Below are positions 1 through 64,000 of a stretch of DNA of 64,000 bases, in pieces (positions within the stretch are counted from its first letter, which is position 1; each line of letters opens with the position of its first letter). Source of the stretch: Aestuariibaculum sediminum (GTDB lineage Bacteria > Bacteroidota > Bacteroidia > Flavobacteriales > Flavobacteriaceae); contig NZ_JACVXB010000007.1 of NCBI RefSeq assembly GCF_014596945.1, positions 98,547 to 162,546 on the forward strand, written 5' to 3'. The position numbers and the translations under genes are program-made. The notes below the pieces were generated by a model. That model was not told where the DNA came from. It did no database searches and saw only the letters and a program-made list of their open reading frames with translations.

Positions 1-618
1 ATGGGCTCCAAATTCTATTTGTGGGTATTTTGGAATTAGATTAGAAAATAGGTAATTAATACTTTCCGGATTCGAACTTCCAACCGTATCGCTTAAAGAT
101 AAAATTTTAACACCCATTTTATGTAAACGTTCAGTCCATTCACCTACAATATCTACATTCCAAGGGTCGCCGTAAGGATTACCAAATCCCATCGAAATAT
201 AAACCACCACTTCCTTATTACTTTTATCAGCTACGTTTAAAATTTCCTGTAAAGTTACAACCGACTGAGCTATGGTTTTATGCGTATTACGCATTTGAAA
301 ATTCTCTGAAATTGAAAACGGGTAACCTAAATAGTCAATAGCATCGTGTTTACTAGCGTCGTTCGCTCCGCGTGTATTTGCAATAATGGCTAATAATTTA
401 CTCGTAGTTTTACTTAAATCAAGTTGTGCTAGAACTTCGGCGGTATCTACCATTTGTGGTATGGCTTTAGGTGACACAAAACTCCCAAAGTCTATGGTAT
501 CAAACCCCACACGAAGCAACGATTGTATGTACTGAATTTTCTTTTCAGTAGGAATAAAGGCTTTGATCCCTTGCATCGCATCTCGCGGACATTCAATAAT
601 TTTTACAGCACCTGACAT
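1..618 (-). CDS. Hydroxymethylglutaryl-CoA lyase, 3' part outside window
   Basis: Reads from an ATG at 618 down to base 1 without a stop: 206 N-terminal codons, with the C-terminus beyond the left edge. The protein begins MSGAVKIIECPRDAMQGIK, which is the DRE-TIM lyase/HMGL start with the conserved Arg-Asp pair (R12, D13), followed by a DFGSFVSPK stretch and an SLSDTVG block. The visible part ends at EFGAH, just before the metal-binding His loop of the family. The family cleaves HMG-CoA to acetoacetate and acetyl-CoA in leucine catabolism. Homocitrate synthase and related lyases share the fold, but the FGSFVSPK and DAMQG motifs favour HMG-CoA lyase. It is followed on the same strand by pyrD (stop at 692). 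Confidence 0.88.
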   Translation of the reverse strand, partial: MSGAVKIIECPRDAMQGIKAFIPTEKKIQYIQSLLRVGFDTIDFGSFVSPKAIPQMVDTAEVLAQLDLSKTTSKLLAIIANTRGANDASKHDAIDYLGYPFSISENFQMRNTHKTIAQSVVTLQEILNVADKSNKEVVVYISMGFGNPYGDPWNVDIVGEWTERLHKMGVKILSLSDTVGSSNPESINYLFSNLIPKYPQIEFGAH

Positions 619-691
619 GATTTAGTTTAATAGATAAGAGGATAAAAATACTATAATTTTTTAATCCTAAACCAACAGAATCTAGATTGAA

Positions 692-1726
692 TTAATTTCG
701 CTTTAAGATGGCTTTATTTATAGATTTTACTAAAGCAGGCCCCTCATATATAAACCCTGTATACACCTGAACCAAATCGGCTCCAGCATCAATTTTTTCT
801 AAGGCATCTTCAGCAGAATGAATTCCTCCCACTCCAATTATTGGGAATGACCTGTTACTCTTTTCAGAAAGATATTTTATGGTTTTAGTGCTCTTAGATT
901 TTATAGGTTGTCCACTTAATCCTCCATTTCCTATAGCTTCCAATTGAGCTTTCGAGGCTCTTAATCCGCTTCTATCTGTAGAGGTGTTACTCGCAATGAC
1001 ACCATCGAGTTTTGTTTCCTGAACCAACTCTACAATTTCATCGAGCTGGATGGTATTTAAATCAGGAGCAATTTTTAATAGAATTGGCTTTTGAGTTTCG
1101 AAGGTCGTGTTTGCCGATTGTACTTCACCAATTAATTCTTCTAAATAATCTTTATCGTTAAGTTTGGCGTGACTTCCAACATTAGGACAGCTTACATTTA
1201 ATACAAAGTAATCTACAAAAGGATGCAATGCATTAAAACACTCCAAATAATCCTTCGTATAATCTTCAGGTTGAGTACTGGTATTTTTTCCAATATTACC
1301 ACCTATAATAAGTTGTCCTTTATTCTTTTTTAATTCTGAAATAGCTGCCTCAAGGCCTTCGTTATTAAATCCCATGCGATTAATAATCCCTTGGTCGGCT
1401 TTTAATCGAAATAAACGTTTTTTTGGGTTTCCTGGTTGTGCCTTAGGGGTCACAGTCCCTATTTCTATAAATCCAAAACCAAAATTTGCTAATTCGTTAT
1501 ATAACACCGCATTTTTATCAAATCCTGCGGCTAAACCAACTGGATTCTTAAAAGTTAATCCAAATAATTTACGCTCCAATTTAGGGTCGTTAACAACATA
1601 CATTCCTTTAAACAAGGCTTTAAACCCTGGGATTTTTGATGTTATTTTTATTAATGAAAACGTAAAGTGATGGATCTTTTCCGGATCGAACGCGAAAAAT
1701 ATAGGGCGAAGTAAAAATTTATACAT
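692..1726 (-). CDS. pyrD: Dihydroorotate dehydrogenase (quinone), class 2
   Basis: Oxidises dihydroorotate to orotate in pyrimidine synthesis, passing electrons to the membrane quinone pool. I chose the ATG at 1726 ([20 protein letters not shown]), which gives 344 residues, the usual class 2 length. The 40 codons upstream of it are low-complexity and lie over the promoter. Visible features are the N-terminal hydrophobic membrane-association helix typical of class 2, the [16 protein letters not shown]-binding block, NRMGFNNEG, the LNVSCPN active-site region with the class 2 catalytic Ser, and a C-terminal IGVGGI / [11 protein letters not shown] phosphate-binding end. Divergent from pepT. A TACTTTTG -7 box lies 15 bases upstream of the chosen start. 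Confidence 0.95.
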
Positions 1727-1740
1727 CTCGATTATTTGTG

Positions 1741-1748
1741 CAAAAGTA
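1741..1748 (-). promoter_or_regulatory. Probable -7 box of the pyrD promoter
   Basis: Read on the minus strand this is TACTTTTG, a match to the Bacteroidota -7 consensus TAnnTTTG. It sits just upstream of the chosen pyrD ATG (1726), so the 5' leader would be very short. No clear TTTG -33 box is seen at the usual distance. The position supports the downstream start for pyrD. Confidence 0.5.
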
Positions 1749-1861
1749 GGCTTAATTATTCTAAATAAAAAATTGCCAAAATTTAAAATCAAAAAAATTA
1801 TAAATCGTATTTTTGAATCTTCAAAACATAAATACAAAATCCTCAATTACAATCCTTTAAA

Positions 1862-3103
1862 ATGATTTCTAAAACCCGCATAATCAATCGATTTGTAAGC
1901 TACGTAACCATAGACACCGAATCTGATCCAAAATCTGAAACCACACCTAGCACCGCAAAGCAATGGGATTTAGCCAATAAACTTGCCGACGAGCTAAAAG
2001 CCATTGGAATGCATGAAGTGAGCATAGACGAAAATGCATATATCATGGCTACATTGCCAAGTAATGTTAATCATGACGTACCAACTATAGGCTTTGTTTC
2101 TCATTTTGATACCTCCCCTGATTTTACAGGTGCCAACGTAAATCCGCAAATCATTGAAAATTACAACGGAAAAGACATTGTTTTAAATGAAAAGGAAAAC
2201 ATTATACTTTCTCCTGATTATTTTGAAGACTTATTACAATATAAAGGTCAAACTTTAATTACCACCGATGGCACAACCCTTTTGGGTGCAGACGATAAAG
2301 CAGGTATTACTGAAATTGTTTCGGCTATGGAATATTTAATTAACAACCCAGACATAAAACATGGCCCAATTCGTATAGGCTTTACTCCCGACGAAGAAAT
2401 TGGACGAGGTGCTCATAAATTTGATGTTGAAAAATTTGATGCGGACTGGGCTTATACTATGGATGGAAGCCAAATTGGCGAATTAGAATATGAAAATTTC
2501 AATGCCGCTGGTGCCGTTATTAAAGTAAAAGGGAAAATTGTACATCCCGGCTATGCAAAAGGAAAAATGGTAAACTCCATGTATATCGCTCAAGAATTTA
2601 TAAGTTCGCTACCTCGTTTTGAAACGCCAGAACACACCGAAGGCTATCAAGGCTTTTTTCATTTATGTTCTATTGAAGGTAAAGTTGAAGAAACAACCTT
2701 AGAATACATCATCCGTGATCACGATTTAGGTCATTTTGAGGCTAGAAAAGAAGTACTTAAAAAGCTTACTGAAGAATTAAACTCACAATATGGCAGAGAG
2801 GTTATTACTTCCGAAATTAAAGATCAATACTTTAATATGCGTGAAAAAGTAGAACCTGTAATGCATATTGTTGATATTGCAGAAGAAGCTATGAAACAAT
2901 TACATATTACGCCAATAATTAAACCAATTCGCGGCGGAACAGATGGCTCTCAATTAAGCTATATGGGATTACCATGTCCAAACATTTTTGCAGGAGGTCA
3001 TAATTTTCATGGGCGTTACGAATATGTTCCTGTTGAAAGCATGATTAAGGCCACTGAAGTAATTTGTAAAATTGCCGAACTAACCGCCTTAAAATACCAA
3101 TAA
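1862..3103 (+). CDS. pepT: Peptidase T (tripeptide aminopeptidase)
   Basis: A 413-residue M20 family zinc aminopeptidase that removes N-terminal residues from tripeptides in the cytoplasm. Visible motifs are SHFDTSPDF (metal ligand His81 and Asp83), LLGADDKAG (bridging Asp144) and [10 protein letters not shown] (catalytic Glu178, ligand Glu179). A C-terminal [15 protein letters not shown] and a [12 protein letters not shown] block carry the last ligand His. Length and motif order match PepT rather than other M20 members. Transcribed divergently from pyrD. A hairpin repeat (3128-3259) begins 24 bases after the stop and probably terminates the message. Confidence 0.95.
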
Positions 3104-3490
3104 TTTAGATCATATTACTCAAATTTTAAAGAGGTCTTAAAAGGAAAACTTTCGTCAACTTAAACTTGATTCAGGTTCTCATTAAATCAAATAATCAACG
3201 ATATGAGATCCTGAAAATAAATTAATAATGACGAGTTTTGCGCCTATTTAGACCTCTTTTTTATTTCTGAAGTAATTCCCATTAATTAATAATCAGTATT
3301 TCATGAATCCATCAACTAAAAGCCTAAATAAATTATAGCACACATTAAATTAAAAATATATATTTAAGTAGTAATTAAAATGCTTTTTCAGGAAAACACG
3401 CTTTAATAACAACCTTTGTAATATTAAATTTAAAAATCAAAAAATAATAAATTATGATAGCTAATACCTTAAATCTAAATTTAACTACTT
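3104..3490. other. Intergenic region between pepT and a small ORF
   Basis: Apart from the hairpin repeat at 3128-3259, this 387-base stretch is very AT-rich and has no ORF, tRNA or other repeat that I can support. It presumably carries the promoter of the small gene at 3491, but I see no convincing -7/-33 pair. Confidence 0.5.
3128..3259. repeat. Hairpin-forming dispersed repeat, copy 1 (MITE/REP-like)
   Basis: The ends are perfect 10-bp inverted repeats: aaagaggtct at 3128-3137 and agacctcttt at 3250-3259. The inside is also imperfectly palindromic: ttcaggttctcat on the left pairs with atgagatcctgaa on the right with one mismatch, and cgtca pairs with tgacg. The internal stretch ttcgtcaactt..acttgattcagg recurs almost base for base at 32065-32199. 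The element follows pepT and ends in a T-run, so it can act as a terminator. I infer a non-autonomous mobile or REP-type element. No transposase is visible. Confidence 0.8.
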
Positions 3491-3688
3491 ATGAGAAAAA
3501 TAATCGTTGCAAACATCAATTCTGCTTTAAGTGAAGAACTAAATAAAGGAAAACATCATTTAGAATTTGAACTAGAAAAAACTAGCGAACTCCTTTCAAA
3601 TGGCTGGCATATTATTGACTACTATATTGTAAATACATCCGATTCGTTATTTTCCTTTAGCATTGTTTATATACTCGAAAAAACTTAA
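3491..3688 (+). CDS. Small hypothetical protein (65 aa)
   Basis: Starts MRKIIVANINSALSEELN and has a beta/alpha-looking composition with GWHIIDYYIV and a C-terminal IVYILEK strand. This gross layout (basic strand, central helix, GW-x-I, final hydrophobic strand before LEK) resembles small DUF4177-like proteins, but the similarity is weak and I assign no function. It stands alone between a repeat and a sulfatase. Codon use looks normal for the region. Confidence 0.5.
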   Translation: MRKIIVANINSALSEELNKGKHHLEFELEKTSELLSNGWHIIDYYIVNTSDSLFSFSIVYILEKT

Positions 3689-3942
3689 AAAAGCATAACA
3701 ATCAAGGCTAATAATCATTGCCTTTTCGATCCTCCCTCTATTATTTAACAGCACCTGAGTTAAGAATCTTAATTCTTATTAATTACCTCCCCAACCCTGC
3801 TTCTTATTTTACATTTGTCGAAGTAAGTAGCACTTTTATCGAAGCTTTTATTATCTTGCCGCTTCATCTAAATTATTATAAATAGCAACCAATAATTACT
3901 AACGCATCCTACATTTTAATTTTATCATACATATTTCATAAA

Positions 3943-5511
3943 ATGAAAATAAAACCGTCCTACCTTAAACTGTTATTTTTAATTTTTACCGCATTAACAT
4001 CATATACAGGTAATACTCAAAAACATCCAAATATCATTTATGTCTTGGCCGATGACTTAGGTTATGGCGATATATCGGCATACAATAAGAATAGTCATAT
4101 AGAAACCAAATACCTCGATCAAATGATATCTGACGGACTTATGTTTACAGATGCTCATACCTCATCGGCGGTTTGTACCCCTACTCGATATGGAATTATT
4201 ACAGGTAGATATAATTGGAGAAGTAAACTAAAATCAAGTGTCCTTACAGGTAATTCAAAAGCATTAATAAAACCGACTAAATCCACAGTAGCATCCATGT
4301 TAAAAAACCAGGGATATCATACTACTTTTATTGGTAAATGGCATTTAGGCTGGGACTGGGCGCTTTTAGACCCTAATGCTCCCGAAAAACCAGGTTGGAA
4401 TGCTGAAGACTTTAATAATATAGACTTCTCAAAACCCATTACGAACGGACCAAAAGAATTAGGTTTCGAATATTCATATGGACATAGCGGGTCTTTAGAT
4501 ATGGCACCATATGTGTATGTTGAAAACGGCATGCCTACACAGGTTCCTGATACGATGTCTGGCAATAGCTCTAAATTTTCATGGTGGCGTAAAGGACCAA
4601 CATCAAAAGATTTTATTCATGAAGATGTAACGCCTAATTTTTTCCGAAGATCTTTCAATTATATAGAAGAACAATCGAAAACCAACGAACCTTTTTTCTT
4701 GTACCTAGCGCTGCCTTCTCCACACACACCAATTCTTCCTACGAAAGCATGGCAAGGAAAAAGTAATTTGAATCCTTATGGTGATTTTGTTATGATGGTA
4801 GATGACTATATGGGTCGGCTTTTAAAAACTGTAAAAGACGCTGGTATTGAAGACAACACCTTAATTGTTTTCACTAGTGATAATGGCTGTTCACCTGCCG
4901 CTGACATAACTGGCATGGAACAATTGGGTCATTATCCTAGCGATGTCTATAGAGGTCATAAAGCCGATATTTTTGAAGGTGGTCACCGAGTACCATTTAT
5001 TGTAAAATGGCCTAAAAAAATAAAAAAAGGAATTGTATCCAACGAAATTATTTGTACAACCGACTTTATGGCAACTGCTGCAGATATAGTAAATTATAAG
5101 TTAGAAGACCATGAAGCCGAAGATAGTTATAGCATCTTGCCTTTGTTTAAAAAACCAAACCCAAAAAAACCATTAAGAGAGGCCACAGTACACCACTCAA
5201 TTAATGGTAGTTTTGCCATAAGGCAAGGAGATTGGAAATTAATAATGTGTCCGGGTTCTGGCGGCTGGAGTTATCCTAAGCCAGAAAATGAAGAAGTAAT
5301 TAAAACCCTTCCTGAAGTTCAATTATATAATCTGAAAACTGACCCAGGAGAAACTACAAATCTTCAGGCAAATGAAAAAGAAAAAGTTAAAGCTTTAAAA
5401 ACGCTACTTATTTCTTATATTAAAAAAGGTAGAAGCACACCTGGAAAACCACAAAATAATGATGCGATTGATTTTGAATGGAAACAAATTGATTTTATAA
5501 ACAAATCATAG
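3943..5511 (+). CDS. Secreted S1 family sulfatase (arylsulfatase-like)
   Basis: A 522-residue type I sulfatase that hydrolyses sulfate esters, probably on sulfated glycans given the lineage. An N-terminal signal peptide (hydrophobic residues about 9-22) suggests export. ADDLGYGD at about 36-43 supplies the metal-binding Asp pair. The maturation motif is C78-T-P-T-R82, the Cys type that is converted to formylglycine. KWHLG, FTSDNG and a C-terminal DPGETTNL block are also typical. No sulfatase-maturing radical SAM enzyme lies in the window, so maturation must be encoded elsewhere. It is monocistronic with a strong terminator right after it. The substrate cannot be told from sequence alone. Confidence 0.9.
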   Translation: MKIKPSYLKLLFLIFTALTSYTGNTQKHPNIIYVLADDLGYGDISAYNKNSHIETKYLDQMISDGLMFTDAHTSSAVCTPTRYGIITGRYNWRSKLKSSVLTGNSKALIKPTKSTVASMLKNQGYHTTFIGKWHLGWDWALLDPNAPEKPGWNAEDFNNIDFSKPITNGPKELGFEYSYGHSGSLDMAPYVYVENGMPTQVPDTMSGNSSKFSWWRKGPTSKDFIHEDVTPNFFRRSFNYIEEQSKTNEPFFLYLALPSPHTPILPTKAWQGKSNLNPYGDFVMMVDDYMGRLLKTVKDAGIEDNTLIVFTSDNGCSPAADITGMEQLGHYPSDVYRGHKADIFEGGHRVPFIVKWPKKIKKGIVSNEIICTTDFMATAADIVNYKLEDHEAEDSYSILPLFKKPNPKKPLREATVHHSINGSFAIRQGDWKLIMCPGSGGWSYPKPENEEVIKTLPEVQLYNLKTDPGETTNLQANEKEKVKALKTLLISYIKKGRSTPGKPQNNDAIDFEWKQIDFINKS

Positions 5512-5902
5512 CCAAATACACTTTTATACAAAAACACAAAAAAGCGCCTTTAAAAAGGCGCTTTTTTTGTATTTATCATTTCAAATTTGAAAGTTTTGCC
5601 CTTGACATGTATACTTGTAATAACCTTGGGGTTGCAAAACAATGAACATTTGTAACTATACTAAAATATTTGTTTTATAAACTTTTAACTCCAACTACGA
5701 TTGTAGCGATTTTCGAAATAAAATAACTTATTATAAATACCATTAATGTAACTTTTTACACCTGCATTTTTTGTTAAGCATAAAATATACTAAAACCTCT
5801 ATGAGACCTTACCAATAATTTTACCCGATTAATCGTTCGCCTCATTAATATTTTATAAATTTATTAGTCATTAACCCTTGGTAATCAACTAATAATTATT
5901 TT
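5512..5902. other. Intergenic region before the AsmA-like gene
   Basis: Contains the sulfatase terminator at 5538-5569. The remaining 330 bases are AT-rich with no ORF or repeat I can support, and presumably include the promoter of the AsmA-like gene. Confidence 0.5.
5538..5569 (+). terminator. Rho-independent terminator after the sulfatase
   Basis: A 13-bp stem (aaaaaagcgcctt at 5538-5550 against aaggcgctttttt at 5555-5567) with a tiny loop, followed by a T-run. It begins 27 bases after the sulfatase stop codon. Confidence 0.9.
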
Positions 5903-8887
5903 ATGAGAAAATGGATTAAACGATTATTAAAAATCATGATTAGCCTGGTTATGGTCATTTTTATTATCATTACCGTGGTACTTAATGTGATAATAACGCC
6001 CGAAAAAGTAACACCCAAAGCTCTGGAAGTTATTAATGAAGCATTATTAGGAAAAGTAGATTGCAAAAGTATAGAGCTCACCTATTTTTCCAGTTTTCCT
6101 AACTTCTCATTGAAACTTACCAAAGGCGCCCTTTTACCGAATACAAATTTTTATAAGCAAGACACGCTTATTAGTTTTGATAAAGCAAGAATAAACTTAA
6201 GTATTATCGGACTTATTCAAAAAAGTAAAGAAGCTATAAAAAGCATTGAAATTAATAGTCCTGAGCTGTTTTTCTATGTGGATTCTTTAGGTAATTCTAA
6301 CTGGAATAATTTGGTTTTAATAACTCCAGATACATTAAAAACATCTAAAACACAAAATACAGACAAGCATATAAAACCGTCTGAAATTTATATACCTAAA
6401 ATTATTATAACCGACGCTAAGGCCAAAGCTGAAGATGGTCTATCTCAAATTAATTATGAGCTTGATTATTTAAATTTATCTATAAACTCAAAAACAACAA
6501 AGAACAGCATACAACTTAAAGTTGAAAAAAGTAGCGACCGAATTAGTATTAAACGCCCCAAAAATAGACCGTACAATTTAGAAAACATAAAGGTTAACTC
6601 AGAGTTGGAACTAACTTTTGTCGACACTTTACTCACTGTAAAAAGCAGTGAAGTAACGATTAATGATATTGCGTTTGAAAACAAGGGCTATCTTCAATTT
6701 TTTCCGAATCAAAAAAAGGTTAAAATAGATCTCACCAGTGAATTATCTACTAAATCTCTTGAAAACATTGCAAATACTATTCCTCCTCGTTTTTTAAGTC
6801 AGGATGGTCTAAAAACTAAAGGAGAACTCGAATTACACTCTCACATAAAAGGTATTTATAGTAAAGATAGTTTTCCTGTGACAAATAGCCATATAAAGCT
6901 AAGCGATGGATTTATAGGCTATAAAAACTATAAAGGAAAAATTGATGACATGAATGCCGATATTCATACATACCTTAATTTAAACAGCCCTAAAGAATCC
7001 TTTACCGAAATAAAAATATTAAAAGTTGTGGGCACAGGCATTAATATTGATGTCTCTGGTCGAATCAAGCAACTTACAGAATCGCCTGTTTTTGACCTTA
7101 AATCGAAATCTATAATTGATTTTAATTCCATTACTGAAAATTTCCCAGTAGACAATTCTGTTTCCCTTAAAGGGACATTAAGCTCAAATATAAATGCCTC
7201 TTTCAATTCAAGCGACGTTGAAGACTTTCATTTTATGAAAGTAAATCTAGACACCTATCTTCAAGTAGATGACCTTCTGTTACAATCTGAAAAAGACTCC
7301 GCGTTAATAGCTTCCGAAAAAATTAATTTTAAAATTAATAAAGGACAAGATCAAAATAAATCATTAACGGCACAATTGCATATCAAAAACACCAAGGCGC
7401 TTTATAAAGAAATTTTGGATACACGTATGAAAGAGGTAAATCTTGATTTCAAAGCTGACGATAAACATCAAAATATACCTCAATTTAAAGCTAATATTAA
7501 TTTACAAAACTTTGAAATTCAGGCCACGGATTCCATTTATAGTTTTATAAAAACACTTCAAATGAATGCTCAGTTTGTTCCTAAAACCAATGAGCGTATG
7601 GCTTACATGAAATCAATGGTAAGCACCGATAGTGTAACCCTTTCACAAAAATCGGCATTTGTAACCATTATGGGAGCTCAAACACAATTACAAGTGGAGA
7701 AAACATTGAAAAATATATGGGAACCATCGGGTAACTTAACATTTAAAAGTATTTATGCTCACGCCCCAGAATTTGTCTATAACTTAAAAACATCCCAATC
7801 TGGAATTTCTTTTAAAAATGACGATTTGACACTAAATCGAACCAAATTATATTTTGGTGATACCGATGTTACACTAACAGGAGAATTGAAACATGCTAGA
7901 GGATTCCAAAATGGTGAACTAGTTACTGCAAACTTAATAATGGAATCGAATTTTACCGATGCGAATCAACTTATGCTAGCCTTGGCTCCTCCTGAAACTG
8001 GTGAAATCGTTACAGCTAAAAATGAAGTGGTTCTAGATTCTGCTAAAGCCGCAAACATAACGCCAGGTAAACGAATTTTTAGAATACCAAAACAATGTGA
8101 TTTTAAGCTATCAACCTATGTTAAAGCCTTTAAAATGGGATTTATTAATATAAATGATATCAGTGGAAACATGACCATAAAAGATGGAATTGTTAACATG
8201 AACGATATTAACCTGACCACATTGTCGGCAAATATGGATGCCTATTTAAAATACAACCCAAAAAGTAACACCGAAGCAAATTTAGATTTTAGATTTTATA
8301 TCAGTCAGATAGATATGAATAATATTAACGAGGTGGTTCCAGTCATGGATACCCTCTTCCCCGCCATTAAATCGTTCGAGGGTAAAGCTGATTTTAGAAT
8401 AAAAGGCAATGTTTTATTGAATGAAAACCTAGACTTTAAGTTACCTAGTTTGCGAGGTGTCGCAGCTCTTAAAGCTCGTAATATTATGGTGGTAAATGAC
8501 CCGGCATTTAATGATGTAGCCAAAGCTTTTAGTTTTAAGCCCAAACAAAAAAACCCTGTAAAACAACTGGATGTTGAGATAGAATTTAAAAAGGGGGAAG
8601 TACAAATCTTGCCTGCGCTTTTAGAAGTTGATAAATATAGATTGGCACTTGGCGGTGTACAGCGCATAGATATGAGTTATGATTATCATGTCTCTGTTTT
8701 GAAATCCCCAATCCCTATAAAAATGGGTGTAGACATTACCGGAAGCAATTTTTCCGATCACCATATAAAACTGGTAAAAGCCAAGTACAAATACTATTTC
8801 ACAGATAAAGAACGATTATTAAAAAAAGCCGATTCAACGGTAATTTTACAAAAAGAGCGTGTTTTAAAAACTCTTAATTTCAATTGA
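5903..8887 (+). CDS. AsmA-like large membrane-anchored protein
   Basis: A 994-residue protein of the AsmA/TamB-like superfamily: one N-terminal membrane segment (about residues 9-31, after the basic start MRKWIKRLLK), then a long, repetitive beta-rich periplasmic region. The N-terminal pattern of ITPEKVTPKALEVINEALLG and the SFPNFSLKL segment is typical of Bacteroidota AsmA proteins. Such proteins are thought to bridge the periplasm and help move or balance phospholipids in the outer membrane; here that role is inference from family. It stands alone between two terminator- or pseudogene-containing spacers. No catalytic motif is expected or seen. Confidence 0.82.
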   Translation: MRKWIKRLLKIMISLVMVIFIIITVVLNVIITPEKVTPKALEVINEALLGKVDCKSIELTYFSSFPNFSLKLTKGALLPNTNFYKQDTLISFDKARINLSIIGLIQKSKEAIKSIEINSPELFFYVDSLGNSNWNNLVLITPDTLKTSKTQNTDKHIKPSEIYIPKIIITDAKAKAEDGLSQINYELDYLNLSINSKTTKNSIQLKVEKSSDRISIKRPKNRPYNLENIKVNSELELTFVDTLLTVKSSEVTINDIAFENKGYLQFFPNQKKVKIDLTSELSTKSLENIANTIPPRFLSQDGLKTKGELELHSHIKGIYSKDSFPVTNSHIKLSDGFIGYKNYKGKIDDMNADIHTYLNLNSPKESFTEIKILKVVGTGINIDVSGRIKQLTESPVFDLKSKSIIDFNSITENFPVDNSVSLKGTLSSNINASFNSSDVEDFHFMKVNLDTYLQVDDLLLQSEKDSALIASEKINFKINKGQDQNKSLTAQLHIKNTKALYKEILDTRMKEVNLDFKADDKHQNIPQFKANINLQNFEIQATDSIYSFIKTLQMNAQFVPKTNERMAYMKSMVSTDSVTLSQKSAFVTIMGAQTQLQVEKTLKNIWEPSGNLTFKSIYAHAPEFVYNLKTSQSGISFKNDDLTLNRTKLYFGDTDVTLTGELKHARGFQNGELVTANLIMESNFTDANQLMLALAPPETGEIVTAKNEVVLDSAKAANITPGKRIFRIPKQCDFKLSTYVKAFKMGFININDISGNMTIKDGIVNMNDINLTTLSANMDAYLKYNPKSNTEANLDFRFYISQIDMNNINEVVPVMDTLFPAIKSFEGKADFRIKGNVLLNENLDFKLPSLRGVAALKARNIMVVNDPAFNDVAKAFSFKPKQKNPVKQLDVEIEFKKGEVQILPALLEVDKYRLALGGVQRIDMSYDYHVSVLKSPIPIKMGVDITGSNFSDHHIKLVKAKYKYYFTDKERLLKKADSTVILQKERVLKTLNFN

Positions 8888-8915
8888 TACAAAATAAAAA
8901 TCACATCTTTTGAAA

Positions 8916-9483
8916 ATGTATATAGAACATCATCTGCATTTTGAAAAAGAATTGAAACTTTTACAAGAATTAATTACCAGCACTAATTTTACCTAAACTA
9001 TAAAATAGGGTTCCTGAGTTTATAGCCTTAACCCAAAAAAAGTAATCGGTTTAAGCGCCTTTAAATATCATTTTGCATTTGGTATTTTAAAGGTGTTTTT
9101 CTTGAAGGTAAACAACAAATTATAATCAATACACCTGAAAATAAAACTAAAGCTTTACTAGAAATGTGTTTTCAATCTAAGACCGATATTGACAAAAAAC
9201 AATCTTAAATTATCCTAAGGTAGCGATTGAAAATCAAAAATCAGGAAATACCTTAAAACCAAAAAGGAATACTAATAAACTTAGTATTCCTTTGGAATTA
9301 AAAGAATTGATAAGTAACCATGAAGCTATAAAATTTAGCTTTGAGTTACTTAGCAAATACAAACAACGCGAGTATTGCGAGTTTATAACCGCTGCAATAC
9401 GGGATAGCACGAAAAAATCGTGCATGGAAAAAGTTATCCCGATGTTATTGCAGGGCATGGGATTAAACGATAAATATCGCTAA
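8916..9483 (+). pseudogene. Decayed YdeI/OmpD-associated (DUF1801-type) protein gene
   Basis: From an ATG at 8916 the frame reads MYIEHHLHFEKELKLLQELI, then meets TAA, TAG and TGA in quick succession where the family has its K-W-G-x-P-V-Y block (visible as TIK-stop-GS-stop-VYS). It continues readable as VIGLSAFKYHFAFG, shifts frame, reads EGKQQIIINTPENKTKALLEM, shifts again and ends with a well-preserved YdeI C-terminus (LKELISNHEAIKFSFELLS through GMGLNDKYR) up to the TAA at 9481-9483. Three in-frame stops plus at least two frameshifts make this a true pseudogene. Intact relatives are small cytoplasmic proteins linked to bacteriocin resistance. The 3' end lies 7 bases from the convergent proA stop. 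Confidence 0.85.
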
Positions 9484-9490
9484 TCAATCT

Positions 9491-10690
9491 TTATACTCTA
9501 ATGTGACCATCACCATATACATAATACTTATTGGTCACTAATTCTTTAAGTCCTAATGGCCCTCGGTGGTGCAATTTATCGGTACTAATAGCTAATTCGG
9601 CACCAGCTCCTAATTGTCCGCCATCTGTAAATCTAGTAGACGCATTATGATAAACTGCAGCACAATCTACTTGTTCCATAAATTGTTGGGCCGTTGTTTT
9701 ATTTGTAGTCATTATCGTTGCAGAATGCCCTCCGGAATATGTGTTAATTTGTTGTATTGCTTGTTCTACTGAATCTACAGTACCAACTAAACATTTCATT
9801 TCCAAAAATTCTTCATACCAAACAGCATCATCTTCGATTAATTTTTCTTCAGTTAAAACCTTATGAGAAGTTTTATCTACCAAAACCGAAACACCATTTG
9901 ATTTTAACACCGTATTTAAATCTTTCAGCTTACCCTCGAAATTTTCTATGTTGCGGTTTACTAAAATCTTATCTAATGCATTACAAGCAGAAATTTTATG
10001 CGTTTTAGCATTTAGAATTACTTTTATTACTTGATGCCAATCAGTTTCGGTATCAACATATAAAAAGTTATTTCCTCGGCCACTCACCAATACCGCACAT
10101 TTTGCGTGATCCTTAACAAACTTAATTAGGCGCTCACCTCCTCGCGGCACAATTAAATCCAAAGGTTCGGTCGGATTTTTTAAGAACTCCTGAGTCTCTT
10201 CTCGATTCATGGTAAGTAACTTAATATATTCGGTACTCAAATTATTTTCGGCTAAAGCCTTATGCCACAATGCTACAATGGCTTTGTTACTATGAATGGC
10301 CTCCTTACCTCCTTTAAGTAAAATTTTATTATTGGCTTTAAAGGCTAACACGGTCGCTTCAACCGTAACGTCTGGACGCGATTCATAAATAATCATGATC
10401 GTACCAAAAGGCGCCGTTTTGTTAATAATTTCAAGGCCACTATCTAAAGTTTTACTTTCTATTACTTTACCTACAGGATCCTGTTGTACATGTACTTCTT
10501 CAATGGCCTGAATCATACCATCAATCTTTTTTTCGTTTAAGATTAAACGGTCGTACATGGCCTGATCTTTTTTATTAAAGGCGTCTATATCTTTTTTATT
10601 AGCCTCTAAAATAGTGGTATAGTTTGCCTTAATAAGGTTTACCATACTCACTAATACTTTATTTTTTATATCCTCTGATAATAATTTCAT
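9491..10690 (-). CDS. proA: Glutamate-5-semialdehyde dehydrogenase (gamma-glutamyl phosphate reductase)
   Basis: Second enzyme of proline synthesis: reduces glutamyl-5-phosphate to glutamate-5-semialdehyde with NADPH in the cytoplasm. It has 399 residues with aldehyde-dehydrogenase-fold motifs: GTIMIIYESRPDVTVEA, LLKGGKEAIHSN, DLIVPRGGERLI, and the catalytic Cys within KISACNALDK. The C-terminal FTDGGQLGAGAELAIST and HHRGPLGL blocks are diagnostic of ProA. It is the last gene of a proC-proB-proA operon, 17 bases after proB. The loop that usually reads G-x-G-x-C-H-x-Y is GRGNNFLYVD here. Confidence 0.95.
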   Translation of the reverse strand: MKLLSEDIKNKVLVSMVNLIKANYTTILEANKKDIDAFNKKDQAMYDRLILNEKKIDGMIQAIEEVHVQQDPVGKVIESKTLDSGLEIINKTAPFGTIMIIYESRPDVTVEATVLAFKANNKILLKGGKEAIHSNKAIVALWHKALAENNLSTEYIKLLTMNREETQEFLKNPTEPLDLIVPRGGERLIKFVKDHAKCAVLVSGRGNNFLYVDTETDWHQVIKVILNAKTHKISACNALDKILVNRNIENFEGKLKDLNTVLKSNGVSVLVDKTSHKVLTEEKLIEDDAVWYEEFLEMKCLVGTVDSVEQAIQQINTYSGGHSATIMTTNKTTAQQFMEQVDCAAVYHNASTRFTDGGQLGAGAELAISTDKLHHRGPLGLKELVTNKYYVYGDGHIRV

Positions 10691-10707
10691 TACAATTTTT
10701 TATTTCT

Positions 10708-11478
10708 TTAAAGCGATACTTTTGTTCCTACAAAATTTCCTTCTATTATATCGATTATGGTATTATCGTTTTTACCATTAGCTATATAAGTTGGAATGTT
10801 TTTGGCTGCTGCCTGCTGCGCATAGTCTAATTTAGATCCCATACCTCCACGGCCTTCACCTTCGCTTTTATTACTGTCTTTTATATACTTATCTAAGTTT
10901 TCGTTAGGATTAACACTTTCAATTAAATCACTACTTTCGGCATCTGGGTGTCCGGTATAAACACCATCAATATCGGTTAGAATGATTAATTTATCGGCAT
11001 TTACCAATTGTGCTATTAAACTTGCCAATTCGTCGTTATCGGAAAACATAGACATCGTTACCGACACGGCATCATCTTCATTTGCGATTGGAATTACCCC
11101 TTCCGATAATAGCCCTTCTACACAATTAATCATATTCTGGCGGTGTACTCCAGGACTAAAATCCCGTTTAGTAGGTAGTACCTGAGCACACTTCATACCA
11201 TAATCGTGAAAAATATTGTAATACAAGCGCATCATACGTGGTTGTCCAATAGCAGAATATACTTGTCTTTTTTGGGTTTTATTCTTTATCGATGATTTCC
11301 CTAGAACTTCTTTTCCGGCAATTACTGAACCCGATGACACCAAAATGGTCATTATATCACGCTCGTATAGCTCGGCTATTTGTCTTACAAGCTCCCTTAA
11401 TACAGGTCTTACAATTTTATTGTCTCTATTGGTCATGACATTCGTCCCGACCTTAATCACTATTTTTTCCTTATACAT
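10708..11478 (-). CDS. proB: Glutamate 5-kinase, short form without PUA domain
   Basis: First enzyme of proline synthesis: phosphorylates glutamate with ATP. At 256 residues it contains only the amino-acid kinase domain and lacks the C-terminal PUA domain of the E. coli enzyme. Visible motifs are IVIKVGTNVMT at the N-terminus, LVSSGSVIAGKEVLG, IIPIANEDDAV-like text (VIPIANEDDAVSV), LTDIDGVYT and GRGGMGSKLDYAQQAA. It starts one base after the proC stop and is followed by proA. Feedback control by proline may differ from the PUA-bearing form; that is inference. Confidence 0.93.
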   Translation of the reverse strand: MYKEKIVIKVGTNVMTNRDNKIVRPVLRELVRQIAELYERDIMTILVSSGSVIAGKEVLGKSSIKNKTQKRQVYSAIGQPRMMRLYYNIFHDYGMKCAQVLPTKRDFSPGVHRQNMINCVEGLLSEGVIPIANEDDAVSVTMSMFSDNDELASLIAQLVNADKLIILTDIDGVYTGHPDAESSDLIESVNPNENLDKYIKDSNKSEGEGRGGMGSKLDYAQQAAAKNIPTYIANGKNDNTIIDIIEGNFVGTKVSL

Positions 11479-11479
11479 C

Positions 11480-12286
11480 TTAATATTCTTTACCTAATTC
11501 TACTGCTCTATTAAAGGCAGCAAATGCAGCATCCTTTATTAATTCATTAACATTGTTATCGTCCATAGAGTCTAACGCTGCTCTGGTGGTCCCTCCTTTT
11601 GAGGCAACGCGCTCCATCCAAGAATCAGGTGATAAATTAGATTGATTAAACAATTCTATCGCTCCTGTAAAAGTTTGTCTTACTAAAACGGTAGAATCTT
11701 CTTTTGAAAAGCCCATTTGCTTAGCTGCTTCCATCATACTTTGCATAAAATAGAATACGTAAGCTGGTCCACTTCCGGAAATTCCCGTCGAAGCATCAAT
11801 GAAATTTTCATTTTTTACCTGTATAGATTTTCCTGTGGTATCTAATAAACTTTCTACGGTTAACATTTCTATACGTGACACATCTGATGAAATAACGTAA
11901 GATGTTAACCCTTTACCTATTTGTGCTGGTAAATTTGGCATAGCTCTAACAATTTTTGTTAGTCCTGTAATTTCCTTAATCGATGCAATGGTTACACCAG
12001 CCATAATAGAAACTAATATTTGCTGTGAATTTACCAATGGTTTAATGGCTTTAAAAACGCCCTCGGCGTGATATGGCTTTACAGCTATAAATATGAGGTC
12101 TGCCTGAGGAACACAATCTTTTAATTCGCTGAAGGCATCGAAGTGCGACATTTGTTGAAGCTCTTCAAGTTTTTCTTCAGACTTATCTAAAACCATAATG
12201 TTCTTCTTTTTTAACAATTTGGATTTAGACATCCCTTCGGCATAGGTAAGTCCCATATTACCTGCCCCAATTACTAGTACTTTCAT
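11480..12286 (-). CDS. proC: Pyrroline-5-carboxylate reductase
   Basis: Last enzyme of proline synthesis: reduces pyrroline-5-carboxylate to proline with NAD(P)H. It has 268 residues, a Rossmann start VLVIGAGNMGLTYAEGM, FIAVKPYH, the IVRAMPNLPAQIGKG block and the C-terminal GISGSGPAYVFYFM signature. The SKGGTTRAALDSMD motif closes the active site. It is the first gene of the proCBA operon: its stop TAA at 11480-11482 lies one base from the proB ATG, indicating translational coupling. Confidence 0.95.
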   Translation of the reverse strand: MKVLVIGAGNMGLTYAEGMSKSKLLKKKNIMVLDKSEEKLEELQQMSHFDAFSELKDCVPQADLIFIAVKPYHAEGVFKAIKPLVNSQQILVSIMAGVTIASIKEITGLTKIVRAMPNLPAQIGKGLTSYVISSDVSRIEMLTVESLLDTTGKSIQVKNENFIDASTGISGSGPAYVFYFMQSMMEAAKQMGFSKEDSTVLVRQTFTGAIELFNQSNLSPDSWMERVASKGGTTRAALDSMDDNNVNELIKDAAFAAFNRAVELGKEY

Positions 12287-12397
12287 TTTACTTTTTTTAT
12301 TGTTTGTTTAGTGATTAGACATAATGTCCCGATAGTTGTCCATTTCGACAACTACTTTAATATTTATAGTTTATTTTTTATGAATTATGTTTTAATA

Positions 12398-12589
12398 TTA
12401 TACAAACAGCATACAATCGCTACAATCTTTTACTTCTCCGTAATAAGTTTCGCGATATTTATGAAGGGTCTTAACTGGTAAGCCTAAAAAGTATTTTCTA
12501 ATATAGGTTACCTTAGTGGTCAATTCTCCCATTTCTATGGTATGACGCTTTTCGTATTTCGTTTTCCGTTTTATGTAAAATATTTTCAT
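12398..12589 (-). CDS. Small conserved hypothetical protein (63 aa)
   Basis: Basic, aromatic-rich 63-residue protein with a central YIRKYFLGLPVKTLHKY stretch followed by RETYYGEVKDC and a C-terminal Cys-x-x-Cys (CSDC). The paired Cys could bind metal, but nothing else points to a function. It lies between a GNAT gene and proC on the same strand, 30 bases after the GNAT stop, so it probably shares that transcript. I do not recognise a named family. Confidence 0.55.
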   Translation of the reverse strand: MKIFYIKRKTKYEKRHTIEMGELTTKVTYIRKYFLGLPVKTLHKYRETYYGEVKDCSDCMLFV

Positions 12590-12619
12590 GCAATATTTTT
12601 TTTTGGCAACTAATATTGA

Positions 12620-13060
12620 TTAATCTCTGACTAATCTCATTTCGATATTACGCGTTTTAAATCCTTGCTTTTCGAACAATTTAATTACCGGGTTATTTTT
12701 GTTTATGTGAATTGAAATGTCGCCATCGCAATAGTTTTTCGTGTATTTAATTAATTCGCTTCCTATACCTTTGTCTCGATATTCCTCCTTAACGGCTATA
12801 TATACAAGGATATTTTCTGGTATATATTCGTTCATTCCTGTTCGGTTAATTACAGTAGCACCAACAATTTCATTGTTTTTTTCTGCTACAAAAACATAAC
12901 CTCCTAGTCCTGGTATCTCCTTAGATGCGTATAATATAGATTTTCGAATGGCACTTTTAGTATCCCTAAATTCTCCGGAATACTTATGCAAAAAGTTAGT
13001 TATACGATTAATATCAATAATTGAAAGCCTCGAAAAAGCATCAAAGGTTTTAATAGTCAT
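12620..13060 (-). CDS. GNAT family N-acetyltransferase (146 aa)
   Basis: A single GNAT domain with a beta4 strand IPENILVYIAVKEEYRDKGIGSELI carrying the acetyl-CoA pyrophosphate-binding pattern R-x-x-G-I-G, and a C-terminal NPVIKLFEKQGF typical of the family's closing helix. The substrate is unknown. In flavobacteria small GNATs often sit next to proline or arginine genes, and this one precedes proCBA, but a role in ornithine or glutamate acetylation is only a guess. A long leader (13061-13318) with a good promoter precedes it. Confidence 0.8.
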   Translation of the reverse strand: MTIKTFDAFSRLSIIDINRITNFLHKYSGEFRDTKSAIRKSILYASKEIPGLGGYVFVAEKNNEIVGATVINRTGMNEYIPENILVYIAVKEEYRDKGIGSELIKYTKNYCDGDISIHINKNNPVIKLFEKQGFKTRNIEMRLVRD

Positions 13061-13206
13061 TAACAGATAGTTTTTTTAAGCGCTCCATATGAACATTGGA
13101 ACACACAATCATGTTAGAATTAATTAAAGCTATAAATACTTAATAAGCTAAGTATATATGCGATAACGTGTTAGGGTAAGACTAAATAGCCTTACAGCTG
13201 AAGATA

Positions 13207-13314
13207 TTAAATGGAACGGCTTGGCGGAATAAATTTATCCGATTGATTTCTAAAAACCAGAAAGTTAAAGTTAAAAATTCTGTTGTTTTGTATTTCGTGA
13301 ATTCCTTTTTCCAT
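13207..13314 (-). other. Possible leader peptide ORF upstream of the GNAT gene
   Basis: An ATG at 13314 opens a 35-codon frame beginning MEKGIHEIQNN and containing the aromatic run FNFNFLVF, ending at TAA 13207. The -7 box ends only four bases before this ATG, so the message would be nearly leaderless here. Between it and the GNAT start is a hairpin (13176-13195; gtaagact/agccttac on the plus strand, with one G-U pair). The arrangement resembles an attenuation leader, but there is no T-run and coding is unproven. Confidence 0.3.
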
Positions 13315-13318
13315 GCTG

Positions 13319-13350
13319 CAAATGTACGAAAACACAAGCCTTTAAGCAAA
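13319..13350 (-). promoter_or_regulatory. Bacteroidota promoter upstream of the GNAT/proCBA region
   Basis: On the minus strand TTTG (13350-13347) is followed after 20 bases by TACATTTG (13326-13319), an exact fit to the -33 TTTG / -7 TAnnTTTG promoter of Bacteroidota. The transcript would run through a roughly 255-base leader to the GNAT gene at 13060. This is one of the best promoters in the window. Confidence 0.7.
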
Positions 13351-13607
13351 TTCATGGCGTTAAGACAATGATAATGAATTGTGAAAACATGTTAATCAGC
13401 GCTCCAATTTTAAGGTATATTCACAAGGCATTTTTATGTTTACAAAAACTTATCTAACTATTGTATCCATCTACCTTAACAAAGATTATGTAAAATAGAA
13501 ATTCGACGTATTTGCAACTGTTAAAATTACAGCTATATTACCCTGAAAATAAATTTAAAAAAAGTTATTTTTTTTTCAATTTTTATGTTTTTTTCAACGA
13601 AATTCAT

Positions 13608-13638
13608 AAAAAAAGGCTTCCATTTTCATGAAAGCCTA
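13608..13638 (-). terminator. Rho-independent terminator after yajC
   Basis: Stem aggctt (13614-13619) / aagcct (13632-13637) with a run of seven A on the plus strand immediately before it, which is a T-run after the hairpin for minus-strand transcripts. It begins about 25 bases beyond the yajC stop. Confidence 0.75.
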
Positions 13639-13662
13639 TTAAATATTTCTAGGTTTTACGTA

Positions 13663-13959
13663 TTACTTTTTAGTTTCGGTAGCATTTAATTTACCACTTA
13701 ATTCCATCGAAATAGCCGAAAGTTCAAACTTAACTTTTCCAGACATCGTTTCTATGACACAACTTTTGTCTTTATCGTTAAGCTCTAAAATTTTACCGTG
13801 CAAACCACTTTTGGTAATTACTTTATCACCTCGCTTTAATTCTGCAGCGAACTTTTTTTCTTTTTTTGCTTTTTTCATTTGAGGTGCAATCATAAAGAAA
13901 TATACAACTGCAAACATTAGTAAAAACGGTAAAAACTGACTTATTCCTCCTTCTCCCAT
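13663..13959 (-). CDS. yajC: Preprotein translocase subunit YajC
   Basis: A 98-residue inner-membrane protein that associates with SecDF-YidC. It has one N-terminal membrane helix (ISQFLPFLLMFAVVYFFMIAP), then the family signature PQMKKAKKEKKF, followed by the small beta-domain GDKVITKSGLHGKILEL. The order nusB - DUF1573 lipoprotein - yajC on one strand is common in Bacteroidota and supports the call. The DUF1573 gene lies 48 bases upstream. Confidence 0.93.
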   Translation of the reverse strand: MGEGGISQFLPFLLMFAVVYFFMIAPQMKKAKKEKKFAAELKRGDKVITKSGLHGKILELNDKDKSCVIETMSGKVKFELSAISMELSGKLNATETKK

Positions 13960-14007
13960 TAGTATTTATTTAATATGCTGTTTTTAACAGCTTGGTTACA
14001 TTTTTAA

Positions 14008-14463
14008 TTATTGAGCCTCGGCTGGTTTAACGAATGCCGTAATTTTAACTATTTCTGACCCTTTTTCAGTATTTGCAGAAACAGTAATGGTTTTGGTTAT
14101 TTTATTGGCTCCACTCCCATTATACTTTACTGAAAATTCAGCTGATTCTCCTGGAGCTAAAGGTTCTCTACTCCAATCTTTAGGAACCGTACAACCACAT
14201 GAGCTTTTAATATCGGTAACTATCAAAGGGGCATCACCTGTATTCTTGTACGAAAATTTGGTTTCAACCGAAGTTCCTTTTTCTATTTCTCCAAAATCAT
14301 GAACCGTTTCATTAAATTCAATTTTCGGGAATTTAGATGCTACTGCATCTCTTTCAGCCGCAGCAATTACATTGGCTTCTTCAATTTTATTTGCCGCGTT
14401 TTCTTTACAAGATGTAAATGCTATTAAGCCTAATGCACTTAATCCTAATATTAATTTTTTCAT
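14008..14463 (-). CDS. DUF1573 domain lipoprotein
   Basis: A 151-residue exported protein. The N-terminus has a lipoprotein signal (MKKLILGLSALGLIAFTSC, lipobox FTSC with Cys19). The rest is one DUF1573 immunoglobulin-like domain with its hallmark FNETVHDFGEIEKG, FKNTGDAPLIVTDI-like text and SSCGCTVP. The CGC pair is a strong family marker. Its function is unknown and its location is periplasm or outer membrane. It lies between nusB and yajC, as in many relatives. Confidence 0.9.
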   Translation of the reverse strand: MKKLILGLSALGLIAFTSCKENAANKIEEANVIAAAERDAVASKFPKIEFNETVHDFGEIEKGTSVETKFSYKNTGDAPLIVTDIKSSCGCTVPKDWSREPLAPGESAEFSVKYNGSGANKITKTITVSANTEKGSEIVKITAFVKPAEAQ

Positions 14464-14615
14464 CGTAAAATTTATTTAGTATTAATGATGTAAAAATAGA
14501 AATTATTTAGTCGATTAAAAACTTTTGTTAAACCGTTTATAAACTTTTAGTCTTTAACTTTATATTAATAAACCAATGGATTTAGCAATATGGTTAAATA
14601 AAGGTTTAATCAGGA

Positions 14616-15560
14616 CTACATTAAACCACGTCCAATTTTATTGAGTGAACCTGATTCTTCATATTCTTTAACCAGCTTATCTAAAATACCATTTATAAAA
14701 ATGCTACTTTTTGGTGTTGAATATTCTTTTGCTATTTCTAGGTATTCATTTATAGTCACTTTTACAGGTATGGAAGAAAAGTTCTTTATTTCGCTAATAG
14801 CCATTTGCAGTAATACATAATCGATCTCTGCAATACGCTCTGAATCCCAGTTTTGAGTCTTATTATCGATTTCTTTATTTATAGCTGTTCGATTTAATAA
14901 CGTCTTCTTAAATAAATTAATAGCGAATTGCTTATCGTCTAAATCTTTGTATAATTTAGGTGTAAAAAACGACTGTGGCGACGTTGGTTTAACTTTACGT
15001 AATAACTTTAAAATAGTTGTATTAACCGTAGGAAGATCGTCTAACCATGTTAAATTTTTGTCTTCTAAATACTCGTACAGCTTTTGGTTTGGCGCTATTA
15101 TATCTTTAAAAACATCTATGATAAACATCTTATCCTCCCTAAAGTCCGATACGCGAGTTTTCATATATTCTTCATACAACTCACTTGTTGTTATGGCTTT
15201 AAAAATAAGATCTACATATTCATCGTCCAATTGCCAGTTATCAACCTTATTAATTTCTAACTGATTCTTTAATTCGTGGTTATCCTGAAGAAGATTAAGT
15301 ACCTCATTATTCACAAACTTTCTGTTTGGATCTTTATCTTCTTGAGTTGCTAAATGCTTATTTTGCTTTTTTACAAGATCGTTTTCCGCACGCTTTTGAA
15401 CTTCCAGAAGTAAGGCAATCATTAATAAGTACAAATTGTACATATTATCTATGCTAAACAATAAAAACTTTTGATCTTTACTAAAATCGTCACTTTCTCC
15501 ACCTTTATATGCATAAAGGGTTTGCATTACTTTTACACGAATATGTCTTCTGTTTAACAT
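14616..15560 (-). CDS. nusB: Transcription antitermination factor NusB (long Bacteroidota form)
   Basis: A 314-residue protein whose C-terminal half is the NusB domain: NWDSERIAEIDYVLLQMAISEI, then VTINEYLEIAKEYSTPKSSIFINGILDKL, the canonical end of NusB with the rRNA boxA/S10-binding surface. It starts MLNRRHIRVKVMQTLYAY, also typical. At about twice the length of E. coli NusB it has the inserted middle region common in Bacteroidota. It supports antitermination of rRNA operons. Upstream, a plausible -7 box (TATTTTTG, 15615-15622 on the minus strand) sits about 55 bases from the start. Confidence 0.93.
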   Translation of the reverse strand: MLNRRHIRVKVMQTLYAYKGGESDDFSKDQKFLLFSIDNMYNLYLLMIALLLEVQKRAENDLVKKQNKHLATQEDKDPNRKFVNNEVLNLLQDNHELKNQLEINKVDNWQLDDEYVDLIFKAITTSELYEEYMKTRVSDFREDKMFIIDVFKDIIAPNQKLYEYLEDKNLTWLDDLPTVNTTILKLLRKVKPTSPQSFFTPKLYKDLDDKQFAINLFKKTLLNRTAINKEIDNKTQNWDSERIAEIDYVLLQMAISEIKNFSSIPVKVTINEYLEIAKEYSTPKSSIFINGILDKLVKEYEESGSLNKIGRGLM

Positions 15561-15736
15561 AATTACAAGGAACTTAAATTTATTTTAACTGAAAAATATT
15601 ACTATTTCAGATTGCAAAAATAATACTATTTTAAAAAAGTCAGTTCATATTTTTATTAATTCTTCGTTAATTGGATTTTAAGAGATATTTATAATACTGT
15701 AGCCTTCTGTGGTTCTCGTTTGTAGTTTTATTACTG

Positions 15737-15744
15737 TATATTTG
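15737..15744 (+). promoter_or_regulatory. Probable -7 box of the ABC transporter gene
   Basis: TATATTTG matches TAnnTTTG and lies 45 bases before the ABC transporter ATG. A TTTG occurs 14 bases upstream, shorter than the usual spacer, so the -33 element is uncertain. Confidence 0.4.
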
Positions 15745-15788
15745 CCTGTTAATATTTAAAATTTCTACTTAGACGTTAATTTATCTTA

Positions 15789-17546
15789 ATGAAAGAATTA
15801 CAACATTTAAATAAGTACTTTTTAAAATATAAATCGAAGCTCATTCTCGGTATTTTAATAACTATTATTGCGCGTATTTTCCTTTTGTATACGCCGCGGT
15901 ATGTTCGTGAAATTTTTATTGTAGTTGAAAATTATACTGCAGGTAAAATACCCAAAGACGCTGTTAAAGGTGAGCTCATAGAAATTATTGTTTACATTAT
16001 AGGTGCAGCTATTATTGGCGCTATTCTCACATTTTTCATGCGACAGTATATTATAAATGTCTCACGTTATATTGAATACGACCTGAAAAACGAAGTATAC
16101 AACCAATATCAAAAACTATCGCTTAACTTTTATAAAAAGAACCGTACAGGCGATTTAATGAATCGTATTAGTGAAGATGTTGGTCGTGTTCGTATGTATG
16201 CGGGCCCAGCTATAATGTATAGTATAAATACCATAACACTTTTTATAATTGTTATTATTTATATGTATAACGAGGCACCGTTACTAACCATGTATACCAT
16301 TATTCCGCTTCCTATATTATCGGTGGTAATTTATAAACTGAGTAAAGAAATACATAACAGAAGTACCATTGTACAGCAATATCTTTCGAAACTTTCAACC
16401 TTCACGCAGGAATCATTTAGCGGTATCTCCGTTATAAAAGCCTATGGCATTGAACCACAAACTTCAAATAATTTTGAAAACCTGGCCGAAGAAAGCAAAC
16501 AAAAACAAGTGAGTTTAGCTAAAGTTCAAGCGTGGTTTTTTCCGATGATGATTTTACTTATTGGTACCAGTAACCTATTAGTTATCTATATTGGCGGAAT
16601 GCAATATATAAATGGTGAAATAGAAAGCTTAGGAACGATTGCCGAATTTATAATCTACGTCAACCTACTTACCTGGCCTGTAGCTACAGTGGGTTGGGTA
16701 ACATCAATTGTTCAGCAAGCGGAGGCCTCTCAAAAGCGCATTAATGAATTTCTTAATATAGAGCCTGAAATAAAAAACAATGTAGATTATCACACCGATA
16801 TAAATGGTGATATTGTTTTCAATAACGTTAATTTCACATACGACGACACTAACATTCAAGCCTTGAAAGGTGTTAGCTTTGAAATTAAACAAGGGGAAAC
16901 TTTAGCCATTTTAGGCAAAACAGGTTCTGGAAAATCTACCGTACTCGATCTCATTGGACGACTTTACGATATCGATTCTGGAGAAATTACAATTAATAAC
17001 CAATCGATTGACAAACTCAACCTTATTGATTTACGAGACAGTATTGGTTACGTGCCGCAAGACGCTTTTCTGTTTTCCGACACCATAAAAAACAATATTA
17101 AATTTGGTAAAGAAAATGCTACAGATCAGGATGTAATTGCCGCGGCTAAAAATGCACAAGTTCACAAAAATATTGTAAAATTTAATCATGGCTACGACAC
17201 CATTTTAGGAGAACGTGGTATTACACTTTCTGGTGGACAAAAGCAACGTGTATCCATTGCCCGAGCAATAATCAAATCGCCAAAAATACTTTTATTCGAC
17301 GATTGCTTATCGGCTGTAGATACGGAAACCGAAGAAAAAATATTAAAAACCCTTTCGAAAATCTCTAAAGGAAAAACATCTATTATTGTAAGTCATCGTG
17401 TTTCTTCAGCCAAAAATGCCGACAAAATAATTGTTTTAGACGACGGAAAAATTGTCCAGCAAGGAACACACGATACACTTATTGATGTAGAAGGGTATTA
17501 CAAACACCTTTATTTGAAACAGTTAAGTGAAACCTCATCGAGCTAA
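15789..17546 (+). CDS. ABC transporter, fused permease and ATPase (multidrug/lipid exporter type)
   Basis: A 585-residue half-transporter that works as a dimer in the inner membrane. Residues 1 to about 310 form the six-helix exporter membrane domain. The ATPase domain follows, with Walker A GKTGSGKSTV near residue 375, Q-loop VPQDAF, signature LSGGQKQRVSIARAI near 480, Walker B ILLFDD and the switch His in VSHRVS. Closest in plan to MdlB/MsbA-like exporters. The substrate cannot be inferred. It is divergent from nusB and followed by the PUR-type gene. Confidence 0.9.
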   Translation: MKELQHLNKYFLKYKSKLILGILITIIARIFLLYTPRYVREIFIVVENYTAGKIPKDAVKGELIEIIVYIIGAAIIGAILTFFMRQYIINVSRYIEYDLKNEVYNQYQKLSLNFYKKNRTGDLMNRISEDVGRVRMYAGPAIMYSINTITLFIIVIIYMYNEAPLLTMYTIIPLPILSVVIYKLSKEIHNRSTIVQQYLSKLSTFTQESFSGISVIKAYGIEPQTSNNFENLAEESKQKQVSLAKVQAWFFPMMILLIGTSNLLVIYIGGMQYINGEIESLGTIAEFIIYVNLLTWPVATVGWVTSIVQQAEASQKRINEFLNIEPEIKNNVDYHTDINGDIVFNNVNFTYDDTNIQALKGVSFEIKQGETLAILGKTGSGKSTVLDLIGRLYDIDSGEITINNQSIDKLNLIDLRDSIGYVPQDAFLFSDTIKNNIKFGKENATDQDVIAAAKNAQVHKNIVKFNHGYDTILGERGITLSGGQKQRVSIARAIIKSPKILLFDDCLSAVDTETEEKILKTLSKISKGKTSIIVSHRVSSAKNADKIIVLDDGKIVQQGTHDTLIDVEGYYKHLYLKQLSETSSS

Positions 17547-17710
17547 AAAAATTAATTATTTAAAAATCAACCACATAGCTTAAATCAAATTAAAGAAAAT
17601 GCAACAAAAATTGAGAATTCAAAAAGAAATCTTATAAAATGTTGGTTAATAACACTTTTTTTTAGATTTTTGGTACTGAAAGCATACATAATTAATTTCT
17701 ATTAACAACT

Positions 17711-18097
17711 ATGAGCAATAATGATATGATGGAGAAAGAGGAGATTTTTTCGAAAGTTTTAAGAGCCGGACGACGTACATATTTTTTCGATGTTAGATCA
17801 ACAAAAGCAGACGACTATTACTTAACCATTACAGAAAGTAAAAAGTTCACTAATGATGATGGGTCGTTTCATTACAAAAAGCATAAAATCTATATTTACA
17901 AAGAAGATTTTGCCGAGTTTAAAGAAATTCTAGCTGAAATGACCGAGTTCATTATCAATGAAAGAGGTGATGAAGTAATTAGCGAGCGTCATCAAAAAGA
18001 CTTTAAAAAGGAATTTGATACAGTAAACGTGAGTGAGAATGGTGATATACATCAAACTACAGAAAGTTTCACTGATATCGATTTTGACGATATCTAA
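17711..18097 (+). CDS. DUF3276 (PUR-family) nucleic-acid-binding protein
   Basis: A 128-residue protein beginning MSNNDMMEKEEIFSKVLRAGRRTYFFDVR and continuing YYLTITESKKF and HKIYIYKEDFAEF, the fixed pattern of the Bacteroidota DUF3276/PUR-alpha-like family. The family binds single-stranded nucleic acid in the PUR fold. The C-terminal 25 residues are acidic and probably disordered. It is followed by a strong terminator. The cellular role is not established. Confidence 0.85.
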   Translation: MSNNDMMEKEEIFSKVLRAGRRTYFFDVRSTKADDYYLTITESKKFTNDDGSFHYKKHKIYIYKEDFAEFKEILAEMTEFIINERGDEVISERHQKDFKKEFDTVNVSENGDIHQTTESFTDIDFDDI

Positions 18098-18119
18098 AAT
18101 CGCTTTAAACAAAAAATAT

Positions 18120-18159
18120 TTTAAGTCATTGACCAAATTGTGTCAATGACTTTTTTTTT
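18120..18159 (+). terminator. Rho-independent terminator after the PUR-family gene
   Basis: An 11-bp perfect stem (aagtcattgac at 18123-18133, gtcaatgactt at 18142-18152) followed by nine T. The csaA stop codon overlaps its end on the other strand, so it probably serves both convergent genes. Confidence 0.9.
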
Positions 18160-18493
18160 AACCGACTACGCTCCCGTTGGACACACGATTTTCTGGATTC
18201 AAAAGGATAACATCTTTTCCCTGAACGGCACCTAAAATTAAGCATTCACTCATAAAATTTGCAATTTGTTTCTTCGGAAAGTTAACTACTGCTACAATCT
18301 GCCTATTTAATAAATCTTTAGGTTGATACAGTGTAGTTATTTGCGCTGAAGTCTTTTTTATGCCTAATGACCCAAAATCTATAATTAATTGATAAGCTGG
18401 TTTTCGTGCTTGTGGGAAGTCGTTTATTGCGATAATCGTTCCGACTCTTAAATCTATTTTGGTAAAGTCCTCGAAAGTTATTGTTGTATCCAT
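18158..18493 (-). CDS. csaA: CsaA-type tRNA-binding domain protein
   Basis: A 111-residue single EMAP/tRNA-binding (OB-fold) domain protein: ITFEDFTKIDLRVGTII at the start, KTSAQITTLY in the middle and VVNFPKKQIANFMSECLILGA near the end are typical of CsaA. The B. subtilis protein behaves as a chaperone linked to secretion and binds tRNA. It is convergent with the PUR gene and divergent from the thioredoxin-fold gene (46 bases between starts). Confidence 0.9.
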   Translation of the reverse strand: MDTTITFEDFTKIDLRVGTIIAINDFPQARKPAYQLIIDFGSLGIKKTSAQITTLYQPKDLLNRQIVAVVNFPKKQIANFMSECLILGAVQGKDVILLNPENRVSNGSVVG

Positions 18494-18539
18494 TTCTCAA
18501 AATTATAAATAATTCCGAACTTTGATTAAAAATTAAAAC

Positions 18540-19097
18540 ATGGCAAATACACCTTCAAATATGCTTCCTTTAGGCACCAAAGCTCCAAACTTTGAGCTTC
18601 CGGATACTGTGAGCGGTGAATCAATTAACCTAGAATCTAAAAAAGGAAACAAAGGTACGGTTATCATGTTTATTTGTAATCACTGTCCTTTTGTAATTCA
18701 TATTAATAAAACATTAGTATCCATAGCAAACGCTTATCGTGTTGAAGACATTAGTTTTATAGCTATCTCTAGTAATGATGTGGTTAACTACCCACAGGAT
18801 AGTCCTGAAAAAATGAAATTGCATGCAAAAAAGGAAAACTACCCATTCCCTTATTTATATGACGAATCTCAAAAAGTAGCCAAAGCATATGACGCCGCAT
18901 GTACACCCGATTTTTATGTATTTGACTCCGATTTAAAACTTACTTACCGCGGTCAATTAGATGATTCCAGACCAGGAAACGGTATACCCGTTACAGGACA
19001 GGATTTGTGCCATGCTCTGGATTGTTTAATTGAAAATAAACAAAATAAAAAACTTCAAAAACCTAGTATTGGCTGCAATATTAAATGGAAACGTTAA
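18540..19097 (+). CDS. Thioredoxin-fold / peroxiredoxin-like protein
   Basis: A 185-residue AhpC/TSA-like protein with the subfamily signature MFICNHCPFVIHI (Cys-Asn-His-Cys in place of the thioredoxin CGPC), then YLYDESQKVAKAYDAACTPDFYVFD, including the cis-Pro loop. No signal peptide is visible, so it is probably cytoplasmic. The reaction is likely thiol-disulfide exchange or peroxide reduction; the partner is unknown. Its stop overlaps the convergent GNAT gene by four bases. Confidence 0.85.
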   Translation: MANTPSNMLPLGTKAPNFELPDTVSGESINLESKKGNKGTVIMFICNHCPFVIHINKTLVSIANAYRVEDISFIAISSNDVVNYPQDSPEKMKLHAKKENYPFPYLYDESQKVAKAYDAACTPDFYVFDSDLKLTYRGQLDDSRPGNGIPVTGQDLCHALDCLIENKQNKKLQKPSIGCNIKWKR

Positions 19098-19585
19098 GAT
19101 AATTTTAGCTCAAAAATACCAACATCAAGCCAAGTATTAAATTTATAACCTACCTCTCGTAAATGCCCAACTTTAGTAAACCCATATTTTTCATGCAGTT
19201 TCACACTGGCATTATTTGGTAAGGTTAAAACACCCAATACTACCCTGCAATTGGTTTGTTTTAGTTGTTTAATGAGTTCAGCATAGAGTTTAGATCCAAT
19301 TTGCTTCCCGTAGTGATTATGCTTTACGTACACCGTAGATTCTAGCGTATGATTGTAAGCGGGTCTAGACCTAAATTTTCCGGCATAGGCGTAACCAAGT
19401 ATTTCATTATTTTCTTCATAAATTATAAATGGAAACGCTTTGGTAATCTCATGCAATTTATCTTGAAACTCCTGTAAAGACAGAGGCTGCAAATCGAAGG
19501 TAACATCGGTATTAATAACGTAGTAGTTATAAATATTTAAAAGCTGTTGTGCATCAGAAAAGGAAACGGGTCGAATCATGGGCAT
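19094..19585 (-). CDS. GNAT acetyltransferase, phosphinothricin/methionine-sulfone type
   Basis: 163 residues with the Pat/MnaT pattern: MIRPVSFSDAQQLLNIYNYYV at the start, TFDLQPLSL, GYAYAGKFRSRPAYNHTLESTVYV, the acetyl-CoA loop HNHYGKQIGSKLY and LPNNASVKLHEKYGFTKVGHL near the end. Relatives acetylate phosphinothricin, methionine sulfone or related amino-acid analogues, a likely detoxification role. It overlaps the convergent neighbour by four bases. Confidence 0.85.
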   Translation of the reverse strand: MPMIRPVSFSDAQQLLNIYNYYVINTDVTFDLQPLSLQEFQDKLHEITKAFPFIIYEENNEILGYAYAGKFRSRPAYNHTLESTVYVKHNHYGKQIGSKLYAELIKQLKQTNCRVVLGVLTLPNNASVKLHEKYGFTKVGHLREVGYKFNTWLDVGIFELKLS

Positions 19586-19624
19586 TAAAATAAAAAGTTA
19601 AAGTAACTAATTTATCTCAATACT

Positions 19625-20029
19625 TTATAATTGAATCGCATTTACTGCTTCTTTCAAAGTTAGAAAACGTTTAATTTTTCTTTTGAAGAACAATTCCTCA
19701 AACGTTAAATTTATTAAACTTATCCAGTTATGAGAGACAATAAAGTAGTCTCTTAAATTATATTGATTTTTAAAAAACTTTATCCAATCTGTAGGTACTA
19801 CAGCATAGGAATGAATTCGGTTTGCAATATAAACAACATCTTCTCCTTTCGATCCTAAAAAACAAGTAACATCTTGCGCAATTACCTGACCGTGTTGTTC
19901 CCAATTAAAACAAATACCTCTGTTTAATTCTGAAATTACAAAGCCTTTAAAGATATAAACATTCCCAAAATCGTAACTTAATTCCTTTAATACACTCTTG
20001 TAAAATACTGTTTCCTTCACACGCTCCAT
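19625..20029 (-). CDS. Conserved hypothetical protein (134 aa), flavobacterial
   Basis: A soluble protein with no signal peptide. Recognisable conserved-looking segments are DFGNVYIFKGFVISELNRG, CFNWEQHGQV, VVYIANRIHSYAVVPTDWIKFF and a C-terminal FFKRKIKRFLTLKEAVNAI. This pattern recurs in flavobacterial hypothetical proteins; I know of no assigned function. A STAS/SpoIIAA-like fold is possible from the strand-helix alternation, but that is weak inference. It lies 39 bases upstream of the GNAT gene on the same strand, so co-transcription is possible. Confidence 0.65.
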   Translation of the reverse strand: MERVKETVFYKSVLKELSYDFGNVYIFKGFVISELNRGICFNWEQHGQVIAQDVTCFLGSKGEDVVYIANRIHSYAVVPTDWIKFFKNQYNLRDYFIVSHNWISLINLTFEELFFKRKIKRFLTLKEAVNAIQL

Positions 20030-20112
20030 ACCTCTAAATAAAGACCAAAGCAGTTACATGAAAAACAAATTAGATGAAAACATTAATTTTTCAGTCTATA
20101 TTAGGTAAGTTC

Positions 20113-20146
20113 AAAAAAAAACACCTGATTAATCAGGTGTTTTTCT
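20113..20146 (-). terminator. Bidirectional hairpin terminator after the PPIase gene
   Basis: Perfect palindrome acacctgatt/aatcaggtgt (20121-20140) with an A-run before it and T-run after it, giving T-runs on both strands. It lies 21 bases beyond the stop of the minus-strand peptidyl-prolyl isomerase gene. Confidence 0.9.
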
Positions 20147-20166
20147 TTATGTATTTATTAATGCAA

Positions 20167-21099
20167 TTATTTTACATTCATCAACTCAACATCAAAAATT
20201 AATGTGGCATTTGGAGGAATAACACCACCTGCACCTCTGCTACCATAGCCCAAGTGACTCGGAATTACAAATCTAGCTTTATCCCCAACATTTAGCAACT
20301 GGATACCTTCATCCCAGCCAGAAATCACCTGACCAACACCTACTGGAAAATCAATTGGTTGATTACGTTTATAAGATGAATCGAACACAGTTCCGTCGGC
20401 TAATTGTCCTTTGTAATGTACAGAAACATTTTTACCTTTTTCTGCCTTAGCTCCGCTACCTTTTTGAATAATTTGGTAACGCAAACCACTTTCTGTTTTT
20501 TCAAATCCAACTGCTAATTTATCTAATTCAGCTTCGATTGCTGCTTTTTCCTCGGCTAAGCGCTTTTCTCTAGAACCTTCAAATGTTCTGAATGCCTCAA
20601 CGGCGTTATAGTTTTCTGCTTCTTCTCCAACTCTCACTATTTCAAGCGTTTCAATACTATCCCCTTGTGCTATAGCATCAACAACATCTTGACCTTCTAC
20701 CACTTTACCAAAAACAGTATGATTATTATCTAACCATGGTGTTTCTAAGTGTGTTATAAAGAATTGACTTCCATTTGTTCCAGGCCCGGCATTAGCCATT
20801 GATAGTACTCCAGGACCATCATGCTTTAAATCAGGATGAAACTCATCATCAAACTGATAACCTGGATTTCCTGTTCCTGTTCCTTGAGGACATCCGCCCT
20901 GAATCATAAAATCAGGAATAACTCTGTGGAATTTTAAACCGTCGTAGTATGGTGTTCCCTGAGGTTTTACTTTATTCTCTAAATTTCCTTCTGCTAAAGC
21001 AACAAAGTTACCTACTGTTCCAGGTGTTTTTTTGTATTCTAAAGCAACAAGAATTTCTCCTTTTGTGGTATTGAATTTTACGTATAATCCGTCTTGCAT
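20167..21099 (-). CDS. Dual-domain peptidyl-prolyl isomerase: cyclophilin fused to FKBP
   Basis: A 310-residue cytoplasmic fusion. Residues about 4-165 are a cyclophilin: [19 protein letters not shown], then [22 protein letters not shown] (catalytic Arg in FHRV, SQFFIT substrate loop) and [12 protein letters not shown] helical linker rich in Glu/Lys (about 170-200) leads to an FKBP domain (about 203-310): [46 protein letters not shown]. Both halves keep their key residues. Cyclophilin-FKBP fusions have been described from flavobacteria as dual-family immunophilins. The ATG lies 23 bases from a good -7 box. Confidence 0.93.
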
Positions 21100-21121
21100 A
21101 GTTCTAATTTTTAAGAAAATG

Positions 21122-21129
21122 CAAAGATA
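21122..21129 (-). promoter_or_regulatory. Probable -7 box of the cyclophilin-FKBP gene
   Basis: Reads TATCTTTG on the minus strand, matching TAnnTTTG, 23 bases before the start codon. No clear TTTG is seen at -33. Confidence 0.5.
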
Positions 21130-21286
21130 GGAAACTAAGTGCTATTTACTTGTGTAAAGTTTTATAAGTTTTTGTTATAGTTTTATAGATAACGTATGAA
21201 GAAATTAAGTTTCAGAGGGTAAATACCAAAACACTTACAACTCTGAAACTTAACAACAAACAAAATTCAATAAATATTACCGTTTA

Positions 21287-23485
21287 TTAGTTAGCAACTT
21301 CACTTATAAATTTAATACGATATAAACGCAATTCTTCATCATCATAATCACCATCAAACTCTTCAATGGCTGTTGCAATATTATCTGTGGTGGATTCCAT
21401 AAAGTAATCATGCAATTCTTCCTGCTGATCCTCATCCAGAATATCGTCTATCCAATAATTGATATTTAGTTTAGTACCAGAGTAAACAATGGCTTCCATT
21501 TCCTTTATAAAATCATCCATTTCTAGACCTTTAGCCGAAGCTATATCATCCAGAGGTAATTTTCTATCTATATTTTGAATGATATATAATTTATTCGCAG
21601 AATTTGTTCCTGTTGTTTTTACAACCAAATCATCAGGTCTTACAATATCATGTTCTTCAACATACTGAGCTATTAAAGCAACAAAATCTTTACCATATTT
21701 TTTAGCTTTCCCTTCTCCAACACCATGAACATTAGCTAGTTCGGTTAAATTAACCGGGTATTTTAAAGCCATATCTTCAAGCGATGGATCCTGGAAAATA
21801 ACAAAGGGAGGAACACCTAACTTTTTAGCATTCTTTTTACGTAAATCCTTGAGCATATCCATTAATAACGCATCGGCAACTGCAGCCTGTGCTTTAGATG
21901 CCGCAACGATAACACCATCATCTGCTGCACTATCAAACTCATGATCTTCTGTCATCATAAAAGACACTGGATTATTTAAGTAATCTTTACCAGCTTTTGT
22001 TAATTTAATAACACCGTAAGTTTCAATATCTTTTCGAAGCAAGCCAGCCACTAAAACCTGACGCAATAAGGCCATCCAGTACTTTTTATCCTTGTCTTTA
22101 CCTAAGCCAAAAAACGGTTGTTCATTCGTTTTATGAGAATTTATTAAGGCATTTTCTTTACCAACAATAACCTGAACCAGGTCTTTAGACTTGTATTTTT
22201 CGTTAGTTTTTGAAATCGTTTTTAAGAGAATAACAACATCGTCTTGGGCTTCGTGTTTCTTTTTAGGATGTCTAACATTATCGTCCATATCGCCTCCTTC
22301 ACCAGTGGCATTATCAAATTCTTCCCCGAAATAGTGCAATATAAATTTACGTCGTGAGATAGAGGTTTCGGCAAATGCTACAACCTCCTGCAATAAAGCG
22401 TGTCCTATTTCCTGTTCGGCAACAGGCTTACCAGACATGAACTTTTCCAGCTTTTCAATATCCTTATACGAATAAAATGCCAAACAATGTCCTTCGCCTC
22501 CATCCCTACCAGCTCTACCTGTTTCCTGATAATAACTCTCGATACTTTTAGGTATGTCGTGATGAATTACAAAACGAACATCGGGTTTATCGATACCCAT
22601 ACCAAACGCTATAGTTGCAACTACGACATCAACTTCCTCCATTAAAAATTGATCCTGATAACTTGATCTCGATTTAGCATCCAAACCGGCATGATATGGT
22701 ACGGCATTAATGCCATTTACCTGAAGTACCTGAGCTAATTCTTCAACGCGTTTTCGACTTAAACAATAAACAATTCCAGACTTTCCTGAGTTTTGTTTAA
22801 TAAACCGAATTATATCAGCATCAACCTGTTTTGTTTTAGGTCTAACCTCGTAATATAAATTCGGGCGATTAAATGACGCTTTAAACGTTTTTGCTCCTGT
22901 TATTCCTAAATTTTTTATGATATCTTCCTGAACTTTTGGCGTAGCTGTAGCAGTAAGTCCTATAATTGGAATATTATCGCCAATACGGCCTATAATATGC
23001 CTTAAATTTCTATATTCTGGTCTAAAATCATGGCCCCATTCACTAATACAGTGCGCCTCATCAATGGCCATGAACGAAATTTTCACAGAACGTAAAAATT
23101 CAACATTCTCTTCTTTAGTAAGCGATTCTGGAGCAACATATAGCAACTTGGTTATACCATTTACTATATCCTCTTTTACACGCTTTATTTCTGTTTTATT
23201 TAACGAAGAATTGAGAACGTGGGCAATACCCTCTTCGTTTGAAACACCTCGAATAGCGTCCACCTGATTTTTCATTAATGCAATTAAAGGTGAGACTACT
23301 ATAGCCGTTCCCTCCTGCATTAGTGCGGGTAATTGGTAGCATAACGATTTCCCACCACCAGTGGGCATAATTACAAATGTATTGTTACCCGATAATATAC
23401 TCTCTACAACATCTTCCTGCAACCCTTTGAACTTGCCAAAACCAAAGTACTTTTTGAGTGCAGAATGCAAGTCACTCTTTTCCAT
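21287..23485 (-). CDS. recQ: ATP-dependent DNA helicase RecQ
   Basis: A 732-residue SF2 3'-5' helicase for DNA repair. Motif I is MPTGGGKSLCYQLPAL, motif II IDEAHCISEWGHDFRPEY, motif III LTATAT and motif VI QETGRAGRDGG. After the RQC winged-helix region comes an HRDC domain (PSLEDMALKYPVNLTEL...VHGVGEGKAKKYG), then an extra roughly 110-residue acidic C-terminal tail. The region that in E. coli RecQ holds four zinc-binding Cys reads AFAETSISRRKFILHYFGE then GEGGDMDDN, with no Cys, so this protein should lack the zinc. That seems usual for Bacteroidota RecQ. Confidence 0.95.
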   Translation of the reverse strand: MEKSDLHSALKKYFGFGKFKGLQEDVVESILSGNNTFVIMPTGGGKSLCYQLPALMQEGTAIVVSPLIALMKNQVDAIRGVSNEEGIAHVLNSSLNKTEIKRVKEDIVNGITKLLYVAPESLTKEENVEFLRSVKISFMAIDEAHCISEWGHDFRPEYRNLRHIIGRIGDNIPIIGLTATATPKVQEDIIKNLGITGAKTFKASFNRPNLYYEVRPKTKQVDADIIRFIKQNSGKSGIVYCLSRKRVEELAQVLQVNGINAVPYHAGLDAKSRSSYQDQFLMEEVDVVVATIAFGMGIDKPDVRFVIHHDIPKSIESYYQETGRAGRDGGEGHCLAFYSYKDIEKLEKFMSGKPVAEQEIGHALLQEVVAFAETSISRRKFILHYFGEEFDNATGEGGDMDDNVRHPKKKHEAQDDVVILLKTISKTNEKYKSKDLVQVIVGKENALINSHKTNEQPFFGLGKDKDKKYWMALLRQVLVAGLLRKDIETYGVIKLTKAGKDYLNNPVSFMMTEDHEFDSAADDGVIVAASKAQAAVADALLMDMLKDLRKKNAKKLGVPPFVIFQDPSLEDMALKYPVNLTELANVHGVGEGKAKKYGKDFVALIAQYVEEHDIVRPDDLVVKTTGTNSANKLYIIQNIDRKLPLDDIASAKGLEMDDFIKEMEAIVYSGTKLNINYWIDDILDEDQQEELHDYFMESTTDNIATAIEEFDGDYDDEELRLYRIKFISEVAN

Positions 23486-23598
23486 TAATCAGAAAACTAT
23501 TTAAATTATATTAAACTAATATTTATGACACACAATAAAATAAAATGCGAATTAAGCATTTTAATAGTGTATTAAGAAATCCCTCTTATTTTTTTCGT

Positions 23599-23606
23599 TA
23601 GTTTTG
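23599..23606 (+). promoter_or_regulatory. Probable -7 box for kdsD-tatC
   Basis: TAGTTTTG fits TAnnTTTG and lies 95 bases before the kdsD start; no convincing -33 TTTG accompanies it. It is the only good candidate in the 216-base divergent gap between recQ and kdsD. Confidence 0.35.
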
Positions 23607-23701
23607 TAAATTAAAAATCGAAATTACTATAAAATAATATTTTATTTACACTTAAAGTTAAGAATTTCTTCAAAAGCATCAACTAAAAAATTTAATAAAT
23701 T

Positions 23702-24667
23702 TTGAATAATAACAATTCAATCATTAAAATAGCTAAAGAAACCATAGAAGCTGAAAGCCAAGCTATTTTAAATTTATCGAATCTTGTCGATTCTGATTTT
23801 GCTCAAGCCGTTGAACTTATATATAAATCAAAAGGTCGTGTAATAATTACTGGTATTGGAAAAAGTGCCATAATTGCCAGTAAAATTGTGGCTTCATTAA
23901 ATTCAACAGGAACCCCAGCTGTTTTTATGCATGCAGCCGATGCCATACATGGAGATTTAGGTTTAATTCTTAAAGAAGATGTGGTAATTTGCATCTCGAA
24001 AAGCGGAAACACACCAGAAATTAAAGTGCTGGTACCACTCATAAAGCGTGTGAATAATAAAATGATTGCCATTACCGGAAATAAAGATTCGTTTCTTGGT
24101 CAACATGCCGACTATATTTTAAATGCGTACGTTGAAAAAGAAGTTTGTCCGAACAACCTGGCTCCTACTACAAGTACCACAGCACAATTAGTTATTGGTG
24201 ATGCTTTAACTGTTTGCCTGTTGGAGTTACGAGGATTTACAAGTAACGACTTCGCGAAATTCCACCCAGGTGGTGCACTTGGTAAAAAACTATATTTACG
24301 AGTTCAGGATATTTCATCGGTTAATAACAAACCTAAGGTAGAAGCCTCTACTCATATTAAAGATGTAATTATTGAAATTACAGAAAAAATGCTAGGAGTT
24401 ACCGCTGTGGTAGAAAACAATAAAATTATTGGTATAATTACAGATGGTGATTTACGTAGAATGCTTACCAAAGCCGAAAATTTCGAAAATCTTACTGCAA
24501 AAGATATTATGGGAACCAACCCAAAACGTATTGAAGCCAGCGCAATGGCTATCGATGCTTTAGAAATTATGGAAGCTAATGAGATTTCACAAATTCTGGT
24601 TGAAGATAACGGTGAATACGCCGGAGTGGTTCATCTTCACGATTTAATAAAAGAAGGAATCATATAA
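23702..24667 (+). CDS. kdsD: Arabinose-5-phosphate isomerase (KpsF/GutQ/KdsD family), TTG start
   Basis: Converts ribulose-5-phosphate to arabinose-5-phosphate, the first step to KDO in lipopolysaccharide. It has 321 residues: a SIS domain (GRVIITGIGKSAIIASKI, SGNTPEIKVLVP, FHPGGALGKKL) followed by two CBS domains. A stop codon lies two codons upstream of the TTG at 23702 and there is no ATG nearby, while homology begins at once (SIIKIAKETIEAE), so TTG is the start. The stop overlaps the tatC ATG by one base (TAATG), indicating coupling. Confidence 0.9.
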   Translation: MNNNNSIIKIAKETIEAESQAILNLSNLVDSDFAQAVELIYKSKGRVIITGIGKSAIIASKIVASLNSTGTPAVFMHAADAIHGDLGLILKEDVVICISKSGNTPEIKVLVPLIKRVNNKMIAITGNKDSFLGQHADYILNAYVEKEVCPNNLAPTTSTTAQLVIGDALTVCLLELRGFTSNDFAKFHPGGALGKKLYLRVQDISSVNNKPKVEASTHIKDVIIEITEKMLGVTAVVENNKIIGIITDGDLRRMLTKAENFENLTAKDIMGTNPKRIEASAMAIDALEIMEANEISQILVEDNGEYAGVVHLHDLIKEGII

Positions 24668-25503
24668 TGGCCAAAAAACAAAAAAAGAACATCAATGAGA
24701 TGTCATTCCTTGATCATCTCGAAGATTTACGCTGGCATCTTATTAGAATTTGTGCCGGTGTTATGATTGTCGCAACATTAGCGTTCACATTTAGCCGATT
24801 TATATTCGACGATATCATATTTTTTCCGCTGAACATGAATTTTCCAACCTATGAATTTTTATGTCAGGCAGGACAATTTGTTGGCGTTACCACATCATTC
24901 TGTAATGATGAAATTCCAATGATGATACAAAGTAGAACCATGGCGGGGCAATTTTCTGCCGATATATGGACTGCTATATTAGCCGGATTCATCATCTCAT
25001 TTCCGTATACCATCTATCAATTATGGAAATTTGTTAGCCCAGGCTTACACGAAAACGAACGCAAACATTCACGAGGATTTATAATTATTTGCTCCCTCCT
25101 ATTCTTTTTAGGAGCTTTATTTGGTTATTACATTATTACCCCTTTATCTATTAATTTCCTTGCTAATTACAGCATCTCAAAAGTTGTGGAAAATCAAATA
25201 GATATTAGTTCATACATTGGTTTGGTACGTTCTTCGGTTTTAGCCTCTGGATTAATTTTCGAATTACCTATAGTCATATACTTTTTAACTAAAATAGGTT
25301 TAGTAACGCCTGAAATTTTAAGAAAATATAGAAAATTTGCCTTGGTAATTGTGCTTATCTTATCGGCTGTAATTACACCACCAGATATCGCTAGTCAGGT
25401 TATTGTGGCAATTCCTATTTTAATTTTATATCAGGTAAGTATTTATATTTCAAAACTTGTTGTTAAAAATCAAAAGATAGCAACGCAGGAAATTAGAAAG
25501 TAA
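24667..25503 (+). CDS. tatC: Sec-independent protein translocase subunit TatC
   Basis: A 278-residue inner-membrane receptor of the twin-arginine export pathway. It starts with a cytoplasmic MSFLDHLEDLRWHLI motif (the family's SFxxHLxELR signature), has six membrane segments, and contains WKFVSPGLHENERK and the late LITPPDIASQ-type segment (AVITPPDIASQVIVAIPI). It is translationally coupled to kdsD through a TAATG overlap. TatA is not in the window. Confidence 0.95.
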   Translation: MAKKQKKNINEMSFLDHLEDLRWHLIRICAGVMIVATLAFTFSRFIFDDIIFFPLNMNFPTYEFLCQAGQFVGVTTSFCNDEIPMMIQSRTMAGQFSADIWTAILAGFIISFPYTIYQLWKFVSPGLHENERKHSRGFIIICSLLFFLGALFGYYIITPLSINFLANYSISKVVENQIDISSYIGLVRSSVLASGLIFELPIVIYFLTKIGLVTPEILRKYRKFALVIVLILSAVITPPDIASQVIVAIPILILYQVSIYISKLVVKNQKIATQEIRK

Positions 25504-25576
25504 TGATTCCATGAGAGATCATTGGTATGTTTCTTAATTTTTAATACCTTAATTTTTAATACATAATTTTTAACCA

Positions 25577-25933
25577 ATGTCAGATATAGTTAACGAATTT
25601 AACGAATACCGTTCAAAAATGAACGACAAAATTCTTTCTGATAACAATAAAGTTATTAAAAGGATTTTCAATTTAGACACAAACGCTTACGCGGAAGGTG
25701 CTTTAGATGTTAAAACAAAAGAACTTTTAGGCTTGGTGGCCTCAACAGTATTAAGATGCGATGACTGCATAAAATACCACATGGAAACCAGTTATAAAAT
25801 AGGATTAAAAAAAGAAGAAGTTGTCGAGGCATTAAGCATTGCAACCTTAGTTGGAGGAACAATAGTTATTCCACACTTACGTCGGGCATATGAATTTTGG
25901 GATGCCTTAGAGGAACAAAATACATCGAAATAA
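25577..25933 (+). CDS. Carboxymuconolactone decarboxylase / AhpD-like protein
   Basis: A 118-residue all-helical protein of the AhpD-like fold. The motif LRCDDCIKYHMETSYKIGLKKEE carries the Cys-x-x-Cys...His redox triad (CDDC, H) typical of this family, followed by ALSIATLVGGTIVIPH. Members act as small oligomeric thiol peroxidases or reductases; the exact role here is unknown. It lies between tatC and lptB on the same strand. Confidence 0.88.
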   Translation: MSDIVNEFNEYRSKMNDKILSDNNKVIKRIFNLDTNAYAEGALDVKTKELLGLVASTVLRCDDCIKYHMETSYKIGLKKEEVVEALSIATLVGGTIVIPHLRRAYEFWDALEEQNTSK

Positions 25934-26050
25934 AAATTAAAACCTGAACACAATTATAGTATTTTACTATTTTTAGCGTTTTATTTCTGAAGCACAAACA
26001 AAATTCAGAATAAATAAAACCATTTAAACCGCCCTTAGAGCACGAAACCT

Positions 26051-26791
26051 ATGATTTTAAAAGCCGAAAATTTAATGAAGTCCTACAGCGGACGAAAAGT
26101 AGTTAAAGATGTTTCTCTTGAAGTAAACCAGGGAGAAATTGTTGGATTATTAGGACCTAACGGTGCGGGAAAAACCACGTCGTTTTACATGATTGTAGGA
26201 TTAATTAAACCAAACGGCGGCCATATTTTTTTAGATAATACCGAGATTACCCAGTACCCCATGTACAAGCGTGCACAAAACGGAATTGGGTATTTAGCTC
26301 AGGAGGCTTCAGTGTTTAGAAAACTTAGTATTGAAGACAATATTTTAAGCGTACTTCAGCTAACCAAATTGAGTAAAAAAGAGCAACTCCATAAAATGGA
26401 ATCATTAATTGAAGAATTTGGACTCGGTCATATTCGAAAAAACCGTGGAGATTTATTATCAGGTGGTGAGCGTCGTCGTACAGAAATTGCTCGAGCCTTA
26501 GCCACCGATCCAAGCTTTATTTTATTAGATGAACCCTTTGCGGGTGTAGACCCTGTTGCTGTTGAAGATATTCAGCGCATTGTAGCACAACTTACCAAGA
26601 AAAACATTGGTATTTTAATTACCGATCACAACGTACAGGAAACGTTAGCCATTACAGACAGAACTTACTTAATGTTTGAAGGTAGTATTCTTAAAGCAGG
26701 AGAACCGGAAGAACTTGCTAACGATGAAATGGTTAGAAAAGTATATCTAGGTCAGAACTTCGAACTTCGTAAAAAGAAAATTAGAGAATAG
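26051..26791 (+). CDS. lptB: Lipopolysaccharide export ABC transporter ATPase LptB
   Basis: A 246-residue ATPase that powers LPS extraction from the inner membrane with LptFGC. Walker A is [16 protein letters not shown] (about residues 36-51), Q-loop [10 protein letters not shown], signature [15 protein letters not shown] (about 139-153), Walker [14 protein letters not shown], and H-switch TDHNVQETL. The sequence between these motifs is the highly conserved LptB form. It fits with the KDO gene kdsD three genes upstream. A terminator follows. Confidence 0.95.
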
Positions 26792-26814
26792 TATGATTAG
26801 ATTTTAAAAAAAGT

Positions 26815-26842
26815 AAAACCAGAGCTCGGCTCTGGTTTTTTA
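26815..26842 (+). terminator. Rho-independent terminator after lptB
   Basis: Perfect 11-bp stem aaaaccagagc (26815-26825) / gctctggtttt (26829-26839) with a 3-base loop and a T-run. It ends 13 bases before the convergent AIM24-like stop and, having an A-run upstream, may serve both strands. Confidence 0.92.
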
Positions 26843-26854
26843 TTTGTGTTGTTA

Positions 26855-27655
26855 TTAAAACCTGTTATCCCCATCAAGCAAATCACCTAAGCCTCCAAGA
26901 ATACTTCCTTCACCTTTGTCTTTTCCTCCTGCGCGTGGTGCAGACGCCAAAACACGACCAGCTAATCTGCTAAACGGCAACGACTGAATATATACCACCC
27001 CAGGCCCTTGTAGTTTTGCGTAAAAGAGGCCTTCCCCTCCGAAAATGGTATTTTTTATACCTCCAATAAATTCAATATCATAATCGATATCCTGAGTAAA
27101 ACCTATAATGCATCCTGTATCAACGCGTAAAACTTCGCCTGGCTGTAGTACCTTACGTGCCATAGTACCTCCTGCATGCACAAAAGCCATGCCATCGCCT
27201 TCCAGTTTTTGCATGATGAAACCTTCTCCTCCAAACAGTCCACGGCCCAAACGTTTTGAAAATTCTATTCCCACACTTACCCCTTTGGCTGCACATAAAA
27301 AGGCGTCTTTTTGACAAATAAATTTACCGCGATATTCGGTTAAATCAATTGGAATAATCTTTCCTGGATAAGGTGACGCAAACGAAACTTTGCGTTTGCC
27401 CGATAAATTGTTATAAAACGCGGTCATAAATAAACTCTCTCCTGTTAATATTCGTTTTCCCGCTCCTAAAATTTTACCTAAAAATCCAGAATCGTTTTGA
27501 GAACCATCGCCAAAAATGGTTTCCATTTTAATGCCATCGTCCATCATCATAAAACTACCCGCTTCGGCTACCACGCCTTCTTGAGGATCCAATTCAATTT
27601 CTACATACTGCATTTCTTCACCGTATATATGATAATCAATTTCGTGTGCTGTCAT
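26855..27655 (-). CDS. AIM24 / TIGR00266 family protein
   Basis: A 266-residue beta-sandwich protein beginning [33 protein letters not shown], then [19 protein letters not shown], a phospholipid-scramblase-like jellyroll of the AIM24 superfamily, with a C-terminal [24 protein letters not shown]. The last 30 residues are Gly/Asp-rich. Function in bacteria is unestablished; eukaryotic AIM24 supports mitochondrial inner-membrane organisation. It is convergent with lptB and 78 bases downstream of the DUF4442 gene. Confidence 0.88.
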
Positions 27656-27733
27656 TTTAAAATATTATTTTATTGATACGCCTATTTGTTGAATAATTTC
27701 AGGAAATGTTACAATCGTTCTTTAAAATTTAAC

Positions 27734-28189
27734 TTACGATTTCAATTTGACACTCCATTCGAAAATAAACGACGACACTTGAATGCCTTCATTATTCAAA
27801 CCTACTGATCTTAATTTTACCGTTTGTCCCTCGCCGGTTTCAATAGCTTTTTGCAAACAATCATCAATTAAAGCTCCGTCGTAGCAAGTAAAAGTGATTC
27901 TTCCAGTTGCCTTTTTAGTGAAAACAGCATTATTAGAAGTAACTAACATAGAAATTCGTTTCCCCGAATTTTCAATTTTCTTAATCATCAATGCACCAGT
28001 TGACAGTTCGGCAGCCATCCCTTGCACCGCCCAAAACATAGAACGAAATGGATTTTGATTTATCCAGCGATGTTTAACCGATACAACGCATTTTTTATCA
28101 TTAATAAATTTAGTTCTTACACCGCAAAAATATGCGGAAGGCAGTTTAAATAAGGTGAAAGTATTTAGTTTTCTGGGAGTTATACTCAT
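27734..28189 (-). CDS. DUF4442 (hotdog-fold, thioesterase-like) protein
   Basis: A 151-residue hotdog-fold protein: NPFRSMFWAVQGMAAELSTGALM is the conserved central helix of DUF4442, preceded by VSVKHRWINQNPF and followed by SNNAVFTKKATGRITFTC. The family is related to acyl-CoA thioesterases, but the catalytic residues and substrate are not established. It probably shares a transcript with the AIM24-like gene downstream. Confidence 0.8.
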   Translation of the reverse strand: MSITPRKLNTFTLFKLPSAYFCGVRTKFINDKKCVVSVKHRWINQNPFRSMFWAVQGMAAELSTGALMIKKIENSGKRISMLVTSNNAVFTKKATGRITFTCYDGALIDDCLQKAIETGEGQTVKLRSVGLNNEGIQVSSFIFEWSVKLKS

Positions 28190-28299
28190 ATTGAATTAAT
28201 GTAAATTTTCACTAAGGTATAAAAAATACTCAGGCTTTAAAATGTTAATACTTTGTTAAAATTTAGTACTATGCGTAACATAATACCTGTTTTAAGACA

Positions 28300-28307
28300 T
28301 ATATTTG
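28300..28307 (+). promoter_or_regulatory. Probable -7 box of the DUF4870 gene
   Basis: TATATTTG matches TAnnTTTG, 30 bases before the ATG at 28337. No good -33 match is seen. Confidence 0.4.
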
Positions 28308-28336
28308 CATAAGAAACTATTATATGTTTTAAGATC

Positions 28337-28774
28337 ATGCTAGACAAACACCAAAAAAACATCGCCACATTTATCCACTTATCCACCTTTAGCCGATTTG
28401 TAATTCCATTTGGCAATTACATTGGACCAATAATATTATGGGTAACGAATAAGGATAAATCGGAGTTTATAGATGCGCATGGCAAACAAGCCATAAATTT
28501 TCAAATTAGTATTTTGCTCTATGCCGTTATATTAGGGACCTTAACAATTCCTTTTTTTATTTTCAAAATATTTAATGGCATTGATTTTTTAAACTTTAAT
28601 ACTTTTCATTTTGATTTACACAAAGCGTCACCGCTTTTATATGTGGGAGGATTTTTAGGTGCCATTGCAGTTATCGCATTCATCCTAGAACTCGTTTTTA
28701 TAGTAATTGCAAGTTTAAAAGCACGAGATGGTGAATACTACCATTACCCGTTAACGATTAATTTTTTAAAATAA
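28337..28774 (+). CDS. DUF4870 membrane protein
   Basis: A 145-residue protein with three or four membrane helices. The conserved block FGNYIGPIILWVTNKDKSEFIDAHGKQAINFQIS is diagnostic of DUF4870 (Tic20-like). The family function is unknown. It stands just upstream of the PadR-PspC-DUF2807 cluster, a neighbourhood often seen in Bacteroidota, which hints at an envelope role. Confidence 0.88.
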   Translation: MLDKHQKNIATFIHLSTFSRFVIPFGNYIGPIILWVTNKDKSEFIDAHGKQAINFQISILLYAVILGTLTIPFFIFKIFNGIDFLNFNTFHFDLHKASPLLYVGGFLGAIAVIAFILELVFIVIASLKARDGEYYHYPLTINFLK

Positions 28775-29065
28775 TGAATACCAGTAATTACCTTAGAGAT
28801 TACTTTTTGATCTCATAGTGAAAATCATGAATGCATTGCATTTGCAGCGGCATACCTTTACGTCAATTCGAGTGCCACGCTAAAGTGCGTTATATCTAGA
28901 ATGACAAAAATAAAGCAAAAAGCCCGAAACTCATTAAATACCAAGGGTTACGCCTAAAATAAAGAATAAAATAACAATCAATTATATACTGAAATATTTC
29001 AGTTTTCATCAATCAATCATCAATCAAAAAATGAACAGTTTCACAACATTAAAATGCTTTAGAAC
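28775..29065. other. Intergenic region before padR with a degenerate REP-like sequence
   Basis: Around 28872-28905 the sequence cgtcaattcgagtg...ctagaatgac has a loosely inverted form reminiscent of flavobacterial REP elements (gtcatttcgag type), but it is too decayed to define ends. A perfect 16-bp palindrome lies at 28988-29003. No gene is seen. Confidence 0.4.
28988..29003. promoter_or_regulatory. Palindrome upstream of padR, candidate operator
   Basis: actgaaatatttcagt is a perfect 16-bp palindrome 63 bases before the padR ATG. PadR-family repressors bind palindromes in their own promoters, so this is a plausible autoregulatory operator. The assignment rests on position and symmetry only. 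Confidence 0.45.
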
Positions 29066-29410
29066 ATGAAGATAGAGAACACAAAAGCACAAATGCGTAA
29101 AGGTGTTTTAGAATTCTGTATACTGTCGGTCTTAAAAGACGAAGACGCCTACGTAGCAGAAATCCTGGATACCTTAAAAGACGCAAAACTGCTTGTGGTA
29201 GAGGGCACAATTTACCCGCTACTAACAAGGTTAAAAAATGCCGGACTTCTAAATTATCGATGGGAAGAAAGCACCTCGGGACCACCGCGAAAATACTACG
29301 GTTTAACCGAAACAGGTAAATTATTTTTAAACGAATTAAACACCACTTGGAGCGAACTACAAAACGCCGTTAACATAGTAACAAACCAAAAAGCGAACAA
29401 AAATGAATAA
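29066..29410 (+). CDS. PadR family transcriptional regulator
   Basis: 114 residues with the PadR winged helix: MRKGVLEFCILSVLKDEDAYVAEI, then VVEGTIYPLLTRLKNAGLLNYRWEESTSGPPRKYYGLTETGK, the family's invariant wing. It is the first gene of a three-gene cluster; its end overlaps the PspC gene start by 8 bases. It probably represses its own operon in response to an unknown envelope or ligand signal. Confidence 0.93.
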   Translation: MKIENTKAQMRKGVLEFCILSVLKDEDAYVAEILDTLKDAKLLVVEGTIYPLLTRLKNAGLLNYRWEESTSGPPRKYYGLTETGKLFLNELNTTWSELQNAVNIVTNQKANKNE

Positions 29411-31214
29411 AACAGTCAACATAAATTTAGCAGGTATATTCTTCCATATCGATGAAGATGCTTACCTAAAGTTACAACGCTATCTTGACGCTATAAAACG
29501 TTCATTTACTGACTCTCAAGGTCGTGCTGAAATTATAGCCGACATTGAAGCACGCATTGCCGAATTATTTAGCGAGCGATTGTTAAACGAAAGACAAGTA
29601 ATAGGTGTGAAAGAAGTAGACGAGGTTATTTCTATTATGGGGCAACCCGAAGATTACCTTGTAGACGACGAAATTTTTGAAGATGAACCCCAATCGTCAT
29701 CCACACAAACATCAAGAAGTTCAAAAAAACTGTTTCGAGATACCGACAACTCTTATATTGGTGGTGTTTCGGCTGGTTTGGCCCATTATTTTGGTATTGA
29801 CGTTATCTGGATTCGCTTACTTTTAATTTTATTAGTAATTGGCGCATTTGGTACCGGTGTATTACTTTATATTTTGCTTTGGATTTTAGTACCTGAAGCA
29901 AAAACAACTGCGGAAAAACTAATGATGACAGGCGAACCGGTAAACATTAGTAATATAGAAAAAAAAATAAAAGACGGTTTTGAAACAGTTAGCGAAACCG
30001 TTTCGGGAGTTGCTAAAAATGTGTCAGATTCGGTTTCAGATGCCGCCAAGAAAGTAGACCTAAAAAATCAGGGAAGTAAAATAAAGTCAAGCTCTCGCAC
30101 CTTTTTTGATACTCTTGCCGATGTTATTATGTTTTTCTTTAAACTTATTGCCAAGTTTGTTGGCATCATATTAATTCTTGCAGGCGCAGCAAGTTTAATT
30201 GCCTTGATTATAGGATTATTTTCATTAAGTCTTACCAATGTTATTCCTGGTGTAGAATTTTTAGAAAACGTAAATGCCGGTAACTCCCCGCTTTGGTTGG
30301 CCACATTACTCGTATTTTTCGCTTTTGGTATTCCATTTTTCTTTCTGTTCTACTTAGGATTAAAAATTTTGATCAACAATCTAAAATCAATTGGAAAAAT
30401 AGCAAAATTCACATTATTAGGTATCTGGTTAATTTCAATCATTGGAATTTCAATAATAGCTATAAACGAAGCTAGCGAGCATGCATTTACTGAGCGTTAT
30501 ATAGAAAAAAACCCAATACGTATAAAAGCAAACGACACTTTAATAGTAACTGTTAGTGAAAATAATTTGTTTAGAAACAAATACAATCACAATAATGAGT
30601 TTAAAGTTAAAACGAATGAAAATGGGGAAAAGACCATTTATATGAACGACATATTTATCAATGTAAGATCTACAACAGATAGTATTGCAACGCTTCAAAT
30701 TAACAAATGGGCAGATGGTAAAACTTATGAAAAAGCTTTAGCACGAGCCGAAAAAATCGATTTTCATTTTGAGGTTAACGATTCTAATTTAATTTTAGAG
30801 TCCTTCTATTCTACCTTAGCAAAAAATAAATATAGTAATCAAGATGTAACCATAGTGTTGTATTTACCAGTAAACAGTGTTGTTTATTTCACAAAAAGCA
30901 CAGAATCGTTCTTAAATTACAGAACACACTCAAATAATATTGTTTCTAGTGACCAGGTAAATCATTACTTAAAAATTGATCATGACCGCGTTATTTGCGA
31001 CACCTGTGATATTGAAATTGAGGAAGATCAAGATTTTGAAATTGAAGTAGATATGCCAGATGTAAAAATCAATAATCAAGGAATTGAAGTAAAAAATAAT
31101 GGCAAAAGCGTATTGAAGGTGGACGAAAACGGATTTAATGCTGAATCTGAAAATATAAAAGTTAAAATAGATTCCACAGGTATTAATATAAGTTCAGAAG
31201 CACAACCGAAATAG
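29403..31214 (+). CDS. PspC domain membrane protein
   Basis: A 603-residue protein. The N-terminal roughly 90 residues are an alpha-helical Bacteroidota-specific segment (VNINLAGIFFHIDEDAYLKL). Residues about 108-166 are a PspC domain (LFRDTDNSYIGGVSAGLAHYFGID followed by a membrane helix). Further membrane helices span about 230-350, and a C-terminal periplasmic part of about 230 residues carries acidic and Asn-rich beta repeats. PspC proteins sense membrane stress. It is coupled to padR by overlap and followed by a DUF2807 lipoprotein, whose fold its C-terminus resembles. Confidence 0.88.
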   Translation: MNKTVNINLAGIFFHIDEDAYLKLQRYLDAIKRSFTDSQGRAEIIADIEARIAELFSERLLNERQVIGVKEVDEVISIMGQPEDYLVDDEIFEDEPQSSSTQTSRSSKKLFRDTDNSYIGGVSAGLAHYFGIDVIWIRLLLILLVIGAFGTGVLLYILLWILVPEAKTTAEKLMMTGEPVNISNIEKKIKDGFETVSETVSGVAKNVSDSVSDAAKKVDLKNQGSKIKSSSRTFFDTLADVIMFFFKLIAKFVGIILILAGAASLIALIIGLFSLSLTNVIPGVEFLENVNAGNSPLWLATLLVFFAFGIPFFFLFYLGLKILINNLKSIGKIAKFTLLGIWLISIIGISIIAINEASEHAFTERYIEKNPIRIKANDTLIVTVSENNLFRNKYNHNNEFKVKTNENGEKTIYMNDIFINVRSTTDSIATLQINKWADGKTYEKALARAEKIDFHFEVNDSNLILESFYSTLAKNKYSNQDVTIVLYLPVNSVVYFTKSTESFLNYRTHSNNIVSSDQVNHYLKIDHDRVICDTCDIEIEEDQDFEIEVDMPDVKINNQGIEVKNNGKSVLKVDENGFNAESENIKVKIDSTGINISSEAQPK

Positions 31215-31320
31215 AATAACAATTCATCATCAAAAAACAACAGTTCAATCATTTAGATAATTTTTTAATCTAAAAAAACACATACTTTTAAATAACATTA
31301 ATCAAATAAATCGAACTATT

Positions 31321-32049
31321 ATGACTACACTAATCAAAATTATTATTACCTCTATTCTGAGTATGAGTCTGTTTTCATGCAATTTCGACATTAGTATAAA
31401 TCCCGGTGTAAAAGGCAACGGAAAAGTATTAACTCAAAAACGCAGCGTTAATGAACCCTTTACGGGTATAAAAGCCTCTGAAGGCTTAGATGTTTATGTA
31501 ACGCAAAGCGACAAAGTGAATGTTGTTGTTGAAGCCGACGAAAACTTACAAGACCTCATTATTACCGAAGTTGATAATGGTATTTTAAAAATACATACCA
31601 AAAAAAATATAGGTAGATCTAAGGCCAAAAAAGTTACTGTAAGTTTTAAGGATATTACCAGTATAAAATCAACTAGCGGTAGCAGTGTAAAAGGGACTAA
31701 CACCGTCGTTGAAAATGATTTAATTTTAGAATCCAGCAGTGGTAGCGATATAAAAATTGATGTAAACACTCATAACTTAACTTGTAAAACAAGCAGCGGT
31801 AGCGATATTAAAGTTTCAGGAAATACTAAATCACTTAGTGTTGAATCGAGCAGTGGTAGTGACTTTAAAGGCGCCAACCTTATCGCTGAATCAAGTCAGG
31901 TTAAAGCCTCGAGTGGCGCCGATATAACGGTTAACACCTTAAAAGATTTAACAGCTAAAGCCAGCAGTGGTGCCGATATAAAATATTTAGGAGATCCAGA
32001 AATCATTAATAAGGACAGTAGCTCTTCAGGAAGCGTAAAAAAACAATAA
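31321..32049 (+). CDS. DUF2807 (GIN domain) lipoprotein with SSGSD repeats
   Basis: A 242-residue exported lipoprotein (signal ending LFSC, then NFDIS). The mature part is a putative auto-transporter adhesin head GIN domain: GNGKVLTQKRSVNEPFTGIKASEGLDVYV at the start, then a right-handed beta-helix in which SSGS/SSGSD or SSGAD recurs about every 20 residues (TSGSSVKG, SSSGSDIKI, TSSGSDIKV, SSSGSDFKG, ASSGADITV, ASSGADIKY). This usually accompanies PadR-PspC operons. The function is unknown, but it is surface- or periplasm-located. The hairpin repeat at 32065 follows. Confidence 0.87.
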   Translation: MTTLIKIIITSILSMSLFSCNFDISINPGVKGNGKVLTQKRSVNEPFTGIKASEGLDVYVTQSDKVNVVVEADENLQDLIITEVDNGILKIHTKKNIGRSKAKKVTVSFKDITSIKSTSGSSVKGTNTVVENDLILESSSGSDIKIDVNTHNLTCKTSSGSDIKVSGNTKSLSVESSSGSDFKGANLIAESSQVKASSGADITVNTLKDLTAKASSGADIKYLGDPEIINKDSSSSGSVKKQ

Positions 32050-32064
32050 TCACCAATCAAAAAA

Positions 32065-32199
32065 AAGAGGTTGTCTAAAAAGGATAACTTTCGTCAACTT
32101 GAACTTGATTCAGGCTCTTAAATAGCTTAATAATCAACAATATGATATTCTGAAACACATTCACAATAACGAGAATTTCGACTTTTTAGACAACCTCTT
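32065..32199. repeat. Hairpin-forming dispersed repeat, copy 2 (MITE/REP-like)
   Basis: Perfect 18-bp terminal inverted repeats: aagaggttgtctaaaaag (32065-32082) and ctttttagacaacctctt (32182-32199). The interior (tttcgtcaacttgaacttgattcaggctctt ...) matches copy 1 at 3128-3259 closely, while the end sequences differ between copies. It lies between convergent genes (stops at 32049 and 32206) and would form a long stem, probably serving as a two-way terminator. Confidence 0.85.
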
Positions 32200-32205
32200 C
32201 CTCTG

Positions 32206-33420
32206 CTATTCATACAATAGATATCTGGCTCTTATTATTTTAAAAGTTTTTAAATCTGATTGCCAACTTGCGACAATATCTTCAACCGGGATTCCCTGTT
32301 CTATTTGATTCTGCAACGTTTTGTTGCCTGCTAATTTTGGGAAAAACTTATTAAAAAAAACAGTTGGATCTTTGGTGCTATTATAAGCATCTATAACCCA
32401 TTTTAATTCAATTTTATTTAAATCTGATGATGAACTTAAATCACTTCCATAACATAGTACTCCATTATATTTTGGATTTTTAGCTCCAAAATTTGGTCGT
32501 GGTGTAAAACTATAATCAAACTTATCTTGAGACAAAAAGGGTGAACCAAATACTTGAAATTGCATTTCTGTACCACGTCCACAACTCACATTAGTGCCTT
32601 CAAAAAAACACAAACTGGGATATAAATTTATAGATTTGGCATTAAACAAATTTGGCGATGGTTTTATAGGTAAATCGTATTGAAGTTTATGCGTATAATG
32701 CTTTAATGGTACAACTGTAAGGTTGCACCTAACACTATCTTTTAACCATTGTTCACCATTTATCATTTTACCATATTCGCCAATAGTCATTCCATAAACT
32801 ATAGGCACCGGATGCATACCTACAAAACTCTTAACGTCTTCTTCCAAAACTGGCCCATCTACATAATGTCCGTTTGGGTTAGGTCGATCTAATACTATTA
32901 CTGGAATATTCAGTTCAGCACAAGCTTCCATAATATAATGTAACGTTGAGAGGTAAGTATAAAATCGAACACCAACATCCTGAATATCAAAAAGCATCAC
33001 CTCGATACCTTCCAAATGTTCTGCCGAAGGTTTTCTATTCTCTCCATACAGAGAAATAACCGGCAGCCCTGTTTTAGCATCAATACCATCTTCAATATGT
33101 TCTCCTGCATCTGCAGTACCCCTAAAGCCGTGCTCTGGAGCATAAACTTTAGTTATCTCAATTTTTAGCGCCAACAATGAATCTACTAGATGTGTGAAAT
33201 TATTGTTCTCTTTAAAAACAACACTGGTTTGGTTAGCTACAACACCAACCCTTTTTCCTTTCAACAATGGTAAATATCGCTGAATTTGATTTGCACCAAC
33301 CACGAGGCTGCTATCGTTTAATTGCAAATTATTATCTATTTCATTCCATTTTATATCGCTTTCAACAGACGACTTACATGAAATGACAAACAGTATTAAT
33401 ATAAAACTCAAATACTTCAT
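32206..33420 (-). CDS. namZ: NamZ-type exo-beta-N-acetylmuramidase (DUF1343) lipoprotein
   Basis: A 404-residue DUF1343 protein. This family was shown to contain exo-beta-N-acetylmuramidases that release MurNAc from the non-reducing end of peptidoglycan glycan strands. The signal ends in a lipobox (VISC, Cys15). Conserved segments are RVGVVANQTSVV, KVYAPEHGFRG (with the key Glu), SLYGENRKPSAEHLEG, FDIQDVGVRFYTYLSTL, DRPNPNGHYVDGPV, and SCGRGTEMQFQVFGSP. It is the last gene of the locus, 32 bases after nagZ, which acts on the GlcNAc side. Its place with MurQ supports MurNAc release as the true function. Confidence 0.88.
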   Translation of the reverse strand: MKYLSFILILFVISCKSSVESDIKWNEIDNNLQLNDSSLVVGANQIQRYLPLLKGKRVGVVANQTSVVFKENNNFTHLVDSLLALKIEITKVYAPEHGFRGTADAGEHIEDGIDAKTGLPVISLYGENRKPSAEHLEGIEVMLFDIQDVGVRFYTYLSTLHYIMEACAELNIPVIVLDRPNPNGHYVDGPVLEEDVKSFVGMHPVPIVYGMTIGEYGKMINGEQWLKDSVRCNLTVVPLKHYTHKLQYDLPIKPSPNLFNAKSINLYPSLCFFEGTNVSCGRGTEMQFQVFGSPFLSQDKFDYSFTPRPNFGAKNPKYNGVLCYGSDLSSSSDLNKIELKWVIDAYNSTKDPTVFFNKFFPKLAGNKTLQNQIEQGIPVEDIVASWQSDLKTFKIIRARYLLYE

Positions 33421-33452
33421 AAATATTAATATTTTAAAACTTAATTTTTCTT

Positions 33453-35114
33453 TTATATTGACGCCGCCAACCTGCCTTTTGCTTTTCTCTTACCAAGAAT
33501 AATGTCGGCCGAAATTTGTTGCGAAATTTCAGTATTTTCATATGAAACAATTAAACTTTCTACATGTTCCAGATTAACCTGCTTTAAACAATACTGACTA
33601 GCAAAAACATCGAGAATAACGTTTTTTGTTTTTGATATTGATTCTATCATTTGTTTATCCGTTTTAGAAATATCATTTACCAGACGACTATTCTTTCTAT
33701 GATAAGCAATAATTATGGTTTTATACGGTTTTATTTTTTTTAAAATTTGCTGAATATTTCTTCCTGAAATCTCCTCCACTTCGATAGTTTCACTTAAGGA
33801 TTTCCGAAACATTTCACCATTGCCATCACCTAAACTGAGATAGGCTATTTTATCTTCAAAATCACCGTTGAATGTATTTTTCGTTTTATTCTGAATTAAA
33901 GTGATAGCATGATCTATTGCCTTACCGTATAATTCGATGCTAGATTCAGAATTTAAATTTTTAATAATGCCTTCAATTTTAATTGGTTTATAGTCGTACA
34001 GTCCTACATCATATTTAGCCGAAAGTATCTTTTTTACGGAATGCGCTAAGCGCTTTTCATCAATCAATTTACTTTTGTAAGCTTCAATAATTTTCGCTAT
34101 TGCCTTTGGCGCATTTTCAGTAAATAACAACACGTCATTCCCCGCCAGAAATGCTGCTAAATCGATATCTCCAGGTGCTTTAAAATTGGCGGCACCTTTC
34201 ATATTTAAAGCATCGGTGAACACCAGTCCTTCATACTTTAATTGCTCTTTCAAGATAGATGTTACTATATTGTATGACAAAGAGGATGGCAGACTTTTTT
34301 GACCCTCCAGCGCAGGAACATTTAAATGAGCTACCATAACACCGGCAATACCCTTTTTAAACAGTTTTTTATAAGGATATAATTCGACTGAGTCTATGCG
34401 TTTCTTAGAAAAATTTACTGTTGGCAGAGCCAAGTGTGAGTCTACGTCGGTATCACCATGTCCAGGAAAGTGCTTTGCACATGCCAATACACCTTCACTT
34501 TGAATACCTTTTGTAAATGCGAGTGCCTTTTGAGTAACATTATTTTTTTGCTCACCAAAGGACCGCACACCTATAATTGGGTTATTGGGATTGGTGTTAA
34601 TATCTACAACCGGGGCAAAGTTTAAATGAATCCCTAACCGCTTACAGTTTTTCCCAATTTGTTGCCCTATACTTTCGATGATTGTTTCATCTTGAATAGC
34701 CCCCAAAGTCATATTATAAGGATAACGTGAGGTACTATCTAATCGCATATTTAGCCCCCATTCGGCATCGATTCCAACGAGTAAAGGTACTTTTGCTAAA
34801 GCTTGATAACGATTGGTTAAATTTGCTTGCCTTACTGGGCCTCCCTGAAAAAAAATAAGCCCTCCTATTCCATAATCTGCTATTAGCTGTTGAATGGAAT
34901 CTATATGCTTCGCCTCCCGATTTGAATAGGCGGCTACCATAAACAACTGCCCAACCTTTTCTTTTAAGGTCATGTTATTATATACACTATCTACCCAAAC
35001 TGATTTTGCATTTAAAGCAATGGGAGAAGCATTAACTGTAGTTGTTTTTGCTTTATTAAAAAAAGACAATAAACTAAGAAAAACACCAAAACCAATTAAA
35101 AAAAACTTATTCAT
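33453..35114 (-). CDS. nagZ: GH3 beta-N-acetylglucosaminidase (NagZ-like), exported
   Basis: A 553-residue glycoside hydrolase family 3 enzyme with an N-terminal signal (hydrophobic residues 4-19). It keeps the NagZ signature KHFPGHGDTDVDSH at 214-227, whose Asp-His pair is the acid/base dyad of this subfamily. The nucleophile Asp sits in the later FTDALNMKGA motif, and RSFGE lies at 184-188. The C-terminal roughly 170 residues form the GH3 C-terminal alpha/beta domain. It removes GlcNAc from peptidoglycan fragments. Its start overlaps the murQ stop by 8 bases. Confidence 0.9.
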   Translation of the reverse strand: MNKFFLIGFGVFLSLLSFFNKAKTTTVNASPIALNAKSVWVDSVYNNMTLKEKVGQLFMVAAYSNREAKHIDSIQQLIADYGIGGLIFFQGGPVRQANLTNRYQALAKVPLLVGIDAEWGLNMRLDSTSRYPYNMTLGAIQDETIIESIGQQIGKNCKRLGIHLNFAPVVDINTNPNNPIIGVRSFGEQKNNVTQKALAFTKGIQSEGVLACAKHFPGHGDTDVDSHLALPTVNFSKKRIDSVELYPYKKLFKKGIAGVMVAHLNVPALEGQKSLPSSLSYNIVTSILKEQLKYEGLVFTDALNMKGAANFKAPGDIDLAAFLAGNDVLLFTENAPKAIAKIIEAYKSKLIDEKRLAHSVKKILSAKYDVGLYDYKPIKIEGIIKNLNSESSIELYGKAIDHAITLIQNKTKNTFNGDFEDKIAYLSLGDGNGEMFRKSLSETIEVEEISGRNIQQILKKIKPYKTIIIAYHRKNSRLVNDISKTDKQMIESISKTKNVILDVFASQYCLKQVNLEHVESLIVSYENTEISQQISADIILGKRKAKGRLAASI

Positions 35115-35931
35115 CTTTATTTGAATTATAGAATAAGATGGCTTTTCTTATGCTTTTGTGCATGTTTAGTAATTGCGTCGCTTTTGTTTCGCTAACACCC
35201 AACTCCGACATAATCATTTTAACGCCCCTGTTAACCAGTTTTTTATTAGAAAGTTGCATATCAATCATTTTATTACCTTTCACTCTTCCCAGTTTTATCA
35301 TAACAGCTGTTGAAATCATGTTTAAGGCTAACTTCTGAGCTGTACCTGCTTTCATTCGGGTACTACCAGTTACAAATTCTGGGCCAACGACTAATTCTAT
35401 AGGGTAATCAACTTCTTTTGATAATGGTGAATTTTCGTTGCAAGTTATACAAGCTGTAACAATGTTGTTTTTTTTGGCAGTAGCAACACCTCCAATAACA
35501 TAAGGCGTTGTTCCTGATGCAGCAATTCCTATTAGGACATCCTGAGTATTAATATCATATTCCTGCAATTCTTTCCAAGCCAAGGATGTATCGTCTTCTG
35601 CATTTTCAATAGCCTTTCTTAAAGCCCTATCACCCCCTGCGATTAAGCCAATAACCATATCGTCCGGCACGCCATAGGTTGGCGGACATTCTGATGCATC
35701 TAAAACACCCAGTCTACCGCTTGTGCCTGCCCCAATATAGAATAATCGACCGCCCTCGCTCATTTTAGAATATATAACATCAATTAATGCCTCTAATGGA
35801 GGTAACGATTTCTCGACAGCGTACGGAACAGTTTTGTCTTCAGCATTAATGCTCTTAAGCAACTGAAGTGTATCCATTTTATCTAAATCTTCATAATTTG
35901 AAGATGCTTCTGTTGTTAATTTATTTTTCAT
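35107..35931 (-). CDS. murQ: N-acetylmuramic acid 6-phosphate etherase
   Basis: Cleaves the lactyl ether of MurNAc-6-phosphate to give GlcNAc-6-phosphate and lactate. I chose ATG 35931 (MKNKLTTEASSNYEDLDKMD), which matches the family start; an upstream ATG adds nine unlikely residues. The result is 274 residues. Motifs are YIGAGTSGRLGVLDASECPPTYG (with catalytic Glu), GIAASGTTPYVIGG and GSTRMKAGTAQKLALNM, diagnostic of MurQ. It overlaps nagZ by 8 bases and lies 45 bases after the symporter gene. The kinase that would make its substrate (MurK, AnmK or a PTS) is not in the window. Confidence 0.95.
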   Translation of the reverse strand: MKNKLTTEASSNYEDLDKMDTLQLLKSINAEDKTVPYAVEKSLPPLEALIDVIYSKMSEGGRLFYIGAGTSGRLGVLDASECPPTYGVPDDMVIGLIAGGDRALRKAIENAEDDTSLAWKELQEYDINTQDVLIGIAASGTTPYVIGGVATAKKNNIVTACITCNENSPLSKEVDYPIELVVGPEFVTGSTRMKAGTAQKLALNMISTAVMIKLGRVKGNKMIDMQLSNKKLVNRGVKMIMSELGVSETKATQLLNMHKSIRKAILFYNSNKDE

Positions 35932-35976
35932 TTCTTTTGTATAAAAGGTAAACCGCAAACATTTAAGGTGTTTACA

Positions 35977-37446
35977 TTAACACCTATTAGAATTTGAATT
36001 CATTGTCCTAAAAAGCAACAATCCTAAGATGGTTAATGCCGCGTTTACAAATATGTTCATAAAGCCAAAATCGAAATTATAACGGCTGGTGAATAAAAAA
36101 TTTAAAAAGTAGGTAAGAAAAGGCATGACAACACAAACGTAAGGTATTGCTTTATCTTTTACTTTTATTTTAGTAAAAATTCCTAACACATAAAGACCCA
36201 ATAGTGGGCCATAAGTATAACCGGCTACCTGAAAAATGGTTGTAATAACATCGCCCTTACTTTGAGAAAACAACATGATAATTGTGAAAATCAAAATGGA
36301 AAACCCAAATAAGGTTTTGTTTTTAAGTTTTAGTTTCTCAACGGAATTCTTATGCTTCACATCTAAGAAATCGTGGGTAAAAGATGTTGTTAATGCCGTT
36401 AAAGCCGAATCGGCACTAGAAAACGATGCTGCGGTAATACCAAGAATAAAACTAATACTGGCCACAACACCAAAATGATTCAAAGAAAGCATAGGAAATA
36501 AATTATCTGTATTTAAATACCGTCCTTGTTCTACCGACAAATTAATGCCATATTTTTCAGCATACAAATACAGCATAACACCCAGTCCTAAGAATAAAAA
36601 TTGCGTTATGGCTAAAATAAGGCTAAAGGTTAAAATATTTTTTTGAGCTTCTTTTTGATTCCTACAGGTTAATGATTTTTGCATCATGTTCTGATCCAAC
36701 CCCACCATGGCAATCGCAATTAAAACCCCAGAAATAAATTGCTTAAAAAAATTACTACCAGATTTAAAATCCCAATTAAACACCTTAAAATAATCATGAG
36801 TAGTCACTGCTGAAATGGTTTGATAAAAATCTAAATTTAAAGCCGATTTAACTACATAAATGGTAATAATCGCTGAGAGAATTAAAAAAAATGTTTGAAG
36901 CGTATCTGTCCAAACAATGGTTTTAATTCCAGAACGATGGGTGTACAACCATATTAAAACTAAAATGATGATTACCGTAGCAAAAAAGGGAACTTTAAAA
37001 GCATCAAAAACGGCATACTGTAAAATTTTTGCAGCTAAAAGCAACCTTAAGGCAGCTCCAAAGGACTGAGATAATAAAAAGAATAACGACCCTATTTTGT
37101 AAGCATTTTTTCCAAAACGGGTTTCTAAATAAGCATAAATAGAGATTAAATTTAACTTATAATATATAGGAATCAACACATAAGTTATAAACACATACCC
37201 AACCACATTACCAAGTACAAACTGCAAATAGTAAAAATAGTTATTACTTACCATTCCTGGAATAGAAACAAAGGTAACTCCAGACAGGACTGCTCCTATC
37301 ATTCCAAAAGCAACTACTTGCCAAGGAGATTTTCTATCCCCTGTATAATAAGAGTCCTCGCTGGTCTTTTTTGAAACGCGATATGAAATCAACATTAAGA
37401 CGCCAAAATAAGATGCGATAATAACTAAAACAAGCGATGCATTCAT
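35977..37446 (-). CDS. Sodium:solute symporter, probable amino-sugar importer
   Basis: A 489-residue inner-membrane SSS family protein with about 13 membrane helices. The start SYFGVLMLISYRVSKKTSEDSYYTG and the SGVTFVSIPG and FSSADSALTALTTSFTHDF blocks are family hallmarks. Placement directly upstream of murQ-nagZ-namZ suggests it carries MurNAc, GlcNAc or their disaccharide into the cytoplasm. In Tannerella forsythia a MurNAc transporter is likewise encoded next to murQ. The substrate is inferred from context only. Confidence 0.88.
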   Translation of the reverse strand: MNASLVLVIIASYFGVLMLISYRVSKKTSEDSYYTGDRKSPWQVVAFGMIGAVLSGVTFVSIPGMVSNNYFYYLQFVLGNVVGYVFITYVLIPIYYKLNLISIYAYLETRFGKNAYKIGSLFFLLSQSFGAALRLLLAAKILQYAVFDAFKVPFFATVIIILVLIWLYTHRSGIKTIVWTDTLQTFFLILSAIITIYVVKSALNLDFYQTISAVTTHDYFKVFNWDFKSGSNFFKQFISGVLIAIAMVGLDQNMMQKSLTCRNQKEAQKNILTFSLILAITQFLFLGLGVMLYLYAEKYGINLSVEQGRYLNTDNLFPMLSLNHFGVVASISFILGITAASFSSADSALTALTTSFTHDFLDVKHKNSVEKLKLKNKTLFGFSILIFTIIMLFSQSKGDVITTIFQVAGYTYGPLLGLYVLGIFTKIKVKDKAIPYVCVVMPFLTYFLNFLFTSRYNFDFGFMNIFVNAALTILGLLLFRTMNSNSNRC

Positions 37447-37651
37447 GAATTTACTGGAATTAAAATTATTCTTGGTAGGTTACTTTTAAAGCATACTTTT
37501 CTTACCCAAAGTATACGCTCAGGTTTATTCGTGTTTTGAAAAATTTTTCAGAAACAGTCATCATGTTGAAAATTGGGGAGAAAAACACATTTACTTTCTC
37601 CCCTTTCTCACAAACTATTGACTATAAAAAATTATGAATAAAATGTTTAAA

Positions 37652-39148
37652 CTATTCTTTGTCCCACCACATTCTTGTTAACAAACCATCTCCACCTTGC
37701 TGCTGAATAGCCAGCTCAACATTGTCTGGGTTATTAAGTTTTTCTGAAGCAGGATAAACCAAACGTCTTGGGATTTCTCCGCCTGTTAAAGTTGCGGCCA
37801 CATCGGCAGCAACAAGTTCAGGATATCCAGAACGTTTCCAATTAGAAAAAGTTTCTAAACCATTTCCAAAAGTCGCCACCCAATACTGCTCATTTATCAT
37901 TTTTAATGCCTGATTTGAATCGAATGGATTTGCCGTTAAATAATCATTTATTTGAGTCGACGTAATACCAACTCCGTGACCATACATCGACAAATAATCC
38001 ATTGCTGCAGTAACGCCGGCGTTATAGTGAGCTTCAACATCGCCGCCGGCTAAGCCCCAACGCTCTGCTGCTTCTGCTAACATAAATTCAACTTCGGCAT
38101 AGGTTTGAAAGAAAAATGGCGCATCATAAATTACCACTCCAGAACCTCCAAAAATATTAATGTTTGGCTTAGAATTGGCCTCTCCTCTACTGGCATTATT
38201 TATATCTTGACCTTCCTGAAGTGCAAAATCTGTATTTCCATCAACTGTAGAACATAAAACCGAAGTACGCGGATCATTTCTATCTTTCAAGAAATCCATT
38301 AAGGTTTTAGAAATTTTCACTTGTGTTGATGCTCTTGAGGTAAAACATTTCGTTAAAGGGTTTACATTTGGTCCCCCATCGTTAGGGGAATTTTCGTATT
38401 GCGTATAAGCTATATCCGCATTACTTTCCATAACTCCACCGCTAATAGCCTTTGCTGCCCAAGCCTGAGCAGAGGCATTATCTACTTTCACCATACGCAT
38501 CGCCAGACGTAACATTAATGAATTTGCGAATTTTTTCCATTTCATGTTATCACCACCGTAAAGTAAATCGGCTGAACCGTAAGAATTAGGTCCTGCTGTA
38601 TTTAAAACGGTCGCAGCTTCTTCAAGAGTTTGAAGCATATCGGCATAAATATCACTTTGTTTATCATATTTAGGAAAACGAATGCCTTCTAAAAAACCTT
38701 TTCCAGCTTCGCTATAAGGAATATCGCCATACAAATCGGTTAAACGACTAAATATCAACACTTTTTGAATTCTAGCAATGGCAAGATCGGCAGCTGCGGT
38801 TGGCGAATTACTGGACTCCAATTGTGCTTCTAAATCAACTATGTTTTTTACTGTTGTTCTAAATTGTTCTTCAAAAAACCAATGTGTATTTCCTTCTTTG
38901 TACAAAAACGAAACATAAGAGGTATTGTTTAAATGCTGAATATTTTGCATTAAGTGAATAACATTCCAGAATAAATAAGCCACATAATTACTTCCTCCAG
39001 TATACAGTTGAATATAAGTTAATTTAGTAGCAGGATCTAATTGCGTTGGTTTGGTGGGATTTACGTTAATGTCTTCAAATCCTTTATCACAAGACCCAAA
39101 CAATACAACAATCGCTAGTATAGACAGTATTTTTTTCATCTTTTTCAT
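37652..39148 (-). CDS. SusD/RagB family glycan-binding outer-membrane lipoprotein
   Basis: 498 residues with a lipoprotein signal (LFGSC, then DKGFEDINVNPTKPTQLDP), typical of the SusD-like_2 branch. The middle shows the TPR-like helical body (LAIARIQKVLIFSRLTDLYGDIPYSEA), and the C-terminus has INEQYWVATFGNGLETFSNWKRSGYP. SusD lids cap the partner SusC barrel and bind the incoming oligosaccharide on the cell surface. It lies three bases after susC and a 205-base gap precedes the symporter gene. Confidence 0.93.
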   Translation of the reverse strand: MKKMKKILSILAIVVLFGSCDKGFEDINVNPTKPTQLDPATKLTYIQLYTGGSNYVAYLFWNVIHLMQNIQHLNNTSYVSFLYKEGNTHWFFEEQFRTTVKNIVDLEAQLESSNSPTAAADLAIARIQKVLIFSRLTDLYGDIPYSEAGKGFLEGIRFPKYDKQSDIYADMLQTLEEAATVLNTAGPNSYGSADLLYGGDNMKWKKFANSLMLRLAMRMVKVDNASAQAWAAKAISGGVMESNADIAYTQYENSPNDGGPNVNPLTKCFTSRASTQVKISKTLMDFLKDRNDPRTSVLCSTVDGNTDFALQEGQDINNASRGEANSKPNINIFGGSGVVIYDAPFFFQTYAEVEFMLAEAAERWGLAGGDVEAHYNAGVTAAMDYLSMYGHGVGITSTQINDYLTANPFDSNQALKMINEQYWVATFGNGLETFSNWKRSGYPELVAADVAATLTGGEIPRRLVYPASEKLNNPDNVELAIQQQGGDGLLTRMWWDKE

Positions 39149-39151
39149 TTT

Positions 39152-42100
39152 TTAAAATTTAACATTTACAGTAAATCCATAACTTCTTGTTGAAGGTAAA
39201 CCGAAACGCTCGATACCTTGAGAGTTCAAATTGTTCAGTGCCGACTCTGGATCAACATTATCAATAGACTTAGAAATGAAGAATAAGTTTCTTCCTATTA
39301 AGGATAAACGTACATCTTTTATAAAAAGATTTTTTAACGCCTCGCTAGGCAAGCTATACGAAAGACTCAACTCTCTAAATTTAACGAAGTCTGTACTGTA
39401 AACAAACTCTTCAGAAATACCACGGCTTTCCTCGGCAACTAAACCATAATAAGTTCTTAAATTTTCAGGTGCTACTGTAATACTAAATGGGTCGCCAGTG
39501 GCGTCGTCTATACCCGAAACTACCAAACCATCTTCACGTCCTTCTAAGGTTTTTTTATGCAACCCTCTTAGCATAAGTTCGCGGTTTGTACCAGAGTGCA
39601 CACTTCCACCAAACTTGGCGTCGATTAAAAAGCTTAAACTTAAGTTTTTGTAGTTAAACCTATTTGAAAAACCTAATGTATAAGGTGCTACACCATTACC
39701 TAAAATTTTGTTTTCACCTTGCACTGGTTTAGGTATAGTTCCTGTTAAATCGTACATAATATTACCTGCTTCATCGCGCTTGTATGATGACCCGTAGATT
39801 ACCCCGTAATTTTCACCTACTATGTGTGAAATTATCGCAGTTCGAGATCTCGTTTGACTACCATCCACATTTATAGGAGTATCTTCATCGTCGGTAGAAA
39901 CAATTTCACTATCGTTATATCCTAAGTTAAACGACGTATTCCATGAAAAGTTTTCCGTTTTTACAGGCGCACCACCAATAAGTAACTCAAGTCCCTGATT
40001 TTCTAACTCTCCAATATTTAATATAGAAGAAGTAAAACCTGAAGATTGCGAAGCTGCTGCCCTAACAATATCATTTGTTGTATTATTTTTATAATAGGCT
40101 ATATCTAAGTTAAATCGGTTATTGAAAAAGCGCCCTTCTAAACCAAATTCCAACTCATTTTTTTGAAAAGGCACTAAATTTGGATTTGGAATAGAATTTC
40201 CGTTTAACTGCCCAAACGATTGCCCTTGGAAGGAACCTGTAACGGCATAATCTAAATTTAAAGCATAAGCATTTTGAGCCCCACCAGCAACTTGCGCATA
40301 ACTTGATCTAACCTTTAGATAGTTTATAGGGTCAGGAAGATTTAAGGCTTCGCTAAGCAGTAAACTTCCACTTAAAGACCAGTAAAAATCATTGTTTGGA
40401 GATTCTTTACCAGGGAACGACAACGTTGAAAACCAGTCATTTCTTCCTGTAAAGGTTACATATAAAAACTGGTCGTAATCCACCTCAAACGAACCATAAA
40501 CTGAATTTGTTTTTGTTTTAAAATAACTATTTGTTGGCTCGGGTAATGTTGTATTATTCAAATCCTCTAACCCTACCACTATAAAACCTCTACCTAAAGC
40601 ACTTAAAGACTCGAAGGTATTAACTCTCGTATTTGCACCTATTATTGAATTGGTTGAAAATTTATCGGTTAAACTTTTATCTACTCCAATCATGAAATCA
40701 CCATTAAATGAAGCGTAAATAGATTTATTTTGAGTTAACTCCCCTGTAGGCCTGTAGGCAGTACCAAATGGAGTTACTCGCATTCTTGATAAGGTATACG
40801 TATCTAAACCAGCTCTACCTGTTGCATATAACCAATCTGTAAAATCGTAGCGCAACGTTGTAGATGCAATAAAGCGATTTTTCCTATCATCATTATTAAA
40901 ATGATTAGACACCCAATACGGATTCGTAATAAACTGACTTGGTTGAAATAGAAGCTCAGTACCTTCTTCATTAGCTCCTGGTTGTAAATCGTAGACATTT
41001 AAAGAACTTGGCAACACAAATGCCACTGTATTCGCATTTCCCGGAGTATCACCAAGATTTACCCTATTATGTACTTTTTCAAGAATATATTTAGCATTTA
41101 CGGTAGATGTTAATTTGGGATTTATTTTCGACATTGCATTTAAAGATAATGACTTTCTATTCAATGTCGAACTCGGAAAAATATCCTTGTTATCTAAATT
41201 AGAAAACGAAAAACGGTAATTAAAGTCTTCACCAGCCTTAGTTAAAGCCAACGTATTAATCGCCGTTGTTCCAGTTTTATAAAACTTATCCAAATTATTA
41301 CCAGTATAAGAATATGGTCGTTTTACGCCATCCCAGTTATATACTGATGATCCATCCATTTTGGCTCCCCATGATTGAAGCGCGAAAGTAAAAGCATCGT
41401 CTATAGCTAAGGCTTCATCGGCAATTTCTACTGGAACACCATTATCATCGTATTCAAAACCTGGTTTCAAACCTTGACTTCCTTGCCCGTAAGTAGTTTG
41501 CAAATCCTGAATTCCAGTATTTACCTGATCGAACATATAAGAACTGGAGTACTCAACACCAAAACCCTGATTACCTTTACCCGATTTAGTGGTTATCATA
41601 ATTACCCCATTTGAAGCTAAGGACCCGTATAATGCCGCAGCAGAACTACCTTTTAGCACGGATACAGATTCGATATCATCAGGATTGATAGAGGAAATAT
41701 CATCACCACCATCACCAGTTCCGTCGTTGGTAGGCCCCACTACCGAACCATTAGTGTTATTAATAATTGGAATACCATCTACCACATAAAGCGGTTGGTT
41801 ATTTCCTGTTAACGAACTTGCTCCACGAATAATAACTCTGGTAGACCCAGCGGCACCAGTACTAGCCGTAGAAATATTAACACCGGCAACCTTACCTTGT
41901 AGCGCATTAACTGCATTGGTTGTCTTTACCTGTGACACCTCGTCGCCTCCAACTTCAGTAAGGGCATAGCCTAGTGCTTTAGCTTCCCTTTTTATACCTA
42001 AAGCAGTAACTACCACTTCATCTAAACTGGTAGTATCTTCTTCAAGACTAACACTTATATTTTGGGCTGCACCCTCGAGGGTTATGGATGTTTTTTTATA

Positions 42101-42340
42101 CCCCAAAAAACTAAATACTAATACTTTGCCTTGAGCATTGTCGAGTGATATTGAAAACTCCCCATCGAAGTTTGTAACACTTCCTTTAGACATGCCTTCA
42201 ACAGCAACATTTACTCCTGCCAATGGAATACCTGTTCCCTTATCGGTAACAGTACCAGAAATTGCTTCTTCCTGCGCAAAGGAATACTGCGCAAAACATA
42301 ACAAGACCATGGTAATTAATTGAAAATAGACTCTTTTCAT
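39152..42340 (-). CDS. SusC/RagA TonB-linked outer-membrane transporter
   Basis: A 1062-residue TonB-dependent barrel. A signal peptide (cut near SFAQ-EE) is followed by a carboxypeptidase-regulatory-like domain (ISGTVTDKGTGIPLAGVNV), then the SusC plug start LDEVVVTALGIKREAKALGYALTEV and VIIRGASSLTGNNQPLYVVDGIPI. The C-terminus ends in an aromatic beta strand (YGFTVNVKF). It imports oligosaccharides captured by SusD. In this locus the likely cargo is a peptidoglycan-derived amino-sugar fragment. A strong hairpin separates it from the upstream nagX-like gene. Confidence 0.94.
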   Translation of the reverse strand: MKRVYFQLITMVLLCFAQYSFAQEEAISGTVTDKGTGIPLAGVNVAVEGMSKGSVTNFDGEFSISLDNAQGKVLVFSFLGYKKTSITLEGAAQNISVSLEEDTTSLDEVVVTALGIKREAKALGYALTEVGGDEVSQVKTTNAVNALQGKVAGVNISTASTGAAGSTRVIIRGASSLTGNNQPLYVVDGIPIINNTNGSVVGPTNDGTGDGGDDISSINPDDIESVSVLKGSSAAALYGSLASNGVIMITTKSGKGNQGFGVEYSSSYMFDQVNTGIQDLQTTYGQGSQGLKPGFEYDDNGVPVEIADEALAIDDAFTFALQSWGAKMDGSSVYNWDGVKRPYSYTGNNLDKFYKTGTTAINTLALTKAGEDFNYRFSFSNLDNKDIFPSSTLNRKSLSLNAMSKINPKLTSTVNAKYILEKVHNRVNLGDTPGNANTVAFVLPSSLNVYDLQPGANEEGTELLFQPSQFITNPYWVSNHFNNDDRKNRFIASTTLRYDFTDWLYATGRAGLDTYTLSRMRVTPFGTAYRPTGELTQNKSIYASFNGDFMIGVDKSLTDKFSTNSIIGANTRVNTFESLSALGRGFIVVGLEDLNNTTLPEPTNSYFKTKTNSVYGSFEVDYDQFLYVTFTGRNDWFSTLSFPGKESPNNDFYWSLSGSLLLSEALNLPDPINYLKVRSSYAQVAGGAQNAYALNLDYAVTGSFQGQSFGQLNGNSIPNPNLVPFQKNELEFGLEGRFFNNRFNLDIAYYKNNTTNDIVRAAASQSSGFTSSILNIGELENQGLELLIGGAPVKTENFSWNTSFNLGYNDSEIVSTDDEDTPINVDGSQTRSRTAIISHIVGENYGVIYGSSYKRDEAGNIMYDLTGTIPKPVQGENKILGNGVAPYTLGFSNRFNYKNLSLSFLIDAKFGGSVHSGTNRELMLRGLHKKTLEGREDGLVVSGIDDATGDPFSITVAPENLRTYYGLVAEESRGISEEFVYSTDFVKFRELSLSYSLPSEALKNLFIKDVRLSLIGRNLFFISKSIDNVDPESALNNLNSQGIERFGLPSTRSYGFTVNVKF

Positions 42341-42385
42341 ATGGTTTAAATTAAGTTAGTTATGCGAAATTTATAAAAAATAAAT

Positions 42386-42428
42386 AATAAAACCTGCAAA
42401 ATTATGCATTTTTTTTGCAGGTTTTATT
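42386..42428 (-). terminator. 16-bp stem hairpin between nagX-like and susC: terminator or attenuator
   Basis: aataaaacctgcaaaa (42386-42401) pairs perfectly with ttttgcaggttttatt (42413-42428). Read on the minus strand it follows the nagX-like stop (42478) and precedes susC (start 42340), so it either ends the nagX message or attenuates readthrough into susC. Confidence 0.75.
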
Positions 42429-42477
42429 TTATTGAAAGCATATTTTAACTTAAAACACGCGAAAACACTAATAAAAT

Positions 42478-43593
42478 TTAGATTTTAATAAATATTTTAC
42501 GTTTATATAAAAAATAACAAACAAACCAGAAAACCAAAATATGAACCAAAGCGAACAGTAAAGAGCCATTCATAGGACCAGCTAACGGACTAAATATGTG
42601 TTCAAATAAATATTTATACCCTGAAACTTTCTCACCTACTACCTTATCATTTACATGAATTAAATAACTCATTGTTTTCACATACAATCCGGATATTACA
42701 AAAATAAATAAAGGATTCATCCCGAAATGAACAAAAGGCACTGTCCACTTTCGAAAGCCTTTATAATCAATAATAAATATTAATACCGCCAAAAACCCAC
42801 ACCCGATACCTGCGGTGTAAAGCACATACGAACTTGTCCAGATAGGTTTATTTATAGGAAACCAAACACCCCATATTAATCCTAAAATCACCATGATAGT
42901 CCCAACAACAATTAGCTTCCTTATTTTTGAAACCACAGCAGAATTCACACTTAAAATCTGACCTATAAAAAAACCAATAATAACCGTTCCTACGGAAGGA
43001 ATTGCAGACAAAATACCTTCAGGATCAAATGGTATACCAAATCCTTTATATATATGCTGCTCCCCAAGAAGCCACAGGTCTAAGCTCCTAACTCTATTAT
43101 TTTCAAGGGATACAAGATCCTCAGCACCAAACCCCATCACACCCCAATACCCAAGTAAAATTGCAAATAAAGCGATTAATAAACCACGTCTATTTAAACT
43201 TAAACACATTATAGCTCCAACACCATAAGCCAATGCTATGCGTTGTAAAACACCCATGATTCGAACCTCTGAAAAATTAAAAAAAGGATACAAATTCAAA
43301 AAAAGACCTATCAAAAATATTATTGCTGTACGCTTTATAATTTTAAAAAATGTTACCGTAGATAATTGTGTTTCATATTTTTTAAATGAAAACCAAACTG
43401 AAATCCCTACTATAAACAAAAAAAACGGAAACACTAAATCGGTTGGTGTACAGCCATGCCATTTCGCATGCCTTAGCGGACTATACACATAAGTCCAGCT
43501 ACCTGGCGTGTTTACTAAAATCATAAAAGAAATCGTAATCCCCCTTAGAACATCGAGAGAAAGTAACCGTTTTGATGTATCCAAACTTTTCAT
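42478..43593 (-). CDS. NagX-like / DUF5009 heparan-alpha-glucosaminide acetyltransferase-type membrane protein
   Basis: A 371-residue polytopic protein with 10 or more membrane helices. The start SKRLLSLDVLRGITISFMILVNTPGSW is the family signature, followed by WHGCTPTDLVFPFFLFIVGIS, whose His is the proposed acetyl carrier. Human HGSNAT uses this fold to acetylate terminal glucosamine across the lysosomal membrane; bacterial NagX genes sit in GlcNAc-utilisation loci, which fits here. It lies divergent from the DeoR regulator and upstream of susC on the same strand. Confidence 0.85.
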   Translation of the reverse strand: MKSLDTSKRLLSLDVLRGITISFMILVNTPGSWTYVYSPLRHAKWHGCTPTDLVFPFFLFIVGISVWFSFKKYETQLSTVTFFKIIKRTAIIFLIGLFLNLYPFFNFSEVRIMGVLQRIALAYGVGAIMCLSLNRRGLLIALFAILLGYWGVMGFGAEDLVSLENNRVRSLDLWLLGEQHIYKGFGIPFDPEGILSAIPSVGTVIIGFFIGQILSVNSAVVSKIRKLIVVGTIMVILGLIWGVWFPINKPIWTSSYVLYTAGIGCGFLAVLIFIIDYKGFRKWTVPFVHFGMNPLFIFVISGLYVKTMSYLIHVNDKVVGEKVSGYKYLFEHIFSPLAGPMNGSLLFALVHILVFWFVCYFLYKRKIFIKI

Positions 43594-43621
43594 TAATTTA
43601 CTTTATATTAACATTGCAATT

Positions 43622-43629
43622 CAAATATA
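43622..43629 (-). promoter_or_regulatory. Probable -7 box of the nagX-susC operon
   Basis: TATATTTG on the minus strand, 28 bases before the nagX-like ATG. No perfect -33 TTTG at the normal spacing. It lies within the divergent regulatory gap shared with deoR. Confidence 0.4.
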
Positions 43630-43655
43630 TAATTATTTTTGCTTTAAATTGCACG

Positions 43656-43683
43656 TTTGAACTTAAATAACTGCATAATTTTG
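43656..43683 (+). promoter_or_regulatory. Promoter of the DeoR-family regulator and possible operator region
   Basis: TTTG (43656-43659), 16-base spacer, TAATTTTG (43676-43683): a good Bacteroidota promoter pair. Downstream, the motif (t/a)gcata(tat) recurs three times between 43672 and 43713, which could be binding sites for the regulator encoded by the next gene. The operator role is inferred. Confidence 0.55.
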
Positions 43684-43751
43684 CATATATTTACATCAAT
43701 ACAGCATATATTTTTCGAATCGCACTATTAATTAGGTACAACCATTTATTT

Positions 43752-44501
43752 ATGAAAAAAAAGGAACGCCAACAAAAAGTCATAGACGAAGTAAGCATTA
43801 ACAGGAAAGTAACTTCAAGTTATCTTTCTGAAAAATTAAAAGTCTCTGAAGACACCATAAGACGCGATATAAAAGAATTACACGATAAAGGGTTGCTTAC
43901 AAAAGTGCACGGTGGTGCAATTTCAACCATACAAAAGCTTTACCATTATAATGAGGATATTATTTATAATAGAGAAAGCAAAGTAAGAATTGCTCAGAAA
44001 GCTATTTCACTCATCGAAGACGGCATGGTTATCATTATAAGTGGAGGGACAACTAATTTAATGTTAGCAAAATTACTACCCAAAGACCTTAAAGCAACAA
44101 TATACACTTACAGCCTGCCAATTGCTATGCAGCTTACTGAACACCCACTTATTGAAACCATTTTTATTGGTGGTAAAATTCACCGAAATTCAATGGTTAC
44201 CATCGGCATTGATGTTATCCAGTACCTATCTAATGTAAGGGCAAATATTTGTTTTGTTGGTGTGAGCGCGTTAAATACAGAACAAGGTATCACCGATGAA
44301 GGCTACGAAGTATCTTTAATTAAAAAGGCCATGATGAATGCTTCGGATCGTTCTGTGTTTTTGGCCACTACCAACAAACTTAACATCAGACATAGTTATG
44401 ACGTTTGCAACCTTAAAGAAATTGACACATTAGTAACCGATTTAGATGATGATTGCCCAACAAGAAGTACGTTTATCAATGCAGGTGTTACGGTACTATA
44501 A
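43752..44501 (+). CDS. DeoR/GlpR family transcriptional regulator
   Basis: A 249-residue regulator. The N-terminal DeoR helix-turn-helix reads KKKERQQKVIDEVSIN then SSYLSEKLKVSEDTIRRDIKELHDKGLLTKVHGGAI, the textbook signature. The C-terminal sugar-phosphate sensor domain follows (MVIIISGGTTNLMLAKLL, FIGGKIHRNSMVTIG, CFVGVSALNTEQGITDEGYEV). These repressors typically respond to a phosphorylated sugar. Divergent from the nagX-susC-murQ locus, it is the likely regulator, with GlcNAc-6-P or MurNAc-6-P as a guessed effector. Confidence 0.93.
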   Translation: MKKKERQQKVIDEVSINRKVTSSYLSEKLKVSEDTIRRDIKELHDKGLLTKVHGGAISTIQKLYHYNEDIIYNRESKVRIAQKAISLIEDGMVIIISGGTTNLMLAKLLPKDLKATIYTYSLPIAMQLTEHPLIETIFIGGKIHRNSMVTIGIDVIQYLSNVRANICFVGVSALNTEQGITDEGYEVSLIKKAMMNASDRSVFLATTNKLNIRHSYDVCNLKEIDTLVTDLDDDCPTRSTFINAGVTVL

Positions 44502-44504
44502 ACA

Positions 44505-45080
44505 CTAATCAATGATTAGATCGAAATCTATAGTTATTTGATCGTCTACCGTAATGAGCCCAAACATTTTCTTAGGTTGTTCCAGATTAAAATCACTTAA
44601 ACACAAGGTTAACGTCCCAATAACTTGAAGTTTATCAGAATCGTTCACTTTTACCGGTATTTTGTACTCGTTAGTAATACCTGCAATTTCAACATCTACT
44701 AAGGTTTGCAGGTTTTTCTTTTGATTTAACCCAAACGTTTCTTTTAGAATCAACTTTATTTCCGGATAAGTTTCAGCTTTTAAAATACTCTTAAAATCCT
44801 TATTAATACCTTTTCCTCCACAATCAAAACAGCCACTATTTAAAATCAATGCCGTTTCTTTAAACTTAAGCCTATCTCCTTGTGAAAAATAAGTAACTGA
44901 TACCGGGTTTTCTATGCGCTTGGAATCAAAAACACACTTAAAAGCATGTACATTTGTAGTTCCTTTAACAACAAGACTACTTTTTGAAGAAACCACCACC
45001 GCCTCATTTTTTATGGCAGTGTCTTTATTTGTAAAAGCTAATGTTGCCAGCATAAAAACCAAAAACACTACTTTTTTCAT
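44505..45080 (-). CDS. YceI family protein
   Basis: 191 residues, with a signal peptide (VVFLVFMLATLAFT) and a YceI lipocalin-like beta barrel: VKGTTNVHAFKCVFD, then FDCGGKGINKDFKSILKAETYPEIKLIL and a C-terminal LTLCLSDFNLEQPKKMFGLITVDDQITIDFDLII. Family members bind long isoprenoid or other lipids in the periplasm. It is one of two YceI genes flanking an outer-membrane barrel. The inserted FDCGG is unusual but does not disturb the frame. Confidence 0.85.
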   Translation of the reverse strand: MKKVVFLVFMLATLAFTNKDTAIKNEAVVVSSKSSLVVKGTTNVHAFKCVFDSKRIENPVSVTYFSQGDRLKFKETALILNSGCFDCGGKGINKDFKSILKAETYPEIKLILKETFGLNQKKNLQTLVDVEIAGITNEYKIPVKVNDSDKLQVIGTLTLCLSDFNLEQPKKMFGLITVDDQITIDFDLIID

Positions 45081-45109
45081 TATTAATAATTTTAATTAAA
45101 CTTTATAAA

Positions 45110-45183
45110 GATAAAAAAACAAGTCTCTAAAGTAAAATGTTAGTACAATAGTTTAACTATTTAACAATACTTTAGAGACTTAA
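45110..45183 (-). terminator. Long hairpin terminator after the barrel gene
   Basis: aagtctctaaagta (45121-45134) pairs perfectly with tactttagagactt (45168-45181), with a second palindrome (aatagtt/aactatt) in the loop. On the minus strand a run of seven T follows. It lies 31 bases after the stop of the outer-membrane protein gene. Confidence 0.8.
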
Positions 45184-45213
45184 TTTTATTGACTTTAATT
45201 TAACGCTTAAGCT

Positions 45214-46554
45214 TTAGAAGCTAATTACTGCTTCCACCATGGCTCCGTTAAATTTACCACCATTTAAAGCTGTATTTCCTGTATATCCATCATACTCCTG
45301 GTTCACATATTCAGCTTTTAGTAAAATGTTTTTTGTCATAAACCATCCAGCGCCTAAATTGAATCTTGAAATATCCACATCGTCTCCATTTCTTTCTTCC
45401 GCACTAACTGTATTATAACGACCTCCAACGTAGAAGTTTTCAGTCTTTCCGAAGCGATAAATTAACTCACCTGCAAACTGATTGGCATCTCTTCTTTCTG
45501 TTTCAGAATGTCTTCTACCATTTGCCATTTCAATTGTTCCAAAAAACTCTAATCCTCTATATTTAATAAATGGATTAATCATAACTGCAGTTACTTTGTT
45601 TCCAAAATTAGGATTGTAACGTCCTGATCTAAAGTTATCGGTAGAACTTATTGAATTTACATCATTTTCGGCATCATAAACATTATATTTATAATCCATA
45701 ACATGGTAATATCTACCTCCAGCACGGTCTGCACTGTATAAGTAAGAACTAGCTACACTTCCTGTATTATAAATTGACCCTGTTAAACGCAATCTTAAAT
45801 CTTCATTTATTTGATTATCGTAACCTAATTTCGCTAAGAATGAAGCCCCATTTGCATCATTTTTTACAGTAGACTGGTTTAATTTACCATTTGCAAAACC
45901 TACCATACCAAATAAACCACTATCCATTCTATAATAGAATTCAGCACCAACTTCTGTTGTAAAGGCATCCATAATTAAGTTACCAACGAAAGGATTATAA
46001 ATGGCTTGTGCATTATCACTTCTTCTAAAATGAGCATCACCATAGTTATTTTCCATATGACCAATTCTAATCGTCGCGTGCTTCATAAAATCACTTAACA
46101 ATCCTTCACTAATAAAGTCTAACTTATCAATTTGGAAATACCCACCTTTCACATATGGTTCTGGGTGGTGACGTGAAGATAAGTACGTTCTTAAGTGCAT
46201 ACGAACACCATCAGCCAAGGCAACATCTAAATCTAAGTTAGCCGTTGCTAAATTAAAATTACTTCCTAGCTCAACAAGGCTAAGGTATCGATTGTTTTGT
46301 CCTAAAACATCGGATTGATTTATAGTTCCAAAATTAGAATGATCTAATGATTGAAACTGTAAGGCAAATGAACCTCCTACTCGTACATTTAGACCTTCGA
46401 AGGTTGAAATTGTATCTTTAGGATCCTCAAAGACGTTTACCCCTCTTTGATCAGGTTGCCTGTAGTTATCTAAGTTTCGTTTACTCTGCGCATAAAAATT
46501 AAGCCCCACCAATAACGCAACAGCTAATGTTGCACTTTTTAAAATTGATCTCAT
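45214..46554 (-). CDS. Outer-membrane beta-barrel (porin-like) protein
   Basis: A 446-residue protein with signal peptide (SILKSATLAVALLVGLNFYAQ) and a barrel rich in alternating aromatic/hydrophobic strands, such as ADGVRMHLRTYLSSRHH, HATIRIGHMENNYGDAHF and YVGGRYNTVSAEERNG, ending in AMVEAVISF with a C-terminal Phe as expected for BAM-inserted proteins. It probably forms a channel; substrate unknown. It lies between two YceI genes on the same strand, suggesting a functional set. Confidence 0.8.
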   Translation of the reverse strand: MRSILKSATLAVALLVGLNFYAQSKRNLDNYRQPDQRGVNVFEDPKDTISTFEGLNVRVGGSFALQFQSLDHSNFGTINQSDVLGQNNRYLSLVELGSNFNLATANLDLDVALADGVRMHLRTYLSSRHHPEPYVKGGYFQIDKLDFISEGLLSDFMKHATIRIGHMENNYGDAHFRRSDNAQAIYNPFVGNLIMDAFTTEVGAEFYYRMDSGLFGMVGFANGKLNQSTVKNDANGASFLAKLGYDNQINEDLRLRLTGSIYNTGSVASSYLYSADRAGGRYYHVMDYKYNVYDAENDVNSISSTDNFRSGRYNPNFGNKVTAVMINPFIKYRGLEFFGTIEMANGRRHSETERRDANQFAGELIYRFGKTENFYVGGRYNTVSAEERNGDDVDISRFNLGAGWFMTKNILLKAEYVNQEYDGYTGNTALNGGKFNGAMVEAVISF

Positions 46555-46619
46555 GATTTCTAATTGTTTAAGTTGTTAAGGTTTTAAATTATTGTTTGTT
46601 AACATTTTTTATTTTACTA

Positions 46620-47204
46620 CTATTTAAAGACACTAGAAAATTTAACTGTTACATCATTTCCCGTTGTAATTGTACCAAATAACGCTGTAGGCGGATCGAT
46701 TTTAAAATCGGTCATCTTAAAGGCTTTCTCTCCATCTAAAGTTACTTTTGAATCGGTAACGGTAACTTTCAATGTCATTGGAAGATTTTTAGTAACACCC
46801 GCAATCGACAAATCGCCTTGTGCTTTTACTTCAAAAACTCCCGAACCCTTGTCGGTTACGTTTTTTACTTCGGTTAATTTGAATGTAATAGATTTATATT
46901 TACTTGTGTTTAATGCTTTGTATGTATTTTTATCCATTGCCGATTTCCCACTTTTTAAACTTTCGGAAACCACACTGATATTAAGTCCGGCGATAGTACA
47001 CGATGCTTTATCTTCAAACTTTAGTTTTCCAGTTTGATTTTCGGCATCAATATGCCAATCATGTAAACTTGAAGTTCCATAAACTTTTAACGAAGACTCC
47101 TTATTTACCAAGCCTAATTCCTGAGCTTGAACCTGACTAAAGCTAACAAATAACAAGACCGCTAAGCCTACCATTTTTATGCCTAAATTTCTAAATTTAC
47201 TCAT
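46620..47204 (-). CDS. YceI family protein
   Basis: I chose the ATG at 47204 (MSKFRNLGIKMVGLAVLLFVSF), which gives a clean signal peptide cut near VQAQ and 194 residues; 30 further upstream codons cover the promoter. The mature protein is a YceI domain: LKVYGTSSLHDWHIDAENQTGKL, FKLTEVKNVTDKGSG and the C-terminal FKIDPPTALFGTITTGNDVTVKF. It is probably a periplasmic lipid or isoprenoid carrier. It is followed by the barrel gene after a 65-base gap. Confidence 0.88.
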   Translation of the reverse strand: MSKFRNLGIKMVGLAVLLFVSFSQVQAQELGLVNKESSLKVYGTSSLHDWHIDAENQTGKLKFEDKASCTIAGLNISVVSESLKSGKSAMDKNTYKALNTSKYKSITFKLTEVKNVTDKGSGVFEVKAQGDLSIAGVTKNLPMTLKVTVTDSKVTLDGEKAFKMTDFKIDPPTALFGTITTGNDVTVKFSSVFK

Positions 47205-47825
47205 GACTTTTATATGTTTTAAATTATACAACAAAGATACATTGGAGTTCAATTTTGAAACTATGATTTTTATCATGTTTCCATACAACCACACCCCTAA
47301 AACAACTTAAATTACTGATTTAATGTTAATTAAAAGTAAGTGAAATTTTACAAGAATAAAAAAAGAATATATGTTTTTCTTCTTCAAATAGTCTGCAGAG
47401 CACCATTTTAGTAGCGCATTAACTACGCGAACTGATTCGCTATTAAGCTTGAGATAAGTTTAACTTTTTGCATGAAGAAAATAGCTTAAAAAATTCATTT
47501 TACAAGGATTAAAACATGAGATATATTAATTTTTTTTAGATAAAAGCATACCCTAGAATTCACACCGAGCTAATCAATTAATAACATAAAAGTTATTTTT
47601 ATGCTTTTATAAAACAATGCTAGCATTTCATTAGGAGTTAAAAAGCCAGTTAAAAATAATAAACGTTATTTATAGTAAGTTCCTAATAAAAAATAACATT
47701 CGATAACACGCATACAGGAAACCATTTTGGTTTAATAATTGGTTATAAAAAGCATTTTTTGCTTATTTAATAGATTTCGATACCAGTAGTTCTTCCTTCC
47801 AAACTTAAATAAAAATCTTTATCTA
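47205..47825. other. Non-coding stretch upstream of the YceI gene
   Basis: Contains the -7 box at 47232-47239 and, farther on, an 11-bp inverted repeat ataaaagcata (47540-47550) / tatgcttttat (47600-47610) with a 49-base spacer. No ORF or known RNA is recognised in the remaining roughly 500 AT-rich bases. Confidence 0.4.
47232..47239 (-). promoter_or_regulatory. Probable -7 box of the YceI-porin genes
   Basis: TATCTTTG on the minus strand, 27 bases before the chosen YceI ATG (47204). It supports the downstream start codon. Confidence 0.5.
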
Positions 47826-48476
47826 CTAAATTATTAAATCCTCTAGGATAAATTCGCCAAAAGACGACGCTACGTGAAAATTGGGTGTTTCCGTATTAGG
47901 GTTTACCCAGGTAATCCAGGTAGGCTCCATAAGACCTAAAGTTGATTTATTATATTTAGCCCGATAAACACCTACCTCCAATTTGCCCGATTTCAGAAGA
48001 CCTAATTGTTTTAACGACTCTAATGAAATTGCCTTCTCGACGGCAAAATAAGCTTGTTCAATATTAGATTTAACCAACAGGTGTTTATCCGGCCATCTCC
48101 AAGAATAATCAAAATTCCTGTTGGGGTAAGCAATAAAATCTAAAACTCTTGGAGAAGGATCAATTTCTAAACAATAATAAGGTGATAAGTTTTCATCTTT
48201 TCTAAAAAAAAGTTCAACCCGGTCTGAATTTGCAATATTTTGCCAGTTATCACCTTTTAAATCTAAATAAACTGCCTCATCAAAAACTTTAAAACATACC
48301 AATAAATGAGTTTCGTTGTAAAGGGCTTTAAATTCAATTTTTTTTACATCACTAGTATCCCAAGGTGAGCTAAAGTCGGTTAAAACATTAGCTTGATCCC
48401 ATAGAGCATGGTTTCCTGTTCCATCTAATTTAAGTTCTTGTTTATTTATACTTTTAACAAAATATTGCTTCATCAA
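47826..48476 (-). CDS. CBM9-like carbohydrate-binding protein
   Basis: A 216-residue protein of the carbohydrate-binding family 9-like group (DUF1083-type): ALWDQANVLTDFSSPWD, then FKALYNETHLLVCFKVFDEAVY, SDRVELFFRKDENLSPYYCLEIDPSPRVLDF and a WRWPDKHLLVK strand, ending ITWVNPNTETPNFHVASSFGEFIL. There is no signal peptide, so it may be cytoplasmic. These are usually found near sugar-degradation genes; the ligand here is unknown. Confidence 0.8.
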   Translation of the reverse strand: MMKQYFVKSINKQELKLDGTGNHALWDQANVLTDFSSPWDTSDVKKIEFKALYNETHLLVCFKVFDEAVYLDLKGDNWQNIANSDRVELFFRKDENLSPYYCLEIDPSPRVLDFIAYPNRNFDYSWRWPDKHLLVKSNIEQAYFAVEKAISLESLKQLGLLKSGKLEVGVYRAKYNKSTLGLMEPTWITWVNPNTETPNFHVASSFGEFILEDLII

Positions 48477-48566
48477 AAAAATTGGTTAAAATCAAGTCTC
48501 AAATGTCATATTTATAATCGACCTGTACCATTTTAACTTTATTTTTTTTCAGCAATTGACTTGGAC

Positions 48567-48719
48567 TGGACAGAACGGTAACCGAGAACCATCTACAGCG
48601 GATATAGTGATCCAGTCTCATTCTTGACATAAAGTATTATTAAATAAGAGCTTCCTTAAAATTCAGCTATGGTCAATTTTATCGGCTGCAAGTGGTTCTG
48701 TATTTCCGTTTTTTGCAGT
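48567..48719. repeat. 153-bp direct repeat, copy 1
   Basis: Starts tggacagaacggtaaccg and ends tccgttttttgcagt. Same length (153 bp) and about 95% identical to the copies at 48859 and 50641. The outer arms aacgg..agaacca..cagcgg and ccgctg..tggttct..ccgtt are imperfect inverted repeats (21 of 28 positions pair). The inner palindrome is aaaattcagctatggtcaatttt here, with two changes that weaken it. A small hairpin with T-run (48745-48772) follows. Confidence 0.92.
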
Positions 48720-48744
48720 CTGAGAGCAACATTAAAACGAATCT

Positions 48745-48772
48745 ACTCCATTACTATGGAGTTTTGTTTTTA
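48745..48772 (+). terminator. Possible plus-strand terminator downstream of repeat copy 1
   Basis: actcca (48745-48750) / tggagt (48757-48762) followed by tttgttttt. No plus-strand gene precedes it; if real it would end a transcript running through repeat copy 1. Confidence 0.35.
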
Positions 48773-48858
48773 TGTTTCGTAACACAAATTTCTAACATTT
48801 ATATTTATATAAAGGATTAATACCTTTTATTTTTTTTATTAATTCAATATTATTCATA

Positions 48859-49011
48859 TGGATAGAACGGTAACCGAGAACCATCTACAGCGGGTATAGT
48901 GATCCAGTCTCATTCTTAACATAAAGTATTATTAAACAAGGGCTTCCTTAAAATTGAGCTATGCTCAATTTTATCCGCTGCAAGTGGTTCTGTATTTCCG
49001 TTTATTGCACT
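48859..49011. repeat. 153-bp direct repeat, copy 2
   Basis: Starts tggatagaacgg and ends tccgtttattgcact. Contains the intact inner palindrome aaaattgagc-tat-gctcaatttt. It is separated from copy 1 by 139 bases without a gene. Differs from copy 3 at about seven positions. Confidence 0.92.
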
Positions 49012-49070
49012 CCAGGGGTTAAATTAGAAAATCTTCTTTTCACATAAGTGTATAAATTTTAAAATTAAAA

Positions 49071-49100
49071 AAAATTGAGGGTTAATGCCCTCGATTTTTA
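49071..49100 (-). terminator. Terminator after the lipoprotein gene
   Basis: attgaggg / ccctcgat hairpin around 49074-49095, with eight A on the plus strand just before it, giving a T-run on the minus strand. It lies about 50 bases beyond the stop at 49147. Confidence 0.75.
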
Positions 49101-49146
49101 TACCTCACTATTTTGTGAGACATTTATAGTTATTACTAACAGTTCA

Positions 49147-49812
49147 TTATGAATAAGTCATTGTCTTAGTATATTTTATTTGCCAGGAATTATCTATTTT
49201 TTCTAACACGTAGATAACATTACTGCCATTTGCTCTTTCATAAAACTTATCTAATATAACAACTGATTTTGTAAAATCATCATTAAACGACACTCTTGAA
49301 AAACTTAATTTAGCTGAAATTCCAAGAGCCTCCATTGTTTCTAAATCCAGTTTTGATTCTTTAGAAAACAATAATTCCTCATTAGTAATTGCATTTAGTT
49401 TTAATTTATCTATTTGATTTGAGTTGCTTGATAGTTTAGTTATCGCAATTAATAACTCCTCATAAATTTCTTCTATTTCAACTTTCTCAAATAATGTTTT
49501 TGGTCTATAAGGGGAATACTTATTATTTATTCTTTTAAAATTTTTTTCTTCGTATTTAAGAAAATTTTCATTGATACTATATTTAAATATTTTAGCAATT
49601 GAACTGTTAGGTTTTTTATCATAATTTAAAACAGTTTCTCTTATATCAAACGTTTCTTCTGAAGGTTTAGGAGGCGCATATAATACTTTTGGCAAACTTT
49701 TATATACCGTTCCTATAACCAACATTTCTTCTTTTACCTGTTGTTTTATAAATTGTTTTTCAGACGAACAACTTATAAGTATAATAGTTACTAAAGATAA
49801 TATTAATCGCAT
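49147..49812 (-). CDS. Hypothetical lipoprotein
   Basis: I chose the ATG at 49812, which gives a compact lipoprotein signal (MRLILSLVTIILISC, Cys15), 221 residues, and a one-base gap from the upstream gene's stop (49814); an ATG farther up would overlap that gene. The mature part has no motif I recognise. It ends in a YVLEKIDNSWQIKYTKTMTY strand of the sort seen in NTF2- or SnoaL-like folds, but this is weak. Tight spacing suggests it is produced together with the HExxH protein, possibly as a partner. Confidence 0.65.
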   Translation of the reverse strand: MRLILSLVTIILISCSSEKQFIKQQVKEEMLVIGTVYKSLPKVLYAPPKPSEETFDIRETVLNYDKKPNSSIAKIFKYSINENFLKYEEKNFKRINNKYSPYRPKTLFEKVEIEEIYEELLIAITKLSSNSNQIDKLKLNAITNEELLFSKESKLDLETMEALGISAKLSFSRVSFNDDFTKSVVILDKFYERANGSNVIYVLEKIDNSWQIKYTKTMTYS

Positions 49813-49813
49813 G

Positions 49814-50637
49814 TTAAATTTGTATTTCATTAACAATTGTTCTATATTCTGTATATTCTTGTGCTTCCTCCATTTCTAATAAATTAGAAACATCCCAATC
49901 TCGTAATCCATCCCATGCAAATGATTTATAATATTCTAATGGATATTTAAAATCATCTAATTTTCTTAAAGCAGAAGCAATTGGATTAATATAATATAAT
50001 GTCATATATGGATGATTTATATCTTCCTCAGCTACCTCCATCTCCCTATAATATTTTAATAGTTCAAACATTCTTGCTCTTATATTTGGATCTTCTTCTT
50101 GTTCAAAACGATATACATAACGAGCTATTTCAGCATGAATAGCTTCATGTAAAAATAGCGCTTCATCTTCTAAATTACTACCTGAATACTTTTCAATAAA
50201 TATATAAATTGTACCAGAATTGGCGATATAACTTGCATCAGTACAAGCATCATTTGAAGAAGGACAATCTCCATTGCCGTCCATAAATATTAAATCATAT
50301 TTAGCATCATCTATAAATTTACCAACAGTTTCTTTAAATAAATTACTATTTGAATTTTTTAACATTTCATATATACAATTTCCTCTACCGGTAAGGTAAT
50401 TATATACCTTTTCTTCAGGTAATTCCTCTGTATCTAGAGGACAAGCAGAACAATAATCGTAGTATATCCTGTTCCTGTAAAAACATGATCAGGATCACTA
50501 GTATGGTTACCACTTATACCACCACAACTTTGTAATTCAACGTAATAATTCCAATAAACATGTGCATTCTCACCTATCGTAGTTTCTTCACAGGCAACCA
50601 TCGTTGCATCATCTAAATATAACAAAAAGTACTGCAT
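49814..50637 (-). pseudogene. Frameshifted HExxH (zincin-like) protein gene
   Basis: Two frames read as one gene. The first (from ATG 50637, MQYFLLYLDDATMVACEE) and the second (ending at 49814) join if one T is added to the five-base A/T run at 50479-50483, giving HVFYRNRIYYDYCSACPLD across the joint. The C-terminal part contains FLHEAIHAEIARYVYRF, a zinc-metallopeptidase HExxH. Repeat copy 3 abuts the first ATG, and the frame remains open into it (GSRLPFYPF), so the 5' end may also be lost. Flavobacterial proteins with a similar C-terminal HEIIHAE block exist, function unknown. Confidence 0.65.
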
Positions 50638-50640
50638 AAA

Positions 50641-50793
50641 TGGATAAAACGGTAACCGAGAACCATCTACAGCGGATATAGTGATCCAGTCTCATTCTTG
50701 ACATAAAGTATTATTAAATAAGGGCTTCCTTAAAATTGAGCTATGCTCAATTTTATCCGCTGCAAGTGGTTCTGTATCTCCGTTTTTTGCAGT
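50641..50793. repeat. 153-bp direct repeat, copy 3
   Basis: Starts tggataaaacgg and ends tccgttttttgcagt, same orientation as copies 1 and 2. It abuts the frameshifted HExxH gene on its low-coordinate side. On the minus strand all three copies can be read as a peptide-like frame (NGxTEPLAADKIxHS ... DWITIxAVDGSRLPF) interrupted by the same TGA, so a coding origin is possible. Confidence 0.92.
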
Positions 50794-50939
50794 TAAGCCA
50801 TCCTTAAAATCAGACCCTCTTAATCAAATGTTATATAATTCTTTATTATAACATTTATAACATGTTGATTCTGCCTAATTTTTTTAAAACTATTCAATAA
50901 AGGACAAACATTTATTTCTAAATACTATTTCAAATAATT

Positions 50940-51269
50940 ATGAAAAAAGTAATACTATTATCTTTTATTTTTTGCACATAAATTGAATTATGCGCAAGAT
51001 TATCTAGCTGATCCTACCTATTGTGCACAGTATATGATTTTCTCTGAAGATTATATTCATCATTCTAGATTTAATATTGAAAGTTGCCCCCTGGTTTGTT
51101 GTATGATAGAAACACTTGTAGTTGTAAATTTCCTTCTCAAGTGAATTGTGATTATCGACCAACAACAGGCCATAGTGGGTTTGGTAGTGGACCCGGTTTT
51201 GTAAATGTAAGGCTAGGTAATCTTCAAGTTAAAAATAATCTACCTATCTATTCAAATAAACCAAAATAA
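50940..51269 (+). pseudogene. Secreted CBM14 (peritrophin-A-like) chitin-binding protein, two single-base frameshifts
   Basis: Removing one T from the run at 50968-50973 gives a signal peptide MKKVILLSFIFAHKLNYAQ; adding one C to the run at 51087-51091 keeps the frame to the stop at 51269. The corrected protein (about 109 residues) contains ADPTYCAQYMIF, then ESCPPGLLYDRNTCSCKF and PSQVNCD, the CBM14 pattern (C..Y..C-like, CPPGL.YD, C, P..V.C) known from insect peritrophic and chitin-binding proteins. The tail is Gly/Asn-rich. Whether the frameshifts are real or sequence errors cannot be told. Confidence 0.65.
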
Positions 51270-51341
51270 TGCTAATTTGCACTCTGCTTTATAAATTATA
51301 ATTTGTTGAAATGGACTCATGAGTTCAAGATATCTATTACT

Positions 51342-52460
51342 ATGATAAATTTTAAAAACCTTCTTCTATTCCTTCTATTATATCCTCTCTCTACTATATC
51401 TGTATTAGCTCATGCAGAAAAGGTGTACAACCTAGAAGGCACTATAGGTAATCAAGAAATAATTATGGAGATTCGAAATATTGAAGGTTATTATAGTGGA
51501 AGATATTGTTTTCGTGATAAAAAAAAATCCATCTATCTTGAGATTGAATATGATTCTATTGCATCTAGATTCAAGATGCTGCAGCCCAGTTTAGAAACAA
51601 AAAATCAACAGATATTTGAACAAATTGTTATTACTGAAGACTCGTTACATAATTGGTCTGGTGAACAAAAAACTGCTGATGGTAACATTCATAAGGTTTT
51701 TCTATATCCAATCAAAATAACTCATTCTGAGCCTCATTCAATAAAGAATGAAAAGATAAAAAAGACATTATCACCATATAACTATTGCCTGCTTAGTGAT
51801 ATAAAGTTTGAATTAACATCGACTCAAAAATTCAAAAAGGGGATAAAAATAGAATGGCTTACTGAAACAGGATCTAAAACTAAATTATTCCGTGTTGTTG
51901 ATGGGTTTTCCAGTTCAAAAATGACAGAAATTAACAATTACCTTGAACAGTTTTTTATAAATGATATAATCAATGCTTATAGTTATAAAAATTACCAAAA
52001 CAAAATAAATATTAGCTATTTCACACCCAATATAATAAGTATAGTTGAGTCAAAAAAAAGTTATACGATTAATAACAATTTAACAACTTCAGTCATGTAT
52101 TTAACACTAGATTTAAAAACTCTTGAAAAATTAAATCTTGAAGATTTACTCTGGTTGGGAGATGAAAAAACGCCTCGAAACGGGTCTAAAGAATATTTTA
52201 TTTATAGACGTGAGGTTTTTGGAAAAAAAATAAAAAAATATGTTCATGATTCTTATTCGAAAAAAATAGATGAATCAAAGTGTTCTTTCTCTAATGAAAA
52301 GATTTTTCAATTCCCAGATTTTTATCTTTCACAAAAAGGAATGGTACTTATGTTAAATAATTATCTGCTAAGTGATAAATGCAAAAAACAAACATGGATA
52401 GTTCTAGGCTACAATGACTTCTCCAGCAAATGGAACAAAGCGTATTTTAATAAAAAGTAA
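51342..52460 (+). CDS. Secreted hypothetical protein (372 aa)
   Basis: I chose ATG 51342, giving a signal peptide MINFKNLLLFLLLYPLSTISVLAHA; a TTG 39 bases earlier is less likely. The N-terminal roughly 100 residues (VYNLEGTIGNQEIIMEIRNIEGYYSGRYCF) look like a small beta domain often found in Bacteroidota exported proteins. The C-terminal part is basic and rich in Lys and Tyr. I recognise no catalytic motif. It follows the CBM14-like gene by 72 bases on the same strand and may be co-transcribed. Confidence 0.7.
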   Translation: MINFKNLLLFLLLYPLSTISVLAHAEKVYNLEGTIGNQEIIMEIRNIEGYYSGRYCFRDKKKSIYLEIEYDSIASRFKMLQPSLETKNQQIFEQIVITEDSLHNWSGEQKTADGNIHKVFLYPIKITHSEPHSIKNEKIKKTLSPYNYCLLSDIKFELTSTQKFKKGIKIEWLTETGSKTKLFRVVDGFSSSKMTEINNYLEQFFINDIINAYSYKNYQNKINISYFTPNIISIVESKKSYTINNNLTTSVMYLTLDLKTLEKLNLEDLLWLGDEKTPRNGSKEYFIYRREVFGKKIKKYVHDSYSKKIDESKCSFSNEKIFQFPDFYLSQKGMVLMLNNYLLSDKCKKQTWIVLGYNDFSSKWNKAYFNKK

Positions 52461-52723
52461 ATGAGCAAATTTTAATTTTTGATTTAATTAAAATCTAAAT
52501 TAATATGTTTAGTGAATTATAACAGGTAAGTACAGGATGGAAAGGTACTAAAACATAAATATTTTTATGTTACAAATCATTAGATATAAAACACTTACTA
52601 AACTCCAACTAAACTAAATAGTAAATCTGCAATATTGACCAATTCATTGAAACTGCCAACCTAAACCATTCAGTTCTCAAGTCTGTTTAAATTATTGTTT
52701 TTTTTACTTCTTTAAGCTAATTT
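52461..52723. other. Spacer before the PL11 lyase gene
   Basis: AT-rich, without ORF or repeat that I can support. It presumably holds the promoter of the lyase gene. Confidence 0.4.
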
Positions 52724-54931
52724 ATGAAAACAGATTTCACAATTAAAAACATCTTTTTAGCACATCTATTTACGGTTAAAATACTATTTGAAAACAGATT
52801 ATTTTTTAGACTATCAATAATAAGCATATTGACGCTTTTTAGCTTTACACTTCATGCACAGCGTTATATGGAAAACCTTGACAGAGGCTTAATTGCCATG
52901 CGAACAAACACTAATTCGGTTCTTATAAGCTGGCGTATCTTGGGTAACGAATACGCCGATAATGCCACCTACAATCTATATCGTGGATCAACATTAATTG
53001 CTTCCAATCTTAATGTTTCAAATTATGTTGATGCAACCACTACAAATAATTCTTATAGCGTAGCTGCTGTTGTTAACGGAACAGAGCAAACCCCTTCTGC
53101 ACTTACAAACATAAGAGGAAATCAGTATTTTACTATTCCAGTCAGATCGATTAACGGAGGCTACACAACTCATAATTTAAATGATGCTTCTGTTGGCGAT
53201 TTGGATGGAGACGGACAATACGAAATTGTTATAAAAAGACTCTCAAATGATGAATCTCCTAGCTCATCATATAATCACTACCTTGAAGCTTATGAACTTG
53301 ACGGCACATTTATGTGGGCTATTGATTTAGGACCTAATTTGTTACATGCAGTTGAGGTAAATTTTTTGGTATACGATTTTGACAATGATGGGAAAGCTGA
53401 AGTTATTACCAGAACATCAGATGGTATGATTGACGGTTTAGGTAATAATATTGGAGACAGAGATCAAGATGGAAAAATCAATTATCGTTCTTCAGCGGCA
53501 CAAAATGGTTCTTTTTGGTTTAGAACCCAAGGACCAGATTACATATCAGTTTTTAAAGGTGAAACTGGTGAAGAAATTGCATGGGATTTTTACATCGATC
53601 TTGCCCCAATAGAACAATGGGGACGACCCGGTCAAAACCTTTCTCAACTTGGTCACAGAGCTACTAAGTGCATGTGGGCAGTTGCCTATCTCGATGGTGA
53701 AAATCCAAGTTTTGTCATCGGGAGAGGTATATATGAACGAATAAAACTTGAGGCTTGGAATTTTAGAGACGGTACGTTAACACAAGAGTGGGCTTGGGAT
53801 AGTAGTCCTGATGGTGTAGCCACTTCTTATCACGGACAAGGTAACCATAACCTTGCTGTTGGTGATGTTGATGCTGATGGTAGAGACGAAATAACTTATG
53901 GAGCCATGGCAGTTGATGAATACGGCAATGGACTTTACTCTACTGGTTTTGGTCATGGTGATGCGGCTCATTTAGCAGATATTAACCCTGATATTCCTGG
54001 ATTAGAATATTTTAGTTGTCAAGAGCACGCTGGTGGAACCGTTCCAGGTATATCTATAAGAAATGCGGCTGATGGCACAATACAATGGGCAAACTGGTCA
54101 AGCGGTGATATTGGAAGATGTATGGCCGCCGATGTCGATCCAAACTACAAAGGTATGGAAGTGTGGGGTTCTGATGGCTCTGGTCTTCGCAGTTGTACAG
54201 GTCAGCAAATATCAACAGCAATACCAACTACCGCAGGAAATGGAAATTCTTACAATTTTGGTGTTTGGTGGGATGGTGATGTTCAACGTGAAATACTTGA
54301 TCGAACTGTAATAACGAAATGGAATGGAAACGGCACCGACAGAGTAGCTACATTATATAATATAACTTCTATTGATGACAATAATGGAACCAAATCAAAT
54401 CCTTGCCTTATGGCTGATATTTTAGGGGATTGGCGAGAAGAAGTTATATACAGACGCAATGATAACACAGGTTTGGTTGTTTTTGTAACGCCTTTTACAA
54501 CTGAACAAAGAATGTACACTTTAATGCACGACCCTAATTACAGATCTGCTATTGCATGGCAAATGAATTCATATAACCAGCCTCCAAATTTAGGGTTTTA
54601 TTTTGGTGGCGGAATGGCCACCCCTCCATCTCCTAATATTAAATTAGTAAATGCTGGAAAAGCCTTAAGTGTAGTCAAAAATGAAACAAGGGCTGATATA
54701 AATATTTATCCAAACCCTACTAGTGGTATTATCAATATCAATTTACCTGTTTATATTAATGATGTTATTAGCGAATTATATAACAATAATGGGGCATTGA
54801 TTTCTAGCAAAAAGCATGAAATAAATGGAAAAAACTTTGAATTAGATATTACAGACAAGCCTGTTGGAATATATTACTTAAAAATTAATTTAACAGAACC
54901 AGTAACTTTAAAGATTATAAAAACCAATTAA
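52724..54931 (+). CDS. Secreted rhamnogalacturonan lyase (PL11) with type IX secretion tail
   Basis: 735 residues. The long N-terminal signal region ends near FTLHAQ. Residues about 47-640 form the PL11 eight-bladed propeller: RYMENLDRGLIAMRTN, an FnIII-like strand region, then DASVGDLDGDGQYEIV, YDFDNDGKAEVITRTSDG, VGDVDADGRDEITYGAM, the repeated calcium-binding Asp loops of the family. The last 80 residues (INIYPNPTSGIININLP to LKIIKTN) are a type IX C-terminal sorting domain. It cleaves the rhamnogalacturonan I backbone of pectin at the cell surface. It stands alone; no pectin PUL is adjacent. Confidence 0.93.
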   Translation: MKTDFTIKNIFLAHLFTVKILFENRLFFRLSIISILTLFSFTLHAQRYMENLDRGLIAMRTNTNSVLISWRILGNEYADNATYNLYRGSTLIASNLNVSNYVDATTTNNSYSVAAVVNGTEQTPSALTNIRGNQYFTIPVRSINGGYTTHNLNDASVGDLDGDGQYEIVIKRLSNDESPSSSYNHYLEAYELDGTFMWAIDLGPNLLHAVEVNFLVYDFDNDGKAEVITRTSDGMIDGLGNNIGDRDQDGKINYRSSAAQNGSFWFRTQGPDYISVFKGETGEEIAWDFYIDLAPIEQWGRPGQNLSQLGHRATKCMWAVAYLDGENPSFVIGRGIYERIKLEAWNFRDGTLTQEWAWDSSPDGVATSYHGQGNHNLAVGDVDADGRDEITYGAMAVDEYGNGLYSTGFGHGDAAHLADINPDIPGLEYFSCQEHAGGTVPGISIRNAADGTIQWANWSSGDIGRCMAADVDPNYKGMEVWGSDGSGLRSCTGQQISTAIPTTAGNGNSYNFGVWWDGDVQREILDRTVITKWNGNGTDRVATLYNITSIDDNNGTKSNPCLMADILGDWREEVIYRRNDNTGLVVFVTPFTTEQRMYTLMHDPNYRSAIAWQMNSYNQPPNLGFYFGGGMATPPSPNIKLVNAGKALSVVKNETRADINIYPNPTSGIININLPVYINDVISELYNNNGALISSKKHEINGKNFELDITDKPVGIYYLKINLTEPVTLKIIKTN

Positions 54932-54951
54932 TACGCTTCCAAAAATTAGAG

Positions 54952-54995
54952 AACTGAAAATTTAAGGTATCCCCTAAAGTTTTCAGTTTTCATTT
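54952..54995 (+). terminator. Rho-independent terminator after the PL11 lyase
   Basis: aactgaaaa (54952-54960) / ttttcagtt (54980-54988) with further pairing inside (ttaagg / ccctaa) and T-rich sequence after it, 20 bases beyond the stop. Confidence 0.7.
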
Positions 54996-55319
54996 GGACA
55001 GGTAATAAAAAGTCGAACATTTTTTCTAAGACCAATGCTACAAAATAAAGGAGCTGTATTATCCTTTATTTTTCTATTATGAGCAATTACAAATGTTATT
55101 GTAATTTTTAAATCACTCACATTTATAACACACTAAAAATCAACTAATTAATATGCTGCATCTAAAAATTAAAGTGTCACCTAATTGTATGCCTTTTTAT
55201 GCAAAAAAGGATTAAAATTTAGAATTTGTAGGAAGTTATGAAAAGTAAATATTCCTATTGTGTTTGGGAGCTTATGCCTAATAAAAACACATTTTATGCG
55301 AGTATAAATTTATAAGAAA

Positions 55320-55334
55320 AGTCGGGATGACAGG
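55320..55334 (-). other. Possible tRNA 3'-end fragment (candidate att remnant)
   Basis: The plus strand reads gtcgggatgacagga. On the minus strand, TCCTGTCATCCCGAC is what the T-stem 3' half plus acceptor 3' strand of a tRNA with acceptor ending ATCCCGA would look like. The similarity stops in the T-loop. Integrases often leave such 3'-end fragments at island borders, and this one lies at the change from metabolic to defence-type genes. No second copy is visible in the window. Confidence 0.35.
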
Positions 55335-55517
55335 AAGATATGTATTTTCTCTTTTCTCAGAGAAATCAATAAGTAAGACAACTTCAAATGTTATAGGTAA
55401 CCGAATAGGTAACTTTTTTATTTGAACCTTTTGTTTTATTTTGACATAAAAATAGAAATTTATTATTGAAAGTCACAAAACTAGTAATAAATTTTATTCA
55501 ATGTTAACAACTTATTT

Positions 55518-56321
55518 TTAAAAATCATTATGAAGTTGGTGTTCAGTCAGAATTACTAATTTTCCAGAAATTATTGATTTTTTTAGGTTCGTTTCTCCAA
55601 ATTTCTTTTCTAATATTTTAATAATTTCAGGTCTTTGATTTTCATTCTTAATTGTTATATATCTAATATCTGTTATTTTGTCAATTTTAAGAATATAATC
55701 GGGTAAATGTGGCTTTTTAATTCTTTTATTTTTATAATCCTTGAACTCTTCATCATCTTCCTTAATGATTTCTAACTCTTCAACCTTTCTAAGTTTAGGT
55801 ATAAATCTCCATTCTCTTTCTTGATAAGTAATTATCACGTTTCCGTTATAATCAGTTTTCCAGTTTTTGAGAAATTGAACTGTTTTTTGAGAAATTGAGT
55901 ATAAACTAAGTATTTGCTCTTCTGTTAAAGGATATTCTTTATTTGAAATCTTTTTGTGTTTATTATAAGAATCAAATAGACTTTTTTTAATAAACTGTTC
56001 CATTGTTAAGTTAAAACTAGTGTCATATAGATTTTTAATTGGTGAATTTTCATGAATATAAATTACAGGTGATAATTCATGTTTAATAGCCCATTCCATA
56101 CTCATCCCAATACCATATTTTCCATAGTGCATATAATTATCTACATCTTTTATTGGAATATTGCAAAAACTAACCATTGGAATATAATACATAGAATTAT
56201 TAATTCTTTCCTCACAATATGAAGGTGCAAATCCATTTTTTAATATTTTTTTTAACCATTCAAATTGTCCAGTGTAATGAAATATATGGTTTATCCTTTT
56301 TTGCTTAAATTCTTCTGGCAT
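55518..56321 (-). CDS. AbiGi family abortive-infection protein
   Basis: A 267-residue protein of the AbiGi (putative antitoxin of the AbiG phage-resistance system) family. The pattern HIFHYTGQFEWLKKILKNGFAPSYCEE, then YIPMVSFCNIPIKDVDNYMHYGKYGIGMSMEWAIKHELSPVIYI is the family core. There is also a later YQEREWRFIP, a Glu/Arg block in relatives. AbiG works with AbiGii, a nucleotidyltransferase-like toxin, which is not present here, so this gene is an orphan. The upstream spacer is a copy of the cassette-like element. Confidence 0.8.
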   Translation of the reverse strand: MPEEFKQKRINHIFHYTGQFEWLKKILKNGFAPSYCEERINNSMYYIPMVSFCNIPIKDVDNYMHYGKYGIGMSMEWAIKHELSPVIYIHENSPIKNLYDTSFNLTMEQFIKKSLFDSYNKHKKISNKEYPLTEEQILSLYSISQKTVQFLKNWKTDYNGNVIITYQEREWRFIPKLRKVEELEIIKEDDEEFKDYKNKRIKKPHLPDYILKIDKITDIRYITIKNENQRPEIIKILEKKFGETNLKKSIISGKLVILTEHQLHNDF

Positions 56322-56324
56322 GTT

Positions 56325-56430
56325 TTGTTTTCAGCTTATTGCTAATCTTTTTTCATTTAGTACTGACTTTAGTAATTCCAAGTGGAATCGGACATAGTTG
56401 AATCCTCCTTTATCGCAATTAACATTTTTG
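56325..56430. repeat. Cassette-spacer element C (related to the elements at 57216 and 58541)
   Basis: Bases 56356-56415 (tttagtactgactttag...) match 58594-58653 at 44 of 60 positions. It contains a small perfect hairpin attcca-ag-tggaat. It fills the gap between the AbiGi start (56321) and the PIN-like gene stop (56442). Confidence 0.6.
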
Positions 56431-56441
56431 TCTGTAGATTT

Positions 56442-57221
56442 TTATTCATTTCCTTTTGAATCTAATACTTTAGTTTCTATTCTATAAATTTCAAAAACTA
56501 CCTTGGCTTTATTTCTTGTGCGCTTATCATTACTAATAAAATAATCACAATAACTCGAAAAATGACAGTGACTTGCGTCCCAAAGTCGAGCATAATTGGA
56601 TTTCTCATTGTATTTATCCTTCCAATACCCAACCATATCCAACATTTCAAAAATTCCAGCAAATCTATTATGAAGTCCCATTTCTTTGCCTTGAGGATGA
56701 AACTCAATTGCTTTTTCAATCATTCCCACGAGTGAAAATCCTCCTATTAAATCTCTTTTAGAGTTTATTTGTTCAATAACTTCTTTTGGAGAGTAATTGT
56801 TTATTCGCATTGGGTCAATGTTCAGTTGTTTCCTAAATTCTGCTCTTTGCACTTCACTTACTGTGTTTACCATTCTTTTCATCATGTTTTGAGCGAAAGG
56901 AACATCATTTATTGTGTCAAAAACTACATTTGGCTCTTCTTTTAGTTTATAAACTTTATTTGATGGTAATTCTTGAAATAAATAGTTATTATTTGTAACA
57001 CTCGAAATTGTTCTAAATCGCTTTTCAAGTCTAATTTTTAGTTCGGAATTAGTTTTAGCTGTAATTTCATTTGCTTCATGAAGATGAGAAGCAGAGTAAA
57101 AAAAGTCAGTTATGTTATGATCAATATTTTTCATTAATTCAATAGTCGACAATGAATTTTGTTCAATGTCAACGAAAATATTATTGTCTAAATATGCTGC
57201 TTTCTTCAAAATCACTGGCAA
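56442..57221 (-). CDS. PIN-like domain protein
   Basis: A 259-residue protein with PIN nuclease features: AYLDNNIFVDIE (Asp12) at the start, Glu49 in SHLHEANE, and C-terminal LWDASHCHFSSYCDYFISNDKRTRNKA with Asp215, Asp226 and Asp232. This arrangement suits metal-dependent RNA cleavage. The reading frame can start only at TTG 57221, GTG 57215 or TTG 57209, all inside or beside spacer element A, so the start is uncertain. No antitoxin neighbour is obvious. It is probably a defence or toxin gene. Confidence 0.7.
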   Translation of the reverse strand: MPVILKKAAYLDNNIFVDIEQNSLSTIELMKNIDHNITDFFYSASHLHEANEITAKTNSELKIRLEKRFRTISSVTNNNYLFQELPSNKVYKLKEEPNVVFDTINDVPFAQNMMKRMVNTVSEVQRAEFRKQLNIDPMRINNYSPKEVIEQINSKRDLIGGFSLVGMIEKAIEFHPQGKEMGLHNRFAGIFEMLDMVGYWKDKYNEKSNYARLWDASHCHFSSYCDYFISNDKRTRNKAKVVFEIYRIETKVLDSKGNE

Positions 57222-57278
57222 CAGTTCCTAAAACTAGTAGTTATCGGTTTGTTTTACTTTGTTTTTCAGTTTGGCACT
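57216..57278. repeat. Cassette-spacer element A
   Basis: tggcaacagttcctaaaactag... through ttggcact closely follows the left half of the element at 58541 (tgccaacagcttttatcactgctag... to tttagcact), with one gap. It overlaps the possible start codons of the PIN-like gene, as gene-cassette boundaries often do. The rest of the spacer to 57364 has diverged. Confidence 0.6.
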
Positions 57279-57364
57279 ATTATTATATTATCTATTCAGA
57301 GTGGATTCGTACTCAGTAGAATCTACCGTATTTGTAATTATATATTGTTTGATTTAGTACTTTT

Positions 57365-58528
57365 TCAAACTTCTCTTATTTTCGGGTTTTTAAAATATCC
57401 TAAATCTTTACTCATTTCTTCAGCCCTCTTTCTAAATTCATCAGAAAACTCTGGGTAATAAGAGTAGGAAAAATCTATGGAAAAGCCTTTTGGATTATAT
57501 TTTTCTGTGGCTAATCCTATTACTGTTGTACATTCAAATCTTGCCCTACCAACGAAACTTCTTAATTGTAATTCCTTCGACCTTTCTGTTCTATTTTCAA
57601 ACTCTCCCAATAGAAAGACATAAATTGTCTCTGGATTATTAAATGATTTAATTATTCTTGACCTAGAAATAGGTTTTTCGTTTACTCCAATAAAATCAAT
57701 GAACTGTTTGCTTAACATTTTTCGAGAATTTCGATCTTCTCTAGCCATTTGTCTGATAGTTCGCTCTAAATCAGTCCTGCTTGTTTCGGTGACTAATTCA
57801 TCATTTCTAAAATCTTCTATTAGTTTTTCAATTAAATTATCCCAAACATAACTTATTTCTAAATCGGCTAACACTTTTTGATATTCTTGGTCATTCCTTA
57901 ATCCTTGATAAATATCGTCATGAAAAATAACCAAATCAGCTTCTCGTGGAAATGAGTAGTTATTAGACAAATAATATCCTAACATATCTTCTTCCCCATA
58001 AGTAAATGGATATTTGCTTTCTCTAATAAATAATTCTTTAGCTGTTAAGTAGTTTAGAAAATCCTTTATTGTGTCTAATTCAGATAAAACTATTTTTACT
58101 GACCTTTCATCAAAAACGTGGATAAACCCATTTCCAAAATCTCCGTATCGTAACGGGAATTTTTCTCCTCTTCCAAATGCCACGCAAATTCTATGAATTT
58201 TCCAATTGACATTCTTTGGTAATTCAATAGTTGTTGTTTTATCATCTAAGTTTATTTTATCAACTGTGTTTAAATATCTTTCAGCTCCATAAACTTGTTT
58301 GGCTGATGAATGAATTGCTCTATCAAACCATCTTTCAATATCCAATTCTATATTTCCAGAATCCTTAATATTAATTTCTTTCACGGAAAATATTATAATA
58401 TCAGGTTCACAAATAATTAGGACATCGCACAATTCTTTTCCTTTCTTTCCTATGGGGTTCGGAAAACTCCAAAGAGATAGAAAGGTTTTGTTGCAAAGCT
58501 CATAAACAAATTTCTCTGTTCTTGTCAT
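57365..58528 (-). CDS. Hypothetical protein with possible PD-(D/E)XK nuclease N-terminus
   Basis: 387 residues. The N-terminal GKKGKELCDVLIICEPDIIIFSVKEI has the Glu-x-x-Asp ... hydrophobic strand ... x-V-Lys shape of restriction-endonuclease-like folds, with Asp35 and Lys50, but a Ser stands where the second acidic residue is expected. A following RWFDRAIHSSAKQVYGAERYL is typical of a widespread hypothetical family. The C-terminal half is charged and helical. It is followed on the gene strand by spacer element A and preceded by element B. A defence role is inferred from context. Confidence 0.6.
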   Translation of the reverse strand: MTRTEKFVYELCNKTFLSLWSFPNPIGKKGKELCDVLIICEPDIIIFSVKEINIKDSGNIELDIERWFDRAIHSSAKQVYGAERYLNTVDKINLDDKTTTIELPKNVNWKIHRICVAFGRGEKFPLRYGDFGNGFIHVFDERSVKIVLSELDTIKDFLNYLTAKELFIRESKYPFTYGEEDMLGYYLSNNYSFPREADLVIFHDDIYQGLRNDQEYQKVLADLEISYVWDNLIEKLIEDFRNDELVTETSRTDLERTIRQMAREDRNSRKMLSKQFIDFIGVNEKPISRSRIIKSFNNPETIYVFLLGEFENRTERSKELQLRSFVGRARFECTTVIGLATEKYNPKGFSIDFSYSYYPEFSDEFRKRAEEMSKDLGYFKNPKIREV

Positions 58529-58540
58529 TCTCTCATATTA

Positions 58541-58675
58541 TGCCAACAGCTTTTATCACTGCTAGTTGTTGGTTGGTTTAATTTGTTTTCCGGTTTAGCA
58601 CTTACGTTAACAACTCCGTGTGAAATCGGAAGTAGTCGAATTCTCCCTAAGCGTGGCTAGGACATTTTGTTGGCA
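58541..58675. repeat. Cassette-spacer element B with TGCCAACA / TGTTGGCA ends
   Basis: 135 bases bounded by an 8-bp inverted repeat, tgccaaca (58541-58548) and tgttggca (58668-58675), almost exactly filling the gap between the membrane protein stop (58683) and the nuclease-like start (58528). Internal pairing includes actccg / cggaagt. The gtt-containing ends resemble integron attC core sites (GTTRRRY) without matching fully. Elements A and C share parts of it. Confidence 0.65.
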
Positions 58676-58682
58676 CGTGTTT

Positions 58683-59054
58683 TTAATTCCGCTTTTCGGT
58701 ATTTAAAGAATCTAATTTCCTTTTTAATTCGAATATTATTGTGTTCTGTTCTCTCAGACTGTTTTCGTATCCCAATTTTAACACGCTTATTTCGGTTTGT
58801 AGATTATGTATTTCCTTTAAGGTTTCGTTTTCGGAAGCTGATCCCAAAATATTTGTAAAAAAGAAAGTTATTAATCCTCCAATCATTAAATAAATCAAAT
58901 TAGTTATGTTTTCCCATTTTAACTTTCGAAGCATCCGTCTTGAAATTTCATTTTGTTTTTGCGCTGTGTCTGCATCCAATAATTCCCTTTCAAGGCCTTT
59001 TGCGTATGGCAAATTTTTCTCTAAAGTTTTATTTGTCAATTTATATTTTTCCAT
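58683..59054 (-). CDS. Small membrane-anchored coiled-coil protein
   Basis: I prefer ATG 59054 (MEKYKLTNKTLEKNLPYAKG), giving 123 residues; an ATG at 59081 adds nine. A basic N-terminal helix region (ISRRMLRKLKWENITN) precedes one membrane helix (LIYLMIGGLITFFFTNILG), then a heptad-patterned coiled coil (LKEIHNLQTEISVLKLGYENSL to LKRKLDSLN). No family is recognised. It is a single-gene unit between spacer elements. Confidence 0.6.
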   Translation of the reverse strand: MEKYKLTNKTLEKNLPYAKGLERELLDADTAQKQNEISRRMLRKLKWENITNLIYLMIGGLITFFFTNILGSASENETLKEIHNLQTEISVLKLGYENSLREQNTIIFELKRKLDSLNTEKRN

Positions 59055-59193
59055 TTTTTCAAATTGTTCGCTAGGTGACACTGTTTACCCAAGTTAAAGC
59101 TTAGACCTTACTCTAAATTAGTTTCTAACCTTATATTAGATTTTTTATTTCTTAATTCTATTAAAGGATTTCAACCGCAATGAGAACAGTTTG

Positions 59194-60015
59194 TTATCCA
59201 TAATTTATTTCAATCATTGAAAATTCATATATTGAATTAAAACCAACTGCCTTGCAAACTCGGTTTGATCCGACTTCATTTCTATCAGTCATTACATAAA
59301 CAGCTCCATTCTCATTTTCCAATAATTTCGAGCAATGAGAAAGTAAGATTTTGCCATAACCTTTTTCTCTGTGTTCTGGATTTGTAAACAATATTCCGAT
59401 ATCAGGGTCTATAATTGAACAAAAGCTTAAGAGATTATTTGATTTATTCTTAAGTGTATAAACTTTAGCTGTATGTATTAGTTGAAACATTCTTTGCTGC
59501 ATCTCCGACAATGATTTATCATTCTCTCCCTTATATTCTTCGTGATAGTACAGTTGAAGCATTATAGCCAATTCATTCAGTTCTGACATTTTGCCTAATT
59601 CAATTTTGAGTCCATTTGTTTCAAAATCTATTATTTTGTCCGATTTGTAAAATATTCTTTCTTTCCGAACGGTATATTTGTCAACCTTGAAATATTCAAT
59701 TAATTCTCCAATTAATTTAGCTTCCCCACCAGCCGCATAATTCGTGTAGTCGTTCAAGTCAAATATTTGCTTTATTTCACTAAACTGCGCTTTATTCCAA
59801 TTATGTCCATAAATTAAAAGAATATCTCCGTGTAATATTAGAATCCAGCCATCTCCAGTCTTATTGATTAATGAAGCATCATATAGCTTTCGGATTCCAC
59901 TTTGAACTCCATCTATATAGTCCTTTAAATATTTATGTTTGAAAAGATTTATTCCGATTTCTTGAAATAAAACTTTATTAAATTCTTGAGGGTTGTCTTT
60001 TGGTGTTAAGTTCAT
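59194..60015 (-). CDS. GNAT acetyltransferase with N-terminal extension
   Basis: 273 residues. The C-terminal about 140 residues are a GNAT domain: VGILFTNPEHREKGYGKILL-type acetyl-CoA loop (DIGILFTNPEHREKGYGKILL), followed by RVCKAVGFNSIYEFSMIEI. The N-terminal 130 residues (LFKHKYLKDYIDGVQSGIRKLYDASL) look like a separate helical sensor or substrate domain. Substrate unknown. It sits alone between spacers in the cassette-like region. Confidence 0.75.
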   Translation of the reverse strand: MNLTPKDNPQEFNKVLFQEIGINLFKHKYLKDYIDGVQSGIRKLYDASLINKTGDGWILILHGDILLIYGHNWNKAQFSEIKQIFDLNDYTNYAAGGEAKLIGELIEYFKVDKYTVRKERIFYKSDKIIDFETNGLKIELGKMSELNELAIMLQLYYHEEYKGENDKSLSEMQQRMFQLIHTAKVYTLKNKSNNLLSFCSIIDPDIGILFTNPEHREKGYGKILLSHCSKLLENENGAVYVMTDRNEVGSNRVCKAVGFNSIYEFSMIEINYG

Positions 60016-60141
60016 TAAATTGTAGCTAACGGATTCTTTACTTTATCCTTAACAATAAGGTTGTTCTTAAATATTTTACTCTTGTTTTTAGGGATTAATA
60101 GCAATTTTTCACAAGATTCGTTGTTAGTAACTGATATTTTT
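60016..60141. other. Spacer with gttagc / ctaac inverted ends
   Basis: On the gene strand it runs from ACTAACAACG (about 60123-60132) to CCGTTAGCTACA (about 60021-60032), a short inverted pair resembling the ends of the other spacer elements. The middle is AT-rich without similarity to them that I can show by eye. Confidence 0.35.
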
Positions 60142-60750
60142 TCACAATGTCCAATTTAGGACACCATCTAATGGATGTTTCATATTTGAAGCAGAGAAAA
60201 CACGTTTTTCCTGAATCAATGAATTTTCCATTCGATTAGTGATTTTTGATATGTAATTATTTAGACTTTTAGTTCCTCTAATAATATTTCCAACTTGCAT
60301 ATAATCTGGAAGACTTCTTTCTGATATGTCTTTTAATGTCAAAATAGATAGTTTTATTCTATCTGGTTTTTCATCTTTTTTTAAACCTTTGTCTAAAATT
60401 GCTGAATGTCCATAACCAACTTCAAATGGAACCCATTGAGATTTGTACGTTTTCTCGGAAACAACAACTAGCATATGGGTACTATTCCTAATCCCTTCTT
60501 TTATACTTTCTGTAATTTTTATTGGATCTTTTTCTCTTGCTGCAATTTGAAGTTCATTATCTAACTCATCTAAATAGTAGTCGATTTCTGCTTGTTTTAA
60601 GTATTCCGCTATTTTTCTACATTCAACTTTATCTTCTTTCTTATGACTTAAAAAAACACAAGGTCTTTTCTTAAAATTTGAGGAATCGTAGGCTGTCAAT
60701 AACCACTCAATATTTTCATAGACATTTGCCTTATTTAATCCTTTCTTCAT
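60142..60750 (-). CDS. TIR domain protein (second TIR of the operon)
   Basis: 202 residues. After a 29-residue lead, RPCVFLSHKKEDKVECRKIAEYLKQAEIDYYLDE opens a TIR domain, with SHMLVVVSEKTYKSQWVPFEVGYGHS-like text (residues 91-116) giving the S-x-W-x-x-x-E motif (Ser104, Trp106, Glu110), where the Glu is the NAD-cleaving residue in active TIRs. It follows the SLATT gene with no intergenic base (stop 60751-60753, ATG 60748-60750). I infer it cleaves NAD or makes a TIR-type signal in anti-phage defence. Confidence 0.82.
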   Translation of the reverse strand: MKKGLNKANVYENIEWLLTAYDSSNFKKRPCVFLSHKKEDKVECRKIAEYLKQAEIDYYLDELDNELQIAAREKDPIKITESIKEGIRNSTHMLVVVSEKTYKSQWVPFEVGYGHSAILDKGLKKDEKPDRIKLSILTLKDISERSLPDYMQVGNIIRGTKSLNNYISKITNRMENSLIQEKRVFSASNMKHPLDGVLNWTL

Positions 60751-61635
60751 TTACTTTCGTCTTTGTGCCAACCAAAGTGTGTGTTCTCTGGAAATAGCAT
60801 TTTCTGAATCTAGAATGAATTCAGATAGTTCTTCTTCTGTGCTTACATTGTAAGATAGTTGCTTAATGAAATTTAACTCTTCAGATGCTGTTGTGTAAGC
60901 CTGTTTTTGTTCTTGATGTTGTTTTATTTGTAACCAACTAATTGCTGAAGAAGCAATTGTAGTTAACAATCCTACGACATTCCAATTACTTTCTGGATTA
61001 TTCATAAGAACTACAATAGATATTAATGCCAGAAATTGAGAAGCTATGATTACCCAAAACCAAAAATTATATCTGACTTTATTCCATTCAGCTTTTTTTG
61101 AATACCAACCTTGTTGGTCTTCTATTCTATTTTTAATGTAGTAGCTTTTTCGCTCGTACATTGAGAGATTTCTTAATTCAACCATTTTAGACGTAATAAT
61201 TTCTTGGTTCAGTATTTTAGAATCCATAGATTTTGATAAATCCTTAAATTCGTTCGAAACTTCTCTAATTCTCTGAATAAATCTTTCTTTTGCAGTGTTT
61301 ATGTTTAAACCTTGTTCAAAATATTCGGCACAAGTTACAAATCTCCAAGTAAGTGTTTTACTTGATTCTGCCAAAGCTCTTCCTTGATACCAAATGTCCT
61401 CGTATTTTTTACTTTTTAAAACGATAGTTAATATCAAACCTATAAGCAGAAATAATCCAGTAAAACTATAAACCCAAAATTTTTGAGAAACATCTTGAAA
61501 ACTATAAATAGCGAGTAATGCTGCAATAATCATTGAAATTAAATCTATACGAATAATATTCAGATATGATTTTTGAGATTTAATAGAGATGCTATCAGCA
61601 GCCTGAAAATAATTTGGGAAATCTTTTAATTCCAT
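60751..61635 (-). CDS. SLATT / DUF4231 four-helix membrane protein, predicted effector
   Basis: 294 residues. Two membrane hairpins: about 28-46 and 53-73, then 190-211 and 219-236. The segment WYQGRALAESSKTLTWRF (82-99) after the first pair, and YIKNRIEDQQGWYSKKAEWN before the second, match the SLATT and DUF4231 families, described computationally as membrane (pore-forming) effectors of nucleotide-signal conflict systems. The start overlaps the upstream TIR-like stop by one base (TAATG), and the next TIR begins directly after its stop. It is the likely killer module of the operon; that is inference. Confidence 0.8.
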   Translation of the reverse strand: MELKDFPNYFQAADSISIKSQKSYLNIIRIDLISMIIAALLAIYSFQDVSQKFWVYSFTGLFLLIGLILTIVLKSKKYEDIWYQGRALAESSKTLTWRFVTCAEYFEQGLNINTAKERFIQRIREVSNEFKDLSKSMDSKILNQEIITSKMVELRNLSMYERKSYYIKNRIEDQQGWYSKKAEWNKVRYNFWFWVIIASQFLALISIVVLMNNPESNWNVVGLLTTIASSAISWLQIKQHQEQKQAYTTASEELNFIKQLSYNVSTEEELSEFILDSENAISREHTLWLAQRRK

Positions 61636-62222
61636 TATGGCTTAACTTTAGTTTTATCTGCAATTGGTTTACTTCTTTTATCAAAAGCCTTATCAATATA
61701 GAACTCTGGATTTTGCACAAAATCACTCCATTTTACAAGTACACAATATCTGTCGTCCTCACTCCAAGAACATTTGCCGTATGCTGGTATGTAATAATTG
61801 TGGTTAAATTCTTTTATAACAGTTGAGTCATTAATTCCAACATAATTATGAGAACCTCCGCAGGTGGGACAATTATAAGAACCTTGATAGACTGAGTCGT
61901 ACATTGACGGAAGAACTATTCCTAAAATTCCACTTTTCGAATTATTTTGCCCGTTATAAAGCGATGCTTGTAATTCTTTTTTAATATATCGTTGTTCGTG
62001 AGAACCAAGGTCTTCAGAACTTCGTGTGCCAATTAAGAAAATTGTTACAGTTGAATCAGAAAGATAATCTTCTCGAATTTTTCGCATAATATAGTCATCA
62101 TCAAACGAATTGATGGGTTCATTTAATGACTTATCTATCATATCTATATCCATTGCATCTCGAATATGATTTTTATATGCAATATCCTCTGTCTTAAAGC
62201 TTATAAAGCATTTATGTGCCAT
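61635..62222 (-). CDS. ThsB-like TIR-fold protein (DUF1863 type)
   Basis: 195 residues. HKCFISFKTEDIAYKNHIRDAMD is the first strand-helix of the MTH538/ThsB TIR-like family, and STVTIFLIGTRSSEDLGSHEQRYIKKELQASLYNG carries the conserved Ser-Ser and Glu83. An insert with Cys118-x-x-Cys121 (CPTCGG) may bind zinc. In Thoeris, ThsB detects phage and makes a cyclic ADP-ribose signal. Here it leads a three-gene operon with SLATT and another TIR, without any ThsA. It is the first gene; its stop overlaps the SLATT ATG. Confidence 0.82.
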   Translation of the reverse strand: MAHKCFISFKTEDIAYKNHIRDAMDIDMIDKSLNEPINSFDDDYIMRKIREDYLSDSTVTIFLIGTRSSEDLGSHEQRYIKKELQASLYNGQNNSKSGILGIVLPSMYDSVYQGSYNCPTCGGSHNYVGINDSTVIKEFNHNYYIPAYGKCSWSEDDRYCVLVKWSDFVQNPEFYIDKAFDKRSKPIADKTKVKP

Positions 62223-62555
62223 ATGTAGGGTTATAGTTGTTGCAAACTTGTTAAATACTTATATCATAATCTTTAATCAGCTTCATATTCCTGATAAAAA
62301 TAACAATCTATAAGTATAATTTGTTAAATTTTAATTAGCGAATATTTTTAAATGCTATTCATTTCAAATATAAACAATCGCTTTTATTTAAACTATTTCC
62401 TACAATAACTTTATATGAAATTTTTAGAGATTACCAGAAAATGACTATATACCATTTCCATAAAACATCTTTTTAAATTATGTTATTAATCATTCTTGGA
62501 AAATTTTTATACAATGAATCTTCAAACTAAAAAAAACTTAAAAAGAGGCTTTCTT
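62223..62555. other. Promoter region of the TIR-SLATT-TIR operon
   Basis: 333 AT-rich bases without an ORF. A TATATTTG -7-type box lies at 62365-62372 on the minus strand, 143 bases before the operon start, without a clear -33. No palindromic operator is evident. Confidence 0.4.
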
Positions 62556-62909
62556 CTAAAAATTCCTTTCTAATAAAAGTTTTTCTATAGCATCATAGCT
62601 TTCCAATTGTTCATCAGGCAAAATATCGTTTATCAGTTCAAGTATAGTCACTATAGCCAATTCATTTGAAAGATATGGTGTTCTTGGCGAACTTGATGTT
62701 CCCTCAAGTTCCAGTGCAGCTATACTTACCCTTAACAGACAGGAGATCACATAGCGTAATTCGCTATTGTCACTGACATGAAAGATTACTTCTTGGGATA
62801 TCTCCTCCCCGTTTTTAAAGGATCTGCATTTTCTCGGCCTTAAAAGTTCTTTAATAGCTTCCAGTTTTTCTTTATCAGCTTTCTTATTATATTTATTGCT
62901 TTCTTCCAT
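62556..62909 (-). CDS. Small protein of a four-member paralogous array (member 1)
   Basis: 117 residues, soluble, charged N-terminus. The core LRYVISCLLRVSIAALELEG and ILELINDILPDEQLESYDAIEKLL align with the other three members (positions 62930-64000). Closest to the member at 63252-63626, sharing the block SPxYxSNxA after the LExxG motif. I know of no function. It is last in the operon, 20 bases after the preceding gene. Confidence 0.7.
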   Translation of the reverse strand: MEESNKYNKKADKEKLEAIKELLRPRKCRSFKNGEEISQEVIFHVSDNSELRYVISCLLRVSIAALELEGTSSSPRTPYLSNELAIVTILELINDILPDEQLESYDAIEKLLLERNF

Positions 62910-62929
62910 AGTTCCAAAGATTTATTTCT

Positions 62930-63295
62930 TTAATCATTATCTTGCAATAGTCTTCTGGATTTATCCAAAAACGCCAATTCCTCATGTGGTATCAACCTCC
63001 TGAAAAATTCCAGTACATCGGCAAATTGCTTGTGTGCCTCTTTAATGTCCCTTGCTTCATCGTTTGGATCATAGCCATCCAATGCCATGATGCATAGATT
63101 CATAACTGCTTCAAGGGTATAGCCTAGATGCTCATAATTCTTTATGTAAGCAAAGTTTATATAGTTTCCCTTCCGATAGACATGCTTGGGTGTCGGGGTT
63201 AGCAGCCTATAATGTTCCTCAGCCGATTTGTGCAGCTCCTTAAGGCTTTTTCTATTCTTCTTTTGAAGTTGTTTTTTGGCTTTTTTCTTTTTCAT
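62930..63295 (-). CDS. Small protein of a four-member paralogous array (member 2)
   Basis: 121 residues with a very basic start (MKKKKAKKQLQKKNRKSL), then HYRLLTPTPKHVYRKGNYINFAYIKNY, LEAVMNLCIMALDG and VLEFFRRLIPHEELAFLDKSRRLL. Closest to the partial member at the window edge (shared RLLxP, GNYxNxxxxxNY). It overlaps the upstream gene by 44 bases. Function unknown. Confidence 0.7.
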   Translation of the reverse strand: MKKKKAKKQLQKKNRKSLKELHKSAEEHYRLLTPTPKHVYRKGNYINFAYIKNYEHLGYTLEAVMNLCIMALDGYDPNDEARDIKEAHKQFADVLEFFRRLIPHEELAFLDKSRRLLQDND

Positions 63296-63626
63296 CGTCT
63301 CCTTTATTTTTTAGAATTTCATCAATGCAATCCAAACAGTACATCTGTTGGTGTGGTAATAACTCTAAGATCAGCTCTATAACCTTGGTGACACTTTGCT
63401 CCGCAATATTACTTCGATAGGCAGGAGATGTAAACACCCCATTACCGTCCAAACAATAATAGCAGACCTTTAAAAGTTCCTCTATATAGCCGGTTATATC
63501 CTCGTTATTAGAAACCTCTATACTGATGGTTTTCTGTGTCCGGTTTCCATAAGGTTCAATTTTCATACCCGAATGGGCATCGAGTATGTCTTTAATTTTT
63601 TTGATTTGTTTAATCTTGCGTTTCAT
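63252..63626 (-). CDS. Small protein of a four-member paralogous array (member 3)
   Basis: 124 residues: KTISIEVSNNEDITGYIEELLKVCYYCLDGNG, then TSPAYRSNIAEQSVTKVIELILELLPHQQMYCLDCIDEIL, clearly paralogous to the 62556 gene. The C-terminal tail is Lys/Glu-rich. It overlaps both neighbours (44 and 17 bases), indicating one translationally coupled operon. Function unknown. Confidence 0.7.
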   Translation of the reverse strand: MKRKIKQIKKIKDILDAHSGMKIEPYGNRTQKTISIEVSNNEDITGYIEELLKVCYYCLDGNGVFTSPAYRSNIAEQSVTKVIELILELLPHQQMYCLDCIDEILKNKGDDEKEKSQKTTSKEE

Positions 63627-64000
63627 AGGTTTTCTTATTTAATTTTTCATCGGATAACATAAGCTTTCCCATTTCATCTAGGTAAATCCCTTCTTCAAAT
63701 GGAATCAGGTTCTTAGCAAACTCCAACACCCTTTTCACATCTGATTCCTTGTTACTAATATCTAAGGTTAGATCTTGCCTATCTTCTAGAGCCAGAATAC
63801 TAACATTGAGCATAGATTTTAGCGTATTAAATAGGTCTACATAGTTATACACCCGACCATAGTTCAAATAATTGCCCTTATTCTTACCTCCAATTGGGGA
63901 TAACAACTTGAAATTTTCTTGGCTCAATTCTCTTACTCTTTCCAGATTTGTAACGGCTTTTTGAAGTTTCTTTTTATTCTTCTTGTTCGCTTTGTTTTTC
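63610..64000 (-). CDS. Small protein of a four-member paralogous array (member 4), 5' end outside window
   Basis: The frame stays open from the stop at 63610 to the right edge, so the start lies beyond 64000; a TTG at 63927 is not a convincing start because upstream codons encode a basic stretch (KKNKKKLQKAVTNLERVREL) like the start of member 2. Then come NFKLLSPIGGKNKGNYLNYGRVYNY, MLNVSILALED and VLEFAKNLIPFEEGIYLDEMGKLM. Function unknown. Confidence 0.65.
   Translation of the reverse strand, partial: KNKANKKNKKKLQKAVTNLERVRELSQENFKLLSPIGGKNKGNYLNYGRVYNYVDLFNTLKSMLNVSILALEDRQDLTLDISNKESDVKRVLEFAKNLIPFEEGIYLDEMGKLMLSDEKLNKKTYETQD

Follow-up and report, generated by a model that had tools for sequence, protein, structure and literature searches.

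Results

A four-gene array behind an NT-HEPN gene

The window, a 64-kb stretch of Aestuariibaculum sediminum DNA, is part of a 189-kb contig in a 4.04-Mb genome. Its right-hand end carries four consecutive minus-strand open reading frames, m1 to m4 (Table 1), which encode a small domain that we label SD. The original prediction had these genes overlap by up to 44 bases, which is true of m2/m3 (44 bases) and m3/m4 (17 bases), whereas m1 and m2 are separated by a 20-base gap. It also had the array of small genes run on past the window. Extending the sequence to the right, we found instead that m4, whose ATG has its first base at position 64002, two bases outside the window, is the end of the array on that side, and that the next gene encodes a 359-aa protein composed of a nucleotidyltransferase (NTase)-like part, a HEPN domain and a fifth, C-terminal copy of SD (NT-HEPN). 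Along the minus strand the genes are thus read in the order 104-aa gene, NT-HEPN, m4, m3, m2 and m1. The far side of the module is bounded by a divergent XRE gene, followed by genes for a coupling protein (T4SS-DNA_transf) and a DUF5712 protein; we read the latter as a relaxase from its place and size.

Table 1. Features of the SD/NT-HEPN locus. m1 to m4 are given in window positions and all other features in positions of the extended locus L002 (L002 position = window position minus 61454). dN/dS values refer to L143, the nearest relative of this locus.
Feature	Position	Strand	Description
m1, SD protein, subtype 1	62556-62909	minus	117 aa; last gene of the array; dN/dS 0.11
m2, SD protein, subtype 2	62930-63295	minus	121 aa; dN/dS 0.19
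m3, SD protein, subtype 1	63252-63626	minus	124 aa; dN/dS 0.11
m4, SD protein, subtype 2	63610-64002	minus	130 aa; dN/dS 0.09
NT-HEPN gene	L002 2554-3633	minus	359 aa; NTase-like + HEPN + fused SD at residues 280-357
104-aa gene	L002 3653-3967	minus	104 aa; dN/dS 0.17
Third site GGTTCGGTAC	L002 4013-4022	minus	
Iteron GTAAAATACAA	L002 4031-4041	minus	
Iteron GTAAACTACCA	L002 4052-4062	minus	
XRE gene	L002 4132-4542	plus	136 aa; HTH_3, E = 8.5e-11
Coupling protein (T4SS-DNA_transf)	L002 4606-6216	minus	
DUF5712 gene	L002 6229-7254	minus	

The HEPN protein and m1 to m4 are under purifying selection (dN/dS 0.09-0.21 against L143), and the closest named relative at the locus is Aestuariibaculum sp. 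M13, with 89% identity in the HEPN protein. The 104-aa gene has no match in Pfam or NCBIfam; relatives of 104-105 aa occupy the same place in L143, L146-L148 and L153. A scan of positions 62100-64000 returned no terminator (0.7 in shuffled sequence) and promoter-like matches at the shuffle level (9 versus 9.0).

m1 to m4 are genuine paralogues and belong to an undescribed protein family. An SD profile built without this genome and L143 scores m4 at 97, m2 at 94, m3 at 85 and m1 at 76 bits, while 2000 shuffled versions of the four proteins reach at most 16 bits, placing the shared motifs beyond chance; the same profile scores the C-terminus of the HEPN protein at 57 bits. Of the common plan first proposed, a C-terminal L(I/L)P motif followed by LD, the proline is kept across the family (invariant in alignments of 14 and 32 SDs and present in at least 90% of 94 SDs), whereas LD reads YD in m1. 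The proposed division into two subtypes is borne out by blastp: m2 and m4 share 35% identity (E = 1e-20) and m1 and m3 27% (E = 5e-10), with cross-subtype matches at E = 8e-6 (m1-m2), 2e-5 (m1-m4), 3e-5 (m2-m3) and only 0.016 (m3-m4).

Searches of known families gave SD no accepted match in the Pfam, NCBIfam, PHROGs and PADLOC libraries scanned. m1 to m4 drew two weak Pfam matches below cut-off (E = 0.05 and 0.19) and none from PADLOC or NCBIfam. Across 94 SDs, Pfam gave two isolated matches of one member each (E = 0.003 and 0.009), DUF397 not among them, and no immunity family at E 0.01; PHROGs gave none. The best PDB match to the SD profile had E = 0.07, and the viral contigs scanned with m2 held no relative. 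Open PMC literature, as far as its text was available, contained no description of SD proteins, which is no proof that none exists. An AlphaFold2 model of m2 at moderate confidence (pLDDT 76.7, pTM 0.45) consists of a long N-terminal helix, a beta hairpin and three helices; fused SD was modelled at low confidence (pLDDT about 48-65). Over residues 52-121 of the SD model, whose pTM is 0.45, VIA-align returned generic helical bundles (best Z 6.8), and BFVD held no match at E 0.001. The models suggest that SD is a small, mostly helical domain.

The linked protein has a HEPN fold with an altered active site

The HEPN protein of our locus scores 22.5 bits against PF05168, just over the cut-off of 22. 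A profile of 32 NT-HEPN relatives matches the HEPN structure 4nqf with E = 2.6e-16, and a model of the relative from L184 superposes on 4nqf with Z 17.8 (rmsd 2.4 over 145 aligned residues) and on the HEPN domain of sacsin with Z 12.8. The N-terminal ~100 residues of the L184 model resemble nucleotidyltransferases, a likeness that is modest on its own (2rff, Z 7.9 over 91 residues; MntA, Z 6.8). The active-site pattern of nucleotidyltransferases is GS...DxD; by eye, this motif is not visible in the NT-HEPN alignment, which makes AMPylation of HEPN by the fused NTase-like part unlikely.

Within the HEPN domain the Ex3R motif reads HQxxExxxR, with the glutamate invariant and the arginine kept in at least 90% of 32 aligned proteins; an R-Y pair is also kept. 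In our protein, the catalytic Rx4-6H site reads RYTNNYD. Because aspartate replaces the histidine, it is doubtful that this copy cuts RNA. Searching for RY....H, we found the histidine in 40 of 109 HEPN proteins (36 of 99 distinct ones), a count in which 19 of the 109 do not match the search pattern and certain rows (L015, L151) match it at a different stretch. The available text of PMC3710099 describes complete or partial loss of Rx4-6H in NTase-fused HEPN domains, and HEPN-T proteins with aspartate for histidine that keep a conserved histidine elsewhere that could contribute.

A second NT-HEPN copy lies elsewhere in the genome (contig C16, L014 6632-7444; 63% identity) and is degenerate, with several stops. 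The two genes directly ahead of it look like JetC and JetD of Wadjet.

SD types are shared between genera and occur in mixed sets

A tree built from 220 distinct SDs unites each of the four proteins with counterparts in other genera, with supports of 0.997 for m2, 0.958 for m3 and 0.957 for m4; for m1 the support is 0.80 for a 4-tip clade and 0.95 for a 23-tip clade. The repeated duplication of a two-gene module that had been proposed for the array does not fit this tree. Of the 173 SDs from the 58 operons that contain at least two, only two, both in L063, have their closest relative in the tree within their own operon, which argues against a recent two-gene duplication. The alternation of subtypes (m1/m3, m2/m4) stands for our own array and is local to it: assigned by tree neighbours and types, other arrays are ordered m2,m4,m1 (Yeosuana), m2,m4,m3 (L152, an uncultured Flavobacteriaceae), m4,m3,m1 (Zhouia) and m2,m1 (Arenibacter).

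Operons avoid combining SDs of the same type. At the finest clustering, 1 of 195 within-operon pairs is of one type, against a mean of 14.5 and a minimum of 4 over 1000 shuffles; at the second level the figure is 8 (mean 19.8, minimum 9), at the third again 8 (25.2, minimum 10) and at the fourth 25 (44.5, minimum 28), with the reservation that the shuffles ignore kinship between loci and Allomuricauda or Flagellimonas contribute 11 of the 58 operons (L154-L164). Our own m2 and m4 fall into one type at the second level, so that a one-of-each rule is not strict. Certain sets do recur, such as fused D with B and F.

The tree also mixes fused and free SDs. Our free m4 belongs to an 11-tip clade (support 0.85) that also takes in the L165 and L166 SDs, which are fused to HEPN, indicating that SD moves between the two states. 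The fused SD of L109 lies among m1-type proteins; its own clade there is unsupported (0.03) and sits inside the 23-tip clade of 0.95. From such sequence relationships we infer partners in one complex, of which movement between fused and free forms would be a classic sign. The original suggestion that the array encodes partner proteins is supported.

SD genes accompany NT-HEPN genes across Flavobacteriaceae

Across the phylum, a first SD profile found members in 17 of 395 genomes, every one of them from Flavobacteriaceae, and a wider profile in 36 of 397 genomes of this family, spread patchily over 30 of 237 genera. We read 65 loci (our own, four from the first HEPN search and 60 picked from SD matches), which hold 64 SD clusters, L014 having none. 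An NT-HEPN or NT-HEPN-like gene is present in 46 of the 64 clusters and is the first gene in 45 of these; without our own and three HEPN-found loci the linkage is 42 of 60. The close type of NT-HEPN accounts for 28 of 64, and 46 is reached once a divergent ~290-aa type is counted, which is homologous to NT-HEPN (profile-profile probability 96%, E = 2.4e-9, 270 columns). In the other 18 clusters no HEPN gene is close by. As related species supply many of the loci, these linkage counts and the tests of genomic context below are not fully independent.

Searching contigs from the HEPN side confirmed 106 places, 80 of which were kept. SDs are present in 51 of these loci and were not detected in 29: 23 of Sphingobacteriaceae, three of Dyadobacter and three of Sinomicrobium. 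The 51 operons carry no separate SD gene in eight cases, one in 14, two in 14, three in 14 and four in one; four separate genes are found at our locus and at L143. All SD-bearing open reading frames of at least 200 aa are HEPN proteins (72 of 72, some places being represented twice, as are 9 of the 145 loci overall), and the other 177 measure 63-175 aa each; no XRE open reading frame bears an SD. Fused cases may be favoured, as 4 of the 14 rows of the first SD profile are HEPN C-termini. One HEPN protein, at L123 4291-5862, ends in two tandem SDs and is followed by one free SD gene.

Several other arrangements came to light. At L057 (5071-7119) a divergent ~290-aa NT-HEPN gene, a closer NT-HEPN gene and an SD gene stand in tandem, and the two HEPN types may be partners. 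HEPN proteins of ~570 aa in Dyadobacter and Sphingobacteriaceae (L174, L196, L206, L211) seem, by eye, to comprise two NT-HEPN modules, one of each type; they sit in operons with other unknown genes and have no SD, and L206 and L211 keep the XRE iterons described below. In one large genus of the family (g2), pairs of SD genes share a contig region, with ~22-43 kb between them (L053/L054, L059/L060, L061/L062 and similar), several with a divergent XRE gene and some near a 1146-aa gene. Plasmid records matching the HEPN protein number 73 and are mostly rhizobial; none covers more than 80% of the protein, and the 20 listed show 21-27% identity over 45-57%. The annotated neighbours in the one plasmid record inspected include no array.

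A divergent XRE gene with phased iterons

A divergent XRE gene lies upstream in 44 of the 51 HEPN+SD operons found from the HEPN side; a second set of such operons has one in 20 of 28. Its open reading frame is either long (~120-200 aa) or short (71-94 aa). Among the 61 regions of 170 bases ahead of long XRE genes, 42 contain the motif GTAN4ACAA, with 61 sites in total (shuffled mean 1.4, maximum 5 regions). Two strict iterons are present in 19 of the 42, spaced 21 bp apart in 18 of the 19; our own XRE gene has one strict iteron and a near one 21 bp away. A second motif, GGTT(C/G/T)G(G/A)TAC, is found in 24 of 61 regions (shuffled maximum 2).

Five genomes, chosen for holding SD genes, contain seven paired-iteron sites, five of them at arrays; a reversed-pattern control gave one. 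From this distribution, regulation by XRE looks local to the module. The two matches off arrays (G000:C14:325254 and G018:C12:399068) may be chance.

Neighbours of the array are variable

In the window, three genes follow one another at positions 60142-62222: a TIR gene (ThsB-like), a gene whose product combines SLATT_3 with SLATT_1, and another TIR gene. The array does adjoin this operon, as had been pointed out, although the TIR genes are no constant neighbour: homologues of the window's TIR, SLATT and GNAT genes (E 1e-5) occur at our own locus and at 0 of the 144 others. This marks the TIR operon as variable cargo, and linkage in 1 of 145 loci argues against functional coupling of the array to it.

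Comparing 20 SD loci with 20 arbitrary 12-kb windows from the same genomes, we found that 118 array neighbours match 216 PADLOC families (1e-10) and 113 control proteins match 6, counts of families, not proteins, in which one RhuM-like protein alone matched 36 and to which some of the modules' own NT-HEPN-like and XRE proteins contribute. The first 25 of the 216 families listed include type III and II methyltransferases, AriA, Old, GajA, PtuA and AbiLi; the control matches are MADS genes, DolB and PDC-M37B. Of eight core module proteins scanned with PADLOC, only XRE matched, to HTH-type models. Beside L016 lie a UvrD helicase and an OLD/TOPRIM ATPase, a pair that by our reading is Gabija-like, and beside L017 a 1448-aa gene that, by reading only, is Cas9-like. 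The next cargo genes of L143 are not defence genes by Pfam; one is an O-antigen ligase and one has no match. Homologues of our DUF5712 and/or coupling proteins occur in 19 of 145 loci, among them our own, Yeosuana (L015, L117), Zhouia, L116, L125, L143 and L152; DUF5712 was found in 5 of the 118 neighbours.

Discussion

HEPN modules are among the commonest parts of bacterial toxin and defence systems, and described HEPN-MNT modules are two-gene systems. The protein at the head of our array has the fold, the Ex3R motif and, judging from L184, the NTase-like N-terminus of the HEPN superfamily (HEPN-T/PF05168 and NTase-fused HEPN), yet its RYTNNYD departs from the Rx4-6H of the catalytic members, and the available text of PMC3710099 on NTase-fused HEPN proteins mentions neither a C-terminal SD nor standalone SD genes. 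HEPN-MNT (HepT-MntA, type VII; PMC7641770 and PMC11586414, in the parts available) likewise combines HEPN and NTase-type domains in a small module. There, the MNT antitoxin is a separate protein with an intact motif; here, the NTase-like part is fused, shows no GS...DxD by eye, and is accompanied by a regulator and SD subunits. Another likeness is to effector-associated and bacterial Death-like domains, which the available parts of PMC7159879 and PMC8195603 describe as small, non-enzymatic, mostly helical domains with one fused copy and more in adjacent genes. Unlike those, further SD copies are standalone (the 177 short open reading frames) rather than fused to effectors, and neighbouring copies have their closest kin in other operons (the exceptions are 2 of 173). 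DUF397 modules resemble the array in layout: per the available text of PMC7159879, DUF397 is a small protein encoded several times in tandem next to an HTH gene, with a proposed role as toxin and antitoxin, and is probably multimeric. SD differs in having no DUF397 match in Pfam, in its linked NT-HEPN gene and in its occurrence in Bacteroidota, not actinobacteria.

The reading we favour, at a probability of roughly 55%, is an autoregulated HEPN conflict module in which the SD proteins are distinct subunits that would bind and control NT-HEPN. In its favour are the linkage and fusion of SD to NT-HEPN, the exchange between fused and free SDs, the mixed type sets, the divergent XRE gene with its iterons, the purifying selection, the PADLOC matches of the neighbours and the patchy spread; against it stand the missing histidine, the SD clusters without HEPN, the HEPN loci without detected SD, the PADLOC scan in which XRE alone of the core proteins matched, and the non-defence cargo of L143. 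The XRE protein would bind the phased iterons and hold the operon low. NT-HEPN, whose fold is taken from its L184 relative, would be the effector or an effector-derived core of putative activity. The SD proteins, which belong to different old types, would combine with the SD of the core itself into a defined hetero-oligomer, which may keep the core inactive or couple it to a trigger, for instance the entry of a phage or plasmid. As the module in our own clade adjoins the relaxase-like and coupling genes of a mobile element, it may also stabilise that element. A bolder form of this model is possible, and we offer it tentatively: SD would constitute a new class of interaction domain. Around a pseudo-nucleotidyltransferase-HEPN core, the fused copy and one member per old type would form a fixed hetero-oligomer, and the SD complement would set sensing or hold-off, so that Bacteroidota would have a HEPN immune module that is both multi-subunit and combinatorial.

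The SD proteins might instead be partners of the XRE regulator, binding it to lift or set repression. A divergent XRE gene does persist in 22 of the 36 SD clusters without a close HEPN match, and in 8 of the 18 that are HEPN-less under the wider HEPN profile, and the layout recalls the tandem small DUF397 genes beside HTH genes of actinobacteria (available text of PMC7159879). Yet SD is fused to HEPN in 72 open reading frames and to XRE in none, and short and long XRE types swap while the link between SD and HEPN persists, so that we hold a partnership with XRE to be rather improbable. Another alternative is an addiction module, with NT-HEPN as toxin and several SD antitoxins stabilising the DUF5712/coupling-protein element. 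The divergent regulator with its iterons would suit such a module, as would the DUF5712 and/or coupling-protein homologues at 19 loci and the DUF5712 proteins among the neighbours; however, 126 of the 145 loci have no such homologue (in stretches that are in part short), a set of four different antitoxins would be out of the ordinary, and the HEPN histidine is missing in our own clade. We consider this explanation unlikely. The array had originally been likened to immunity genes, here against a secreted or contact-dependent toxin, and small divergent paralogues in tandem do look the part. The linked gene, though, encodes an NT-HEPN protein, an unsystematic reading of the loci brought up no secreted toxin beside the arrays, the types form mixed sets common to several genera rather than local duplicates, and the 94 SDs lack a Pfam immunity family at E 0.01, which together make an immunity array very improbable.

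SD is an unnamed domain that travels with NT-HEPN through many genera of Flavobacteriaceae in defined mixed sets, fused or free, and these sets are accompanied by a dedicated regulator with a recognisable operator-like motif. The analysis yields a profile for the family and a motif for the operator, together with a subunit model open to testing.
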